DNA of 64,000 nt from the NCBI RefSeq assembly GCF_028281565.1, contig NZ_JANQJQ010000021.1:248001-312000 (forward strand), read 5' to 3'. This document shows positions 1 through 64,000 of this stretch, in pieces. A program made the position numbers and the translations under genes. The notes beneath the pieces are model-generated. The model was not told the DNA's origin and made no database searches. It was given only the letters and a program-made list of their open reading frames with translations. Source of the stretch: Seonamhaeicola sp. (GTDB lineage: Bacteria; Bacteroidota; Bacteroidia; Flavobacteriales; Flavobacteriaceae). Position 1 is the stretch's first letter; the number at the start of each line of letters is the position of its first letter.

Positions 1-656
1 TCAATAGAGCCGATAATATCAGTTGATGACTCTCCTTTCCCGTTTACAAGTGCATCATAAACCAACTTGATACGTTCCCAGCGCTTGTCTCTGTCCATAG
101 CGTAATAACGGCCTGAAATACTGGCAATTTCTGTGTTTGTATTTTCAATGTGATGCTGTAACTGCATTACAAAACCGGCACCGGATTTAGGATCAACATC
201 TCTCCCGTCAGTAAATCCGTGAACGTATGAGTTTTCAATACCAAAATCGTTAGCAGCATCAATTAAACCTAATAGATGATTAATATGGGAGTGAACACCA
301 CCGTCACTTAATAAACCTAAAAAATGAACATCTTTATTATTTTCTCTGGCATAGTTAAAAGCATCGACCAGTACTTTTTCGCTATTAAGTGTTTTATTCT
401 CAACTGCTAAATTAACTTTAACCAGATCCTGATAAACAATTCTACCGGCACCAAGGTTCATGTGCCCAACTTCACTGTTTCCCATTTGGCCTTCCGGTAG
501 CCCCACATGAAGTCCGTCTGTTCTTAAAGTAGCATAAGGGTATTTTGTGTAAAGCGAATCGATAAAAGGCGTATTGGCATGGTCTATTGCTGAGACTTTC
601 GGATCTGGAGAGTTACCCCAGCCGTCCAGTATCATTAAGATAACTTTTTTGTTCAT
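1..656 (-). CDS. gpmI: 2,3-bisphosphoglycerate-independent phosphoglycerate mutase (N-terminal part, truncated by window edge)
   Basis: Reverse strand reads MNKKVILMILDGWGNSPDPKVSAIDHANTPFIDSLYTKYP..., typical iPGM N-terminus; start codon at 656. Confidence 0.9.
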   Translation of the reverse strand, partial: MNKKVILMILDGWGNSPDPKVSAIDHANTPFIDSLYTKYPYATLRTDGLHVGLPEGQMGNSEVGHMNLGAGRIVYQDLVKVNLAVENKTLNSEKVLVDAFNYARENNKDVHFLGLLSDGGVHSHINHLLGLIDAANDFGIENSYVHGFTDGRDVDPKSGAGFVMQLQHHIENTNTEIASISGRYYAMDRDKRWERIKLVYDALVNGKGESSTDIIGSI

Positions 657-907
657 TTTTTGTTAAATTTTAAAACTAGACAAAGATACAGAAGTTTAAG
701 AAAACTAAGGGTATAAAAAACGCTGAAAAGCCCTAATTTTTAAGGCTTTTTCAGAAAGTTATTAAAGAAAACGTTTTCGTTAACAGTTTGTGAAAAAAAC
801 GTTAAAAATCTGTTATAAAAAAAAATCATTGTAACAATCTCGAAAAAAAATCGTCTCTTTAATATATCAAAAAGCGAATCATATAATCAAACTTAAAATC
901 TTTCATC

Positions 908-1312
908 ATGAAAAAAACAATCATTACCACTGCATTTGCATTGTGTGTTGCCGTTGTTTCGGTAAATGCAACATCAACTACTTCAACTATTGATAATAAT
1001 AGTACTTCTGAGTATTTCTTTAAAGTAAATTCATTTTGTGTATCCATCGCAAAAGGTGATTTTGATACTGTAAAGAAATTAATTGAGAGAGGCGCCGATG
1101 TTAATGAACGATCTAACGGAATGACTCCTGCCATGTATGCAGCGAAATTTAACAGAACTGAAATTTTAAAGCTTTTAATTGATAAAGGCGCGAATTTAAA
1201 ATTGAGATGTACCAGTAAAAATTATACTGCTGTTAAGTATGCTGAATTACATGGAGCAGATGAAGCTGCAGCTATTATTAAAGAAAATTTAAAGAAGAAA
1301 AAGAAGAAGTAA
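908..1312 (+). CDS. Secreted ankyrin-repeat protein
   Basis: Signal peptide followed by ankyrin motifs (GDFDTVKKLIERGADVNERSNGMTPAMYAAKFNRTEILKLLIDKGANL). Confidence 0.85.
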   Translation: MKKTIITTAFALCVAVVSVNATSTTSTIDNNSTSEYFFKVNSFCVSIAKGDFDTVKKLIERGADVNERSNGMTPAMYAAKFNRTEILKLLIDKGANLKLRCTSKNYTAVKYAELHGADEAAAIIKENLKKKKKK

Positions 1313-1350
1313 TTATCATAATTTTAAGTAATTATTTTGAGTTAGTCAGT

Positions 1351-1380
1351 AAAAAAGCCTCGCAACGCGAGGCTTTTTTT
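1351..1380. terminator. Bidirectional intrinsic terminator between convergent genes
   Basis: AAAAAAGCCTCG-CAACG-CGAGGCTTTTTTT hairpin with A/T tracts on both sides. Confidence 0.85.
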
Positions 1381-2146
1381 ATTGGTTTTTATATTTTCTT
1401 ATAGCTTCTTTAATTTTTTCAATTCTATTATCCGGATCCGGATGCGTGCTCTGGAATTCGGGAACTCTATTGGGGCCGGCGGCAGCTTTTAAAATTTCCA
1501 TAACGTCAATCATTTCCTCAGGATTATAACCGGCATCAATCATAAATTTCACGCCCAGTTCATCACTTTCAAGTTCATCATCCCTACCGTTTGTCAATAG
1601 GGTTTGTTGCCCGATGCCGCTCACCAGACCACCCATATCCGCCCCGACAGATCCTGCAGTTACCAGGCCTTGCCAATATTCACTTTCGGCAATACGCTCG
1701 GCACTGTGCCTGCCCAGAACATGGCCTATTTCATGCCCTAAAACACCTGCCAGCTGATCTTCATTTTCTAGTTTTGAAAACAGAGCGTGTGTTATAAAAA
1801 TCTGACCTCCGGGAAGTGCAAATGCATTTATGGTCCTGGGATCCGCTAGCAAATGAAATTCATATCGGTAAGGCGTTTCTTTGGCAATACTGCTATTAAC
1901 CAGCTTATTTCCAACATTATCAACCAGAGTCTGGTATTGATTGTTAGGATGTAAACCCCCATGTTGTTGTGCCATTTGAGGGGCACTTTGTAAACCAATA
2001 GCAATTTCTTTATCAGGAGTCATAGAGATGGTTTGGGTCCTTCCGGTATACGGATTTACTTCCTGCTGACTGCATCTTTTAAGAATGAAAAAAATAGCGA
2101 TGGCAGCTCCGATTAATAACCTGACTTTAAGATTTCTTCCTCTCAT
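1379..2146 (-). CDS. M48 family metallopeptidase
   Basis: HEIGHVLGRHSAER zinc-protease motif; N-terminal membrane anchor. Confidence 0.9.
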   Translation of the reverse strand: MRGRNLKVRLLIGAAIAIFFILKRCSQQEVNPYTGRTQTISMTPDKEIAIGLQSAPQMAQQHGGLHPNNQYQTLVDNVGNKLVNSSIAKETPYRYEFHLLADPRTINAFALPGGQIFITHALFSKLENEDQLAGVLGHEIGHVLGRHSAERIAESEYWQGLVTAGSVGADMGGLVSGIGQQTLLTNGRDDELESDELGVKFMIDAGYNPEEMIDVMEILKAAAGPNRVPEFQSTHPDPDNRIEKIKEAIRKYKNQ

Positions 2147-2286
2147 GACGTGAAAATTAGAGTACTAAATTTACAAAATATAGTTATTGTTAATGTTAAA
2201 TCTCATTGAAAGTATTATTTAGACACTGATTCTGGTAAAAGTCACTTATTTTTGTTAAGTCAGGTATTCATTAAACACCCCATTCT

Positions 2287-2712
2287 ATGGCTTATGTCTT
2301 TAAGATTTTAGAGAAAGAAAAAATAAATTCAGTAGTTCCTCTGGTTTATGAACTTAATGAAGGTAAAATTTCAGAAAACATTTTGAAACAACGTTTTTCC
2401 GAGATGATTACTCAAAACTATGAATGCGCTGTCATCTATGATGGTGATAAATTAATTGGAGTTAGCGGATTATGGTTTTGCACCAGGCATTATTCAGGTA
2501 GAAGCGTTGAACCGGATCACGTATATATTGATAAGGATTACAGGGGTAAAGGCTTGGGCAAGCAATTTTTTAATTGGATTTATAACTATGTAAAAGAAAA
2601 AGGTTATGAAGCAGTAGAGCTAAATACCTATGTGTCAAATGCGCCATCACACAAGTTTTATTTTAATGAAGATTTTAAGATTTTAGGCTATCACTTTTTA
2701 AAAAAGTTGTGA
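2287..2712 (+). CDS. GNAT family N-acetyltransferase
   Basis: Acetyltransferase fold with VYIDKDYRGKGLGKQFFNWIYNY motif. Confidence 0.85.
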   Translation: MAYVFKILEKEKINSVVPLVYELNEGKISENILKQRFSEMITQNYECAVIYDGDKLIGVSGLWFCTRHYSGRSVEPDHVYIDKDYRGKGLGKQFFNWIYNYVKEKGYEAVELNTYVSNAPSHKFYFNEDFKILGYHFLKKL

Positions 2713-2719
2713 CATTTTC

Positions 2720-2751
2720 TTGCAAATGATTTGATAGATTGTCTATATTTG
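2720..2751 (+). promoter_or_regulatory. Bacteroidota-type promoter for tRNA-Gly
   Basis: TTG at 2720-2722 and TATATTTG (TAnnTTTG) at 2744-2751, just upstream of the tRNA. Confidence 0.6.
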
Positions 2752-2762
2752 CAATCGCAAAG

Positions 2763-2835
2763 GCGGGAGTAGCTCAGTTGGTAGAGCGTCAGCCTTCCAA
2801 GCTGAATGTCGCCGGTTCGAACCCGGTCTCCCGCT
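2763..2835 (+). tRNA. tRNA-Gly (anticodon TCC)
   Basis: GCGGGAG...CTCCCGC acceptor stem, D-arm AGCTCAGTTGGTAGAGC, anticodon loop CTTCCAA, T-loop GGTTCGAACCC. Confidence 0.95.
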
Positions 2836-2840
2836 CAACA

Positions 2841-2869
2841 GACTTCATCAAAAGGTGAGGTCTTTTTTT
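2841..2869 (+). terminator. Probable intrinsic terminator after tRNA-Gly
   Basis: AGACTTCA...TGAGGTCT hairpin followed by TTTTTT. Confidence 0.55.
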
Positions 2870-2964
2870 ATGCATTTAGGTTTGTTAAAAATCTCATACC
2901 AAGGTGAGAAGTTTACCCCTGAGCTCAGCCGAAGTGTAGAAATGTTCTGGAAGACATATCACTT

Positions 2965-3672
2965 TCATTTCAAACCATTTAATTCAGATTCGGGTGCTAC
3001 TTCATATGGTGGTTTGTTTACTTCAAAAATGCGGGCAGTTAGAGATCCTTTCAGAACAATGGAATCATTTTTCACATGCAACCAGCTACCTTCCCTTAAA
3101 CCAATTACGGGCTGGGTATTAAAATGATGAAACTCTTTTATTCTTGTTTCCCGGGTTTCCCCCATATGCGTGCTATTATCATCCGGGTCTAAATAGTGTG
3201 GGTTTATGTTGAACGGAACCAATTTTAAAGCTTCAAAGCTGGGCGGATAAACAATAGGCATATCATTGGTAGTTTTGATGGTTAATCCACAAATGTTGCT
3301 GCCGGCACTGGTGCCTAAATACGGGATGCCTTTATTTACAGTAGTCTGTAAGGCTTCAACCAATTTATTTTTATAGAGTTTATTGGTTAAAACAAATGTA
3401 TTGCCACCACCAACAAAAATGCCCTTGGCATTTTTTACGGCTTCAGCGGGATTCTCAAATCTATGAATGCCCTGTACACTCTTGTTAATTTTCCGAAAAC
3501 CTTTTTGTGCTATTTTAGTATAGTCATCATGTGATATACCACTAGGTCTTGCATATGGGATAAATAAAATTTCTTCTGTATCTTTAAAGAAAATAGCTAG
3601 TTCATCTAAAATATAGTCTAAATAACCACTTCCGTGAATGGTTGAGGTACTGGCAATAAGGATGTTTTTCAT
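2965..3672 (-). CDS. pepE: Dipeptidase E (peptidase S51)
   Basis: Ser nucleophile motif GTSAGSN, FVGGGNTF motif, overall S51 layout. Confidence 0.85.
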   Translation of the reverse strand: MKNILIASTSTIHGSGYLDYILDELAIFFKDTEEILFIPYARPSGISHDDYTKIAQKGFRKINKSVQGIHRFENPAEAVKNAKGIFVGGGNTFVLTNKLYKNKLVEALQTTVNKGIPYLGTSAGSNICGLTIKTTNDMPIVYPPSFEALKLVPFNINPHYLDPDDNSTHMGETRETRIKEFHHFNTQPVIGLREGSWLHVKNDSIVLKGSLTARIFEVNKPPYEVAPESELNGLK

Positions 3673-3836
3673 CTGTTTAGTTTAAAAAGCCGGCTGTTTT
3701 AATGAGAAATTGCCTAAATACTAAATCTCACTTGTTGAGTAAAATTAGTCAATTGTATGTTTTAACAAAAGTTTAGAACGGTTTTTCATTTTAATTAAGA
3801 TTAGAAAACCGAACTTTATATTTTAAACCAATCCAT

Positions 3837-4640
3837 ATGAAACAAATAGTTCTTTTTTTCGGGCTTTTATTTATAATGTTCCATACACAGGCTCAAACCA
3901 TTAACAGGGTTGAGGTAGATGGAATAATATATGCCGATGCCAATGATGTTGAAGGTGTAACAGTTTTTAATACGTCTTCGAACGTCGGAACTATTACTAA
4001 CAAAAAAGGGGAGTTTAAAATGGAAGTTGCCGTCAATGATATCATACAAATTTCGGCGCTTCAGTTTAAGGCCATTTCAATAGCGATTAGTGAAGACGTG
4101 GTTAATTCAAAAAAACTAAGAATCCATTTGGTTGAACAAATCAATAAACTCGATGCGGTCTTACTGTCATCAGGACTCTCAGGAAATATTGCTACGGATA
4201 TAGAGAACGTTAATTATTTAAAACCTATTCTTTTAGACATGGGTAGTATGAACGTTGATTTTGAGTATCATGATGATAAAAAGTTTGATACAAAAGCAGT
4301 TGAAGCAGACTTAAAATCAAGAACTAATAAAGGCGAATTGTACAACGGGTTCGACCTGAAGAAAATTTCTAATCTAATTTTTGGTTCAAAAGATAAAAAA
4401 TACAAAAAGCCTGAATATTTTAATGTTGAAAAACCAGTAGAACTGGTTGATGTTTATTCCCATGAATATATAAGTGAACTATTTGAAATTCCTTTAGATG
4501 ATGTAGATAGCTTTGTGGCTTATGTTGAAACTCAGGACCTGGACAGAGAACTTCTTAAAAGAGGAAATGAAATTAAATGCCTGCAGTTCTTATACGAAAA
4601 AAGCCAGCAGTTTTTAAAGAATGAGGATGCTAAAAAGTAG
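3837..4640 (+). CDS. Carboxypeptidase-like regulatory domain (CarboxypepD_reg-like) secreted protein
   Basis: Signal peptide; VDGIIYADANDVEGVTVFNTSSNVGTITNKKGEFKMEVAVNDIIQISALQF. Confidence 0.75.
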   Translation: MKQIVLFFGLLFIMFHTQAQTINRVEVDGIIYADANDVEGVTVFNTSSNVGTITNKKGEFKMEVAVNDIIQISALQFKAISIAISEDVVNSKKLRIHLVEQINKLDAVLLSSGLSGNIATDIENVNYLKPILLDMGSMNVDFEYHDDKKFDTKAVEADLKSRTNKGELYNGFDLKKISNLIFGSKDKKYKKPEYFNVEKPVELVDVYSHEYISELFEIPLDDVDSFVAYVETQDLDRELLKRGNEIKCLQFLYEKSQQFLKNEDAKK

Positions 4641-5400
4641 AGGCTTTCCAGTCTTATTTTTTCTGTTTTCTGTTAGTGTATCTTATTCGCAGTCCGTTGA
4701 AATTTTAGGGAAGGTTGTGAGTAAAACGGATGTTGAAAATATCCATGTCATCAATAAAACGGCTCAAACATTTACAATTACAAATAAAAAGGGCGAGTTT
4801 AAAATAACAGCAAAAGTTAACGATACCCTCCGGTTTTCATCTATTCAGCAAGGGATTAAAGATGTGATAGTTTCAAAAGGCGTTATTACGTCAAAAACCA
4901 TGTTGGTGCCTTTAGATGAACAGGTGAATCAGTTGGATGAAGTAGTGGTTGGAAAAATACTTACCGGAGATTTGTTCTCTGATATTGAAAATGCCGAAAC
5001 AGATGATCCTATCAATTTCTATGATGTTGGCATTCCGGGTTATACGGGTAAAATAGCGACACAAAGTGAAAGGCGCCTTAACGAAGCCATCACAGGAGGA
5101 GGCATAGTGCCTTTGAATCCTATTATAAATGCCATTACAGGCAGAACAAAAATGCTTAAAGAGCGTATTAAACTGGAAGAGCGTGCCAATTTGTTGCGCA
5201 AGATCAAATCGGATTTGCCTGATGATTTTTTTAGTAATTATCCGCTGGACGAAGATTTAAGAGCGGATTTTTTCTTTTTTTGTGAAGAAGATCCTGATTT
5301 CACTAATCGATGCAAAGGAAAATCCGATTTGGAGGTATTTCAATTTTTAAAAGAGAAACTCCAACAGTACAAGCAAAACCTACAATCTGCCAAAGATTGA
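4621..5400 (+). CDS. Carboxypeptidase-like regulatory domain secreted protein, paralogue of upstream gene
   Basis: ILGKVVSKTDVENIHVINKTAQTFTITNKKGEFKITAKVNDTLRFSSI; overlaps the stop of the preceding gene. Confidence 0.75.
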   Translation: MRMLKSRGFPVLFFLFSVSVSYSQSVEILGKVVSKTDVENIHVINKTAQTFTITNKKGEFKITAKVNDTLRFSSIQQGIKDVIVSKGVITSKTMLVPLDEQVNQLDEVVVGKILTGDLFSDIENAETDDPINFYDVGIPGYTGKIATQSERRLNEAITGGGIVPLNPIINAITGRTKMLKERIKLEERANLLRKIKSDLPDDFFSNYPLDEDLRADFFFFCEEDPDFTNRCKGKSDLEVFQFLKEKLQQYKQNLQSAKD

Positions 5401-5703
5401 TCTTTTTGGAACACTTTTTGAAATTGTAGTTAAAAAAACTTCGAAGCTTAGCTTCTGGGTTACCATTAAAATTGTCATTTCCGTGAAATCAAAGATTCAT
5501 GAATACAATTATTTGAAAATAAGATCCATGAATAAAATGGGAATCTAGAATAAAGAATTTTTGATTTTAATAACGAATATTGAAAATAAAGACGTCGATT
5601 GGTTTACTTTTTAGGTAATTGGTTTCAAAAAATTCTTTATTTACATTAGCAAAAAAAAAAATTAAGGTGGCGTCCGATCATTGAAAAACCTTAAGAATAA
5701 CAG

Positions 5704-6207
5704 ATGAAATTTTTAAAACCGCTTTTTTTCCTTGTAATAATACCGTTGTTTGCTTTTACGGGCATTCATAAATATTACATTAGCGTTACCCAAATTGAGT
5801 ATGTGCAAGACAAACAATCGGTTCAAATCATTACCAGGGTTTTTATTGACGATTTTGAAAATGTATTGAGAGCACGTTATGATGAATCTATAACTTTAGA
5901 TGAAAAGGAAGAAACTACATCCACCAATTTATATATTGAAAAGTATTTAGATACTAAGATTAAGGTAAAGATCAATGAACAGGAGGTGAGCTTGGTTTTT
6001 ATTGGTAAGGAGTATGATCTCGATGTTATGAAATGCTACCTTGAAATTGAAAATATTGAGAACATAAAATCGTTTGAAATAAGCAATAAGGTTTTATTTG
6101 ATATGTTTGAAGACCAGCAAAACATTATTAAAACTAAAATAAATTCCAGGCAAAAGAGCTTTATCCTGATCTCTCAAAACGATAAGGCGGTGTTAAATTT
6201 TAATTAA
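5704..6207 (+). CDS. DUF6702 family protein
   Basis: HKYYISVTQIEYVQDKQSVQIITRVFIDDFENVLRARY pattern; precedes M1 peptidase as commonly seen in Flavobacteriaceae. Confidence 0.7.
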   Translation: MKFLKPLFFLVIIPLFAFTGIHKYYISVTQIEYVQDKQSVQIITRVFIDDFENVLRARYDESITLDEKEETTSTNLYIEKYLDTKIKVKINEQEVSLVFIGKEYDLDVMKCYLEIENIENIKSFEISNKVLFDMFEDQQNIIKTKINSRQKSFILISQNDKAVLNFN

Positions 6208-6313
6208 AAATAAGATAAACCTAACCTGAAATCCTTATTTTCGTTCAATTTTTAAAATAGGGGTAGGATTATTATTTCAATTAGTAACCTTTTTATTAGT
6301 TAAAACATAAAAT

Positions 6314-8626
6314 TTGAAAATGGAAAGACTTAAGTATTATTTATTGTCTGTGGTTTTTATTTCTGCAGCTGTTTTTGCCCAGGAACAAGAGACAGAAGAC
6401 GTTAAAACAGGGCATACAAACAATAACAAGTTTAAACAGTTGTATGATGAGTTTTCATCGCCTAATATGTACAGATCTGCTTCGGGAGCCCCCGGAAGCG
6501 CTTATTATCAACAACAGGCGGATTACAAAATGGATATTGTTTTAGATGATAAAAATGCAAGAATTTCCGGTTTCGAAACCATTACTTATACTAATAATTC
6601 ACCGGATCATTTAAAATATCTTTGGGTGCAGTTGGACCAAAATGTACGGGCCAAGGATTCCAAATCACCTCTAATTGAGGGCAGCGGTTTGGAGCCGGTA
6701 ATGAGACCGGGTGAATTTACAGCCAAGTATATGAAAGCACCGTTGGAAAGAGGTTTTAACATTCAAAAGGTAGCAGATGCTAACGGTAAGCCTTTACCGC
6801 ATATGATTAACAGAACTATGATGCGTGTGGAGTTGCCAAAGCCTTTAAAAACAGGTGAAAAGTTTTCGTTTTCAATTAAATGGTGGTATAACATCAATGA
6901 CCATGTTAATGAAGATGGCCGTTCCGGCTATGAGTATTTTCCAAAAGATGGCAATAGAGCTTATGTAATAGCCCAGTTTTATCCAAGGATGGCGGTTTAT
7001 AATGATGTTGAAGGATGGCAAAATTCCCAGTTTTGGGGACGCGATGAGTTTGCATTGCCGTTTGGGGATTATGAAGTGGATATTACCGTGCCGGCAGACC
7101 ATATTTTAGATGGTACCGGAAGGCTTATAAACAGAAAAGACGTTTTTTCAAAAACCATGATGAAACGGTATGAGGCAGCAAAAAAATCTTATAATAAACC
7201 TGTATTAATTGTTACTCAGGAGGAAGCTGAAGCAGCAGAGAAGGGGTTTTCCGAAAAAGCAAAAACATGGAAGTTACGAGCTGAAAATGTCCGTGATTTT
7301 GGTTTTGCCACCTCAAGAAAATTCATCTGGGATATGATGGCAGTTAAAATTGGCGGAAAAGATGTGATAGCCGTATCGTTATATCCGAAAGAAGGAAATC
7401 CGCTTTGGGAGGAATGGTCAACAAAAGCGGTTGCCAGTACCTTAGAATCATATTCAAGGATGACCTTTGATTATCCGTATCATAAAGCCATCTCCGTTCA
7501 TGCAAAACAACAAGGTATGGAATACCCTATGATTTGCTGGAATTATGGACGTCCGAAAGAGGATGGTACCTATAGTGACCGTGTAAAGTACGGTATGATG
7601 GGCGTTATCATTCATGAAGTAGGGCATAACTTTTTTCCAATGATCGTGAATAGTGATGAGCGCCAGTGGACCTGGATGGACGAAGGCCTTAATACATTTG
7701 TACAATATGTGGCGGAACAGGATTTTGGAGAAAAATATCCTGAGGCTTTATCTCCACAACATGATGCCTTTCCATCAGACAGGGGGCCTGCACATTTGAT
7801 TGTACCTTATATGGGAGGCAACCAGGATTTTATTGCACCTATTATGACCAAAGGCCTTAATACCTATCAGTTTGGTAATAATGCTTACGGAAAACCTGCT
7901 ACTGCACTCAATATTTTGCGTGAAACCGTTATGGGGCGGGACCTGTTCGATTATGCTTTTAAAGAATATTCAAGACGCTGGATGTTTAAACACCCAACCC
8001 CTGAAGATTTCTTCAGGACTATGGAAGATGCCTCTGCTTTTGACCTGGATTGGTTCTGGAGAGGTTGGTTCTACACTACAGATTGGGTAGATATCGGTAT
8101 AAAAGATGTAAAGAAATTCTACGTGTCTTCAACCCCTAACAGATTTGTTAAAGATATTATAGAAAAGCGAGGGATGAAGGTCGAGGATTTGCCGCCTTTA
8201 GTGTATATGGTTGAAGAGGGAAGCGAAGATTTCAAAGAGGAGATGAAAACGTCCACATTATTGGAGAATTCAACACCTCTTAAAGAATATGTTATGGATA
8301 ATTTCACTCCGGAAGAACAAAAAAATATCAAAGCTCCTAATTTTTTCTATAACATAACTTTTGAAAAACCCGGAGGTTTGGTGATGCCTATTATTGTTGA
8401 ATATACTTATGCCGACGGAACCAAGAAAACAGAAACATATCCGGCTCAGATTTGGAGAAAAAATGACAAGGAAGTCACAAAGGCCATAGCTTCGGATAAA
8501 GAAATTGTAAATATTACTTTAGATCCGAACTTGGAAACAGCCGATATTGATACCAATAATAATTCATGGCCTAAAGAAGTTCAACCAAGTGATTTTGATA
8601 AATTTAAGAATAAAGTAAAAGGTTAA
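6314..8626 (+). CDS. M1 family metallopeptidase (secreted aminopeptidase-like)
   Basis: Signal peptide; HEVGHNFFPMIVNSDERQWTWMDEG, an HExxH-x18-E arrangement. Confidence 0.9.
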   Translation: MKMERLKYYLLSVVFISAAVFAQEQETEDVKTGHTNNNKFKQLYDEFSSPNMYRSASGAPGSAYYQQQADYKMDIVLDDKNARISGFETITYTNNSPDHLKYLWVQLDQNVRAKDSKSPLIEGSGLEPVMRPGEFTAKYMKAPLERGFNIQKVADANGKPLPHMINRTMMRVELPKPLKTGEKFSFSIKWWYNINDHVNEDGRSGYEYFPKDGNRAYVIAQFYPRMAVYNDVEGWQNSQFWGRDEFALPFGDYEVDITVPADHILDGTGRLINRKDVFSKTMMKRYEAAKKSYNKPVLIVTQEEAEAAEKGFSEKAKTWKLRAENVRDFGFATSRKFIWDMMAVKIGGKDVIAVSLYPKEGNPLWEEWSTKAVASTLESYSRMTFDYPYHKAISVHAKQQGMEYPMICWNYGRPKEDGTYSDRVKYGMMGVIIHEVGHNFFPMIVNSDERQWTWMDEGLNTFVQYVAEQDFGEKYPEALSPQHDAFPSDRGPAHLIVPYMGGNQDFIAPIMTKGLNTYQFGNNAYGKPATALNILRETVMGRDLFDYAFKEYSRRWMFKHPTPEDFFRTMEDASAFDLDWFWRGWFYTTDWVDIGIKDVKKFYVSSTPNRFVKDIIEKRGMKVEDLPPLVYMVEEGSEDFKEEMKTSTLLENSTPLKEYVMDNFTPEEQKNIKAPNFFYNITFEKPGGLVMPIIVEYTYADGTKKTETYPAQIWRKNDKEVTKAIASDKEIVNITLDPNLETADIDTNNNSWPKEVQPSDFDKFKNKVKG

Positions 8627-8671
8627 TAAAGACTCCCCGATGTTTATATAGGGGTTTCAGATAGAATTGTC

Positions 8672-8691
8672 ATTCCCGCGACGGCGGGAAT
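8672..8691. repeat. Short palindromic intergenic repeat (ATTCCCGCGACGGCGGGAAT)
   Basis: ATTCCCGC...GCGGGAAT inverted repeat in intergenic DNA. Confidence 0.6.
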
Positions 8692-8700
8692 CTAAAATTA

Positions 8701-8729
8701 AAGCCGACTTTTTTAAGTCGGCTTTTTTT
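8701..8729 (+). terminator. Intrinsic terminator downstream of M1 peptidase
   Basis: AAGCCGACTT-TTTT-AAGTCGGCTTTTTTT perfect hairpin plus T-run. Confidence 0.85.
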
Positions 8730-8760
8730 ATTCTATAAAACACGCACTATATTTCTTCAG

Positions 8761-8912
8761 TAAAAAACGAAATTTTGTACTTTAAAAAATGCAAAATTTA
8801 GTTTCACTTCAGGAACCATCCTTAGACTGGCACAGGGCATCGCTTTATAAGTCCGTAATTTTTTTCATTTGGCTTTCTGAATTTTTAAATGAAAAAAATT
8901 AATGTACTTTTG
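8761..8912 (+). repeat. Dispersed two-stem-loop promoter element, copy A (upstream of tatA)
   Basis: Inverted repeat AAACGAAATTTTGT/GCAAAATTTAGTTT, conserved GTTTCACTTCAGGAACC, perfect 14-bp IR AATTTTTTTCATTT (8857-8870)/AAATGAAAAAAATT (8887-8900), then TACTTTTG at 8905-8912. Confidence 0.75.
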
Positions 8913-8916
8913 TGCT

Positions 8917-9204
8917 GTGATATATCAACCTACATTTTTATTTATTAGCGGGGCAGAGATAGCGTTTATTCTGTTCATCGTTATTATGGTTTTTGGAGCC
9001 GATAAGCTTCCTGAAATTGCTCGTGGTTTAGGTAAAGGCATGCGTACACTTAAAGACGCTACTAACGATATTAAGCATGAGATAACCAAAAGCGCTGAAA
9101 ACCACGGTATTGATACCAGTATTACCAAAGACGTTAAAAAAGAACTGGATAAAGTAAAGGATGACATAGATGACTTTACGGGTTCGGTTAAACGTAAGTT
9201 TTAG
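8917..9204 (+). CDS. tatA: Twin-arginine translocase TatA/TatE family subunit
   Basis: FLFISGAEIAFILFIVIMVFGADKLPEIARGLGKGMRTLKDATNDIKHEI; start placed at GTG 8917 because the ORF-track ATG (8902) lies upstream of the predicted -7 element. Confidence 0.8.
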   Translation: MIYQPTFLFISGAEIAFILFIVIMVFGADKLPEIARGLGKGMRTLKDATNDIKHEITKSAENHGIDTSITKDVKKELDKVKDDIDDFTGSVKRKF

Positions 9205-9363
9205 ATTAGTTCTATATAATATTCCTGTTTTTCGTCTATTAAATCATACGTTTTGTCAGAAATGACCACTTTTTGACGAAAATTATTACGCGTAAACGAC
9301 TATTTTCTTTTGTAAGTTTTTATACCTATAATTTAGCCTCACCAAATCTTATATACTTAACCT

Positions 9364-11649
9364 ATGAAAACGAGAATATTAACGTATTTTCTTGCGTTTA
9401 CGGCTATGGCCTATAGTCAGCAAAGTGAAAGAGACATTGTCAATAAAATTGACAGTATAAATTCTGAAGCTTTATCGTACTATGGCAAAAATCAAATAGT
9501 ACAATCTTTCAAGGAATTTAATAAAGCAAAAAAGTTATCAGACTCTATTGATGATAGCTATGGAAAGGCTATTGCCTGTTTTAATTTAGGTAATATTTAT
9601 AACCTGATGCAGGAATATGAAAATGCAGAGCATAGTTATATAGAGATGTTAGAGGCATCAAAGAAGACAGATGATAACAGCTTAATAGCGAAAGCCTTTC
9701 TCAGTTTGGGAGAATTCGAAAAAAAGATAAACCCTCCTCACGTTGCTTTGGATCATTTGGAAAAAGCGCTTGCCCATATTTCTAAGGATGACTATTTGGG
9801 AAAGAATGATTATGACAAATCCCTATATGAATCTATCCTGTTAAAAACCAGGATCAATTTGTGTGAATTATATCTTGAAACAGGTGACCTGGATCAGGCT
9901 TACTTAAACTTGTTGAGAATAGGTGACAGGGTAAACGATAAAACGGATTTGGAATCGTATTATATAAAAGGACACTTTAACTATCTGTATGGCCTGTATT
10001 ATGTAGAGAAGGAACTTTATAACAGTGCCAGTCAAAAATTTGAATTAGCTGTTACGATCCTGAAACAGAAAAGTTTAGAAAACAAAGATGAGGTTAATTT
10101 ACTTTTAGCTAAAGCCTATAAACAATTCTCTTTATCATTAGCAGAAGGAAATAATGAAGAAGAAGCTTATCAAGCGTTACTAAAACACAACCAATACCAG
10201 AATAAATTCATTAACGAAAAAAGGATCAATTACGAAGTTATTACAAGGTCAAAGCTCCTTATAGAGGATTATAAAAATGATGCTCAAATAGCTAAAACCG
10301 AAAAAGCACTTTTATTACAAAGAGCGGATGATATTAAGACCATAAACCTTGTCATAACGATTGCTTTGGTACTGCTGGCAATTACACTAATATTATTATA
10401 TAAAGGCTATGCTTCCAAAAGAAAATTAAACACTGTTTTAGGCGAGCAAAACAGTCTTTTGGAATTTGCAAGGAACGAAGCTGTTAAATCATCTGAATTA
10501 AAATCAAAATTCATATCCAATGTAACTCATGAATTGAGAACACCATTATATGGCGTCGTAGGTATAACGTCGTTATTACTTAAGAATAATAACTTAAGTG
10601 CCTGTGACAATAAATTATTGGAGTCTTTAAAATATTCCGGAGATTATCTTTTAAACCTGATTAATGATGTCCTGCAGTTTGGGAAAATAGAGTCTGAAAA
10701 GTTGGAATTAAAGCATATTTCCGTAAACCTAAGGGAGTTGATAAAAAATAATGTTAATTCTTTCAACTACCGACTCCAGGAAACTAATAACAAGATCATT
10801 ACGTCAATTGATGAAAATGTCCCTAATTATATAAAATGCGATAGCGTTAGGTTATCTCAGGTATTGATCAATTTGATCGGTAATAGTATTAAGTTCACCG
10901 AAAGCGGTTATATTCATGTTCGTATCAAAACACTTAATTTATCTGAAGATAATGTTGCTTTACATTTTGAAGTGGAGGACGAAGGAAAGGGAATTCCCGA
11001 GGAAAAATTCAATACGATATTCGAAAATTTTCAACAATTGGATGATGAAAATAATACGAATTACCAGGGAACAGGTTTAGGACTTTCCATTACCAAAAAA
11101 ATAGTTGAGTTATTTGGTAGTGAGATTGAACTTGAAAGTGAAGTAGGCGTAGGAACAAAGATCAGTTTTGATATAACGTTCGATATTGATCATGATCAAA
11201 AATGTCAGGAAGAACTGGATGAGTCTTCAGGCAAGTTGGTTGATCTTAAAGAGAAATATGAGATCTTAATAGCCGAAGACAACAAAATAAACCAAATTGT
11301 GACAAAAAATCTGCTGAGCAAGCAAAATTATAATTGTGAAATTGTTGAAAATGGCCTGGAAGCAATAAAAGCTTTGGAAGAAAAATCGTTTGATCTTATT
11401 TTAATGGATATTAATATGCCGGTAATGGACGGTATAGAGGCCACGAAAATGATTAGAAAGAGCGATGCTAAAATACCTGTATTAGCCCTAACGGCAGCAG
11501 ATATTGAGTATGTTAAAGAGAATTATGATGATATTGGTTTCACAGGCATATTAACGAAACCATTTGATAACGATGAGTTCTTTCAAATGATCGAGACGAG
11601 TATACAACGCAGTAAAAAATATGGTAATGGCCTGGAAAGAGTGTCTTAG
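9364..11649 (+). CDS. TPR-containing hybrid sensor histidine kinase / response regulator
   Basis: TPR region, single TM helix, HisKA H-box SNVTHELRTPLYG, HATPase (GTGLGLSI), C-terminal REC (ILMDINMPVMDGIEATKMI). Confidence 0.9.
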   Translation: MKTRILTYFLAFTAMAYSQQSERDIVNKIDSINSEALSYYGKNQIVQSFKEFNKAKKLSDSIDDSYGKAIACFNLGNIYNLMQEYENAEHSYIEMLEASKKTDDNSLIAKAFLSLGEFEKKINPPHVALDHLEKALAHISKDDYLGKNDYDKSLYESILLKTRINLCELYLETGDLDQAYLNLLRIGDRVNDKTDLESYYIKGHFNYLYGLYYVEKELYNSASQKFELAVTILKQKSLENKDEVNLLLAKAYKQFSLSLAEGNNEEEAYQALLKHNQYQNKFINEKRINYEVITRSKLLIEDYKNDAQIAKTEKALLLQRADDIKTINLVITIALVLLAITLILLYKGYASKRKLNTVLGEQNSLLEFARNEAVKSSELKSKFISNVTHELRTPLYGVVGITSLLLKNNNLSACDNKLLESLKYSGDYLLNLINDVLQFGKIESEKLELKHISVNLRELIKNNVNSFNYRLQETNNKIITSIDENVPNYIKCDSVRLSQVLINLIGNSIKFTESGYIHVRIKTLNLSEDNVALHFEVEDEGKGIPEEKFNTIFENFQQLDDENNTNYQGTGLGLSITKKIVELFGSEIELESEVGVGTKISFDITFDIDHDQKCQEELDESSGKLVDLKEKYEILIAEDNKINQIVTKNLLSKQNYNCEIVENGLEAIKALEEKSFDLILMDINMPVMDGIEATKMIRKSDAKIPVLALTAADIEYVKENYDDIGFTGILTKPFDNDEFFQMIETSIQRSKKYGNGLERVS

Positions 11650-11752
11650 ATCATAATTTTATACTAATTGTTACTGCTTCCCTTTCCTCCTAAATAGGAG
11701 CGATAACATTTAAAATGTGTGACTGTGTATATTCTTATTCTTTTACGTAATA

Positions 11753-12526
11753 TTACTTATGCTGTTTAAATAACCATGCCATCATCATTTTATCATTATA
11801 AGCAGCGATCCAGGAAAAATGACCTGCTTCTGGGTATTGAGTAAAGCCGGGATAAGCCCCTGCTTTTGTTAAAGCTTCTAACATGTTTTGAGACAAAGCA
11901 GCACCTACCGCACCGTCTTTGGCACCGTGAAATATCCACATGGGAATATGAGCTATTGCAGCAGCTTTTGTTATATCTCCGCCTCCGCAAACAGGTACGG
12001 CTGCAGCAAATAGATCCGGATATCTTGAAATGGCATCAAACGTTCCAAAACCACCCATTGAAAGACCAGTAACGTAAATTCTATTGGTATCTATGGGTAA
12101 ATCTTTAATGGTTTTGTCAATTAGTTCCTTTAATAGCTGCATCGGTTTGGTGGGTTCTGGTAAAAGTGTCATGTTTTGGTAATTAAAGTTTCCCCAAAAT
12201 GTGTCACTAGGACATTGAGGTGCTATGACAACAGACGGGTATAAGGACATATTTTCACTAGTGGCAAAATTCCTCACGCCCCACTTTAACTGGGCTTCAT
12301 TATCATTTCCACGTTCGCCCATACCATGTAGAAAAATAATTAAAGGATATTTAGTATCTATAGCGATATCTGACACTAATTGTCTATATTTTAAGGTATC
12401 GCCAGTAGTATTTGTGTATTCTTCATAACTGAAAAGAGATGATGATTGCGCATACGTACTATTAAGGATTCCAAAACAGCAAAGCAACACCGGAATAAGA
12501 ACGAAATTAAGCTTTGATAATGTCAT
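11753..12526 (-). CDS. Secreted alpha/beta-hydrolase esterase (prolyl oligopeptidase/phospholipase-like)
   Basis: Signal peptide; PLIIFLHGMGERG and GLSMGGFGTFD nucleophile elbow. Confidence 0.8.
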   Translation of the reverse strand: MTLSKLNFVLIPVLLCCFGILNSTYAQSSSLFSYEEYTNTTGDTLKYRQLVSDIAIDTKYPLIIFLHGMGERGNDNEAQLKWGVRNFATSENMSLYPSVVIAPQCPSDTFWGNFNYQNMTLLPEPTKPMQLLKELIDKTIKDLPIDTNRIYVTGLSMGGFGTFDAISRYPDLFAAAVPVCGGGDITKAAAIAHIPMWIFHGAKDGAVGAALSQNMLEALTKAGAYPGFTQYPEAGHFSWIAAYNDKMMMAWLFKQHK

Positions 12527-12541
12527 GTTTTTTTGTTTAAG

Positions 12542-13189
12542 TTAAGTATCTTTTTTTCTACTTATAGTCAACCCATCCCTAATTGGTAAAATAATCGTTT
12601 CGATACGTGGATCTTCCTTTAGTATTTTATTGTATTCTATTAAAGCTTTGGTATCTATGTCATCAGATTTTAAATTTTCAATAACTTTTCCACTCCAAAG
12701 TACATTGTCTGATAAAATAATACCACCCGGATTCAGCTTATCCATAATGATGTTAAAGTAATTAGGGTAATTCCCTTTGTCGGCGTCTATAAAAATGAGG
12801 TCGAAATTTAAATCCAGTTTGGGAATAATGTCCAGGGCATTTCCCAAATGTTGTATAATTTGATTGCCGTAGTTGGATTTATCAAAATATTTACGCTGAA
12901 AATCAATAAGCTCTTCATTAATATCAATGGTATGTAATGTTCCGGAGGGTTGCATGCCTTCCGCTAAACATAAGGCGGAATACCCCGTATAAGTGCCAAT
13001 CTCTAAAATGTTTTTCGGATTTAGCAATTTAGAGATCATACTCAACAGGCGCCCCTGATAGTGCCCGCTAAGCATTCTGGGTTGTAATATTTTTTGATTG
13101 GTTTCCCGGTTCAGCTGCTGCAATAATTCAGGTTCGTTCTCAGAATGGTCAACTACATAATTATCTAATTCTTCAGGTAAAAAGTGCAT
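12542..13189 (-). CDS. Class I SAM-dependent O-methyltransferase (CCoAOMT/catechol OMT-like)
   Basis: ILEIGTYTGYSALCLAEG, FDLIFIDADKGNYPNYF, GGIILSDNVLWSGKV motifs. Confidence 0.85.
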   Translation of the reverse strand: MHFLPEELDNYVVDHSENEPELLQQLNRETNQKILQPRMLSGHYQGRLLSMISKLLNPKNILEIGTYTGYSALCLAEGMQPSGTLHTIDINEELIDFQRKYFDKSNYGNQIIQHLGNALDIIPKLDLNFDLIFIDADKGNYPNYFNIIMDKLNPGGIILSDNVLWSGKVIENLKSDDIDTKALIEYNKILKEDPRIETIILPIRDGLTISRKKDT

Positions 13190-14274
13190 TACGATAAAAT
13201 TCTGTTTATTAATGTTTCCTTAGCAGTATTGTCATCACCACAAAGCCATTGGATCACATTATTTTCCCAAATGGCATTATATTCTTCCTGGTTTATGATG
13301 TCCCGCTTCATAGCCAAATCTAAAATTTTTCCCGGATAGGACGATTGTTTGTCGCTTTCCATTTCACCAAGCGGATAGGGGTCATCCAATCCCATGATGA
13401 CCTGTTTAGAGCCGTGATTTCTAATAAGCAGTTCCAATCCACCGGTATCATGAACCAGAGTGTCGAAGAAAATATTTTTATGCCCAACTGCCTTTCTGGG
13501 GTGGTGTTTTCCCTCAAACAGATCGGGTCTGCCATCAAATCCTTGAATACGCCGTCCTAGGTTTATTTGGGCCAATTGTCCGCCATGGGCAAAGCAAGTG
13601 CGCATATTGGGGTATTTTTCCTGGTAGCCATTTAGAGTTAAAAAATGATAAGCGTCGGCGCATTGGGCTAACATCCAGATAAGGTGGAAACGCCAGGACG
13701 TATTTTCCAGTTTAATGAATTTTTCACCATCATAGGGATGAATTTCTACTGCCAGATTGTATTTATTGGCCAGTTCAAAAAGGGGTTCGTTCTCTTCGTC
13801 ATAAATACAGCGCCAGGTGCCGATGGTATCCATATAATGGGTAGGTAAACAAAGGAGTTGTAAGCCATGTTCCTCAACACAACGCTCAATTTCCCAACAG
13901 GCACTTCTTAAAAACCCTGGATGTACCACAAAACCACAGGTAAATTTACTGGGATGTTCATGTTGAATTCTGGCATTAAAATCGTTTTGAAATCGCAATG
14001 CTTTTTTCATTTCTTCAACACGCAGGCCATTGCCGTAAAGTTGTGACAGATTGAGTACAACCGCATGGTCTATATGATTGCGTTCCATCCATTCTAGCTT
14101 TTCATTTAAGAAAAAACTGGAATCGGTAACCGGTCTGCTCCAATCTTTTTGAAGCATGTATTTTCGATCCTTATCTACCCAAAAAATGCCTTTTTCTCGC
14201 ATGTAATCTGGAATTTCTTCCGGGTAGGGAAGTAAATGCGAATGACCGTTTATCCTTAACTTGGGCTTTTTCAT
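13189..14274 (-). CDS. Amidohydrolase, 2-amino-3-carboxymuconate-6-semialdehyde decarboxylase (ACMSD)-like
   Basis: Amidohydrolase_2 pattern (RINGHSHLLP, AHGGQ, MGLDDPYPLGE) in a kynurenine cluster context. Confidence 0.75.
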   Translation of the reverse strand: MKKPKLRINGHSHLLPYPEEIPDYMREKGIFWVDKDRKYMLQKDWSRPVTDSSFFLNEKLEWMERNHIDHAVVLNLSQLYGNGLRVEEMKKALRFQNDFNARIQHEHPSKFTCGFVVHPGFLRSACWEIERCVEEHGLQLLCLPTHYMDTIGTWRCIYDEENEPLFELANKYNLAVEIHPYDGEKFIKLENTSWRFHLIWMLAQCADAYHFLTLNGYQEKYPNMRTCFAHGGQLAQINLGRRIQGFDGRPDLFEGKHHPRKAVGHKNIFFDTLVHDTGGLELLIRNHGSKQVIMGLDDPYPLGEMESDKQSSYPGKILDLAMKRDIINQEEYNAIWENNVIQWLCGDDNTAKETLINRILS

Positions 14275-14313
14275 TTATTGAATTGATCTATCTGTATTTT
14301 TTAATAAATTTCG

Positions 14314-14850
14314 TCAATCGTCAATCTTTTTCGGAGGTTCCATTTTAGTACCGCATTTTTTGCATGTGCGCTTTTTTTCACTGCTATAGAACTTGTCAAA
14401 GATCACGGGCATATCCGTTTCAATGTCATCCAGCTTGAATTTTTTACGGTATAACAGGTTGTCACAATTTTCACAATACCATTCTAAGGCATCTTTCATT
14501 TTTTTAGATCTCGGGTATTCAATAACCAGACCTACCGTATCAGCACTTCGCTGAGGTGAATGCGGTACTTTTGCCGGTAATAAATAAATATCCCCTTCTT
14601 TGATGTGCACATCTTCAGGCTTTCCTTTATTAATTATTTTCAATACCATATCGCCTTCTACCTGATAGAAAAACTCCGGTGTTTCATTATAATGGTAGTC
14701 CTTTCTGCTGTTAGGTCCGCCAACAACCATCACAATATATTCTCCGTCTTTCCAAACACATTTATTACCAACCGGCGGCTTTAAAAGGTGTCGGTTTTCT
14801 TCAATCCAGGCTTTAAAATTTAAAGGCGAAACTAATTTACTTTTACCCAT
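14314..14850 (-). CDS. nbaC: 3-hydroxyanthranilate 3,4-dioxygenase
   Basis: Cupin NETPEFFYQVEGDMVLKI...LLPAKVPHSPQR plus C-terminal CENC/CKKCG rubredoxin-like site. Confidence 0.88.
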   Translation of the reverse strand: MGKSKLVSPLNFKAWIEENRHLLKPPVGNKCVWKDGEYIVMVVGGPNSRKDYHYNETPEFFYQVEGDMVLKIINKGKPEDVHIKEGDIYLLPAKVPHSPQRSADTVGLVIEYPRSKKMKDALEWYCENCDNLLYRKKFKLDDIETDMPVIFDKFYSSEKKRTCKKCGTKMEPPKKIDD

Positions 14851-14973
14851 AATATGCCCCTCTTAATCTCCCCAAAAGGGGAGAAACTCAAACCGGGTAT
14901 TTGAGTTTTGTTGTTTAGACAAATATTCTACATAAAGATAATATATCTTATACAATTTTCCCTCCCTTTTGTG

Positions 14974-14987
14974 TTGAGCTTAGTCGA
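14974..14987. repeat. REP-like repeat variant (TTGAGCTTAGTCGA)
   Basis: Member of the TCGAnYGCGCTCRA family; lies inside a larger CCCTCCC(14960-14966)/GGGAGGG(15004-15010) inverted repeat. Confidence 0.6.
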
Positions 14988-15014
14988 AGCATTGGGAGTG
15001 ATAGGGAGGGCTTT

Positions 15015-15797
15015 TTACAAACTTTTTGTGCGTCCACCATCAACCGGAATGTTAATTCCGGTAATATAACCGGCCGCTTCACTTGCTAAAAAAACGATGG
15101 CACTGGCGACTTCTTCCGGACTGGCAAAACGTTTTGCGGGCGCATAGTTCTTCATTATTTCAGCCATGTCTTCGGGTGTTCTACCTTCAATATGGGCTTT
15201 AATGTTAATAATTTCATTCAGGCGTTCGGTCTCAGTAAAACCGGGTAATACATTATTAACGGTTATACCAAAAGAGGCTACCTCTCCCGATAATGTTTTG
15301 CTCCAGTTGCCAACGGCTCCTCTGGTAGTATTGCTTACGCCTAATCCGGGGATGGGTTCTTTAACCGAAGTGGAAATAATATTGACGATTCTTCCAAAAC
15401 CTGCTTCTTTCATAAACGGAATGGTTGCCTGGGCCAATACATGATTACATTTTATATGCATGGTAAAGGCGTTCTCAAACTCATCTAAACTGGCGGTTAA
15501 AATGTCACCACTCCTGGGGCCACCGGTATTGTTAATTAGAATATGAAATCCGTGATTGTTTTCAATGAAGTTTAATACCTTTTCCTGTAAATCACGTGGA
15601 TTGGAAAAATCGGCAACGATGTAGTTATGATTCCTGTGTTGGGGTAACTCGGCCAACACTTGTTTTAGTTTTTCTTCGTTTCTGGCAACCAGTGTTACGT
15701 TAACGCCTTCCTGTGCCAGGATCATTGCGGTTGCTTTCCCAATGCCCTGTGTGCTTCCGCAAACAAGCGCATGTTTATTGTTTAAGTTTAGGTTCAT
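15015..15797 (-). CDS. SDR family oxidoreductase
   Basis: ALVCGSTQGIGKATA, LINNTGGP, C-terminal SDR GYITGINIPVDGG. Confidence 0.85.
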   Translation of the reverse strand: MNLNLNNKHALVCGSTQGIGKATAMILAQEGVNVTLVARNEEKLKQVLAELPQHRNHNYIVADFSNPRDLQEKVLNFIENNHGFHILINNTGGPRSGDILTASLDEFENAFTMHIKCNHVLAQATIPFMKEAGFGRIVNIISTSVKEPIPGLGVSNTTRGAVGNWSKTLSGEVASFGITVNNVLPGFTETERLNEIINIKAHIEGRTPEDMAEIMKNYAPAKRFASPEEVASAIVFLASEAAGYITGINIPVDGGRTKSL

Positions 15798-15807
15798 ATT
15801 TCTGCAG

Positions 15808-15885
15808 TCCTGAACTTGTTTCAGGATCTTTTTAATTAGTAATCGATTTTTATTTTATGAGATGCTGAAACGAGTTCAGCATGAC
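15808..15885. repeat. Two short intergenic inverted repeats
   Basis: TCCTGAACTTGTTTCAGGA (15808-15826) and TGCTGAAACGAGTTCAGCA (15863-15881). Confidence 0.6.
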
Positions 15886-15894
15886 AACAAGTTG

Positions 15895-17337
15895 TCAATA
15901 CTTTATACACACATTTTTCGCCTGTGTAAAAAACCGTAAGGCTTCAAAACCACCTTCACGACCAACACCACTGGCTTTTACACCTCCAAACGGCGTTCGT
16001 AAATCACGTAGCATCCAGGTGTTGATCCAAATAATACCTGCCTGCAATTGGTTACTCATGCTCATGGCGCGCTTCAAATTATTGGTCCAAATAGTGGCTG
16101 ATAACCCGTATTTAACAGCATTAGCCATTTTTAATGCTTCTTTTTCACCTTCAAAGGGCATGATAGTCACAATCGGACCAAAGATTTCTTCCTGGTTGAC
16201 CCTGCAATCATTGCTGTCAATTTCAATGATGGTGGGCTCAAAATAATAGCCGTTTTCATAACCATCAACCGTTACTTTATGGCCGCCACAAAGTAGGGTT
16301 CCGCCTTCATTTCCGGCAATATCTATATAACCGGCTACTTTTTCAAGATGCGATTTCGACACTAAGGCTCCGATATCGGTGTCTGGGGCAGACGGATGTC
16401 CGACCTTTAGTTGTTTCACTTTTTCAACAAAATCCGTTTTAAATCTGTCATAAATGGAGGCTTCCACAAAAATCCTGCTTCCACAAAGGCAAATTTGCCC
16501 TTGGTTTGCAAATGATGAACGCACCGTGGTTTCCAACATAGCGTCATAATCACAGTCCGAAAAAATGATATTGGGGTTTTTACCTCCTAACTCTAAAGAA
16601 AGTTTTTTAAACATAGGAGCTGCTGTTTTAGCTATATGTGCCCCGGTTGTTGTACCGCCGGTGAATGAAATGGCTTTAATGCCTGGATGTTCAATAATGG
16701 CTTGTCCGGTGGTATGGCCTGATCCGTGTACAATATTTAAAACCCCTTTTGGCAGGCCTGCTTCCGTGCAAATGTCTCCCAACAGAAAAGCAGTCATGGG
16801 TGTCACTTCACTGGGTTTGGCGACTATACAATTTCCTGCTGCAATAGCAGGTGCAATTTTCCAGGTAAATAAATAGAGTGGGAGGTTCCAGGGTGAAATG
16901 CAACCAACCACACCAATAGGTTGCCGCAAGGTAAAATTCATGGCATGCTGGCCAACACTTTCGTGACTTTCACTGGCAAATTGGGTGATGGCATTTCCAA
17001 AAAAACGAAAATTACTAGCGGCTCTTGGAATATCTACAGATCTGGCTAAGCTTATGGGTTTACCATTGTCTTTACTTTCGGCTTCTGCAAAACGCTCTAA
17101 GTTGGCTTCAAGTAATTCCGAGATCTTAATCAGGAGTCTGCTACGGGCTTCCAAAGTAGTTTGCGACCAAGCTGGGAAGGCTTCTTTAGCAGCCAGATAG
17201 GCCTGTGCTACGTCTTCCTTTGAAGAATCAGGGATGTGCCCGTAAATGTCGCCATCAGCTGGACTGTAGTTGTCCAGCCAATTATCATTAACCGGATCTA
17301 CAAATTGACCGTTTATGTAGTTTAATACTTTATTCAT
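15895..17337 (-). CDS. Aldehyde dehydrogenase, 2-aminomuconate/2-hydroxymuconate 6-semialdehyde dehydrogenase-like
   Basis: ALDH motifs LSLELGGKNPNIIF, FANQGQICLCGSR; located in kynurenine cluster. Confidence 0.85.
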   Translation of the reverse strand: MNKVLNYINGQFVDPVNDNWLDNYSPADGDIYGHIPDSSKEDVAQAYLAAKEAFPAWSQTTLEARSRLLIKISELLEANLERFAEAESKDNGKPISLARSVDIPRAASNFRFFGNAITQFASESHESVGQHAMNFTLRQPIGVVGCISPWNLPLYLFTWKIAPAIAAGNCIVAKPSEVTPMTAFLLGDICTEAGLPKGVLNIVHGSGHTTGQAIIEHPGIKAISFTGGTTTGAHIAKTAAPMFKKLSLELGGKNPNIIFSDCDYDAMLETTVRSSFANQGQICLCGSRIFVEASIYDRFKTDFVEKVKQLKVGHPSAPDTDIGALVSKSHLEKVAGYIDIAGNEGGTLLCGGHKVTVDGYENGYYFEPTIIEIDSNDCRVNQEEIFGPIVTIMPFEGEKEALKMANAVKYGLSATIWTNNLKRAMSMSNQLQAGIIWINTWMLRDLRTPFGGVKASGVGREGGFEALRFFTQAKNVCIKY

Positions 17338-17346
17338 TTTGTCAGG

Positions 17347-17362
17347 TCGAGCGCAGTCGAGA
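17347..17362. repeat. REP-like palindrome, left boundary of GIY-YIG unit
   Basis: TCGAGCGCAGTCGAGA; exact reverse complement of 17694-17709. Confidence 0.85.
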
Positions 17363-17363
17363 C

Positions 17364-17684
17364 CTATTCCTTTTCTGGGTTATATTTTGAATGAGATGCA
17401 TTTCTACATTCCGCTAATATTTGCAATAAATTATATTCTCCTTTAGCGAGAGCAAATTTCTTTTGAGCACTCCAGTTTTTAATCTTTTTCTCGAAAAGAA
17501 TAGCTTGTTTTATGTCATTGAACTCCTGATAAAAAATCAATTCTAATGGTCTTCTTTTGTATGTGAAACAATTTTTATTCAACCCTCTTTGATGTTCTTC
17601 AAAACGCCTTGAAATATTATTAGTGATACCTGTATATGTCAATCCATCTGAGCACTTCAATATGTAAACAAAATAGCTTTTCAT
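17364..17684 (-). CDS. GIY-YIG nuclease family protein (UPF0213/YhbQ-like, stand-alone)
   Basis: YFVYILKCSDGLTYTGITNNISRRFEEHQRGLN...RRPLELIFYQEF...AILFEKKIKNW. Confidence 0.92.
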   Translation of the reverse strand: MKSYFVYILKCSDGLTYTGITNNISRRFEEHQRGLNKNCFTYKRRPLELIFYQEFNDIKQAILFEKKIKNWSAQKKFALAKGEYNLLQILAECRNASHSKYNPEKE

Positions 17685-17693
17685 TGTAAACCT

Positions 17694-17709
17694 CTCGACT
17701 GCGCTCGAG
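17694..17709. repeat. REP-like palindrome, right boundary of GIY-YIG unit
   Basis: TCTCGACTGCGCTCGA; exact reverse complement of 17347-17362. Confidence 0.85.
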
Positions 17710-17726
17710 GAGACATCGTCTTAATA

Positions 17727-18128
17727 TTAAACCTTTTTATACGCTACCACTTTAATCTCTACCAACAGATCCGGGTGGGGTAACTGATGTACTGCCACAG
17801 TGGTTCTTGTCGGGCCGGTCTCAGCATCAAAGAACTCAGCATAGGCTTTGTTGTAGCCGCTAAAATCATTCATATTAACTAAAAAAGTAGTAATATCAAC
17901 CACATCTTTTAGAGAGGCTCCTTCGCTTGCCAGGTTCTTTTCTATATTTTTTAAAACTTCCCGGGTCTGAACTTCTATATTAAGCTGTTTTGTTCCCATG
18001 TCATCTATAGTATCAGCACCGGCAATGGTGTTATCAGGCCTTCGGGAACTGGTTCCCGAAACATATATAAAATCACCAACCCGTTTGGTGTGCGGGTAAG
18101 CGCCTCTTGGTGTTACTTTATCGCTCAT
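17727..18128 (-). CDS. RidA family protein, probable 2-aminomuconate deaminase
   Basis: RidA/YjgF pattern ([42 protein letters not shown]) in kynurenine cluster. Confidence 0.8.
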
Positions 18129-18133
18129 AAATT

Positions 18134-19573
18134 CTATTTTAACCCGGCAATTTTATCCTCTTCTAAAATGTCCCGGGTTTCGGTTTTTACTTTTTTCAAG
18201 AGTGTTTTCAGTTCTTTTGCTGTTACATCGAGTGGCGTCGGGATGGTTCCGTCAGTAAGCATATTTAAAATAGCCTTGTCCTGGGCTCTGCCTTGTAACA
18301 TGGCATCACGATACCCCAAATCTTCATTAAAGGTTACCAACGAATACTTTGAGGCATAATCGCCGGGGAATGCCTGTTCCAAAGCCATTTCTAATTTACG
18401 CTTTTCCTGGAATATGGAGTTCGCCACATGGTCTCTCATTTCGTAAAAATTGTCGATGGCCAAATCTGCTATGGCATCGGTGTCTTTTTTACGGGAACTT
18501 TCATAAACTTTAAAGATAGTTTCCCAATCATTCAAATGCTTATCCAACACCTTATCAAACTCAACCACATCTTCAAAACTGGCATTCATTCCCTGACCGT
18601 AAAACGGCACTATAGCATGTGCTGCATCACCCATTAGCAAGGTATTACCTTTATAATGCCATGGTGAACATTTAACAGTTCCCAGAGGTGAGGTTGGATT
18701 ATTATTGAAATCATCCAACAAATTAGGCATTTGCGCCAAAGCATCCGGAAATTCTTTTTTAAAGAATTCTAAAACCTTTTCATCGGTATTTAAGTTATTG
18801 AAATTGTAGTCGCCTTCATCGTAACTTAAAAACAGGGTAACCGTAAAACTACCGTCCAGGTTTGGCAATGCTATAAGCATAAAACTGCCCCGGGGCCAAA
18901 TGTGAAGGGCGTTTTTAAAGATCCTGAAATCGTCTTTACCCTTTGGAAGTATGCTCAGCTCTTTATAGCCATGGGTTAAATAGTCTTGTGAAAAGCTGAA
19001 CAAAAATTTCTTCCCTAAATAATAACTTTTACGCAAAGCCGAACCGGCACCATCGGTTCCTATAATAACATCGGCATCTTCTACAAAGTCTGTTTTGGTA
19101 TCATAATCTTTAAAAAGAGCCGTAGTCTTTTCAAAATCTACCGATTTGCATTTTTTGTTAAAATGAATGGTGACGTTCTTATGTTTTTCTGCTTCATCCA
19201 GAAGGAGTGCGTTTAGGCCACCACGTGAAATGGAGTTGATGTATTCGTGTGCTCGTCCGCTATAAGGCGATAAAAAAGTATGGCCTTTGGTATCGTGGAT
19301 CATACGCCCGTTCATAGGGATACAGAGTGCTTTTACCTGGTCTTCCAGACCTACCAGTTTCATGGCTTTGATCCCTCTGTTTGAAAAAGCCAGGTTTATG
19401 GAACGGCCGGCACTGATAGTTACTTTTCGTAGATCGGGACGCTTTTCATAAACCGTAACATTATAGCCTCTTTGGCCCAGGCGTAAAGCCAAAAGCGAAC
19501 CGCAAAGTCCGGCGCCGATAATGAGTATGTTTTGTTGTTTATCTTTCATCTTAAAGCGTATCATGCCGCACAA
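18134..19573 (-). CDS. kmo: Kynurenine 3-monooxygenase (FAD-dependent)
   Basis: [65 protein letters not shown]. Confidence 0.9.
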
Positions 19574-19602
19574 AATGAAACATCTTTTATTAAGGAGATG
19601 CT

Positions 19603-19616
19603 TCGACTGCGCTCAG
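19603..19616. repeat. REP-like repeat (TCGACTGCGCTCAG)
   Basis: Same family as the GIY-YIG-flanking repeats; context GATGCTTCGACTGCGCTCAGCATGACA. Confidence 0.75.
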
Positions 19617-19627
19617 CATGACATAAT

Positions 19628-20896
19628 TTATTTTAAAATTCCTTTCAGACGTTCCACTAAATTATATACATCTTCAAACGAGTTATACAAAGGCACCGGC
19701 GCACAACGGATCACATCAGGCGCTCTCCAGTCACTGATCACGCCGGCTTCGGTCAACCTGTTATGTAATGTTTTATCGGCGTTGACTACCTGGATGGATA
19801 GCTGACACCCACGTTCCTCCGGATTTTCAGGCGTGATGATCCTGATCACATCTTCCCCCAGTTCTTTTAATAAAAACTGGAAATAGCCCGTGAGCCTTTT
19901 CGATTTTTCTACCAGTTTTTCAATACCAACCTCATGAAAAATATCTAAGGAAGCTCTGATAGCTGCCATGGATAAAATAGGCGGATTGCTTAATTGCCAG
20001 CCTTCCGCCCCCGGAAGTTGATCAAATGGATCCCGCATATTAAAACGCGTTTGTTTATTGTGGCTCCACCAACCGGTAAACCGGTTCAGATCTTTACGGT
20101 GAGCATGACGCTCATGTACAAAGCACCCTGCCAGGCTTCCCGGGCCTGAGTTCAAATATTTATAAGTACACCAAACCGCAAAATCAGCTCCGGAATCGTG
20201 TAAATTGAGTTTAACATTTCCGGCGCCGTGGGCACAGTCAAAACCGACGGTACAACCATATTTATGTCCCAGTTCAGTAATACGTTTTAGGTCAAAATAC
20301 TGGCCCGTATAATAGTTAACGCCACCGATCATGATAAGCGCAATAGCATCGCCTTCGCGTTTTAAAATGACTTCCAGGTCTTCGTAACGCAGTAATTCTT
20401 CTCCTTTTCTGGGCTTCCATAAAATTAATCCGTCCGTATCATCAAACCCGTGATGCCTTAGTTGCGATTCTACGGCATATTTATCCGAAGGAAAGGCATC
20501 GCTTTCAATGAGTATTTTATAACGTGTTTTGGTGGGTTTGTAGAACGACACCATCATCAAATGCAGGTTGACAGTTAGAGTATTCATGACTATCACTTCA
20601 ATAGGTTTGGCCCCTACAACACCTGCCATACTTTCCGTTAGAAATTCGTGGTAAGGCAACCAGGGATTTTTAGCATCCGTATGCCCTTCAACACCCAAAT
20701 TAGCCCAGTCTTCCAACTCCTGTTCAATATAGGCTTTGGTTAATTTTGGCTGAAGCCCCAACGAGTTACCTGTCATGTAAATCAGCTGGTTTCCGTTGCT
20801 GTCTTTGGGCATATGAAATTGATTTCGGTACGATGCTAAAACATCATTTTTATCTGATTCCAAAGCAAAATCTAAACCTGATCGATACGTTGGCAA
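19628..20896 (-). CDS. kynU: Kynureninase
   Basis: PLP enzyme with CDCAHGAGNVKLNLHDSGADFAVWCTYKYLNSGPGS-type region (here FDCAHGAGN...WCTYKYLNSGPG); TTG start codon at 20896. Confidence 0.92.
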   Translation of the reverse strand: MPTYRSGLDFALESDKNDVLASYRNQFHMPKDSNGNQLIYMTGNSLGLQPKLTKAYIEQELEDWANLGVEGHTDAKNPWLPYHEFLTESMAGVVGAKPIEVIVMNTLTVNLHLMMVSFYKPTKTRYKILIESDAFPSDKYAVESQLRHHGFDDTDGLILWKPRKGEELLRYEDLEVILKREGDAIALIMIGGVNYYTGQYFDLKRITELGHKYGCTVGFDCAHGAGNVKLNLHDSGADFAVWCTYKYLNSGPGSLAGCFVHERHAHRKDLNRFTGWWSHNKQTRFNMRDPFDQLPGAEGWQLSNPPILSMAAIRASLDIFHEVGIEKLVEKSKRLTGYFQFLLKELGEDVIRIITPENPEERGCQLSIQVVNADKTLHNRLTEAGVISDWRAPDVIRCAPVPLYNSFEDVYNLVERLKGILK

Positions 20897-20920
20897 TTTG
20901 AATTATTTTATCGGTTTCTA

Positions 20921-20976
20921 ACAAAAGTACGTGAATTTTTTGAATACAAAATGTAGTTTTTTACAGAAGAAAAGGA
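20921..20976 (-). repeat. Truncated copy D of the dispersed promoter element, upstream of kynU
   Basis: ACAAAAGTACGTGAATTTTTT...ACAAAATGTAGTTTTTTACAGAAG matches the outer ends of copy B; -7 TACTTTTG on minus strand at 20922-20929. Confidence 0.55.
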
Positions 20977-21060
20977 AGCATTATAGAATGGGCCTCATCA
21001 TCAAAATGAGAACTGATTTTTAGAAAGATTTTTTCGTATATTTAAAGAAAACAATCAGGT

Positions 21061-21480
21061 ATGGCAAAGACAAAAGAATATTCAAACGGTGAAGTGACCG
21101 TGGTTTGGGAATCGGAAAAATGCATCCATTCCGCAATATGTGCTAAAGGGTTACCAAAAGTATTTCAACCCAGGGAACGCCCCTGGATAAAGATCGATGC
21201 GGGAACTACAGAGGCCATCGTCAATCAGGTCAAGGAATGTCCGTCAGGAGCCTTAAGCTATTATATGAATGCTGAAGGCGATAAAACATCGGAAACTTTG
21301 GAGACTAAGGTTGAGGTGTTGGAAAACGGACCGTTATTGGTTTACGGCACCCTAACGGTCACTCATAAAGACGGTTCGTCTGAAGTTAAAAATAAGACCA
21401 CGGCGTTTTGCAGGTGTGGTTTGTCAAACAACAAACCGTATTGCGATGGTGCCCATGTAAGAGAAGGGTTTAAAGGCTAA
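21061..21480 (+). CDS. (4Fe-4S) mono-cluster (YjdI-like) plus CDGSH iron-sulfur domain protein
   Basis: CIHSAICAKGLPKVF...CPSGALSYY then FCRCGLSNNKPYCDGAH. Confidence 0.88.
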   Translation: MAKTKEYSNGEVTVVWESEKCIHSAICAKGLPKVFQPRERPWIKIDAGTTEAIVNQVKECPSGALSYYMNAEGDKTSETLETKVEVLENGPLLVYGTLTVTHKDGSSEVKNKTTAFCRCGLSNNKPYCDGAHVREGFKG

Positions 21481-21496
21481 ATTTGTTAAAGTTTAG

Positions 21497-21516
21497 ATCC
21501 CGATTTTCATCGGGAT
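21497..21516. repeat. Short inverted repeat ATCCCGA-TTTTCA-TCGGGAT
   Basis: 7-bp arms in intergenic DNA. Confidence 0.55.
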
Positions 21517-21579
21517 AAGTTCAACTAATAGATTTTAGTTCGTTTAAAAAACTCCTAAAATCTAAGTTTCACTAAAAGG

Positions 21580-21612
21580 AAAAGCGCTTCAACCATTGAT
21601 TGAAGCGCTTTT
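21580..21612. terminator. Intrinsic terminator
   Basis: AAAAGCGCTTCAA/TTGAAGCGCTTTT perfect 13-bp arms. Confidence 0.75.
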
Positions 21613-21747
21613 CATATATATAGACGCTAGTGCGGAAAATTATCTTATACTTTATATACGGCTATAGTCGGTATTTGGATGACTACTTTACAACTAAAAC
21701 CAAAAATATTTTTTTCAAAAGTTATAGTGCAAAGGTTATGCCAAAAA

Positions 21748-22431
21748 TTATTCATGAGTCACTTTGATTTCAGATAATTTTACACTGGGTTTCCCGTTAT
21801 CCCTCGTATGGTCCAAAGCGATTTTAATACCGTTAAAATCCTGGTAGTTCTCAAAGGTGTTGGTTAGAGACGGTTCCGCGCTGTTACCTCTTCTAAACAC
21901 CCATTCTTTTATTATAAGGTCTTTATCAAAATAAATATCGTAAGCATCACCGGGCGTATAACCGCCTTCATTGGGGTAGGTAATGGTAATTTTGTTCATT
22001 AAAGTTTTGCTTATGGGTGCGGTTTCTTCAACGGGTTTGGAAATGGTAGCCGTGTTGTCCCATACTAACTGAAAAGGAATTAACAGCCAAAACTTGTCAT
22101 TTATAAAGGCACGGTCTGCTTTTAAGGCCGTGCTATCCATAGCTTTGCGGTTGTAGCTTATGGTATCGGTATCCGTGGTGAGTTTTACAGCATCAGTTTT
22201 TGGGTTCCAGTACCACAGGCGCCCTTTGCCAAATTTGAATTGAATTTCGGTGACTTTGTCCCAATGCTCAAAACCATGGGCATTCGCAATTTGTTCTGCA
22301 ATGGTTAGGGTAGGGGCTTCCTCCTCTGCTTTGTTGGCTTTTTGTTTACAGGAAACACAAAGGGCTATAAGGCTTAAAATTAATAGTGCTTTTTTCATGA
22401 ATTTTAATTTTTTTTGTCTGTGAATTTTCAA
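21748..22431 (-). CDS. Putative lipoprotein, function unknown
   Basis: Lipobox-like LIALCVSCKQ; start more likely at the second Met (MKKALLILS); intact ORF. Confidence 0.6.
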   Translation of the reverse strand: MKIHRQKKLKFMKKALLILSLIALCVSCKQKANKAEEEAPTLTIAEQIANAHGFEHWDKVTEIQFKFGKGRLWYWNPKTDAVKLTTDTDTISYNRKAMDSTALKADRAFINDKFWLLIPFQLVWDNTATISKPVEETAPISKTLMNKITITYPNEGGYTPGDAYDIYFDKDLIIKEWVFRRGNSAEPSLTNTFENYQDFNGIKIALDHTRDNGKPSVKLSEIKVTHE

Positions 22432-22448
22432 AAAAATGAAAATATCCG

Positions 22449-22473
22449 GGAACTCACATAAATTTTAATCATT
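22449..22473. repeat. 25-bp dispersed repeat GGAACTCACATAAATTTTAATCATT (copy 1)
   Basis: Identical to 42074-42098 on same strand. Confidence 0.8.
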
Positions 22474-22547
22474 ATTTATGAATTTATACTGATGAAAATT
22501 CAAGAGCGTTTCATATTTTAGAATTTCTGTAAAGATATGATTTAGTT

Positions 22548-23348
22548 ATGAGTAAAAACGACAACTATTTTAAAACTAATAAAACTACCTGGAACGAAAA
22601 AGTAAAAGTACATGCTAAGAGCGACATGTATGACCTGGAAGCTTTTAAACAAGGGAAGTCCTCTTTAATGCCTTATGAATTAAATGCTTTAGGGGATGTG
22701 AATGGCAAATCGTTGTTGCATTTACAATGCCATTTTGGACAGGACACTTTGAGTTGGAGTAGGATGGGCGCCCAATGTATAGGTGTGGACCTGAGTGATG
22801 AAGGGATTGCACTGGCAAAGGATTTAAATGAAGTGCTACAGCTTGATGCCCGGTTTGTTTGCTGTAATGTGTTGGATACTTCAAAATTTGTAAAAGATAC
22901 TTTTGATATTGTCTTTACAAGTTATGGCGTTATTGGTTGGTTGCCCGATCTAAAGCCCTGGGGCCAAATGATCGCGGAACGGCTCAACCAAGGTGGTACG
23001 TTCTATATGGTGGAGTTTCACCCCATGGTCTGGATGTTTGATTATCTGGATGATAAACCCGTTATGAAATACGGCTATATGCAAGATGAGGTTATTTATG
23101 AAGAGTATGAAGGCACTTATGCCGATGAAAGCTCTAGCATGGTTAGCAAAGAATATGGATGGAACCATGGAATGGGTGAGATCGTATCGGTGCTGACCGA
23201 AGCCGGATTGCATATTGAGTATTTAAAAGAAAACAATGAAAGCCCTTATAATGTGTTACCAAATTTAATTGAAAACGAAAACAGTATGTTTGAGACCAGG
23301 GATAAACTATATCCGTTGATTTTTGAGATTAAGGCTACTAAGGTTTAA
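22548..23348 (+). CDS. Class I SAM-dependent methyltransferase
   Basis: LLHLQCHFGQDTLSWSRMGAQCIGVDLSDEGI motif I. Confidence 0.88.
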   Translation: MSKNDNYFKTNKTTWNEKVKVHAKSDMYDLEAFKQGKSSLMPYELNALGDVNGKSLLHLQCHFGQDTLSWSRMGAQCIGVDLSDEGIALAKDLNEVLQLDARFVCCNVLDTSKFVKDTFDIVFTSYGVIGWLPDLKPWGQMIAERLNQGGTFYMVEFHPMVWMFDYLDDKPVMKYGYMQDEVIYEEYEGTYADESSSMVSKEYGWNHGMGEIVSVLTEAGLHIEYLKENNESPYNVLPNLIENENSMFETRDKLYPLIFEIKATKV

Positions 23349-23363
23349 TAGTAAAAGAAACTC

Positions 23364-23388
23364 TTTGACAGTGCATAACATTCCGGTT
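23364..23388. repeat. Cassette-like boundary repeat 1
   Basis: TGCATAACATTCCGG resembles TGCATAACTGTACGG at 24048-24062 (12 of 15 identical). Confidence 0.45.
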
Positions 23389-23431
23389 AAAAGTGTTGAC
23401 TCCATGAAGGGACTCCCCATTATTATGTGCT

Positions 23432-24028
23432 TTATTTAATTTTCTTTTTTATCCAAAATTTCCACCATTTCGGACTAGCCCGTCTTTCATTTTCCGCACA
23501 ATTCTTTGATTCGTAAGTTGAATTCTGATCCGTACTTTCAATCTGTGCTAAATGTTCTCGTGCCGCTCCACCTTTAACTCTTGATGCTTTATCGCATATT
23601 CTTGCGATTTCAGGGTTTTGTTTTGCCATTGAGACTAATGACCATAAAGCTGCACTTTTCATTGCTAAGGAAACCAACTCATTTCCCTCTAATGGTACCG
23701 GTAACTCATTAAATTTTAGTTTCCCTGCTTTTGCAAGTAAGGCAACCTGAATGTCAAGATCGACAGGGCCATCAATGGTTAGATTTTTATAATTCATTGG
23801 AAAGAGCCACTCTGAAAATAACGGTAGATAACTATTCCGTTCTTCTAAGCTTGTTTTTGGAAACCAAACCTCAAGGCGCTTACGAACTTTATCTTCCCAA
23901 TCGAGGACGGATATAATTTTTAGAATAAATTTTGCGTCTTTGGTTTCTTCATAGGCAGACCAATTACGATCCAATTGTTCCGGTGAATCAATCGGGGAGA
24001 GGAATATATCTTCATATTTTTCAGTCAC
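23432..24028 (-). CDS. Hypothetical protein
   Basis: Long ORF without recognised motif; C-terminal basic tail WWKFWIKKKIK. Confidence 0.55.
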   Translation of the reverse strand: MTEKYEDIFLSPIDSPEQLDRNWSAYEETKDAKFILKIISVLDWEDKVRKRLEVWFPKTSLEERNSYLPLFSEWLFPMNYKNLTIDGPVDLDIQVALLAKAGKLKFNELPVPLEGNELVSLAMKSAALWSLVSMAKQNPEIARICDKASRVKGGAAREHLAQIESTDQNSTYESKNCAENERRASPKWWKFWIKKKIK

Positions 24029-24042
24029 GATGGTAATGGTTT

Positions 24043-24063
24043 ATGTTGCATAACTGTACGGTC
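24043..24063. repeat. Cassette-like boundary repeat 2
   Basis: ATGTTGCATAACTGTACGGTC, directly upstream of the 23432-24028 gene. Confidence 0.45.
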
Positions 24064-24169
24064 ATGATTTTGTTATGAAATCATCCGCGGGATTATTCCA
24101 CTTACAAATGAACCGTTGACTAATATTTTTATTTTGGAGTAGCACAAAACCACGATGAATTATAGCCAC

Positions 24170-24187
24170 TGTTCTACAACGTTTTTA
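24170..24187. repeat. Cassette-like boundary repeat 3
   Basis: TGTTCTACAACGTTTTTA abuts the stop codon of the 24185-24730 gene; resembles 24735-24752. Confidence 0.45.
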
Positions 24188-24730
24188 ATATTCAACTATT
24201 TTTTTGATTTTCCCTTCGTCAAAGTACTTCTTCCATGCTCCAGTTTTCTTATAATTCAACATCTTTCCTTCAGAGGCTAAAAACCATTTACAAGCTTTAT
24301 AGGTATATTTATACTTCTTTTCATAAGTCAAGATATTCACGGAATTTTTATTCTTCAGGAATTCGTTAAAGTCTTTTGCGTCAGTATCGATACTAATCGC
24401 TTTGGATTCACGAAGTAAATTGCCTTTTCCATCATACATTTTCCATGTGATTGGATTTCCGAAGTTGTCATAATGAGCTTCGGTTAGAATTTGCCCGCTT
24501 TTATAATAATTAATCCATTTTCCTGTGAGGAAAGTATACACATAGTTATTTAGCTCATAGATAGCAAGAGTCCCTACTTGCTTTTGTTTGCCACTCTTGT
24601 ATTTTATATCGACTTCTTCAGTACTGGCTGGGGATTGTGCAAAGACAATTTTTTTAAATCCTTTTGTATGTTGACCTATTGATAAGTTCGATATTGCTAG
24701 AATAAATATAAGGACTAAAATACTTTTCAT
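24185..24730 (-). CDS. Hypothetical secreted protein with MORN/YwqK-like repeats
   Basis: Signal peptide MKSILVLIFILAISNLSIGQ starting at 24730; GKWINYYKSGQILTEAHYDNFGNPITWKMYDGKGNL...GAWKKYFDEGKIKKIVEY. Confidence 0.65.
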   Translation of the reverse strand: MKSILVLIFILAISNLSIGQHTKGFKKIVFAQSPASTEEVDIKYKSGKQKQVGTLAIYELNNYVYTFLTGKWINYYKSGQILTEAHYDNFGNPITWKMYDGKGNLLRESKAISIDTDAKDFNEFLKNKNSVNILTYEKKYKYTYKACKWFLASEGKMLNYKKTGAWKKYFDEGKIKKIVEY

Positions 24731-24734
24731 GCTA

Positions 24735-24752
24735 ATGTCGTACAACGTTAGT
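24735..24752. repeat. Cassette-like boundary repeat 4
   Basis: ATGTCGTACAACGTTAGT directly upstream of ATG at 24730. Confidence 0.45.
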
Positions 24753-24871
24753 ATATCCAAACTTATTAAAAAAAGTCCTACAAACCAACTCGTAAAGGCA
24801 GTTATGTCTTACCTTTTTAAGCTGGAATTACAGTTTTTTATAATAATCTGTTTTGAAGTGACTACGGCAGA

Positions 24872-25531
24872 TCAATGCGCTTCTTTAAGCAATTCCTTAG
24901 GAAATTTAGACTTAAACCTGTTTAACCTTGGAATGGAAATCCGTTGTATATAAGGGTGGTTGGGGTGTAGGCGTTCGTAGTTTTGGTGGTAATCTTCGGC
25001 TACCCAAAATTTCTGGAACGGATAGACTTCAGCAGCAATTGTGGCATTTAACTTTTTAGCTAAAGCAGCTTTTTTCTTTAATATAATTTGTTTTTGCTCG
25101 TCATTTTGGTAAAAAATAATAGAGCGGTATTGCGAGCCGCGGTCAGGGCCCTGGCCATTCATCTGGGTGGGGTTTTGGGAGGCAAAATACACATCCACTA
25201 ACGTTTCAAAACTTACTACTTTAGGGTCGTAAATAATCTCTACGGCTTCGGCATGCCCTGTGCGCCCGGTATTGCTGGCTTCATAGGTTGGATAATCGGT
25301 ATGCCCTCCGGAATACCCGGAAATAGATTCTTCAACGCCTTTGACACTTTCATAAACAGCTTCTACACACCAAAAACAACCACTGGCAAAATAAGCTCTG
25401 GCTTTACCGTTTTCCAAAGGGACTTCAACAGGTTTCGCATTTATAACATTTGCTTGATCTTGTTTTGACTGTGCCGAGTTTTGACAACTGAATACTAAAG
25501 CTATGGCTAAAAGGACTATTAAATTTTTCAT
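24872..25531 (-). CDS. msrA: Peptide-methionine (S)-S-oxide reductase, lipoprotein/exported form
   Basis: ARAYFASGCFWCVEAVYESVKGVEESISGYSGG; N-terminal lipobox LVFSCQ. Confidence 0.93.
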   Translation of the reverse strand: MKNLIVLLAIALVFSCQNSAQSKQDQANVINAKPVEVPLENGKARAYFASGCFWCVEAVYESVKGVEESISGYSGGHTDYPTYEASNTGRTGHAEAVEIIYDPKVVSFETLVDVYFASQNPTQMNGQGPDRGSQYRSIIFYQNDEQKQIILKKKAALAKKLNATIAAEVYPFQKFWVAEDYHQNYERLHPNHPYIQRISIPRLNRFKSKFPKELLKEAH

Positions 25532-25728
25532 ATCGGATTTTATTTTCCTAAATAAGACGTATAAAAATACAAAACCTTAAAATTTGGAGGGATACTTATG
25601 TTATTTCTAGTGAAATTCTGGAAGAATTTGGTACTTTGACCAAGTTCAGCAGAACCATCGAGAAGTAGACGTTGTCGAATGTGTGTCTTCGAGAGCCTCA
25701 GACAACGTAATCGTACTTTCGTGTCACA

Positions 25729-25742
25729 CTGAGCGCAGTCGA
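25729..25742. repeat. REP-like repeat (CTGAGCGCAGTCGA)
   Basis: Same family as GIY-YIG-flanking repeats; context CACTGAGCGCAGTCGAAGTG. Confidence 0.75.
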
Positions 25743-25839
25743 AGTGCTCCAGAAGACATGCTTTAATAATACCGCATCAGAATAAACATATATGAGATCG
25801 CCACATCACGCCACAAGCGTGATTCGCAATGACAATAAA

Positions 25840-25866
25840 AAAAGCCCTCACAAAGTGAAGGCTTTT
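25840..25866 (-). terminator. Intrinsic terminator
   Basis: AAAAGCCCTCAC-AAA-GTGAAGGCTTTT hairpin downstream of 25888-26667 gene. Confidence 0.65.
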
Positions 25867-25887
25867 AAATGCTATATTGAAAATGGT

Positions 25888-26667
25888 TTAGAGTTTAGCA
25901 AATAACTTTTCCATTTTTGCTTTTTGCTCTTCGGCTAAGGCAGCATCTACTAAAATTCTGCCACTGTGCTCATCCGTAATGACCTTTTTGCGGGAAGCGA
26001 TCTCTACCTGCACCTGAGGCGGAATGGTAAAGAACGACCCACCGGAAGCCCCTCTTTCAATCGGTACTACCGCCAATCCGTTTTTCACACTGCTTCTGAT
26101 TCTGTCATAAGCCGCTACCAAACGGTCTTCGATTTGTGTTTTATAGGTTTCAGACTTTTCAATTAAAGCCTGCTCTTCTTTTTCGGTTTCTGCTAAAATA
26201 GCATCTAATTCCCCTTTTTTGTGCTTTAAATGCGTTTCACGCTCTTTTAAACGCTCTTTAGTTTCAGCAATTACTTCTTTTTTCTGCTCGATCTGAGCTT
26301 TGAATTCCTTAATGTGCTTTTCGGCTAATTGAATTTCTAATTCCTGGAATTCAATCTCTTTGGTAAGTGAGTTGTACTCCCTGTTATTTCTAACATTTTT
26401 TTGCTGCTCACCGTACTTTTTCATTAAAGCTTTTGACTCTTCAATCAGGTTTTTCTTGGAGCTAATATCGTTGTCAATAACTTCTAAACTGGCAACAAGT
26501 TTTTCTAATCTAATGTTCAGTCCGGCAACTTCATCTTCAAGGTCACGAACCTCTAAAGGAAGCTCCCCGCGAACATTTCTAATTTCATCTATACGAGAAT
26601 CTATGAGTTGTAAATCGTATAAGGCTCTTAAACGCTCTTCTACAGTTACTTCTTTCTTTTTAGCCAT
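25888..26667 (-). CDS. C4-type zinc-ribbon (zf-RING_7) family coiled-coil protein lacking the zinc-ligand cysteines
   Basis: Coiled coil followed by RGASGGSFFTIPPQVQVEIASRKKVITDEHSGRILVD, the zf-RING_7 pattern with Cys replaced. Confidence 0.85.
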   Translation of the reverse strand: MAKKKEVTVEERLRALYDLQLIDSRIDEIRNVRGELPLEVRDLEDEVAGLNIRLEKLVASLEVIDNDISSKKNLIEESKALMKKYGEQQKNVRNNREYNSLTKEIEFQELEIQLAEKHIKEFKAQIEQKKEVIAETKERLKERETHLKHKKGELDAILAETEKEEQALIEKSETYKTQIEDRLVAAYDRIRSSVKNGLAVVPIERGASGGSFFTIPPQVQVEIASRKKVITDEHSGRILVDAALAEEQKAKMEKLFAKL

Positions 26668-26670
26668 ACT

Positions 26671-27765
26671 TTAAAAATACTTAACGGGATTGGTATTGGT
26701 GTTTGATAAAACGACTGCAAAATTAGTAATTTTTTTTGTAAGATACGCCACTAAAAGATTTTTTGTGAACTGTTCGCTTTCATAATGTCCAATATCAGCC
26801 AGAAGCATAGCATTTTCGGCCGTAAAAAAGTCGTGATACTTTAAATCAGCCGTGATAAACACATCGGCACCGGCCGCTTTAGCAGCGTTGATAGCAAAAC
26901 TTCCTGAGCCACCTAAAACAGCTACCTTTTTAACAGGTCTTTTTAAGAATGCAGAATGCCTGATACAACCGGTTTTCATACGTGACTTCACAAATGCCAG
27001 AAAGTCTGCTTCCTGCATGGGATCTTTAAGGACTCCAACCATACCCATGCCGATATGCTGGTTTCTATTTTCTATGGTAACTACCTCATAAGCCACTTCT
27101 TCATAACTATGGGCGTCCATAAGCGCTTTTATAACTTTTGATTCCACATGTTTTGGAAATATGACCGATACCTGGGTTTCTGCTTCCTGATGAGTTTTGC
27201 CTTTCTTACCCAGGGTTGGATTGGAATCTTCATTGCCTTGATAGGTCCCGACACCATCCGTATTAAAACTACAATTACTGTAATTTCCAATATGGCCGGC
27301 ACCGGCTTCAAATAAAGCGTTTCTCAAGGACTCCGCTTCGTTTTTAGGAACGTAAGTCGTTAGTTTTTTAATGGTTGCCGACTGTGGAATGAGTATCTTT
27401 TTATCCTCCAAACCAAGTTTATCACAGATCATGGCATTAACACCTTGTAAGGCATTATCTAAAGCCGTATGTATGGCATAAATGGCAATATTGTGCTTTA
27501 TGGCTTTTAGAACAACACGCTCTACGTAGGTTTTACCCGTTATTTTTTTAAGTCCTTTAAATATAATAGGGTGGAAGCTCACTATTAGATTGCAGTTTTC
27601 AGCAATAGCTTCGTCTACAACGGCTTCCAAAGTATCTAAAGTGACCAATACGCCGGTTAATTTTTCGTTTTTATCACCTACTAAAAGGCCTACATTGTCA
27701 AAATCTTCAGCGTAAGCCAAAGGGGCCAGGGCCTCTAAATGATCAATGACGTCTTGAACAATCAT
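26671..27765 (-). CDS. Nif3-like dinuclear metal center hexameric protein
   Basis: LAPLAYAEDFDNVGLLVGD; SFHPIIFKGLK; VLGGSGSFAINAAKAAGADVFITADLKYHDF. Confidence 0.92.
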   Translation of the reverse strand: MIVQDVIDHLEALAPLAYAEDFDNVGLLVGDKNEKLTGVLVTLDTLEAVVDEAIAENCNLIVSFHPIIFKGLKKITGKTYVERVVLKAIKHNIAIYAIHTALDNALQGVNAMICDKLGLEDKKILIPQSATIKKLTTYVPKNEAESLRNALFEAGAGHIGNYSNCSFNTDGVGTYQGNEDSNPTLGKKGKTHQEAETQVSVIFPKHVESKVIKALMDAHSYEEVAYEVVTIENRNQHIGMGMVGVLKDPMQEADFLAFVKSRMKTGCIRHSAFLKRPVKKVAVLGGSGSFAINAAKAAGADVFITADLKYHDFFTAENAMLLADIGHYESEQFTKNLLVAYLTKKITNFAVVLSNTNTNPVKYF

Positions 27766-27902
27766 AAGTTATTTTATTTGCTTCAAAGATAAAATATTAT
27801 ACATTCACAAGTTCATTATTATTGTTTTTTAAAGGCTTGGTGTCCTCTTAAATGATTTAATATTGATTATATTCGAACCGACGTATTTATTAAGTTTTCG
27901 CT

Positions 27903-28910
27903 GTGATGAAGTTCATTAGAAAAATACTTTTACCTATAGTGCCCGTCTATTATGCTGTGACAAGCTTAAGGAATAAATTGTACGATTCCGGTATCAAAAA
28001 ATCTACTTCATATACGTTGCCAATCATTTGTGTTGGAAATTTAAGTGTTGGCGGCACCGGGAAAACCCCTATGATCGAATATCTGATTAATCTTTTGAAA
28101 GACGACTATGACCTGGCTACCTTAAGTAGAGGTTACAAAAGAAAGACCGAGGGGTTTCAATTGGCAAATGAGGATGCCAATGCGGAGACGATCGGAGATG
28201 AACCCTTCCAGTTTTATAGCAAATTTAAAAACGATATTCTGGTTGCTGTGGACGCCAACAGAAATAATGGCATCAAGAACTTGCAGTCAAATGACAATGC
28301 ACCGGAAATTATTTTATTGGATGATGCGTTCCAGCATAGGAAGGTAACAGCAGGTTTTAATATTTTATTGACTACTTACAGTCAGCCTTATTTTAACGAT
28401 CTTGTATTGCCAACAGGTAATTTACGCGAGCCGAAAAGCGGTGCAAAACGAGCGGATGCCATTATCATTACTAAATGCCCTGATACTATAAGTGATGACG
28501 AAAAACAGGAATTTATAAAGAAAATAAATCCCGAAAAGCATCAGCAGGTGTTTTTTAGTACTATTAAGTATTCGGAAGAAGTATTTTCTGAAACGGGTTC
28601 GAAAAACATTGAAGAGCTATCCGCATTTACTTTGGTTACAGGCATTGCCAATGCATCACCTTTGGTTAGTTTTCTAAAACAGCAAGGCCTTGATTTTAAG
28701 CATCTGAATTTTAAAGATCACTACCATTTCACGCAAAATGATATTGATGAACTGCGTGAAGAACCATTGATTGTCACCACAGAAAAGGATTTTATGCGTT
28801 TAAGTCCCTACGACTCCTTAAGAGAGCGGTTGTATTATTTACCGATTAAAGTGGTTATTGATAATGCAAATGCTTTTAATAGTATGATAGCGGACTATTT
28901 AAAGAGTTAA
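27903..28910 (+). CDS. lpxK: Tetraacyldisaccharide 4'-kinase
   Basis: VGNLSVGGTGKTPMIEYLI; LDDAFQHRKV. Confidence 0.93.
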   Translation: MMKFIRKILLPIVPVYYAVTSLRNKLYDSGIKKSTSYTLPIICVGNLSVGGTGKTPMIEYLINLLKDDYDLATLSRGYKRKTEGFQLANEDANAETIGDEPFQFYSKFKNDILVAVDANRNNGIKNLQSNDNAPEIILLDDAFQHRKVTAGFNILLTTYSQPYFNDLVLPTGNLREPKSGAKRADAIIITKCPDTISDDEKQEFIKKINPEKHQQVFFSTIKYSEEVFSETGSKNIEELSAFTLVTGIANASPLVSFLKQQGLDFKHLNFKDHYHFTQNDIDELREEPLIVTTEKDFMRLSPYDSLRERLYYLPIKVVIDNANAFNSMIADYLKS

Positions 28911-31138
28911 GCCGATTTATCTTCTTTTGAAGCCAGTGCATTATAAAGTTTTTTCTCAAACTCTTCCTGTTTGAATGGCTTAGGGATGATATCCGTAAAT
29001 CCGGCTTCGTCAAACTCATGCATTTTATCTTCAATAGTAACGGCTGTTAAGGCAAAAATGGTCAGTTCCTTATCAAAAGTCCTTACAATTTTAGTCGCTT
29101 CAATACCACTAATTCCCGGCATGTGAATATCCATTAAAATAAGATTGTAGTCGTTGGTTTTGATCATTTCTACAGCATCGGTACCATTATCGACAATATC
29201 ACATTTAAGGTCCATTTTGGTCAGGATCTTTTTGGTGATCATTTGGTTGATCTTGTTGTCTTCAACCACTAAGATCTTAACGTTGGATAAGTCCAGTGTG
29301 TTGGTCTCCTTATCAAAGTAAGATGTTTTTGTTTCAGAAACTTCTTTAATAGATGTATATTCCAAAGGAATGTCAAAAAAGAAAGTTGTTCCTTTTTCCA
29401 GTTCACTTTTAACATGAATTTCACCCTTTAAAATATCTATCAAACCTTTAACAATGGAAAGTCCTAAACCGGTACCACCGTATTTTCTGTTAATTTGAAT
29501 AGAGCCCTGAGAGAAACTTTCAAACATATTGTCCTGTTTCTCCTGGCTAATGCCTATGCCGTTATCTTCAACTTCAAATCTAAGGGTATAGATATTGTCT
29601 TTAATTTCCATTTGATACACCCGGATCCAAATATCACCGTCTTTAGTAAACTTAATGGAATTACCAATTAAGTTTATCAGGATTTGAGAGATCTTGATCT
29701 GATCTGCCACAAAGTTTTCCGGAAGCTTTTTATCATATTCAAAATGGATCTTAATATTATTGTCTTCTGCCGAATTATTCAGTGCAAGAATGATGTTGTT
29801 TATCTTTTTCTTTAAATTGAATGGTTCCGGTTCCAGGTTAACTTTATTCGCTTCAATCTTATTAATCTGAAGAATATCGTTAATGAACGTCAACAGATAA
29901 TCGCCCGAGAATTTCAACGACTTTAAATGCTGAATTTGTTCGGGTTTCGGGTTTTCTTCAAGCAGCATATTACTTAACCCGGTCACGGCATAAAGCGGTG
30001 TACGTAACTCATGGGTTACCGTTGACAGGAAATTAGCTTTGGTTTTTGAAGCTAATTCGGCTTTTTCCTTGGCAATAATAAGCTCCCCGTTCTTTTTATG
30101 AAGCATATTATTGGTCTTTAACCTGATATTATTGTTTTTATATAATGATAAGGTTAAAAGCGATAAAATTGTGATTAAAGCCACACTTAAAATGGAAATT
30201 AGGGTTCTTACACCGTCATCTTCCTGTTCTTCTTTGGCTTGTGCTTCCAGTTCCTTAATCCTGTCGTTCTGTTCGTTCAATAAGAATTGGGTTTCCTGCT
30301 CTTTGGTAGAACTTACCCTTGTTAAATTTCTAATGGAATCTGAAAGTTCCAGGTGATTCCTTAAGTGATTTCTTGAAAGCTGATAGTTGCCAATGCTATT
30401 ATGCAAATCACTGGCTATGAAATAGGCTTCATTTAAAACAGAAGTAAAGTTGTGCTGTTTTGCAATTTGTAAGCCTTCGTTAACCAGTTCAATGGCTTTT
30501 TCATTATCTCCCAGTTTATGATAAACCAAACCATGGTTTAAAAGCCCTTCACTTTGTGTTTTTAATAAACCGGTCTTTTTAGCCTGAGCCGTGGCTTGCT
30601 CCAATACGGACCTGGCTTTTCTGTAGTTTTTTAACAGAATGAAATTTTTACCTTCTAAAAGCAGGGTTTCCGCTATGCCTTCTTCCAGTTCTTCCTGTTC
30701 AAAGAGGTTTTTTGCCGATTTAAAGTAATCCGAAGCCTGATAGTAATCACCTTTACTGACATAAACTTCACCTAAAGTTTTATAGGAGTTAGCTAAATTG
30801 GCATTATCATTGGTCTCTGTGTGCATTTTTATCGCCTCATTCAAAGACTGAATGGCGTTATCCTCTTCCTCAATAATAAGCTGAAGCTTTCCTTTTATGG
30901 TATAAATAATACCAATACTTTTCTTGTTATCAGCTTTTTGAGCGAGTTTTAAAGCTTCATCAAGGTTTCTCTGAGCTTCAAAATAGTTGAATTTTTCTAA
31001 TGCGGATTGAGATTGCTCAATACGATGATTAATGTTATTCTGCTGAATTTCAGGGTCGTCTTCGATGCTTTTTTGAGACCATACAACAAGGCTCAATAAC
31101 ATTGTCAGAACGAAAATATATTGCTTAGGTTGGGACAT
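28907..31138 (-). CDS. TPR-containing hybrid sensor histidine kinase / response regulator (paralogue of 9364-11649)
   Basis: TPRs, TM helix, LSTVTHELRTPLYAV H-box, GTGLGLSIVKGL, REC LILMDIHMPGISGIEATKIV. Confidence 0.9.
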   Translation of the reverse strand: MSQPKQYIFVLTMLLSLVVWSQKSIEDDPEIQQNNINHRIEQSQSALEKFNYFEAQRNLDEALKLAQKADNKKSIGIIYTIKGKLQLIIEEEDNAIQSLNEAIKMHTETNDNANLANSYKTLGEVYVSKGDYYQASDYFKSAKNLFEQEELEEGIAETLLLEGKNFILLKNYRKARSVLEQATAQAKKTGLLKTQSEGLLNHGLVYHKLGDNEKAIELVNEGLQIAKQHNFTSVLNEAYFIASDLHNSIGNYQLSRNHLRNHLELSDSIRNLTRVSSTKEQETQFLLNEQNDRIKELEAQAKEEQEDDGVRTLISILSVALITILSLLTLSLYKNNNIRLKTNNMLHKKNGELIIAKEKAELASKTKANFLSTVTHELRTPLYAVTGLSNMLLEENPKPEQIQHLKSLKFSGDYLLTFINDILQINKIEANKVNLEPEPFNLKKKINNIILALNNSAEDNNIKIHFEYDKKLPENFVADQIKISQILINLIGNSIKFTKDGDIWIRVYQMEIKDNIYTLRFEVEDNGIGISQEKQDNMFESFSQGSIQINRKYGGTGLGLSIVKGLIDILKGEIHVKSELEKGTTFFFDIPLEYTSIKEVSETKTSYFDKETNTLDLSNVKILVVEDNKINQMITKKILTKMDLKCDIVDNGTDAVEMIKTNDYNLILMDIHMPGISGIEATKIVRTFDKELTIFALTAVTIEDKMHEFDEAGFTDIIPKPFKQEEFEKKLYNALASKEDKSA

Positions 31139-31166
31139 ATTACTTCAATATTACCGACAAATATAA

Positions 31167-32183
31167 TTATTTTATCGATAAAATACACTTTTTTTCCGAT
31201 AAATTGCATATTAAGTCAATAATTCTTTTCGAATATCCGGTTTCATTATCGTACCAACCAATGATTTTTACCATGTTTCCAATAACCGATGTCATTTGGG
31301 AATCAAATATGCAGGAATGGGTATTTCCTATAATATCAATAGAAACGATCGGGTCTTCTGTATATTCTAAAATACCTTTATAACTATGTTGTGACGCTTC
31401 TTTAAACGTATTATTGATCTTTTCAATAGTAACAGCATCTTTTACATTAAACGTAATATCTGTTAAAGAGCCGTTTATAACCGGTACTCTGATGCCACAA
31501 CCGCCTATAACACTGGATAATTCGGGAAAAATTTTTGTTAAAGCTTTGGCTGCTCCCGTAGTTGTTGGTACTATGGACTGCCCTGCAGCACGTGACCGAC
31601 GCAGGTCCCTGTGCGGTTGATCGTGTAAACTCTGGTCGGTGGTATACGAATGTACCGTTGTAATATACGCTTCATTGATCCCACACAGTTTATTGACAAT
31701 ATCAAACATGGGTGCTGCATTATTGGTAGTACACGATGCGTTGGAAATAATACGTTCCGTACCATCTAAAATATGGTCATTAACCCCTAAAACAATGGTT
31801 TTTATGTCGTCTTCAAGCGGTGGAACACTTAAAATAACCTGTTTCGCTTCATTTTTCAGGTGATATTCCAAATCTGAAGCGGTTTTAAACTTTCCGGTGG
31901 ATTCAATAACGAAATCAACCTTATAAGGGCTCCAATCAATATATTTCGGATGTTTTTCCCTTAATAACGGAACGGTTTCGTTACCAATAATAATGTGGTT
32001 TTCATCTGAGGAAACAGGACCGTCAAAAAGGCCGTGAACACTGTCGTATTTAAGCAGGTGGGTTAATGTTTTAACATCAGCCAGGTCATTGATAGCAACA
32101 ACCTTTATGTTTTTATAATCTTGAAGTAATCTAAAAACACGCCTGCCAATTCTACCAAAACCGTTGATGGCTACAGTAATCAT
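31167..32183 (-). CDS. gap: Type I glyceraldehyde-3-phosphate dehydrogenase
   Basis: AINGFGRIGRRVFR; ISNASCTTNNAAP catalytic Cys; YDNETGYS. Confidence 0.93.
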   Translation of the reverse strand: MITVAINGFGRIGRRVFRLLQDYKNIKVVAINDLADVKTLTHLLKYDSVHGLFDGPVSSDENHIIIGNETVPLLREKHPKYIDWSPYKVDFVIESTGKFKTASDLEYHLKNEAKQVILSVPPLEDDIKTIVLGVNDHILDGTERIISNASCTTNNAAPMFDIVNKLCGINEAYITTVHSYTTDQSLHDQPHRDLRRSRAAGQSIVPTTTGAAKALTKIFPELSSVIGGCGIRVPVINGSLTDITFNVKDAVTIEKINNTFKEASQHSYKGILEYTEDPIVSIDIIGNTHSCIFDSQMTSVIGNMVKIIGWYDNETGYSKRIIDLICNLSEKKCILSIK

Positions 32184-32185
32184 TT

Positions 32186-33070
32186 TTAATGAATGTGTTT
32201 TTGTGCTCTATAGGATGAACGTACCAAAGCACTACTTTCTACATGGCGGAACCCTAAACTTAAACCGATCTCTTCGTATTCTTTAAACTGATCGGGATTG
32301 ATAAATTGTTTTACCGGCAGGTGTTTTTTACTGGGTTGAAGGTATTGTCCGACAGTAACCACATCCACATCATGGGCTTTTAGATCATGTAATGTTTCAA
32401 TAACTTCTTCCCTGGTTTCACCTAAACCAAGCATAATACCGGACTTGGTGCGTCTTTGGCCCCGTTGTTTTAAATACTTAAGAACGCCTAAGCTTCTGTC
32501 GTATTGTGCCTGGATTCTAACTTCCCGGGTTAATCGTCGTACCGTTTCTATATTATGGGATACTACTTCGGGAGATACATCAACTATCCGGTCAATGTGT
32601 TGTTCAATGCCTTGAAAGTCGGGGATCAACGTTTCCAGTGTGGTCTCCGGGTTCATTCTTCGGACTGCTTTTACTGTTTCCGCCCACATGATACTGCCCA
32701 TGTCCTTCAGGTCATCTCTGTCAACACTGGTTAATACCGCATGTTTGATATTCATGATCTTAATGGAGCGTGCTACCTTTTCGGGTTCATCCCAATCCAC
32801 AGATTCCGGACGTCCGGTTTTAACACCACAAAAGCCACAGGAACGGGTACAGATATTACCCAGGATCATAAAAGTAGCGGTGCCTTCACCCCAGCACTCA
32901 CCCATATTAGGGCAACTTCCGGAGGTGCAAATCGTGTTTAATTTATATTTATCAACTAAACCCCGTAATTCGGTATACTTTTTCCCTGTTGGAAGTTTTA
33001 CACGAAGCCATTTTGGTTTCGGTTTTCTTTCAGGTAATATATTAGATGTGATTTCCTTTTGCATAGTCAA
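32186..33070 (-). CDS. lipA: Lipoyl synthase
   Basis: [41 protein letters not shown], twin Cys clusters. Confidence 0.96.
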
Positions 33071-33081
33071 AAAATGAAATG

Positions 33082-33214
33082 CAAAAATACGTGATTTTTT
33101 TCATTTGGAGATTTATCTAGAACTAAATGAAAGAAAATCATGTATTAACGAAGTGGTTCCTGAAGTGAAACTAAATTTTGTATTGTTTTAAACAAAATTT
33201 AGTTTTTTACAGAA
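33082..33214 (-). repeat. Dispersed two-stem-loop promoter element, copy B (upstream of lipA)
   Basis: Perfect 14-bp IR AAACTAAATTTTGT (33168-33181)/ACAAAATTTAGTTT (33192-33205); near-perfect IR 33087-33106/33125-33145; -7 TATTTTTG on minus strand at 33082-33089. Confidence 0.8.
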
Positions 33215-33234
33215 GAAAGATACAAAGTATTCTT

Positions 33235-34464
33235 TTATAATGTAGTCAGGTACCAAATGCTAAATCCTATTAAAAATAATATACCGCACCAACTTAATAC
33301 ATGCATCTTTTTATCAGGATGCCATTGCTTTGGGGTATGCTTTCCGGAGATCAATTTATAATTGATAATGGCATAAAACGGCGCTGTTATAAATGAAAGA
33401 ATCGTAGCAATCTTAACCAGTAGGCCCATTTCCGAAGCGAAAAAGAAAAAAATACAAATGGTACCAACGGCTAATAACAGGATCCATGCCAGGTAGCCGT
33501 GTTTATAATCCCGGTTAAAGAGTAGTTCCAGCGTTCTGTCCATGGCTCTTGGTGAAGCATCCAAACAGGTAAGTGTGGTACTGAACATGGTTGTAAACGC
33601 TGCGATACCAATTATAACATAAGCCCATTCCCCTAAGCTGGAGGTATACATATCAATGAGTTGCCCTGAAAAACTTCCGGCTGCATTACTAAAGGTCTCT
33701 CCCGTTCCAAACATCACCAGGCAACCTAACAGCACAAAGCAAATACCTAAAATCACGGTACCGATGTAACCGACATTAAAATCGAACAAAGCGGACTTAG
33801 ACTCGTATGCTTTATCGTCTTTTTGTTTTTCAACTGCCCACAACGAATGCCATACCGATATATCCAAAGGTGCCGGCATCCATCCCATAAAAGCAATTAG
33901 AAAAGCAATCTGGGTGGTTTCCTTTGGTAATACCTGAGTTAACGATATACCGGAACTATGACCGTACAATGCCATAATAACAGCCGAAACGGTACTTATG
34001 GATAAGATTACAATAATGATCTTTATTAAATGATCCAACAGTTTGTATTTACCAATAATGAGCAGCCCCAGGCAAACAATAAGTACAATGACCGTCCACG
34101 TTTTGACCGCCAGTTCAGCATCAAAACCCAAATTCCCAAATAAAGAAGAAGCCAGGCCGGCCGTTACAATAGTAACTGCGGTTTGAATGGTAAACATGGT
34201 GGCAAAAGTCAAAATATAGTAGGCAACCAGTACACCTTTACCTAATTTTTTATAGCCGTCTAATAAGCTTTCTCCTGTGGCGGCGGCATACCTTGGCCCG
34301 TACTGAAAAAACGGATATTTAAATAAATTGGCTAATAACAGGGCCCACAGCAGACCTAAGCCAAAATCGGCACCCGCCCGGGTAGATTGTACCAAATGTG
34401 ATACGCCAATGGCCGCTCCTGCAAACAGTAGTCCGGGGCCTAAGTTTTTAATTTTTGCGATCAT
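33235..34464 (-). CDS. Divergent Nramp-family transporter
   Basis: NLGPGLLFAGAAIGVSHLVQSTRAGADFG; multi-TM; FMGWMPAPLDISVW. Confidence 0.8.
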   Translation of the reverse strand: MIAKIKNLGPGLLFAGAAIGVSHLVQSTRAGADFGLGLLWALLLANLFKYPFFQYGPRYAAATGESLLDGYKKLGKGVLVAYYILTFATMFTIQTAVTIVTAGLASSLFGNLGFDAELAVKTWTVIVLIVCLGLLIIGKYKLLDHLIKIIIVILSISTVSAVIMALYGHSSGISLTQVLPKETTQIAFLIAFMGWMPAPLDISVWHSLWAVEKQKDDKAYESKSALFDFNVGYIGTVILGICFVLLGCLVMFGTGETFSNAAGSFSGQLIDMYTSSLGEWAYVIIGIAAFTTMFSTTLTCLDASPRAMDRTLELLFNRDYKHGYLAWILLLAVGTICIFFFFASEMGLLVKIATILSFITAPFYAIINYKLISGKHTPKQWHPDKKMHVLSWCGILFLIGFSIWYLTTL

Positions 34465-35009
34465 TTGGATTTCTGAATAATGTCAGCCAATAGTTTTTTA
34501 GCCCTTAATAATTTCACCTTGACATTGTTTATAGGCTCATTTAGCTCTTTTGAAATTTCTTTATAGCTCAACTCCTGGAAAAACCGCAGGTTTATAACCT
34601 TTTGGTAATGCGGTTTTAATTTTTTTATATCCCGTAATAATTTTGCTAAATGTTGCTCCGTAATTAATTTATCTTCAACGGAAGGCGATTCATCTAAAAT
34701 TTGAAGCACCGATTTTTCATCATTCGACATGATTTGAGAAATAGATTTCTTTTCTCTTCGTATGAGATCAATATGAATGTTTTTGGAAATGGTAATCAGC
34801 CAGGTTTTGAATTTATAAGATTCGTCAAAAGTCTCAATTCTGTCAAAAGCTTTGGAAAAGGTTTGAATGGCAATGTCCTCTGCATCATTTTCATTTTCAA
34901 CACGTTTTAACTGAAAACCATAAACGTCATCCCAAAAAGTATCCAGCAAGTAATTAAACGCTTTTTGGTCGTTTTCTTTGGCGCGCTTAATAGCTTCGTT
35001 TATTTCCAA
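34461..35009 (-). CDS. RNA polymerase sigma factor, sigma-70 family (ECF-like)
   Basis: Sigma region 2 (DAEDIAIQTFSKAFDRIETFDESYKFKTWLITISKNIHIDLIRR) and region 4 (RFFQELSYKEISKELNEPINNVKVKLLRAKKLL). Confidence 0.9.
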   Translation of the reverse strand: MEINEAIKRAKENDQKAFNYLLDTFWDDVYGFQLKRVENENDAEDIAIQTFSKAFDRIETFDESYKFKTWLITISKNIHIDLIRREKKSISQIMSNDEKSVLQILDESPSVEDKLITEQHLAKLLRDIKKLKPHYQKVINLRFFQELSYKEISKELNEPINNVKVKLLRAKKLLADIIQKSK

Positions 35010-36112
35010 TGGTTAGGTTTTGAAATCAGATTGTTTATAAATATAGTTAATTGCGCTATAATTAAAAAAACTTCCAGAAAGGGGAGGAGCCACAACACAT
35101 CTGTTTCGTTTAATTTTTTAGCCGAGGGCCAGTAGACGGCATATTGGGTGATGAGCCTCAACAGGAACAACGCCAGCACCATTTGCCAATTAAAAAGTGT
35201 GGCGAATAATGCAATAGCCAAAGTCCAAAAAAGAAATTGCGTGCAGTAAATTAGGGTTAATAAGATTTTGTGTTTTAGTTTGTAGTGTTTTGCGGTTGAA
35301 ACATGCCGTCTTTTCTGTTTAAACCAATCTTTGAATGCGGTTTTAGGGTTAGAAGTGGTCATACTTCTTTTAGTATAGCAAACAGCTGTATTCTTTGTTG
35401 TGGCAATTTGGTTTACAAAGAGGTCATCATCACCGGAGCGTACCCGGATATGGTTTATAAATCCGTTAGCACTAAAAAACGCTTTTTTGGTATAAGCTAA
35501 ATTTCTGCCAACACCCATATAAGCCAAACCTGATTTTGCAAATGAAAAATATTGAATAGCCGTCACTAAGGTTTCAAACCTGACCAGTTTGTTTAAGAAT
35601 GAATTTTTAATTTTTGTGTAAGCACCATACCCCAAAACAATACTTTTTTGGTTACTAAAATAGGAGCTCATTTCCCGGATCCAGTATTTGGAAAGCGGCT
35701 TACAATCGGCATCCGTAAATAAAAAATAATCGTTTTCAGAGGCTTTAATGCCAAGTGTTAAAGCGTATTTTTTATTGCCCCAAAAGGCCTCCACATTCTT
35801 TACATCAACGATCTTAATGTTGTTGTGTTTCCTTTTGAAAGCTTCCATGACCTCCAGGGTGTTGTCATGTGAAGCATCGTTGATTAAAACGATCTCAAAG
35901 TCAGGGTATTCCTGTGAGACAATTGAGGGTAAAAAGTTTTTTAAATTTTCGGCTTCGTTTTTAGCACAAATAATAACCGAAACCGCAAGTTTTTTAACAG
36001 ATCGCTTTTTGGGTTTCGAAAAAGAAAACCGTCCGAAGAGCGCAAGATAAATGATTACTTGAATACTAACTATAACAATAAATGTATAGTAAATAAAATC
36101 AAGTAGGCTCAT
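35000..36112 (-). CDS. Glycosyltransferase family 2, membrane
   Basis: VSVIICAKNEAENLKNFLPSIVSQEYPDFEIVLINDASHDNT; C-terminal TM helices. Confidence 0.9.
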   Translation of the reverse strand: MSLLDFIYYTFIVIVSIQVIIYLALFGRFSFSKPKKRSVKKLAVSVIICAKNEAENLKNFLPSIVSQEYPDFEIVLINDASHDNTLEVMEAFKRKHNNIKIVDVKNVEAFWGNKKYALTLGIKASENDYFLFTDADCKPLSKYWIREMSSYFSNQKSIVLGYGAYTKIKNSFLNKLVRFETLVTAIQYFSFAKSGLAYMGVGRNLAYTKKAFFSANGFINHIRVRSGDDDLFVNQIATTKNTAVCYTKRSMTTSNPKTAFKDWFKQKRRHVSTAKHYKLKHKILLTLIYCTQFLFWTLAIALFATLFNWQMVLALFLLRLITQYAVYWPSAKKLNETDVLWLLPFLEVFLIIAQLTIFINNLISKPNHWK

Positions 36113-36118
36113 GCAGGG

Positions 36119-36322
36119 TTAGGAGTGTTGAGGTTCGTTACAATCGGCATATTGGTCCGGGGTTCTTCCGCAAAAACCACAGGTTTCCCCTTCTTTATTA
36201 AGCATTGGGTTCTGACTGGCACAGGTACCTGCAAATTTGCCATCTTTTTTTGCCCAAATTTTAATGGCTATGCCCGCAATGGCAACACCTAAAATAGCGA
36301 CTGTAATTAAAAAAAGTTTCAT
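36119..36322 (-). CDS. Small membrane/secreted protein with C-terminal Cys motif, function unknown
   Basis: N-terminal TM segment then GETCGFCGRTPDQYADCNEPQHS. Confidence 0.6.
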   Translation of the reverse strand: MKLFLITVAILGVAIAGIAIKIWAKKDGKFAGTCASQNPMLNKEGETCGFCGRTPDQYADCNEPQHS

Positions 36323-36382
36323 ATTTGAATTTTGTACAAAGGTAATACTTTTATCAATTATTCGGTTTAAATATAAGCAACA

Positions 36383-36417
36383 AAAAGCCTCGTTTTAATT
36401 ATTAAAACGAGGCTTTT
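36383..36417. terminator. Intrinsic terminator (bidirectional)
   Basis: AAAAGCCTCGTTTTAAT...ATTAAAACGAGGCTTTT long hairpin. Confidence 0.8.
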
Positions 36418-36439
36418 CAATATGAAGACGTTTTATAGC

Positions 36440-37228
36440 CTATTGCAAGCTTACTTCAGCTACTTTATTTTCCAAAGAGGCTATATCGTTACCACCTTTA
36501 GGTTCAATAGTTATGTTTAATGCCAGGGCGTTTTCCGCATAAGGGATATTGATCAACTGCCTGTCGGATTCACTTAAAATGCCTAAACTCACCATTTTAC
36601 CTTGTAATTCCGCCCAAATCTGATAGCATTGTTCTTCCGGTAATTCAGGTAAAGAAACCACATCGATCATAGAGGTTTTTTCTTTAGGATTAATATAGGC
36701 CACCGTTTTAAGGTCTTTCGCTCTTTCATTACCATTAATAATGTATTTTGCAGTTTCCGGATTGTTAAGCTTTAACAACTGGCGCATCACATTATCTAAC
36801 ATCTTGTTGTTTTGCTCAATATCATTTCGTAAATCAAAAATCTCATCAACAACAATTTGATTCTCTGCGGCAAGTTTTTGATTCTGGCTGTAGAAAAGAT
36901 ACGATGTACAGGCAAAAATAAGAGCAGCAACACTGGCTGCCACAGTATATTTATACCAGGGTTTTTTAGTGATACCGGTAGTCATTTTTACAACCGGAGC
37001 ATCATCCAGCGCTTCTAAAACATTATTTAGAATATGCTTAGGAGCTTCCACGGCGTTACTTTTGGCAACAATTTCCAGGTTGTGCTGTAACGTATTGTAC
37101 GCATTCTGCACTTCCGGATATTTTGAAATATAAGTTTCAACCATTTCCGTTTCGGCAGAAGTAGTTTCCCCAATTAGATAGTTTTCTAAAAGGCCAGAAT
37201 TTAAAAAAGTAGTTATTTTTTCATTCAT
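36440..37228 (-). CDS. Anti-sigma factor (RskA-like, anti-sigma-K)
   Basis: Single TM; C-terminal LPEEQCYQIWAELQGKMVSLGIL...ALNITIEPKGGNDIAS. Confidence 0.85.
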   Translation of the reverse strand: MNEKITTFLNSGLLENYLIGETTSAETEMVETYISKYPEVQNAYNTLQHNLEIVAKSNAVEAPKHILNNVLEALDDAPVVKMTTGITKKPWYKYTVAASVAALIFACTSYLFYSQNQKLAAENQIVVDEIFDLRNDIEQNNKMLDNVMRQLLKLNNPETAKYIINGNERAKDLKTVAYINPKEKTSMIDVVSLPELPEEQCYQIWAELQGKMVSLGILSESDRQLINIPYAENALALNITIEPKGGNDIASLENKVAEVSLQ

Positions 37229-37239
37229 GACTTTATGTA

Positions 37240-37770
37240 TTAAGGATTGTAAATCTTTTTCAATTCGCGCAATCCAATTTTTAACCTCGATTTTATAGTG
37301 CCCAGCGGAATATCTAATTCATCACTAGCTTCTTGTTGGGTCATGCCCTCAAAAAAGAGCGCATTTATGACAATCTGATACTTTTCATCAATGGTTTTCA
37401 GATGCTTTTTCAGATCTAAAACATCCTGATTAATACTATCAGCTGTAAATTTATATACGACAGAAGTCTCAATTTGGACTTCTTTACCGGTTTTGTTTTT
37501 TAAAGACCTAACTTTATCAATGGCCGTATTATAAGCAATTCTGTATAACCAGGTAAATAATTTGGCTTTGCTGGAATCGTATTTTTTAGAATATCTCCAA
37601 ATTTTCACAAAACTTTCCTGAAGCACATCCTGAGCGGTCTCGTCGTCTGTTATTATCTTTTTGATAACACCATACAATGCATCCGAGTAGTTCTCATATA
37701 ATAAAGAGATAGCTTTTTTATCACCTGTCTCAAACAAATGCACTATTTCTTTTTCAATAGATGATATCAA
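37240..37770 (-). CDS. ECF RNA polymerase sigma factor (SigK-like)
   Basis: Sigma regions 2 and 4 (QDVLQESFVKIWRYSKKYDSSKAKLFTWLYRIAYNTAIDKVR; MTQQEASDELDIPLGTIKSRLKIGLREL), followed by anti-sigma gene. Confidence 0.93.
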   Translation of the reverse strand: MISSIEKEIVHLFETGDKKAISLLYENYSDALYGVIKKIITDDETAQDVLQESFVKIWRYSKKYDSSKAKLFTWLYRIAYNTAIDKVRSLKNKTGKEVQIETSVVYKFTADSINQDVLDLKKHLKTIDEKYQIVINALFFEGMTQQEASDELDIPLGTIKSRLKIGLRELKKIYNP

Positions 37771-37827
37771 GATAAATTAGGTTTAAGCGATGGGTTAATG
37801 ATACCAAAGGTAGAAATTTCTTTGAGA

Positions 37828-38841
37828 TTACAAGATATTTACTTCGGCTTCCATTGAAATGTTGAACAATCTTTTAACGGTTTTCTGGATTAATTTCGAA
37901 AGTTTTAAAATATCGGAACCTTTGGCATTTCCATAGTTAACCAATACCAAAGCCTGATTTTTATGTACCCCATAATCTCCAAAACGTTTGCCTTTAAATC
38001 CGGCCTTTTCAATGAGCCAGCCTGCAGGAACCTTTACTTGGGTGTCTGAAGCCGGGTAACTTGGTATATCCTCAAAATTTTGAAGCAACTCATTAAACAA
38101 CGCTTTTGAAATTACCGGGTTTTTAAAGAAACTACCGCTGTTACCAATCTCATTTGGGTTAGGTAATTTACTTTCCCTAATAGCTATGACTGCTTTCGAA
38201 ATATCCTGAATAGTGGGGCTACCAACCCCCATTTTTTCCAATTCGGAAGTAATGGCTCCGTAATTGGTACTAAGTTGGTGCTTTTGTGAACTCAGTTTAA
38301 ATATAACACTGGTTATAATGTATTTGCCTTTTTCCTCCTGTTTGAAAATAGAGTTTCTGTATCCGAAATTGCAAGCTTCTTTTGTAAAAGTCTTTAGGGT
38401 TTGGGTTTCTACAGACATGGCTTCACAAGACACAAACGTGTCTTTTAACTCCACACCATAGGCACCGATGTTTTGAATAGGGGCCGTACCAACATTTCCC
38501 GGGATAAGCGATAGGTTTTCAACACCGCCAAAACCGTTTTCCAAACACCAAAGTACAAATTCATGCCAGTTTTCACCGGCTTTAGCTTTAACTATGGCCG
38601 ATTGATGGTCTTTAGAAATAATATCTATGCCTCTTAGGTTTATATGAATGACAAGGCCGTCAAAATCTTTGGTGAGCAACATATTGCTGCCACCGCCAAG
38701 AATTAACTTATTCGGGTAGGCTTCAAGCTTTAAAACGGCTTTTAATGCTTCAATATCTGAAACAGAAACAAAGTGTTTGGCATGGACATCAATACCAAAA
38801 GTATTGTAAGGCTTTAAAGATATGTCTTGCTCAATATGCAC
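37828..38841 (-). CDS. murB: UDP-N-acetylmuramate dehydrogenase
   Basis: YNTFGIDVHA; LGGGSNMLL; IPGNVGTAPIQNIGAYG; GNSGSFFKNP. Confidence 0.96.
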   Translation of the reverse strand: MHIEQDISLKPYNTFGIDVHAKHFVSVSDIEALKAVLKLEAYPNKLILGGGSNMLLTKDFDGLVIHINLRGIDIISKDHQSAIVKAKAGENWHEFVLWCLENGFGGVENLSLIPGNVGTAPIQNIGAYGVELKDTFVSCEAMSVETQTLKTFTKEACNFGYRNSIFKQEEKGKYIITSVIFKLSSQKHQLSTNYGAITSELEKMGVGSPTIQDISKAVIAIRESKLPNPNEIGNSGSFFKNPVISKALFNELLQNFEDIPSYPASDTQVKVPAGWLIEKAGFKGKRFGDYGVHKNQALVLVNYGNAKGSDILKLSKLIQKTVKRLFNISMEAEVNIL

Positions 38842-40031
38842 TAGTCTTTGTAAACTTTTAAGGCTTCTTTTATAATATTAACGGCTTTAACCAAACTTCT
38901 TCTGTTAAGTACGTAAGCAATTCTTATTTGGTTTTTACCGATGCCTTTGGAAGAATAAAATCCGCTGGCCGGTGCCACCATAACCGTTTCATTAGCAACG
39001 TCAAAAGACTCTAAAAGCCATTGGGCAAAGTGATCGGCATCTTTTACAGGTAGCTCGGCTATGCAATAAAAAGCCCCATTAGGCGTAGCAACTTTAACAC
39101 CGTCAATTTTATTTAACTCGGTAATGAGTGTATTTCTCCGGTTGATATATTTATTCTTTACCGCATCAAAATAACTTTGAGGCGTATCCAAAGCAGCTTC
39201 ACTGGCAATTTGTGCATAGGTTGGCGGACTTAGTCGTGCCTGGGCGAATTTTAAAACGGTTTGAACAATGGTTTCGTTTCTGGATACCAAACAACCCACT
39301 CTGGCACCACACATACTATAACGCTTGGAAACAGAGTCTATCATAATGGTATATTCGTCAAGGCCTTCCAATTCCAATATGGAATAATGCGAATGCCCAT
39401 CATAGGTGAATTCACGATATACTTCATCGGAAATTAAGAACAGGTCGTGACGCTTTACAATATCGGCCAATTGTTTTACTTCTTCTTCGGAATATAAACA
39501 TCCGGTTGGGTTTCCCGGATTACAGATCATAATGGCCTTTGTTTTGGGCGTGATCAGTTTTTCAAACTCCTCAATGGCCGGTAAAGCAAAATTGTCATCG
39601 ATCTTTGAAATAATCGGCACCACTTTCACACTTGCTGCCGTGGCAAAAGCAATGTAATTGGCGTAGAACGGTTCACAGATAATGACTTCATCATCTACAT
39701 CCATAATGCTTCCAAAAATAAAAGCAATAGCTTCGCTGGCACCGGTGGTTACAACAATGTCTTTATGAGATATATTTATGTTATGATACTCATAATAGGC
39801 GGCAAGCTTTTGTCTATAAGTTTCCGAACCTTCAGAACGTGAATATGACAAAACCTCTATAGTATTTTCTTTTACTGCCCGTAAAGCTACCTCCGGCGTT
39901 TTAATATCGGGTTGACCAATATTAAGATGAAAAATATGCTTACCGTTTTTTATAGCCTGTTCTGCAAACGGTACTAATTTTCGTATAGGAGACTCCGGCA
40001 TTAATTGCCCCTTTTTAGATATTGTTGGCAT
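38841..40031 (-). CDS. Pyridoxal phosphate-dependent class I/II aminotransferase
   Basis: LNIGQPDIKTP; ICNPGNPTG; SVSKRYSMCGARVG PLP-lysine region. Confidence 0.92.
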   Translation of the reverse strand: MPTISKKGQLMPESPIRKLVPFAEQAIKNGKHIFHLNIGQPDIKTPEVALRAVKENTIEVLSYSRSEGSETYRQKLAAYYEYHNINISHKDIVVTTGASEAIAFIFGSIMDVDDEVIICEPFYANYIAFATAASVKVVPIISKIDDNFALPAIEEFEKLITPKTKAIMICNPGNPTGCLYSEEEVKQLADIVKRHDLFLISDEVYREFTYDGHSHYSILELEGLDEYTIMIDSVSKRYSMCGARVGCLVSRNETIVQTVLKFAQARLSPPTYAQIASEAALDTPQSYFDAVKNKYINRRNTLITELNKIDGVKVATPNGAFYCIAELPVKDADHFAQWLLESFDVANETVMVAPASGFYSSKGIGKNQIRIAYVLNRRSLVKAVNIIKEALKVYKD

Positions 40032-40155
40032 CTAATTTTAATTTAATGTGCAAAGTTGAGAAAATTATCTTAAAGTTTTTTTAAAAAAGATGCTTAAATA
40101 GTTGGACTAATCAAAAGATTTGTAAATTGATTATATAAATGATACGTACCTTTTA

Positions 40156-41496
40156 ATGCAAAAGTTTTTTATTCTTTTTTTATTCTTTTTTTGTTCGCTT
40201 AATTTTTCATCAGCTCAGAACAGATTTATCATTCAAAACAAAAAACAATCAGACAAAATTGGCTTCAAACTCATCAACAATTTAATGGTGGTCCCTGTGG
40301 AAGTCAACGGGGTAGAGTTATCGTTTATTTTAGATACCGGTGTTAGTAAACCTATTATTTTCAATTTCTTAAATGTGTCTGATACGTTAAAGATAAAAAA
40401 TACGGAAACTTTCTTTATACGTGGGTTGGGAGCCGGAGAGCCCGTAGAAGCTTTAAAGTCATCCGGCAATATTTTTAGAATTGGTGATGCTATAAAACTG
40501 GATCAGGATTTATATGCCGTTTATGGTTTAGGGATGAATTTTGGACCCAGACTGGGCGTCCCTATCCATGGTATTATAGGTTTGGACCTGTTTAGAGATT
40601 TTGTGGTGGAGATCAATTATATATCAAAATACATTAAGTTGACAGAACCCCATAAGTATAAGTATAAAAGCTGTAAAAAATGTGAACGCTTTAACCTGGA
40701 GTTTTACAACGATAAACCCTATATAAATGGTAAAGTTTCTTTAAATAATAAAGTAATCCCTGTGAAGCTGTTGATTGATTCCGGAGGGAGTGACAGTTTA
40801 TGGTTATTTGAAGATGATTCATTGGGCATAGATTCAGGTGATAAATTTTTCAGGGATTTTTTAGGCCATGGTTTAAGCGGAAGTGTTTATGGAAAGCGTG
40901 GAAAAGCAGCCTCATTTTTGTTGAAAAGTTTCGAACTTAAAGAACCGAATGTGGCGTATCCCGATGCTACGTCCATTGTTTTTGCCAAAAAAGTTAAAGG
41001 TAGAAATGGAAGCATGTCAGGAAATATTCTAAAGCGGTTTAATATTATAATGGACTATAGAAATTCATTGATTACGCTAAAAAAGAATAAAAATTTTAAT
41101 GAAAAGTTCAGATACAACAAGAGTGGTATTGAGCTGGCTCATAATGGCGTTAGATTTGTTAAAGAGTACGAGGCGATCAAGTATAGATTTAATGAAAATC
41201 AGGGAAACAGCGCTAACAATGATGGGGTGCGAATAGTTTTTGACAGGCAATATAAAATGGCATTAAAACCTGCTTACGCTATTGTGGAGCTCAGAGAAGG
41301 GTCACCGGCGGAAAAAGCCGGGTTGCAAAAAGGGGATGTTGTTTTGTCAATCAATGGTAAATCCACGCACCAACTGTCTTTACAGCAAATTATGATCATG
41401 TTCTATGGCCATTCGGGAAAGTTTATGAAATTGAAGGTGGAAAGAGATACCCGTGTTTTAAGCTATAGTTTTAAATTAGAGAGTTTATTGGAATAA
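40156..41496 (+). CDS. Retropepsin-like aspartic protease family protein with C-terminal PDZ domain
   Basis: FILDTGVSKP and LLIDSGGSDSLW motifs; PDZ EGSPAEKAGLQKGDVVLSING. Confidence 0.85.
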   Translation: MQKFFILFLFFFCSLNFSSAQNRFIIQNKKQSDKIGFKLINNLMVVPVEVNGVELSFILDTGVSKPIIFNFLNVSDTLKIKNTETFFIRGLGAGEPVEALKSSGNIFRIGDAIKLDQDLYAVYGLGMNFGPRLGVPIHGIIGLDLFRDFVVEINYISKYIKLTEPHKYKYKSCKKCERFNLEFYNDKPYINGKVSLNNKVIPVKLLIDSGGSDSLWLFEDDSLGIDSGDKFFRDFLGHGLSGSVYGKRGKAASFLLKSFELKEPNVAYPDATSIVFAKKVKGRNGSMSGNILKRFNIIMDYRNSLITLKKNKNFNEKFRYNKSGIELAHNGVRFVKEYEAIKYRFNENQGNSANNDGVRIVFDRQYKMALKPAYAIVELREGSPAEKAGLQKGDVVLSINGKSTHQLSLQQIMIMFYGHSGKFMKLKVERDTRVLSYSFKLESLLE

Positions 41497-41499
41497 AAA

Positions 41500-41528
41500 A
41501 AAGGCTTGAATCTTGGATTCAAGCCTTT
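41500..41528. terminator. Intrinsic terminator between convergent genes
   Basis: AAAGGCTTGAAT-CTTGG-ATTCAAGCCTTT perfect 12-bp arms. Confidence 0.85.
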
Positions 41529-41548
41529 AATTTTTTAAGTATAAACGT

Positions 41549-41974
41549 TTACTGTTGTACTACACTTTTATTTCTCTTTTCAAGGATACTTGCCTTACTG
41601 GAATCAACCACCAAACCTTTGATTTTAAGGGCAACGGTTGGTGTGTTAGCATTAGAAATCACAGTAATGGTCTTTCTTATAGGATTTACTCTATTAGTGT
41701 CATACTTTACCTTGATCTCTCCGGTTTTACCAGGCATAATAGGCTCTTTTGGCTTTGAAGGGATCGTACACCCGCAAGATGATTTAACATCAGATATTAT
41801 AAGTGGGGCGTTTCCGGTATTAGTAAATTCAAAAACTCGAACACCATCAGATCCTTTCTCAATAGTGCCATAATCAATGGTTTCAGTTTTAAACTTTATT
41901 TCAGCTACTTTTTCCTGAGCCGTAACAGAAAAACTGATTAACCCGATAAATAAAATTGTAATTAAATGTTTCAT
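41549..41974 (-). CDS. DUF1573 domain-containing protein
   Basis: DYGTIEKGSDGVRVFEFTNTGNAPLIISDVKSSCGCTIPSKPKEPIMPGKTGEIKVKYDT. Confidence 0.92.
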   Translation of the reverse strand: MKHLITILFIGLISFSVTAQEKVAEIKFKTETIDYGTIEKGSDGVRVFEFTNTGNAPLIISDVKSSCGCTIPSKPKEPIMPGKTGEIKVKYDTNRVNPIRKTITVISNANTPTVALKIKGLVVDSSKASILEKRNKSVVQQ

Positions 41975-42073
41975 TTGTTTAAATTTTTTTTCCTAAAAAT
42001 GTCCAAAAAAATTGAATACATTACTCATTAGCTTTTGCTTTTATGTTTTTGTATTCGTGAATCTTCGATTTCA

Positions 42074-42098
42074 GGAACTCACATAAATTTTAATCATT
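42074..42098. repeat. 25-bp dispersed repeat GGAACTCACATAAATTTTAATCATT (copy 2)
   Basis: Identical to 22449-22473. Confidence 0.8.
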
Positions 42099-42349
42099 CT
42101 TTATTTAAAAGTAGAACGAAGAAAATTTAGGTTCGTTTCATTACTTTTATCTTTTAAATTCTTCGTAAACATAGGTACTTTTTCCACAATCAGCAAAAAT
42201 ATTAGACAAAATACACGTATGTTAACATATTTAACTTGGTTAAAGGTACGTATTACTTTCTCGGTTCTGCATTAAAAAATAGTTAAATTGTAAGTTTTTT
42301 ATTAACAATTAAAGCCTGATAATAGTTTTCACAGAAAAAGAAATATAAG

Positions 42350-42357
42350 TACTTTTG
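42350..42357 (+). promoter_or_regulatory. -7 promoter element upstream of valS
   Basis: TACTTTTG (TAnnTTTG consensus), 29 bp upstream of the valS ATG. Confidence 0.55.
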
Positions 42358-42385
42358 CGCACAAAGTCAAAAACTGTTCCAAAGT

Positions 42386-45019
42386 ATGCAAATTCCGTCT
42401 AAATATGATGCCAGTCAGGTAGAAAGTAAGTGGTATGATTACTGGATGAAACACAATTATTTTCATTCGGAGCCCGATGAAAGAGAACCCTATACCATAG
42501 TCATTCCGCCTCCAAATGTTACTGGCATTCTGCATATGGGGCATATGCTTAATAATACCATTCAGGATGTATTGATTCGCCGTGCACGCCTCCAGGGTAA
42601 AAATGCCTGTTGGGTTCCGGGTACGGACCATGCTTCTATAGCTACCGAGGCTAAAGTGGTTGCTAAATTAAAGGAACAGGGCATTGATAAGAACGATTTA
42701 ACAAGAGACGAGTTTTTAAAGCATGCATGGGACTGGACCCATGAATATGGTGGTGTTATTCTGGAGCAGCTAAAAAAACTGGGATGTTCCTGTGACTGGG
42801 AACGTACCAGATTCACCATGGATGGGGATATGAGCGAAGCGGTGATCAAAGTGTTTGTCGACCTGTATAACAAAGGCCTTATTTACAGAGGCTACCGTAT
42901 GGTCAATTGGGATCCGGAAGCAAAAACAACCTTATCTGATGAAGAGGTTGAGTATATTGACAAGCAAGGGAAGTTATATCATATAAATTATCAGGTTGAA
43001 GGTTCTGAAGAGGTGTTGACCATAGCCACAACCAGACCGGAAACTATTTTGGGAGATACGGCTATTTGTATCAATCCGAATGACGAACGTCATACCAGTT
43101 TAAAAGGTAAAAAGGCTGTTGTGCCTATCTGTAATCGTGTGATCCCTATTATAGAAGACGATTATGTGGATGTGGAATTTGGTACCGGATGTTTAAAAGT
43201 AACACCGGCGCATGATGAAAACGATAAGGTTTTGGGCGATAAGCATAAGCTAGAAGTTGTTGATATCTTTAATGAAGATGCTACACTGAACAGCTATGGT
43301 TTGCATTACGAAGGCCTGGACCGTTTTGAAGTTAGAAAGGCCATTGTAAAAGAGCTGGAAGGTTTGGGACTGATCTCTAAAATTGAAGATTATAATAATC
43401 GTGTTGGAATTTCAGAGAGAACCAAAGCCATTATTGAACCAAGATTAAGTGACCAGTGGTTCCTTAAAATGGAAGACCTGGTAAAACCGGCTATTAAAGC
43501 GGTTTTAGGGGAAAATAACGATATTCAGTTATTCCCAAAGAAATTTGAAAATACCTACCGTCATTGGATGGAAAACATCCGCGATTGGAACATTTCACGT
43601 CAGTTGCTTTGGGGACAACAAATCCCGGCATACTATTATGGCGATGGCAAAGAAGATTTTGTGGTTGCGGAAACCATTGAAGAGGCCGTAAAACTAGCTC
43701 AGGAAAAAACTTCCAACTCCGGGCTTCAAGCTTCGGACCTAAGACAGGATTCTGACGCCCTGGATACCTGGTTCTCCTCCTGGTTATGGCCTATGAGTGT
43801 GTTTGACGGCATCAGAAACCCTGAAAATGAGGATATAAAGTATTATTACCCTACCAACGATTTGGTTACGGGGCCGGATATTCTGTTTTTCTGGGTGGCG
43901 CGTATGATCATTGCCGGTTATGAATATAAAGGGAAAGAGCCCTTTAAAAATGTCTATTTAACCGGATTGGTACGTGATAAACAACGTCGAAAAATGAGCA
44001 AGTCGTTAGGGAATTCACCGGATGCGCTAAAATTGATTGAAGATTATGGCGCCGGAGGCGTACGTGTTGGTTTATTGTTGAGTTCTGCGGCTGGTAACGA
44101 TTTATTGTTTGATGAAGCCCTGTGTCAACAAGGAAAAGCTTTTGGTAATAAAGTTTGGAATGCCTTTAGATTGATCAATGGTTGGGAGGTAGCTGATCTA
44201 GAACAACCAGATTATGCTAAAGTGAGTATAGATTGGTACACTAATAAATTCCGGAAAAGTTTAGCATTAATTGAAGACCACTACAGCAAATACCGCATTA
44301 GTGATGCGTTAATGGAAACGTATAAATTGATCTGGAACGACTTCTGTTCCTGGTTGTTGGAAATGGTAAAACCGGCTTATCAGCAACCGATCGATAGTAC
44401 TACTTACAATGCTGTTATTGGTTTGTTAGAAGATAATTTAAAGATATTACATCCGTTTATGCCTTTCTTAACAGAGGAAATCTGGCAATATATTACGGAA
44501 AGAACCCCGGAAGATGCTTTAATTGTGGCTAAATGGCCGGAATTAAAACCGGTTAATGAAAGGTTGATTGCTGAATTTGATTTTGCAACAGAAGTGGTAT
44601 CAGGTATCAGAACCATTAGAAAGGAAAAGAATATAGCTTTTAAAGATGCTATCACGTTTTCAGTCATTAATAACGAAAATGTAGCTAATACTTTTGATGA
44701 GGTAATCAAGAAGTTGGGAAATCTTGAAAGTATTGAATATGTAAATGAAACTATTGATGGCGCCTTGACATACCGTGTGAAATCAAATGAATATTTTATA
44801 CCAATGGCTGGTGCTATTGATTTAGAGGCTGAAATTAAAAAGCTTACAGACGAGTTAAATTATACCGAAGGGTTCTTAAAGTCCGTACAAAAGAAACTGT
44901 CTAATGAGCGTTTTGTAAACAACGCACCGGAACAGGTAGTGGCCAGTGAAAAGAAAAAAGAAGCCGATGCCTTAGCCAAAATAGAAACTTTAAAAGCCAG
45001 TTTGGCGAGTTTGGAATAG
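42386..45019 (+). CDS. valS: Valine--tRNA ligase
   Basis: PPPNVTGILHMGHMLNNT (HIGH) and RRKMSKSLGNSPD (KMSKS); C-terminal coiled coil. Confidence 0.97.
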   Translation: MQIPSKYDASQVESKWYDYWMKHNYFHSEPDEREPYTIVIPPPNVTGILHMGHMLNNTIQDVLIRRARLQGKNACWVPGTDHASIATEAKVVAKLKEQGIDKNDLTRDEFLKHAWDWTHEYGGVILEQLKKLGCSCDWERTRFTMDGDMSEAVIKVFVDLYNKGLIYRGYRMVNWDPEAKTTLSDEEVEYIDKQGKLYHINYQVEGSEEVLTIATTRPETILGDTAICINPNDERHTSLKGKKAVVPICNRVIPIIEDDYVDVEFGTGCLKVTPAHDENDKVLGDKHKLEVVDIFNEDATLNSYGLHYEGLDRFEVRKAIVKELEGLGLISKIEDYNNRVGISERTKAIIEPRLSDQWFLKMEDLVKPAIKAVLGENNDIQLFPKKFENTYRHWMENIRDWNISRQLLWGQQIPAYYYGDGKEDFVVAETIEEAVKLAQEKTSNSGLQASDLRQDSDALDTWFSSWLWPMSVFDGIRNPENEDIKYYYPTNDLVTGPDILFFWVARMIIAGYEYKGKEPFKNVYLTGLVRDKQRRKMSKSLGNSPDALKLIEDYGAGGVRVGLLLSSAAGNDLLFDEALCQQGKAFGNKVWNAFRLINGWEVADLEQPDYAKVSIDWYTNKFRKSLALIEDHYSKYRISDALMETYKLIWNDFCSWLLEMVKPAYQQPIDSTTYNAVIGLLEDNLKILHPFMPFLTEEIWQYITERTPEDALIVAKWPELKPVNERLIAEFDFATEVVSGIRTIRKEKNIAFKDAITFSVINNENVANTFDEVIKKLGNLESIEYVNETIDGALTYRVKSNEYFIPMAGAIDLEAEIKKLTDELNYTEGFLKSVQKKLSNERFVNNAPEQVVASEKKKEADALAKIETLKASLASLE

Positions 45020-45079
45020 GGTTTTTAAAAATACAGGAAGAAACCAAACCCCTAATAAACCCGAAAGGTATTAATGTTT

Positions 45080-45685
45080 TTAGTTTTTTAACCCGGCGTT
45101 TAGTTGCATGCTAAGTTCATTCAATGAACGGGTAATGTCTTTAAGATAATATTTATATTTTTTTATCACTTTTTCTTTATCGAAGAAGATAGCACCATTA
45201 GTAAGGTCAAAATCTTTCCAGCCCATATCATATTTACTGTTAAGCTTTAGTTGGATTCGGGTGGGTTCAAACTTGTATTGTTCCTTTTCAAAACTAATAT
45301 TAATCTTATATTTTACATTGTAATACTGCTTGTTTAAATTCACAGCATTTTCTTTAATAAGGATTACAAGGATGGCCTCATTTTCAATTTTGCTATCTAC
45401 AAGTAGTCGATATTTAGTTTCATTTTCTTCAATCCATTCTAAGGTTTTTAGGTACAATGCACTTTTAGACAAAGAATCAATTTTTGATATCGAAAGTTTT
45501 GGAGTTAATCCCTTGTAGTTGATGGCAAATTCATCCTGGCCGTAAACTAAAACAGTTAATAACAAGTTTAAACAGAGGATTAAATTTTTAATTGTTTTAT
45601 CTACAGTCATTATTTTGTGATTCGGAAATAGATTATAAAGAAAATGATTAGCAAACTTGTCACATTTAAACGAAGGTAATCGCAT
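45080..45685 (-). CDS. DUF4468-like secreted protein
   Basis: Signal peptide; SKSALYLKTLEWIEENETKYRLLVDSKIENEAILVI...YKINISFEKEQYKFEPTRIQL; start probably at an internal Met. Confidence 0.55.
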   Translation of the reverse strand: MRLPSFKCDKFANHFLYNLFPNHKIMTVDKTIKNLILCLNLLLTVLVYGQDEFAINYKGLTPKLSISKIDSLSKSALYLKTLEWIEENETKYRLLVDSKIENEAILVILIKENAVNLNKQYYNVKYKINISFEKEQYKFEPTRIQLKLNSKYDMGWKDFDLTNGAIFFDKEKVIKKYKYYLKDITRSLNELSMQLNAGLKN

Positions 45686-45727
45686 ATTATTGAAAGCTAA
45701 GATTGAAACTATGAAAATCCGTACTGC

Positions 45728-46108
45728 TTACACAGTTAATTCAATTAAATTGCCTTCAATATCTTCAATGACGCTTTCATAATAACCATCCCCGGTAGTT
45801 CTGGGTTCACCAACAACTTTATGTCCGTTTTCTCTAATTAATTCGGTTAAGGTATTTACTTTTTCTTTGCTTCCAACAGAAATGGCAAAATGGGTTAAAC
45901 CAAAGTTCGTATTTTTCATAAATTCGGACATGTCAGGTTTGTGCATTAATTCTATTCTGGCACCGGTTTTAAATGATAAAAAATAAGAACTGAACTGCTT
46001 TATGGGATTGTAGTATTTCTCATTTGAACTTAATTCAAAGTACTTAAGGTAAAACGCCTTCATGGCCTCTATGTCCTTGGTCCAGATAGCTATGTGTTCA
46101 ATTTTCAT
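45728..46108 (-). CDS. VOC family (glyoxalase-like) protein
   Basis: IEHIAIWTKDIEAMKAFYLKYF; FGLTHFAISVGS; YESVIEDIEGNLIEL. Confidence 0.88.
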   Translation of the reverse strand: MKIEHIAIWTKDIEAMKAFYLKYFELSSNEKYYNPIKQFSSYFLSFKTGARIELMHKPDMSEFMKNTNFGLTHFAISVGSKEKVNTLTELIRENGHKVVGEPRTTGDGYYESVIEDIEGNLIELTV

Positions 46109-47244
46109 AGCTCCACTGTTTTTAATGAAATACCTAGTAATTCAAGTGCTATCCTATTTAGTTCAGAAGGCGTAGCGGAAAGGTGATACACTCGTTGCCA
46201 ATGTGTTGTGGAGTCCCCCGGATCCATTTCTTTTAATGGCGCATTAGACTCCAGTTCGAAAAAATCGGTGCTATTGTTATAAATAGGAATGGCTTCACCC
46301 TTAAAAGGTTCTTCCTGAATACTCACATAAGAGTTTGAATATAAGGTGTCATGTTCCTTTTTGTATGCAACAATAGTGAGTTTGTTTTTTGCTTTGGAGT
46401 AGCAACCGTAAATATTGGGGGCAAACTCCGGTGGAACTCCAATTTTGCTTCGGTATTGTCCGTCCGCTTTAAATAGAACCGTATTGTTTTTTACGGTCAA
46501 TCGCTTACTGTCCATGGTTGCCAGATAAGTTAGAACATCTGATTTTTTTCCGTTGTTCTTAAGCGGTATAATTACGATTGAATCGTCACCGGGATACATA
46601 CCCGCACTCCATAAACCAGGTAAACCGGTGGCTTTGGTCCAGGCCACTGTATCTAAATTGGTGAGTTTGTGTTTTGTTTCAAACGCCACATGATTAGTAA
46701 CATGCTTCAGTTCAATGTTTAGATGGTCTTCGATTGTTTCTTTTGAAAGTATGGCGATCTTTCTATTTACCTCCAGGTTAAATGTAGTACCAACAAAGTT
46801 GGTAAGCTGCATCTTTTTTGATAATGTTACATGCTTTGCATCTTGATGGATCAGATCATAAGGTGCTGCATCCATGGTGGCCGGAACGTTCCAGTTATCA
46901 TCGTGAATGGGCTTTATTTGTTGAAAGTAAAATGAGAACTGACTTCCCAGCGGGCCAATCCACAACCGTTCTTCACCACCAATGCTTTTGGCAGGATCTT
47001 CAAGTGCCTTTTCGTTTATCCAGCCATTGCTGACGCCTTCAACATTGTCATAAGTACTGGTGAGTATTCTGCCTTGATGAAATGGCGAGATAAGAATTCT
47101 GGCATCTCCTTCATTAGAAGTTAATTCTATAACCTCATGTTCGGACTCAAGAAGATTCAGGTAATAGTTATAATTTTTTTTGGTAGGAGCGGAGCAGCTT
47201 ATTGTTAAAAACAGAAAAGAGAAAATATAAAATAAGTGCTTCAT
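46105..47244 (-). CDS. Lipoprotein, DUF6786-like family
   Basis: Lipobox FLFLTISCSAP; aldose-epimerase-like beta-rich sequence. Confidence 0.6.
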   Translation of the reverse strand: MKHLFYIFSFLFLTISCSAPTKKNYNYYLNLLESEHEVIELTSNEGDARILISPFHQGRILTSTYDNVEGVSNGWINEKALEDPAKSIGGEERLWIGPLGSQFSFYFQQIKPIHDDNWNVPATMDAAPYDLIHQDAKHVTLSKKMQLTNFVGTTFNLEVNRKIAILSKETIEDHLNIELKHVTNHVAFETKHKLTNLDTVAWTKATGLPGLWSAGMYPGDDSIVIIPLKNNGKKSDVLTYLATMDSKRLTVKNNTVLFKADGQYRSKIGVPPEFAPNIYGCYSKAKNKLTIVAYKKEHDTLYSNSYVSIQEEPFKGEAIPIYNNSTDFFELESNAPLKEMDPGDSTTHWQRVYHLSATPSELNRIALELLGISLKTVEL

Positions 47245-47259
47245 GGAACCAGCCTTGGT

Positions 47260-47526
47260 TTATTCTCTGTACAAAAAGTACTTATTAACCAGTTCTATAT
47301 ATTTTCTTTTGGCTTCATCTTCCGTGATGTCCTTAGCCTGGAATAAAGCGTTCGTTTTAAAAGCATTGATCAAAGCTTCCCTGCTTCTGGGCCTGCCGTA
47401 ATCATTAGTAGCTTTTTTGTAATAGGCATACAACTTTAAAAGCGTGTCTGCCGGAAAAGGCTCGGTATGAGCGTTTACTCTGGCAACTGCTTCCTGAAAT
47501 TCTATGTCTAACTGGTCCTTACTCAT
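47260..47526 (-). CDS. Acyl-CoA-binding protein
   Basis: LDIEFQEAVARVNAHTEPFPADTLLKLYAYYKKATNDYGRPRSREALINAF. Confidence 0.88.
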   Translation of the reverse strand: MSKDQLDIEFQEAVARVNAHTEPFPADTLLKLYAYYKKATNDYGRPRSREALINAFKTNALFQAKDITEDEAKRKYIELVNKYFLYRE

Positions 47527-48176
47527 TACATTTCCGCAATAACTGTTTCACCTCCACGAACTTTTTGATTCAATGCCACCTTAATATTGGTATCCAACGG
47601 TAAAAACAAATCTACCCTGGAACCAAATTTGATAAAACCGGCATCCGCACCTTGCTCAGCCCTATGGTTTTGTTTGGCATAATTTACAATACGTTTTGCC
47701 AGGGCACCTGCAATTTGCCTGTAAAGCACTTTACCGTAGGTTTCGTTTTCAACTACTACGGTGGTACGCTCATTTTCTTCACTGGCCTTAGGATGCCATG
47801 CCACTAAATATTTCCCCGGATGGTATTTACTAAAAATAACATTGCCACTAATAGGATAACGCGTTACGTGTACGTTTATTGGCGACATAAATACGCTCAC
47901 CTGAAGCCGCTTTTCCTTAAAATATTCTTTTTCTAAAACTTCTTCAATAACAACTACTTTGCCATCAACAGGTGCTATGACCTGTTTATCGTTTAAAACC
48001 GTTTGCCTTTTGGGATTTCTAAAAAACTGAAGGATCAGGATCAATAAAACCAATAGGGCGATTAGCACCAACGTTCTTAACCAGGCAATGGTAATAACAC
48101 TATCAACCAGTAAAAATGCAGCAACAATGATAACGAATGTTATAAATATGATCTTATGGCCTTCTTTATGAAACAT
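47526..48176 (-). CDS. psd: Phosphatidylserine decarboxylase family protein
   Basis: VIAPVDGKVVVIEEV; FMSPINVHVTRYPISG; FIKFGSRVDLFLP (GS cleavage site). Confidence 0.92.
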   Translation of the reverse strand: MFHKEGHKIIFITFVIIVAAFLLVDSVITIAWLRTLVLIALLVLLILILQFFRNPKRQTVLNDKQVIAPVDGKVVVIEEVLEKEYFKEKRLQVSVFMSPINVHVTRYPISGNVIFSKYHPGKYLVAWHPKASEENERTTVVVENETYGKVLYRQIAGALAKRIVNYAKQNHRAEQGADAGFIKFGSRVDLFLPLDTNIKVALNQKVRGGETVIAEM

Positions 48177-48987
48177 ATTGTAAAAGTCTTAAAAATAAAT
48201 ATATAAACGGGGCAGCAAAAATAATACTGTCTAATCGGTCCAACAGACCACCATGGCCAGGCATAATGACACCACTGTCCTTAACGCCGGCTTGTCTTTT
48301 GAATTTAGATTCTATTAAGTCTCCCAGCGTACCAAATACACTAATGATAATGCTTAAAATTAGCCAATTAGTAAAGCTTAAGGTCTCTGTAAAGTTAGTA
48401 ATAAAATAACTTGCTACGCATGAAAAAAATAAACCGCCTAAAAAGCCTTCAACGGTTTTCTTGGGCGAAATTTTAGCGAATAGCTTTTGTTTACCAAAGT
48501 TCTTTCCAACCAGAAAAGCAAACGAATCGTTTACCCAAATAAGAATAAACGACCCCAGCAGAATATTTGAGTTGTAAGTGTTTTGATAGTTAGCTATCAA
48601 TATTAAAAACACAAACGCGCTTGATAAATAAAAGGTTGTTAAGATGAATCTTTTTGAAGCAAAGAGGGGTATGGTTTTTTCTGAAAAGAGATCTTTAATT
48701 AAAAAGAGCTCAACAAAAATGGTGATTACCATTAGTATTTGGGTGGCTTCATCTAATCCAAATTGGGTGTTAAGTACCAGTTTCCAATACACAAAAACGA
48801 AATAGATGATAACAAAAACAGCATAAGGGATTAGGCTTTTTAATTGAATGAGTTTCTTAAACTCGGCTAAACAAATCAAGCCAAAAACAAAAAAGAGAAT
48901 GATTAAGGCCTGTTCGTTTTGCAAACAAATAATTAATAATGAAATATAAAGCAAGCCGGAGAAGCCTCTGATAAGAATTTCCTTCAC
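48166..48987 (-). CDS. cdsA: Phosphatidate cytidylyltransferase
   Basis: Multi-TM; SPKKTVEGFLGGL; DSGVIMPGHGGLLDRLDS. Confidence 0.93.
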   Translation of the reverse strand: MKEILIRGFSGLLYISLLIICLQNEQALIILFFVFGLICLAEFKKLIQLKSLIPYAVFVIIYFVFVYWKLVLNTQFGLDEATQILMVITIFVELFLIKDLFSEKTIPLFASKRFILTTFYLSSAFVFLILIANYQNTYNSNILLGSFILIWVNDSFAFLVGKNFGKQKLFAKISPKKTVEGFLGGLFFSCVASYFITNFTETLSFTNWLILSIIISVFGTLGDLIESKFKRQAGVKDSGVIMPGHGGLLDRLDSIIFAAPFIYLFLRLLQYVS

Positions 48988-49035
48988 ACGTTTAAATTTT
49001 AATAATTACAATATTATAAATTATAAAATTAAGAA

Positions 49036-49053
49036 TCCCGATAGCTATCGGGA
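49036..49053. repeat. Perfect 18-bp palindrome TCCCGATAGCTATCGGGA
   Basis: Self-complementary over its full length; intergenic. Confidence 0.8.
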
Positions 49054-49136
49054 CAACCACTGCGTTCTAACATTAAAAATTTTAAGCATTCCTTTTTGCA
49101 AATATATTTTTAAAATTTTTAAATGTTCGTTTTTTT

Positions 49137-49745
49137 TTACAGATCTTCTAAAAGCAGTAAGTAAAGATTTTTTGCACTGCTACCATAACTTAAAAAATCT
49201 TTTTCATCACCAGATTTAAAATGTTTTATGGTGGTGATGTTAGTAGGGATTTTTTGCCTGTTCTTTGATTTAATACCGCGAAGGCCTTCTCCTATGTTTT
49301 CAACTATTTGGCTGGTGGTAGCAAATACAATAAAATTAAAAGGCAGTTCTATTAATTTTTTCTCGAAAATCTGTTTTGAGGATATTAATAAGGACCCGTC
49401 ATTGGCTATTAAATTCTCGCAAGTGGTAAGGAAAAAAGTAGATTCTGTAATTCTTAAAGTTGGGTCCAGGTTTGAGTCTTTGAATTTATCTTTTAAGTTT
49501 TCATCAAGAAGTAACACTTTTTTATCATGCCATTTGTTTTCTTCAATGATATTATCCAGATTTTGAAAAACTTCGTTTAAGTCTTCACAATACAGGAACT
49601 TTCCACCATTAGCTTTAAAGTTTATGGTAAACCTTTCGTCTATTGGCAGCTTAATTTCCGGCATGTATTTGCCTCTTTCTTCAGATTTTAATTCCGCCTT
49701 TGAATGTTCAGATTTGGAACCAAAAATTTTTCTAAAAAGACTCAT
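49137..49745 (-). CDS. LUD domain-containing protein (LutC/YkgG-like)
   Basis: ITESTFFLTTCENLIANDGSLLISS; MSLFRKIFG N-terminus; LUD pattern. Confidence 0.7.
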   Translation of the reverse strand: MSLFRKIFGSKSEHSKAELKSEERGKYMPEIKLPIDERFTINFKANGGKFLYCEDLNEVFQNLDNIIEENKWHDKKVLLLDENLKDKFKDSNLDPTLRITESTFFLTTCENLIANDGSLLISSKQIFEKKLIELPFNFIVFATTSQIVENIGEGLRGIKSKNRQKIPTNITTIKHFKSGDEKDFLSYGSSAKNLYLLLLEDL

Positions 49746-49865
49746 TTAGTGACTGCTATTAACCCAATTCTTTTTGTTGATTATCAAAGATAAAAAATCT
49801 TAAACTAACCTTAAGGTTAATTTAAGATTTTTACTAAAAGCTTAACAAAATATATGTATTTCAGC

Positions 49866-51851
49866 TTATTTGCCCGAAACTTCTGTCGTTTCAGAGCCTT
49901 CGGTTTTTTCTTCGCTTTTTACTTCTGCTTCTTCTTTTTCAAAAGCACGTTTACCAAAAATGCGTTCCAGGTTATCTTTAAAAATCACTTCTTTATCAAG
50001 AAGTTCTTCGGCAAGTTCCGTAAGTTTATCTTTGTTAGCTTCTAAAAGTGCCACAGCCCTGTCATACTGCTCTTCAATGATATCCGAGATTTCTTTGTCA
50101 ATTAATTCGGCGGTCTGTTCGCTATACGGCTTTGTAAAACCATATTCGCTTTGGCCGGAAGAATCGTAATAGGTAAGGTTACCAATTTTATCACTAAGCC
50201 CGTAAATGGTCACCATAGCTCTGGCCTGTTTGGTAACCTTTTCCAGGTCAGATAAAGCGCCTGTAGATATTTTACCAAAAATAACCTGTTCCGCAGCTCT
50301 GCCTCCCAGGGCGGCACACATTTCATCTAACATTTGTTCCGGGCGGACAATCAGTCTTTCTTCCGGTAAATACCAGGCAGCTCCCAAGGAACGACCTCTT
50401 GGTACAATAGTAACTTTTACCAAAGGTGCTGCATGTTCCAACATCCAGCTTACAGTGGCGTGGCCTGCTTCATGGAAAGCAACCGCTTTTTTCTCGCTAG
50501 GCGTAATGATCTTATTTTTCTTTTCCAAACCACCAATAATTCTATCGACAGCATCAAGGAAGTCTTGTTTGTCAACCTCTTTTTTACCATTTCTGGCCGC
50601 TATTAGAGCGGCTTCATTACAAACGTTAGCAATATCGGCTCCTGAAAAACCGGGGGTTTGTTTTGAAAGAAAATCGGTATCTAAGTCCTTAGCCTTTTTT
50701 AAGGGTCTTAAGTGTACTTCAAAAATTTCTTTGCGTTCGCGAACATCGGGAAGGTCCACATAGATCTGCCTGTCAAAACGGCCGGCACGCATCAACGCTT
50801 TATCTAAAATATCGGCTCTGTTGGTAGCAGCCAATACAATCACATTGGTATTGGTACCAAAACCATCCATTTCTGTTAAAAGCTGATTTAATGTGTTTTC
50901 ACGTTCATCGTTGCTTCCGGACATGGCATTCTTTCCCCGGGCCCTACCAATGGCGTCAATTTCATCAATAAAAATAATGGAGGGTGATTTTTCTTTGGCT
51001 TGTTTGAACAAATCACGGACACGCGATGCTCCCACACCCACAAACATCTCCACAAAATCTGAACCTGATAATGAGAAGAAAGGTACTTTGGCCTCACCTG
51101 CAACAGCTTTTGCCAGGAGGGTCTTTCCGGTTCCCGGAGGCCCTACAAGTAAAGCTCCTTTAGGGATTTTTCCACCTAAAGTGGTATATTTTTCAGGGAA
51201 TTTCAAGAAGTCCACAATTTCCTGAACTTCCTCCTTAGCACCTTCCAAACCGGCTACATCTTTGAATGATGTCTTTACTTCCGTGTTCTGGTCAAAAAGT
51301 TTTGCCTTGGATTTTCCAATGTTAAAAATTTGTCCGCCTGCGCCACCACCGGCACCACCGGACATTCTCCTCATAATGAAAATCCAAACGCCGATCAACA
51401 GGATAAAAGGGAGTATTCCGATAAGCAGATTTCCAAAAGTATCGGTTTCGGTATCAAATTCAACAACCGGTTTAGTATCTAAATCTTCAATGATTTCGTT
51501 TAAACGGTTTTCAAAGTTTTGAAGGTCCCCAAATTCAAACTTATAGTTGGGTAACGCACTTACCGACGGGATAAACGGTTGCTGCTTTGAGCTTTTGTGT
51601 TCCTCTTTAGATTCGGCCTCATCTGTTAAATACACTCTTGCAACACGGGTATTCTTTACAATATCTATTTTTTCAACATCGCCATTGGCTAAAAATTTGA
51701 AAAAATCTGAGGTTGTAGTTTTAGAACCACCGCTACTGCTGCTGTCACCAAACAGTTGAAATCCTAAAAAAAGAGCAATTAAAATACCGTAAATCCAGTA
51801 AGGACTAAATTTTGGTTTCTTCTCTTTTATATTTTTTTTATCGTTTGCCAT
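49866..51851 (-). CDS. ftsH: ATP-dependent zinc metalloprotease FtsH
   Basis: [49 protein letters not shown]. Confidence 0.97.
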
Positions 51852-51860
51852 GTAATCTTT

Positions 51861-52232
51861 TTAATAACTTGTTTCTATTACTGTTGTTTTAGCATCCCCC
51901 CAAAGACTTTCAATATCATAATATTCTCTAACATGCTTTTGAAATACATGTACAACAACATTAACGTAATCTATTAAAACCCATTCTGCATTGTCTACAC
52001 CTTCCGTATGCCAAGGTTTGTCTTTAAGCTCTTTACTTACTCTTTTATGTATGGAGTTAACTATGGCGTTTACTTGAGTGTTTGAAGTCCCTTCACATAT
52101 TATAAAGTAGTCGCAAACAGTATTCTCAATATCTCTTAAATCTAAAATATTTATTTCTTGCCCTTTAACATCTTCAATGCCACTTATAATTACTGATATT
52201 AATTGATCTGCGCTTATTTTTTCTTTCGCCAT
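51861..52232 (-). CDS. rsfS: Ribosome silencing factor
   Basis: CDYFIICEGTSNTQVNAI; WHTEGVDNAEWVLIDYVNVVVHVFQKHVREYYDIESLWGDA. Confidence 0.95.
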   Translation of the reverse strand: MAKEKISADQLISVIISGIEDVKGQEINILDLRDIENTVCDYFIICEGTSNTQVNAIVNSIHKRVSKELKDKPWHTEGVDNAEWVLIDYVNVVVHVFQKHVREYYDIESLWGDAKTTVIETSY

Positions 52233-52325
52233 TAAATTTATTTAATTTGTACAAAGTTATTATTTTTTTAATTCTTTATACTTTAAAAAAATCATAAGAT
52301 TTTAAAGCTTAACAATAACCTTTTC

Positions 52326-53054
52326 ATGCATATAATCAAACTTAATGCCATCGATTCTACAAATAGTTATTTGCGCAGGTATCTGGCTAAGAATAAGGTT
52401 GAAGATTATACAGTTGTCATAGCAGATGAACAGACCAACGGAAGAGGGCAAATGGGCACTTCCTGGAATTCAGAAGCGTCTAAGAACCTCACTTTTAGCA
52501 TGTTTAAGGATTTAAGCATCCATGTTGTAGAGTTCCCTTTTTATATTAGTATGGCTATTTCTCTGGCCATTTTAAAGGCATTAAAATCGTTTAATATTCC
52601 GGATTTACGTATTAAATGGCCAAACGACATTTTGTCAGCAGACAAAAAGATTTGCGGCATTTTAATCGAAAATGTCATAAAAAATAAATTAGACTCCACC
52701 ATTATAGGTATTGGAGTTAATGTAAACCAGACCAGGTTTGATGGACTTCCGAAAGCGGCATCTTTAAAAAATATAACGGGTGTTCATTACGATTTGGATG
52801 AGGTCTTACATCGTATAATGACCCATACAAAGGCATATTCTTTGCTTTTACAGGAGGGAGCATATGATACGGTTAAAAACGAATATGAAGCTAATTTGTT
52901 TAGAAAAGGCAAACCTTCAACATTTAAAGATGCTGAAGGGAACCTGTTTTCCGGATTTGTAAAAGGTGTTACCAAATACGGTAAGCTTATGGTAATTTTA
53001 GAAGACGAAGTTGTGAAAAAGTTTGATCTAAAAGAAGTACAGTTGCTGTACTAG
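52326..53054 (+). CDS. birA: Biotin--[acetyl-CoA-carboxylase] ligase
   Basis: DEQTNGRGQMGTSWNSEASKNLTFS; IKWPNDILSADKKICGILIEN. Confidence 0.95.
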   Translation: MHIIKLNAIDSTNSYLRRYLAKNKVEDYTVVIADEQTNGRGQMGTSWNSEASKNLTFSMFKDLSIHVVEFPFYISMAISLAILKALKSFNIPDLRIKWPNDILSADKKICGILIENVIKNKLDSTIIGIGVNVNQTRFDGLPKAASLKNITGVHYDLDEVLHRIMTHTKAYSLLLQEGAYDTVKNEYEANLFRKGKPSTFKDAEGNLFSGFVKGVTKYGKLMVILEDEVVKKFDLKEVQLLY

Positions 53055-53120
53055 TATTTGGTCATTGGGGGTTTGTGTTTTTAATATAAACGGATGGTTG
53101 TGAGCCTAAGGGTCTCAAAG

Positions 53121-53516
53121 TCAAATGGCTTTTGGGATACTTGTTACCAGTGTTTCAATAAACTTGGTGATCGGGCCTTTGATCATCATGGCCATCATGG
53201 GGTTAAAATCACCCGAGAATTGTAATTGTACTTCGCTGGAAGCATCCCCGGTTGCAACAATATGTCCGGTTAAAGAAAAATCTATTTTTCCACCGGCAGC
53301 ACCTAAAACAATTTTGTTAGGAGGCGTCACTTCTTTCTTCTTAAGTATGATTTCCGGCATACCTTTTAAAGCAAATACAAAGGTGTCGTCTTCTAAAACT
53401 TCAAATTTACTGATGTTTTCAGGCATTAAAGCTTCAAAGTTTTTAACATCGGCTAAAAACTCAAAAACAGCTTCAGGAGATTTTTCAACGTTTATTTTTG
53501 GTGATTCTAAATGCAT
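53121..53516 (-). CDS. SRPBCC family protein
   Basis: SPEAVFEFLADVKNFEALMPENISKFEVLEDDTFVFALKGMPEIILKKKE. Confidence 0.8.
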   Translation of the reverse strand: MHLESPKINVEKSPEAVFEFLADVKNFEALMPENISKFEVLEDDTFVFALKGMPEIILKKKEVTPPNKIVLGAAGGKIDFSLTGHIVATGDASSEVQLQFSGDFNPMMAMMIKGPITKFIETLVTSIPKAI

Positions 53517-53569
53517 AATACTGTTTGGTTGTTATTTGTTAAGCGGTTTAGTAGGAGCTTACATTAAAA

Positions 53570-54214
53570 TTAGATGCCATTCCATTCGCCCGGATTGGTA
53601 TTCCATTCCGATAAGGTTTTTAACTGGGATTCGGTAATATATTTGGTCTGTAATGCCTGGTCTAACAAACTATCATAATTACCTAAAGTTTGTAACCTGA
53701 CATTAGCATCTTCAAAATTTTGTGCAGCTACATCAAATCCGTAAGTGAAAATGGCAATCATGCCTTTTACATTAATACCGGCATCCCTTAATGCTTTCAC
53801 AGCATTTAAGCTACTTTTTCCGGTGCTGATCAAATCTTCAACTACAACAACATTCTGCCCGCTTTCAATAAAACCTTCAATTTGGTTTTTACGGCCGTGA
53901 CCTTTAGCATCCGGTCTGACATAAATAAATGGCAGGCCCATATATTCAGCTACCAGCATGCCAATACCAATAGCCCCAGTTGCAACTCCGGCAATAGCAT
54001 CGGGTTTTCCGTATTGCTTTTCAATTTGTTTAGCCATCGTTTCCCTTACGTAGTTACGAATAGGAGGAAAGGACAAGATAATTCTATTGTCACAATAAAT
54101 AGGTGATTTCCATCCGGAAGCCCAGGTAAATGGTTCTTTTGGGCTAAGCTTTATAGCTTTTACCTGCAATAAAACTTCGGCTGTTTTTCTGGCAGTGTGT
54201 TTGTTAAAAATCAT
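53570..54214 (-). CDS. pyrE: Orotate phosphoribosyltransferase
   Basis: FTWASGWKSPIYCDNRIILSFP; GVATGAIGIG; VVVVEDLISTGKSS. Confidence 0.96.
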   Translation of the reverse strand: MIFNKHTARKTAEVLLQVKAIKLSPKEPFTWASGWKSPIYCDNRIILSFPPIRNYVRETMAKQIEKQYGKPDAIAGVATGAIGIGMLVAEYMGLPFIYVRPDAKGHGRKNQIEGFIESGQNVVVVEDLISTGKSSLNAVKALRDAGINVKGMIAIFTYGFDVAAQNFEDANVRLQTLGNYDSLLDQALQTKYITESQLKTLSEWNTNPGEWNGI

Positions 54215-54344
54215 GTTGCCAAAAATACGGATTAATTTAATTTTTTATAAGATGTGTATTATGAATAAAAATATTTTTTTCAACAATGGTTGGTTTGCGA
54301 CTAAAAATGATATTTTTACCAAGGCGTAATGTTAAAAACTACAT

Positions 54345-54926
54345 ATGCATAAAGTTTTTGTTGGTGATAAACCTATAATTTTAACTACCAAAGTTGAACA
54401 GGAAACCCACTTTAAAAATTATTTACTGGATACGGTAAATATTGGAAAAGTAATTAAAGAGCTCAATAAATCTTCGTTGCGTGAAGTTAGGCTTATCCAT
54501 AAAAATGAAGACAAACTCTTAAGCAAATTCTTAAAAAAACTACCTAATGTTATTGCCGGTGGCGGAAAGGTTTTTAATGATAAAGGAGAAGTGCTATTCA
54601 TTTATAGAAATGATAAGTGGGATTTACCTAAAGGAAAAGCCGAAAGAAAAGAAACCATTGAAGAAACCTCCATCAGAGAAGTTGAAGAAGAAACCGGTGT
54701 TGAAGGTTTGGAAATTACCAAGCCTTTGGAGACTACCTATCATATATTTAAACGTAACGGACGCCACCGAATTAAAATCACCTATTGGTTTGAAATGAAA
54801 ACCACTTTTAACGGCAAGCTTTATCCTCAGGAAAAGGAAGGTATTACAAAAGTGGAGTGGTTAGATAAAAAGCAGTCTGTAAAGGCCCTTAAAAACTCTT
54901 ATGCTAATATCAGGGCTTTGGTGTAG
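54345..54926 (+). CDS. NUDIX hydrolase
   Basis: GKAERKETIEETSIREVEEETGVEGLE Nudix box. Confidence 0.92.
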   Translation: MHKVFVGDKPIILTTKVEQETHFKNYLLDTVNIGKVIKELNKSSLREVRLIHKNEDKLLSKFLKKLPNVIAGGGKVFNDKGEVLFIYRNDKWDLPKGKAERKETIEETSIREVEEETGVEGLEITKPLETTYHIFKRNGRHRIKITYWFEMKTTFNGKLYPQEKEGITKVEWLDKKQSVKALKNSYANIRALV

Positions 54927-55098
54927 CACACAATCTTAATTTTCTTCACAGTAATCGTTTCATTTTTTTGTAAGTATTTATTGGTTTTAAATGCACTTTA
55001 TCGATGAATTATATCATTTTGTTTAATTTTTAAATAATAATATTAAACATTAAATTATTTTTGTTTAAATTTAATGAAAATTAATTAAACAAAAAATC

Positions 55099-58000
55099 AT
55101 GAAAGTAGTTCTACATCAACAGACTCCCAAACTTCAATACCTACTTACTTCATTGTTTTTGTGCCTCTCTCTGTATGCTTTTGCAGGTGATAATTGTGGT
55201 CAAATAGAAAGTTTTGAATTTACCAATGGCGATGAAACCGTTAGTTTAATGGACGGAGAAAATTACATTATTTCAGATTTACCCTCCGGATTTTATATTA
55301 ATACAAAGGTTAGTGGAAAATCTAAAAGTGTACGTTACATTGTTGAAAATCTGGATACGGGCGACACCTTTAAGATAACAGAGAACCTGCCACCCTTTAC
55401 TTTTCCGGCCGGTAACAAACCATGGTATTTGGGACATGGGAACTTTAAGCTAACTGCTAAGGTGTATAAATTCTATTTTGGAATTGGGGAATGCGATTCA
55501 AAATCCATAACATTTACAATAAGACCTCCATGTACTGCCGATGCAGGAACATTGACAGCTGATGCTGAGATGGTTACCCTAACAGGCGGCGAAGCTGTGA
55601 TAAGCGCCACCCCTAATGGAGATATTTACATACCGGACGGCTACAGTAGTTTATTTGTGTTGACCTCCGGTGAAGGTTTGGTTATTGAGCAGGTGGGAGG
55701 CAGTCCAGAGTTTACGGTTGACATGTCAGGCTTATATACCATCCATACCTTGGTCTATGACGGCAATGTCGGTAGTCCAAATTATTTAGACCTGGGGGTT
55801 GTAGAGTTCGGAGTCACTACCGGAGTAGATGTATTGAATTTAGTAGGAGCCACAGGTATCTGTGCCTCGCTGGATGCAGCAGGAGCACCGATCATGGTCA
55901 AGGAGTGTATGGCCGATGCGGGCACCTTGACAGCCGATGCTGACATGGTAACCTTAACAGGCGGTGAAGCTATGATAAGCGCTACGCCTAATGGAGATAT
56001 TTACATACCGGACGGCTACAGTAGTTTATATGTACTGACCTCTGGTGAAGGTTTGGTTATCGAGCAGGTAGGGGGTAGTCCTGAGTTCACGGTAACAAGT
56101 TCAGGCTTATATACCATTCATACCCTTGTATATGACGGTAATGCCAATAGTCCTAATTATTTAGACCTGGGTGTTGTAGAGTTCGGAGTTACTACCGGAG
56201 TGGATGTATTGAATTTAGTAGGAGCCACAGGCATCTGTGCCTCACTGGATGCAGCAGGAGCACCGATCATGGTCAAGGAGTGTACAGCCGATGCAGGAAC
56301 ATTGACAGCTGATGCTGAGATGGTTACCCTAACAGGCGGCGAAGCCATGATAAGCGCCACCCCTAATGGAGATATTTACATACCGGACGGCTTCAGTAGT
56401 TTATTTGTGTTGACCTCCGGAGAAGGTTTGGTTATTGAGCAGGTAGGCGGGAGTCCTGAGTTCACGGTTGACATGTCCGGTTTATATACCATCCATACTT
56501 TGGTATATGATGGTAATGCCGATAGTCCGGATTATTTGGACCTGGGTGTTGTAGAGATTGGAATCACTACTGGGGTAGATGTATTGAATTTAGTAGGAGC
56601 CACAGGCATCTGTGCCTCACTGGATGCGGCAGGAGCACCGATCATGGTCAAGGAGTGTATGGCAGATGCCGGAACTTTAACAGCCGATGCTGACATGGTG
56701 ACCCTAACAGGTGGAGAAGCCATGATAAGTGCCACCCCTAATGGAGATATTTATATACCTGACGGCTACAGCAGTTTATTTGTACTGACCTCCGGTGAAG
56801 GTTTGGTCATTGAGCAGGTAGGCAGCAGTCCAGAGTTTACGGTTGACATGTCAGGCTTATATACCATCCATACGTTGGTATATGATGGTAATGCCGATAG
56901 TCCAAATTATTTAGACCTGGGTGTTGTAGAGTTTGGAGTGACTACAGGAGTCGATGTATTGAATTTAGTAGGAGCCACAGGCATTTGTGCCTCACTGGAT
57001 GCTGCAGGGGCACCCATTATGGTCAAGGAGTGTGCAGCTGATGCCGGAACCTTAACAGCTGATGCTGATATGGTTACATTGACGGGAGGTGAAGCCATGA
57101 TAAGCGCTACCCCTAATGGAGATATTTACATACCGGACGGTTACAGCAGTTTATTTGTGTTAACCTCCGGAGAAGGTTTGGTTATTGAGCAGGTAGGTGG
57201 CAGTCCGGAGTTTACGGTTGACATGTCCGGTTTATATACCATTCATACCCTTGTATATGATGGCAATGCTGATAGTCCTAATTATTTAGACCTGGGCGTT
57301 GTAGAGTTCGGAGTCACTACCGGTGTAGATGTATTGAATTTAGTAGGAGCCACAGGCATCTGTGCTTCACTGGATGCTGCAGGGGCACCTATTATGGCTA
57401 AAGAATGTATGGCCGATGCAGGAACATTGACAGCCGATGCTGACATGGTGACCCTAACAGGCGGCGAAGCTGTGATAAGCGCCACACCTAATGGAGATAT
57501 CTACATACCAGACGGCTACAGTAGTTTATTTGTGTTAACCTCCGGTGAAGGTTTGGTTATTGAGCAGGTAGGTGGCAGTCCGGAGTTTACGGTTGACATG
57601 TCCGGTTTATATACCATCCATACTTTGGTATATGATGGCAATGCTGATAGTCCTAATTATTTAGACCTGGGCGTTGTAGAGTTCGGAGTCACTACTGGGG
57701 TAGATGTATTAAATTTAGTTGGAGCCACAGGCATCTGTGCCTCACTGGATGCTGCGGGAGCACCCATTATGGTAGAGGAAAGTGAAGCCTGTTTGGCAAA
57801 TTCCGGAACCATGTTTTCAAGCCACCCCATAAGTTGTTTTGATGGGGGTACAGTAATGATTACTGCCCAGGCTTATGAGCCTGCAGATATACCGGCAGGG
57901 TATCAACAATTATTTGTACTCACAGAAGGATTTACATTAACAATTCTCGCCGTTTCAAATGAACCTGATTTTGATGTGGAAAAGCCTGGTTTTTATAGGA

Positions 58001-58524
58001 TTCATAGCTTGGTTTATAATCCGGATACTTTGGATTTAAGTGTTGTGGAGTTTGGTGTAACAACCGGCTATGATGTTGTTAATCTTGTAACAGAGAATAA
58101 TATATGTGCCTCTTTAGATGTCCACGGGTCCCTTAATTTGGTGATTCGTTCAAGATGGTTTTGCGACTATTTTAGTAAGATCTTCAACAACAGATCGGAT
58201 AGCTTAACGCTTGATGAACTTCCTTCCGATCTAAATGCTATTTTAAGTAATGACGAAGCAGGTAAATTTAACAATGGCGAAGTAAAATTATTCCCTAATC
58301 CGGTTGTTAATAGAGTAAACGTTAGTATGACTTTATATGGCGATGAAGAAGTCAACTATACTATTACAGATGTTAGTGGCAGGCAAGTTAAATCCGGTAA
58401 GTTAGAATATCTGGGCAGCGGTGCCGAAACCATTACGACAAATACCCTGGGTGACGGTATATATATGATTAAGTTAATTTCACAATACAGGCAGTTAACC
58501 AAAAAGATAATAGTTAATAAATAG
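55099..58524 (+). CDS. Large secreted repeat protein with C-terminal T9SS type A sorting domain
   Basis: Signal peptide; six 125-aa tandem repeats; C-terminal LFPNPVVNRVNVSM...ITDVSGRQVKSGKL...GDGIYMIKLISQYRQLTKKIIVNK. Confidence 0.92.
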   Translation: MKVVLHQQTPKLQYLLTSLFLCLSLYAFAGDNCGQIESFEFTNGDETVSLMDGENYIISDLPSGFYINTKVSGKSKSVRYIVENLDTGDTFKITENLPPFTFPAGNKPWYLGHGNFKLTAKVYKFYFGIGECDSKSITFTIRPPCTADAGTLTADAEMVTLTGGEAVISATPNGDIYIPDGYSSLFVLTSGEGLVIEQVGGSPEFTVDMSGLYTIHTLVYDGNVGSPNYLDLGVVEFGVTTGVDVLNLVGATGICASLDAAGAPIMVKECMADAGTLTADADMVTLTGGEAMISATPNGDIYIPDGYSSLYVLTSGEGLVIEQVGGSPEFTVTSSGLYTIHTLVYDGNANSPNYLDLGVVEFGVTTGVDVLNLVGATGICASLDAAGAPIMVKECTADAGTLTADAEMVTLTGGEAMISATPNGDIYIPDGFSSLFVLTSGEGLVIEQVGGSPEFTVDMSGLYTIHTLVYDGNADSPDYLDLGVVEIGITTGVDVLNLVGATGICASLDAAGAPIMVKECMADAGTLTADADMVTLTGGEAMISATPNGDIYIPDGYSSLFVLTSGEGLVIEQVGSSPEFTVDMSGLYTIHTLVYDGNADSPNYLDLGVVEFGVTTGVDVLNLVGATGICASLDAAGAPIMVKECAADAGTLTADADMVTLTGGEAMISATPNGDIYIPDGYSSLFVLTSGEGLVIEQVGGSPEFTVDMSGLYTIHTLVYDGNADSPNYLDLGVVEFGVTTGVDVLNLVGATGICASLDAAGAPIMAKECMADAGTLTADADMVTLTGGEAVISATPNGDIYIPDGYSSLFVLTSGEGLVIEQVGGSPEFTVDMSGLYTIHTLVYDGNADSPNYLDLGVVEFGVTTGVDVLNLVGATGICASLDAAGAPIMVEESEACLANSGTMFSSHPISCFDGGTVMITAQAYEPADIPAGYQQLFVLTEGFTLTILAVSNEPDFDVEKPGFYRIHSLVYNPDTLDLSVVEFGVTTGYDVVNLVTENNICASLDVHGSLNLVIRSRWFCDYFSKIFNNRSDSLTLDELPSDLNAILSNDEAGKFNNGEVKLFPNPVVNRVNVSMTLYGDEEVNYTITDVSGRQVKSGKLEYLGSGAETITTNTLGDGIYMIKLISQYRQLTKKIIVNK
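55531..57780 (+). repeat. Six tandem 375-bp coding repeats
   Basis: Unit starts at 55531, 55906, 56281, 56656, 57031 and 57406, exactly 375 bp apart; a divergent seventh unit follows. Confidence 0.95.
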
Positions 58525-58549
58525 AAAAAGGAAAATTGCATTTATGAAT

Positions 58550-58578
58550 AAAGGGTTGATGTTAAATATCAACCCTTT
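58550..58578. terminator. Intrinsic terminator
   Basis: AAAGGGTTGAT-GTTAAAT-ATCAACCCTTT perfect 11-bp arms then T-rich. Confidence 0.85.
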
Positions 58579-58816
58579 ATTATTTTTTAATGATTCATTT
58601 ACTTTTCACAAAATTCCTAAATAAAAAATCAATTATTGTAGTGCTGACCCAATTTTTGATAAATCTATGATTAATTTGTCATTAATTTCTTTAAGATATT
58701 TAAAAAATTAGAGAAAAATAAGTAATTTAGACCTGTAAGCAAACGCTTATAATTGCTATGGGATTATTTTTTTGAAGTTAGTTGTAATTTTTTAAATATC
58801 TAAAATTACATTTAAC

Positions 58817-59182
58817 TTGAAAAGTTATAAACTAACATTTGGTACTATTATCATCATTAGTGATAACTTAGCTGAGGTTATCACAGATGAAGGTATTGAA
58901 ATGAATGAGACTTTGGTCAATGAGTTTCATGAATTTTTGTTGCAAAACCTTGCCGCCCCGTTTTCAATTCTTATAAACAGAAAATATTCTTATAGTTATA
59001 CGTTTAAAGCACAACGTCTTATCGGAAAATTAAAGGAAATTAAAGCCATAGCCGTTGTTATTGCTACAAGCGGAGCTTTAATGTCAACAGAGACGATGAT
59101 AAACCTTAATAATGACAGTGATTGGAATATTTATATATTTCAAGAAAGGGATAAAGCTCTTGGGTGGATAGCTAACCAATGA
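58817..59182 (+). CDS. Small STAS/SpoIIAA-like protein, function unknown
   Basis: Alternating alpha/beta pattern with KEIKAIAVVIATSGALMSTETMINL; no catalytic motif seen. Confidence 0.5.
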   Translation: MKSYKLTFGTIIIISDNLAEVITDEGIEMNETLVNEFHEFLLQNLAAPFSILINRKYSYSYTFKAQRLIGKLKEIKAIAVVIATSGALMSTETMINLNNDSDWNIYIFQERDKALGWIANQ

Positions 59183-59291
59183 TTATCTGTTTGAAACTCA
59201 AACGTTTTAGTGTTGTTACCTATTGAATTCTAGTAAATTACTTGCCGCTTCCTTTATTAACATTAAATTTGCACCTTACAAAAAATAAGCC

Positions 59292-60911
59292 ATGACAGAA
59301 TTTATCCGAAAGCGCGCTAAAAATGCCAAAAATGATATTTTAAGTGGAATGACCGTGGCACTGGCTTTGGTGCCGGAAGCCGTAGCATTTGCTTTTGTTG
59401 CTGGTGTAGATCCGTTAGTAGGGTTGTATGCAGCTTTTATGATTGGGTTGATCACCGCTGTTTTTGGAGGTCGCCCGGGAATGATCAGTGGTGCTACCGG
59501 AGCATTGGCAGTGGTCATGGTCAAATTGGTGGCGGAAGGAAATGCCATGGGAGCACCTGAAGACAACCTGGGGCTTTATTATTTGTTCGCAACAGTTATT
59601 TTAATGGGTGTCATACAGATGTTAGCCGGTGTTTTTAAACTGGGTAAATTTGTAAGGCTTATTCCGCACCCGGTAATGATGGGCTTTGTGAACGGATTGG
59701 CCATTGTTATTTTTATGGCCCAATTGAAGATGTTCAGAGGTGCTGACGGGAGCTATTTTTCGGGTTCTGAGTTATATACAATGATTGGTCTCGTGGCTTT
59801 AACCATGGGTATCATGTTCGTCTTACCTAAATTCAAATGGACTAAAAAACTACCTGAAGCTTTAATAGGTATCCTGGTGGTTTCTGCCATCGTGATTTTT
59901 GGGAAACTGGACGTAGCCACTGTTGGTAGTTTTATTAGAGAGGGTGGGGGCGAAGGCTTAAAAGGCGGTCTACCACAATTTCAATTAGAGCTGTTTGCCA
60001 ATGTTCCGTTCAATTGGCAAACCATTAGATTTATTGGCCCATATGCTGTGATATTAGCGGCCATTGGATTAATAGAATCCTTAATGACACTTAACCTGGT
60101 TGACGAACTTACCGAGACCAGGGGGAATGCCAACAAAGAATGTATGGCACAAGGAGGAGCTAATATAATCACAGGTTTATTTGGGGGTATGGGAGGCTGT
60201 GCCATGATCGGGCAATCCATAATCAATATAAAAGGTGGCGGACGTGGCAGGTTATCAGGTATTGTTGCAGCTGTTTTACTATTGGTGTTTATCCTGTTTG
60301 CTTCGGCTTATATAGAGCAAATTCCAATTGCAGCTTTGGTTGGTGTGATGTTTATGGTAGTTATTGGTACGTTTGCCTGGAGTAGTTTCAGGATATTAAG
60401 AAAAATCCCGGTAACCGATGCTGTTGTATTAATAGCGGTTTCTTTAATTACCGTTTGGAAAGATTTGGCTGTTGCCGTAATTGCTGGTGTCATCATCAGT
60501 GCTTTGGTGTTCTCCTGGGAAAATGCCAAGCGTATTAGAGCACGTAAGCGCATGAAGGATGATGGTACCAAAGTCTATGAAATCTGGGGCCCGCTTTTCT
60601 TTGGTTCTATTAAAGCGTTTAACGAAAAATTCGATGCTAAAAGCGATCCGCAAAATATTGAAGTGGATTTTGTAGAATCCAGGGTGAGCGATCATTCAGC
60701 CATTGAAGCTATTTTCAATTTAGTCCATAAATATGAAGCCGAAGGGAAATCCATCAAACTGAAGCATTTAAGTGAAGACTGTAAGGTCCTGTTATACAAA
60801 TCCAGTCCAAAATTCAGGGAGGTTATTGTAGAAGATATTGATGATCCGCGCTATCATTTAGCCGAAAACCCTGAGGCGTTTACCAAAGGGCTTTCAGAGT
60901 ATAAGTTGTAG
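59292..60911 (+). CDS. SulP family inorganic anion transporter with C-terminal STAS domain
   Basis: ILSGMTVALALVPEAVAFAFVAGVDPLVGLYAAF; GGMGGCAMIGQSIINIKGGGRGRLSGI. Confidence 0.95.
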   Translation: MTEFIRKRAKNAKNDILSGMTVALALVPEAVAFAFVAGVDPLVGLYAAFMIGLITAVFGGRPGMISGATGALAVVMVKLVAEGNAMGAPEDNLGLYYLFATVILMGVIQMLAGVFKLGKFVRLIPHPVMMGFVNGLAIVIFMAQLKMFRGADGSYFSGSELYTMIGLVALTMGIMFVLPKFKWTKKLPEALIGILVVSAIVIFGKLDVATVGSFIREGGGEGLKGGLPQFQLELFANVPFNWQTIRFIGPYAVILAAIGLIESLMTLNLVDELTETRGNANKECMAQGGANIITGLFGGMGGCAMIGQSIINIKGGGRGRLSGIVAAVLLLVFILFASAYIEQIPIAALVGVMFMVVIGTFAWSSFRILRKIPVTDAVVLIAVSLITVWKDLAVAVIAGVIISALVFSWENAKRIRARKRMKDDGTKVYEIWGPLFFGSIKAFNEKFDAKSDPQNIEVDFVESRVSDHSAIEAIFNLVHKYEAEGKSIKLKHLSEDCKVLLYKSSPKFREVIVEDIDDPRYHLAENPEAFTKGLSEYKL

Positions 60912-60915
60912 TTTT

Positions 60916-60964
60916 AAGTTCAAAGTTCAAAGTTCAAAGTTTAAAGTTTTGAGTTCAGAGTTAT
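60916..60964 (+). repeat. Heptameric tandem repeat (AAGTTCA)n
   Basis: AAGTTCA x3, AAGTTTA, AAGTTTT, GAGTTCA, GAGTTAT directly after the SulP stop codon. Confidence 0.85.
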
Positions 60965-61006
60965 AAGCTTATTACATCTGGTGACTTAGCGTCTTTGCGA
61001 GAGCAA

Positions 61007-61459
61007 TTATGACCAACGTATAGGGCGTTTTAAACGTTCTTTTACCAATTCAAAATTCTTTTTACTGGTACGTTCCCAACGGTAAATGTGATACTTTTTA
61101 TTTTTAGTGGCTTCCCATTTAGCTTGTTTTTCCTGCACTTCTTTAACCCAATTAAAGCGCTTTTTGATAATGATGGCACCTAATTCATCCCGGCAACCAA
61201 TTTTTTCAAGGGCATTCAGAGCCGCAATAGAAACGTTTTGAACCTTGTCGTCAATAGTTTTAAATAAAACGGGAATTGAGGAGCTGAAGCCTAGTTTTCC
61301 TAAAGCTTCGGCAGCTAATTTTCGGGTTTCGTAATTACCATGTTCCAAAGCATATTCAATTCTTTCGGCATAACTATGCTGCATCCATTTGTCAATATCG
61401 TTTCCAGATGGCTGAGCCATTTTAAGTTTAAAGAGAAAGTATTTAATATGATGTAACAT
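61007..61459 (-). CDS. HEAT-repeat domain-containing protein
   Basis: YETRKLAAEALGKLGFSSSIPVLFKTIDDKVQNVSIAALNALEKIG. Confidence 0.8.
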   Translation of the reverse strand: MLHHIKYFLFKLKMAQPSGNDIDKWMQHSYAERIEYALEHGNYETRKLAAEALGKLGFSSSIPVLFKTIDDKVQNVSIAALNALEKIGCRDELGAIIIKKRFNWVKEVQEKQAKWEATKNKKYHIYRWERTSKKNFELVKERLKRPIRWS

Positions 61460-61518
61460 GAAATCTTATTCTTACTTTATAAGTATGGAACAGATAAGAA
61501 ATGTTACAGGAAAGCAGC

Positions 61519-61998
61519 CTAATGCTTAGGGAGGTTTCTGGTTTGACCACTTAAGAATTTCCAACCGTCATCTCGTTTTATGAGGGTGCCGGATTCAATA
61601 ATTCTAAAGGTCATTGGCTGATTATTTTTGTCAACTTCAACACACTTTACAATGCCGGTATAGTTGGTAACAGAATGCGTTATGGGAACTATTTGAACTT
61701 TTTCCCAGGAAAAGTCTATGAATTTAACATCCCCTGAGTTTTCCAATAAGATATCTTTAACGGTATCGTAATCTAATGCCTCGGTATAACGTGGGGGCAC
61801 CCAGAAAAAGTCTGAAGAATGGTCTAAGTATTTCAGCCCTTCATTGATACCGCCTTTAACTATAGCATCGTGGTAATTATTGAGCATGCCCTGAACCTCT
61901 GAAATGATGGCTTCTTTTTCTTGTTTATTTAGGGAGTTCTGAGCAAAGCCATTGAGCATTGTTAAAAGCAGAAAACCATATAAAAGAATTTGTTTCAT
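61519..61998 (-). CDS. Secreted SnoaL/NTF2-like protein
   Basis: Signal peptide; VQGMLNNYHDAIVKGGINEGLKYLDHSSDFFWVPP...TFRIIESGTLIKRDDGWKFLSGQTR. Confidence 0.7.
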   Translation of the reverse strand: MKQILLYGFLLLTMLNGFAQNSLNKQEKEAIISEVQGMLNNYHDAIVKGGINEGLKYLDHSSDFFWVPPRYTEALDYDTVKDILLENSGDVKFIDFSWEKVQIVPITHSVTNYTGIVKCVEVDKNNQPMTFRIIESGTLIKRDDGWKFLSGQTRNLPKH

Positions 61999-62450
61999 GT
62001 CACTCTTACACTGTCCGGAACTAATTTAGTATAATCTCCGTTATTTCTAATAACATCTCGTACAATAGAGGATGCAATGTATGATGTGTCCGCTGAAGTT
62101 AGTAAAAACACCGTTTCAATAGGAGCTAAATCTCTATTGGTGTGGGCAATGGCCTTTTCAAATTCAAAATCTGCGGGATTTCGTAAGCCGCGTAGAATGA
62201 ATTCAACACCGATTTCCTTACAAAAATCTACTGTTAAGCCTTCGTAGGTCATGACTTTAACTTTAGGTTCATCAGCAAAAGCTTCTTCTATAAATGCTTT
62301 ACGTTCTTCAAGTGAGAACATATATTTTTTATCGGCATTAACACCTATGGCCACAATAAGTTCATCAAAAAGTGTAACACCCCGTTTAATAATGTCGTAA
62401 TGCCCCAAAGTCAATGGGTCAAATGATCCGGGAAATATGGCTCGCTTCAT
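61995..62450 (-). CDS. coaD: Pantetheine-phosphate adenylyltransferase
   Basis: AIFPGSFDPLTLGHYDIIKRG; FILRGLRNPADFEFEKAIAHTNRDL; SSIVRDV. Confidence 0.97.
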   Translation of the reverse strand: MKRAIFPGSFDPLTLGHYDIIKRGVTLFDELIVAIGVNADKKYMFSLEERKAFIEEAFADEPKVKVMTYEGLTVDFCKEIGVEFILRGLRNPADFEFEKAIAHTNRDLAPIETVFLLTSADTSYIASSIVRDVIRNNGDYTKLVPDSVRVT

Positions 62451-62613
62451 TCCAAATTTGATTCAGGATTCTTTAGATACAAGATAATCAATTCTCTAAT
62501 TTGTCTATTAAGTTAGAAATTTTTTGTTGTAATTTTTGAATTTTGCTGTCAAATTCATCAATTTTTTTTGAGAGATAAAGTTCAGGTCATTTTTGTTTTA
62601 AAGAAGTCACGTT

Positions 62614-63588
62614 TCAATTTAAGGCTTCCTCAATAGCATTATCGAACAAATCAGCCAAAGGAATACCTGCTTCGGCAGCCTGTTGCGGCAAAATACTTTC
62701 TTTGGTCAAACCGGGAACAGTGTTTACTTCCAATAAATGCGGATCTCCATCTTTAAAAATATATTCACTTCTTGAAAAACCGGTCATTTTTAAAGTTTCA
62801 TAAACTTTTTTGGCCACGGTATTTACTTTTTCCTCCTGCACTTTGCTAAGTCTTGCAGGGGTTATTTCCTGGGATTTTCCCAGGTACTTCGCTTCATAAT
62901 CAAAGAAATCATTTTCACTTACAATTTCAGTGATCGGAAGCACTTTAGTTTCCCCTTTATAGGATATCACGCCCACAGATACCTCGGTGCCATCCAAAAA
63001 CGATTCAATAATGATTTCATCATCTTCGTTAAAAGCAATATCAATAGCGCTTTGTAAGTCTTCGGCTTTGTGAACCTTTGTCACACCAAAACTACTTCCG
63101 GCCTTATTCGCTTTAACAAAACAGGGTAAGCCTACTTTGTTAATAATAGCTCTTTCGTCAATAGAGTCTCCAAGATTCAAATAATAAGATTCAGCTGTTT
63201 TAATACCGTAAGGTTTTAAAATGCTTAAGCAATCACGTTTATTAAAAGTTACTGAGGCCTGATACATAGGGCAACTGGTATGAGGAATGCCCAATAATTC
63301 TAAATAAGCCTGCATAAAACCATCTTCGCCCGGTGAACCGTGAATAGCATTGAAAACACAATCAAATGTGATGATCTCGCCATTAACATTCACTGAGAAA
63401 TCGTTTTTATCTACTGGGAACTCAGTATTGTTGTCATCAACATAAACCCATTTATCTTTAAAAATATGAACTCGGTAAGCATTGTATTTTGAAGTGTCTA
63501 AAGTTTCAAAAACCACATTGCCGCTTTTTAATGAGATCTGGTATTCACTGGAATAGCCTCCCATGATAATGGCGATGTTTTTTTTCAC
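62614..63588 (-). CDS. ddl: D-alanine--D-alanine ligase
   Basis: IIMGGYSSEYQISLKSG; NAIHGSPGEDGFMQAYLELLGIPHTSC; FLDGTEVSVGV; EVNTVPGLT. Confidence 0.96.
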   Translation of the reverse strand: MKKNIAIIMGGYSSEYQISLKSGNVVFETLDTSKYNAYRVHIFKDKWVYVDDNNTEFPVDKNDFSVNVNGEIITFDCVFNAIHGSPGEDGFMQAYLELLGIPHTSCPMYQASVTFNKRDCLSILKPYGIKTAESYYLNLGDSIDERAIINKVGLPCFVKANKAGSSFGVTKVHKAEDLQSAIDIAFNEDDEIIIESFLDGTEVSVGVISYKGETKVLPITEIVSENDFFDYEAKYLGKSQEITPARLSKVQEEKVNTVAKKVYETLKMTGFSRSEYIFKDGDPHLLEVNTVPGLTKESILPQQAAEAGIPLADLFDNAIEEALN

Positions 63589-63711
63589 AGAATTAAATTT
63601 TAAGTATTAATCTAAAACCTACAATAAATCGTATCTATTATTAGTTAAGCTAAAATATCATATATATTGCAAAAGAAAAAGCAGTTCTGTTTTTATATAT
63701 TTTTTCGGTGA

Positions 63712-63830
63712 AAACTGAATTTTGTTTAAAAATCAACAAAATTTAGTTTTACCTCAAGAAACGCTTTGCTAATACATGATTTTTTTCATTTGTCAGCGAA
63801 TTTTCAAATGAAAAAAATCATGTACTTTTG
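63712..63830 (+). repeat. Dispersed two-stem-loop promoter element, copy C (upstream of PASTA gene)
   Basis: IR AAACTGAATTTTGTT (63712-63726)/AACAAAATTTAGTTT (63735-63749); perfect 20-bp IR TACATGATTTTTTTCATTTG (63773-63792)/CAAATGAAAAAAATCATGTA (63805-63824); TACTTTTG at 63823-63830. Confidence 0.8.
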
Positions 63831-63850
63831 CGGTATTCAAAATTCTACAC

Positions 63851-64000
63851 ATGAGCCTTGTTAAATTCTTAGTTAGTAAAACATTTTTCAAACAAATTTT
63901 GTTGGCTGTTGTTGCCGTAATCGTATTGTGTGTTTTAATGTTATGGTGGTTAAAAGGCTATACCAATCATGGTGATTTTGAAACCGTTCCGGACTTAAAA
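63851..64000 (+). CDS. PASTA domain-containing protein (N-terminal part, truncated by window edge)
   Basis: MSLVKFLVSKTFFKQILLAVVAVIVLCVLMLWWLKGYTNHGDFETVPDLK; TM plus start of PASTA repeat, next to ddl. Confidence 0.8.
   Translation, partial: MSLVKFLVSKTFFKQILLAVVAVIVLCVLMLWWLKGYTNHGDFETVPDLK

Follow-up and report, generated by a model that had tools for sequence, protein, structure and literature searches.

A stand-alone nuclease gene between palindromic repeats in the kynurenine operon

In the window, that is, the entire stretch of 64,000 nucleotides analyzed here, the ALDH (15895-17337) and RidA (17727-18128) genes of a kynurenine operon are separated by a 376-bp cassette (17340-17715, minus strand), the putative insertion unit. 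The cassette encompasses an ORF for a stand-alone, UPF0213-like GIY-YIG nuclease of 106 amino acids (aa) with conserved catalytic residues (17364-17684, minus strand) and a REP at each end. The L-end REP, TGTCAGGTCGAGCGCAGTCGAGACC (17340-17364, plus strand), has an outward TGTC tag and is located at the gene's 3′ end, where it shares one base with the stop codon, and the R-end REP (17691-17715, minus strand), which reads TGTCTCCTCGAGCGCAGTCGAGAGG on the minus strand and CCTCTCGACTGCGCTCGAGGAGACA on the forward strand, ends 6 bp before the start codon. Both ends are palindromic and outward-tagged, and they are distinct from each other (TGTCAGG..GACC and CCTC..GGAGACA). The first-pass annotation of this DNA described a GIY-YIG ORF between perfect inverted repeats, and both parts of that description are accurate: Pfam assigns the protein to GIY-YIG (E = 4e-18), and the arm TCGAGCGCAGTCGAGA at 17347-17362 has its exact reverse complement at 17694-17709. 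The full REPs are larger than these 16 bp, with 17340-17362 and 17693-17715 pairing at 87%.

The inverted repeat is not a product of chance, given that the 14-mer core is present in 14 copies in the 5.27-Mb genome, compared with 0 for the reversed control, and that the window contains 5 matches with at most 3 mismatches where 1.05 are expected, a count that none of 100 shuffles reached. Among the additional matches in the window, initially taken for solo copies of the same core, those at 19599-19623 and 25722-25746 are members of a sister class, TTCGACTGCGCTCAG, copies of which lie on either side of two further GIY-YIG genes in this genome. The window also contains a REPIN-like inverted pair of the class CCTGAACTTGTTTCAGG, between the ALDH and SDR genes of the kynurenine operon (15803-15886), with this class likewise bracketing other GIY-YIG genes of the genome, and a solo TGTCATTCCCGCGACGGCGGGAATCT repeat of a common CGTC-like type (8668-8693).

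A likely active, structure-specific nuclease

GIY-YIG is the only Pfam domain in the protein, and Y7, Y17, G19, R27, H31 and E65 are invariant among the homologs. As in UPF0213 nucleases, there is one GIY-YIG domain, in which the catalytic Tyr, Tyr, Arg and Glu are conserved, and the nearest solved structures are those of UPF0213 proteins, followed by the branched-DNA nuclease SLX1. The dN/dS values among relatives are mostly 0.04-0.2, that is, the gene evolves under purifying selection. Judging from the invariant catalytic residues, the selection and the nearest structures, the protein is likely to be an active, structure-specific nuclease.

The cassette as a probable mobile unit

In many relatives, the RidA and ALDH genes are only 5-11 bp apart, so that the empty site anticipated by the first-pass annotation does exist; this site is read across genera because the congeners contain no close RidA match. 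In one genome (G025), the same junction carries a decayed cassette. Close homologs of the nuclease gene occupy four different junctions of the kynurenine operon, within a conserved gene order and all in the operon orientation, and on the protein tree, many forks of which are unresolved, homologs from different junctions intermingle. In Polaribacter (L086), a single operon contains two cassettes that are 83-97% identical inside the TGTC..GACA ends and about 43-67% identical outside, with the change in identity falling near TGTC and GACA; another locus (L068) is similar. Tandem cassettes are found elsewhere, some with internally deleted genes. Because cassettes are duplicated, arranged in tandem and found at several junctions, local copying seems to be frequent. 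At one locus in G025 (L236, contig C20), there are three tandem cassettes, two of which encode a nuclease shortened by an internal in-frame deletion, possibly a step towards gene-less elements.

These changes bear on the possibility that the nuclease performs a host function, namely, that it resolves repeat cruciforms as a housekeeping enzyme, with the flanking repeats mainly controlling its own mRNA. The SLX1-like fold and the purifying selection fit such a role, as does Chryseobacterium, where the homologs reside at one conserved locus, mostly without flanking repeats. We nevertheless consider a resident housekeeping gene very improbable, since the cassettes shift position, duplicate and decay.

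Gene-less elements with the ends of the cassette

The genome that contains the window carries 4 intact short gene-less elements with two different ends (L-end GGTC..GACC, R-end CCTC..GAGG) and the same polarity as in the gene cassette, separated by unrelated spacers; a fifth element is degraded. The 4 intact pairs (R1) have the features of REPINs, that is, they are intergenic, inverted REP pairs with outward tags and a short spacer, and the system also displays features of insertion sequences and MITEs, namely, terminal inverted repeats and non-autonomous derivatives. Across the sampled sequence of about 800-864 kb, 9 of the 10 neighboring inverted repeat pairs are in the tag-out arrangement. 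Repeats matching those at the ends of GIY-YIG genes from this genome are present in these sampled stretches, with 0 for the reversed controls, the repeat densities being biased because the stretches were partly chosen for known copies. The end pair of the window cassette folds as one long hairpin (z = -5.8), whereas the single arms alone are weak (z about 0).

This genome has a REPIN of the window class that the congeners with an alignable site lack; both there and at the empty RidA|ALDH sites, the intergenic flanks are too diverged for the junction, and with it any target-site duplication or the exact cleavage point, to be placed. Another REPIN, between atpA and atpG (L294, 2803-2874), is common to three species of the genus, and the rest have other sequence at this position.

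These elements also have to be accommodated by a homing-type scheme, under which a free-standing selfish endonuclease would cut alleles that lack it and be copied in by repair, the repeats serving not as transposition ends but as landing sites or regulatory hairpins. The GIY-YIG fold is known from homing endonucleases, and cassettes at neighboring junctions of one operon, along with the tandem copies, are what such an enzyme could produce. However, homing does not account for elements that have both of these ends but no gene; furthermore, a 106-aa protein leaves scant space for an additional DNA-binding domain, and the empty-site sequences contain no evident common target. Hence, we regard homing as quite unlikely.

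Repeats bracket GIY-YIG genes and follow the nuclease lineage

GIY-YIG homologs are found at 12 places in the genome that contains the window, most of them between inverted TGTC-tagged repeats, the class of which differs by nuclease lineage. With bracketing defined as an inverted repeat with a score of at least 28 located no more than 150 bp from either end of the gene, 45 of 79 homologous loci, mainly from other species, are tightly bracketed, compared with 3 of 1703 random gaps and 2 of 144 neighboring ORFs from the same loci. Random gaps and neighboring ORFs served as controls; permutation of left and right flanks between loci is unusable, as the same repeats recur from locus to locus. Coincidental bracketing is ruled out by these frequencies (45/79 versus 3/1703) together with the core count of 14 versus 0. 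The spacing is nearly fixed as well: in most kynurenine-operon cassettes, across genera, the 5′ REP ends 6 bp before the ATG, and the 3′ REP, where detected, begins 0-4 bp past the stop codon. A different arrangement is seen in a class of small GIY-YIG genes (about 76-86 aa) that adjoin tRNA genes, often in tandem arrays and often at contig ends, where the flanking repeats are tRNA fragments instead of REPs (L239 in G032:C1, L218 in G033:C6, L216 and L208 in G017:C19 and G017:C18, respectively, and L010/L200 in the window's genome).

Among 84 bracketed genes, repeat similarity correlates with protein identity (r = 0.79, Mantel p = 0.001), a statistic that is inflated by host relatedness but is complemented by a same-genome comparison that speaks against a host effect. 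Cross-species gene pairs with at least 60% identity share the repeat in 95% of the cases, compared with 8% for same-genome paralogs below 60% identity, so that the host genome does not explain the repeat type. This co-variation supports the view, put forward in the first-pass annotation, of a REP/RAYT-like unit in which a GIY-YIG nuclease replaces the Y1 transposase. In one genome (G103), the variant that brackets the GIY-YIG gene is the commonest among the near-matches listed for that genome.

The association between the nuclease and the repeats is well supported. The two also co-occur, as in the survey that the first-pass annotation had suggested: the core was detected in 16 of 20 genomes with a close homolog, compared with 18 of 67 without a match (p = 5e-6). 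The outcome that the first-pass annotation named as pointing to coincidence, equal repeat frequency in genomes lacking the ORF, applies in part, since many copies are present in a few genomes that have no close homolog. G087 has 25 exact cores and G104 has 9, both in the absence of any stand-alone GIY-YIG gene; G091 has 26, its only stand-alone GIY-YIG gene belonging to another repeat class. The repeats can therefore persist, or move, without the nuclease; in G087 and G104, the nuclease may have been lost once the repeats had dispersed, or something else may move them.

The second of these options leads to a passenger scheme, in which the TGTC/CGTC repeats are mobilized in trans by another transposase, and a GIY-YIG gene that came to lie between two copies is carried along as cargo. 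Apart from the two repeat-rich genomes without the gene, this scheme draws on the greater number of gene-less repeats than of gene-bearing cassettes. However, this scheme predicts neither a separate repeat type for each nuclease lineage, nor near-fixed distances of the gene from both ends, nor purifying selection, and the only Y1 transposase genes in the genome are three weak matches, located elsewhere, with ends that lack these repeats. We accordingly judge a passenger gene unlikely.

Bracketed GIY-YIG genes in other phyla and the CGTC-tagged REPs

Searching plasmid records with tblastn revealed homologs in 33 records. Outside the family, 12 of the 16 loci examined are bracketed, compared with 1 of 72 control genes, and that one is a neighbor of a cassette. 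The hosts are proteobacterial, cyanobacterial and other replicons, and the repeats are mostly CGTC-tagged. In Azospirillum lipoferum, the CGTC-tagged CGTCATCCCCGCGAAGGCGGGGATCCA brackets a GIY-YIG gene that parts sufB from sufC, and in Neisseria gonorrhoeae, dRS3-like CGTCATTCCCGC..GCGGGAATC surround the gene; further bracketed loci come from Shinella, Sphingobium, Novosphingobium and Rhizobium.

CGTC-tagged REPs are known from five phyla, and a 2013 survey described this superfamily as apparently lacking a dedicated transposase (PMC3733652). The superfamily (dRS3, RPE-4/6 and others) resembles the repeats described here in the CGTC/TGTC/CCTC tag and in the mostly head-to-head pairs, and among the species of that survey, A. 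lipoferum, N. aromaticivorans, S. meliloti and Neisseria have a bracketed GIY-YIG gene in our data (PMC3733652). The window repeats have the unpaired tag but differ in their shorter stems, which do not begin with AT (PMC3733652). The stem of 8-9 bp starting with AT, with a loop of 4-5 nt, is present in the TGTCATTTCCGCGAAGGCGGAAATCT repeats of other GIY-YIG genes and absent from the window repeat, and the CCA tail is present at several alpha-proteobacterial loci and likewise absent from the window repeat.

A model of nuclease-driven repeat dispersal

We believe that the 376-bp unit is probably a REP-bracketed nuclease cassette, the nuclease of which mobilizes its cognate repeats in the manner of REP/RAYT, with an unrelated enzyme. 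Under this model, a GIY-YIG nuclease of the UPF0213/SLX1 type, small, structure-specific and probably active, is encoded between two inverted copies of its cognate TGTC-tagged palindrome and would recognize the folded palindrome pair, that is, a hairpin or cruciform together with the TGTC/CGTC tag, bind it and cut at the tags, releasing or copying the pair. Such cutting would drive dispersal, usually of the miniature pair alone and sometimes of the nuclease gene too, with the new sites being intergenic, often nearby and in the operon orientation. The gene-less two-ended elements would then be miniature, REPIN-like derivatives of the cassette. Weighing against the model are the genomes rich in the core in which a nuclease of the matching class is absent, the mostly repeat-free locus in Chryseobacterium and the weak folding of the single window arms. 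Mobilization by the nuclease, which the first-pass annotation also proposed, is what we infer from this comparative evidence.

Whether the model extends further is, in our estimation, evenly balanced: in Bacteroidota, Proteobacteria and Cyanobacteria alike, stand-alone GIY-YIG nucleases could be the transposase-like partners, missing until now, that are dedicated to TGTC/CGTC-tagged REPs, making up a GIY-YIG-only class of transposable elements convergent with REP/RAYT. The location of the gene between its own repeats and the match between repeat type and lineage yield a concrete candidate enzyme for the CGTC REPs, testable in ordinary laboratory strains. Should mobilization be demonstrated, GIY-YIG nucleases would join the enzymes that disperse bacterial repeats, many "GIY-YIG nuclease family protein" annotations would gain a function, and the pairing would be categorically new.

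Comparison with known systems

The closest parallel is with the REP/RAYT (TnpA_REP) systems and REPINs of gamma-Proteobacteria, which similarly have a distinct palindrome-bracketed gene for each repeat class, repeats that occur mainly as tagged inverted pairs in intergenic regions, and a repeat type that co-varies with the enzyme (PMC3116915, PMC2817692, PMC8266576). As in REP/RAYT, the enzyme gene here is flanked by its own REPs. The RAYTs are reported to be non-mobile single copies, unlike the GIY-YIG cassette, which duplicates and changes position (PMC3116915). The REP/RAYT enzyme is an HUH Y1 transposase and the tag is GTAG, whereas here we find a GIY-YIG nuclease and a TGTC/CGTC tag. Membership among the RAYTs is ruled out by the GIY-YIG-only Pfam profile, the lack of a GTAG tag and the Y1 genes, which lie elsewhere and are unbracketed. 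Thus, the cassette would work like REP/RAYT but is not a member because both the enzyme fold and the tag differ.

With the stand-alone GIY-YIG proteins of UPF0213 (1zg2, 1ywl), the window protein shares the sequence profile (E = 1.5e-18 to 1zg2) and the predicted fold; in the literature searched, no repeat partner is reported for these proteins. The fold match to SLX1 would suit the cutting of folded or branched DNA, although the sequence similarity is weak and SLX1 is larger, acts with SLX4 and is not linked to repeats. The I-TevI-type GIY-YIG homing endonucleases have the same catalytic fold; compared with these, the system in the window has neither a separate DNA-binding domain nor an intron and includes gene-less derivatives with the same ends. 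The open-licence literature searched yielded no papers tying GIY-YIG to REP, REPIN, RAYT, dRS3, YhbQ or UPF0213. As far as this literature goes, the nuclease and the repeats are each known, and what is new is their pairing.
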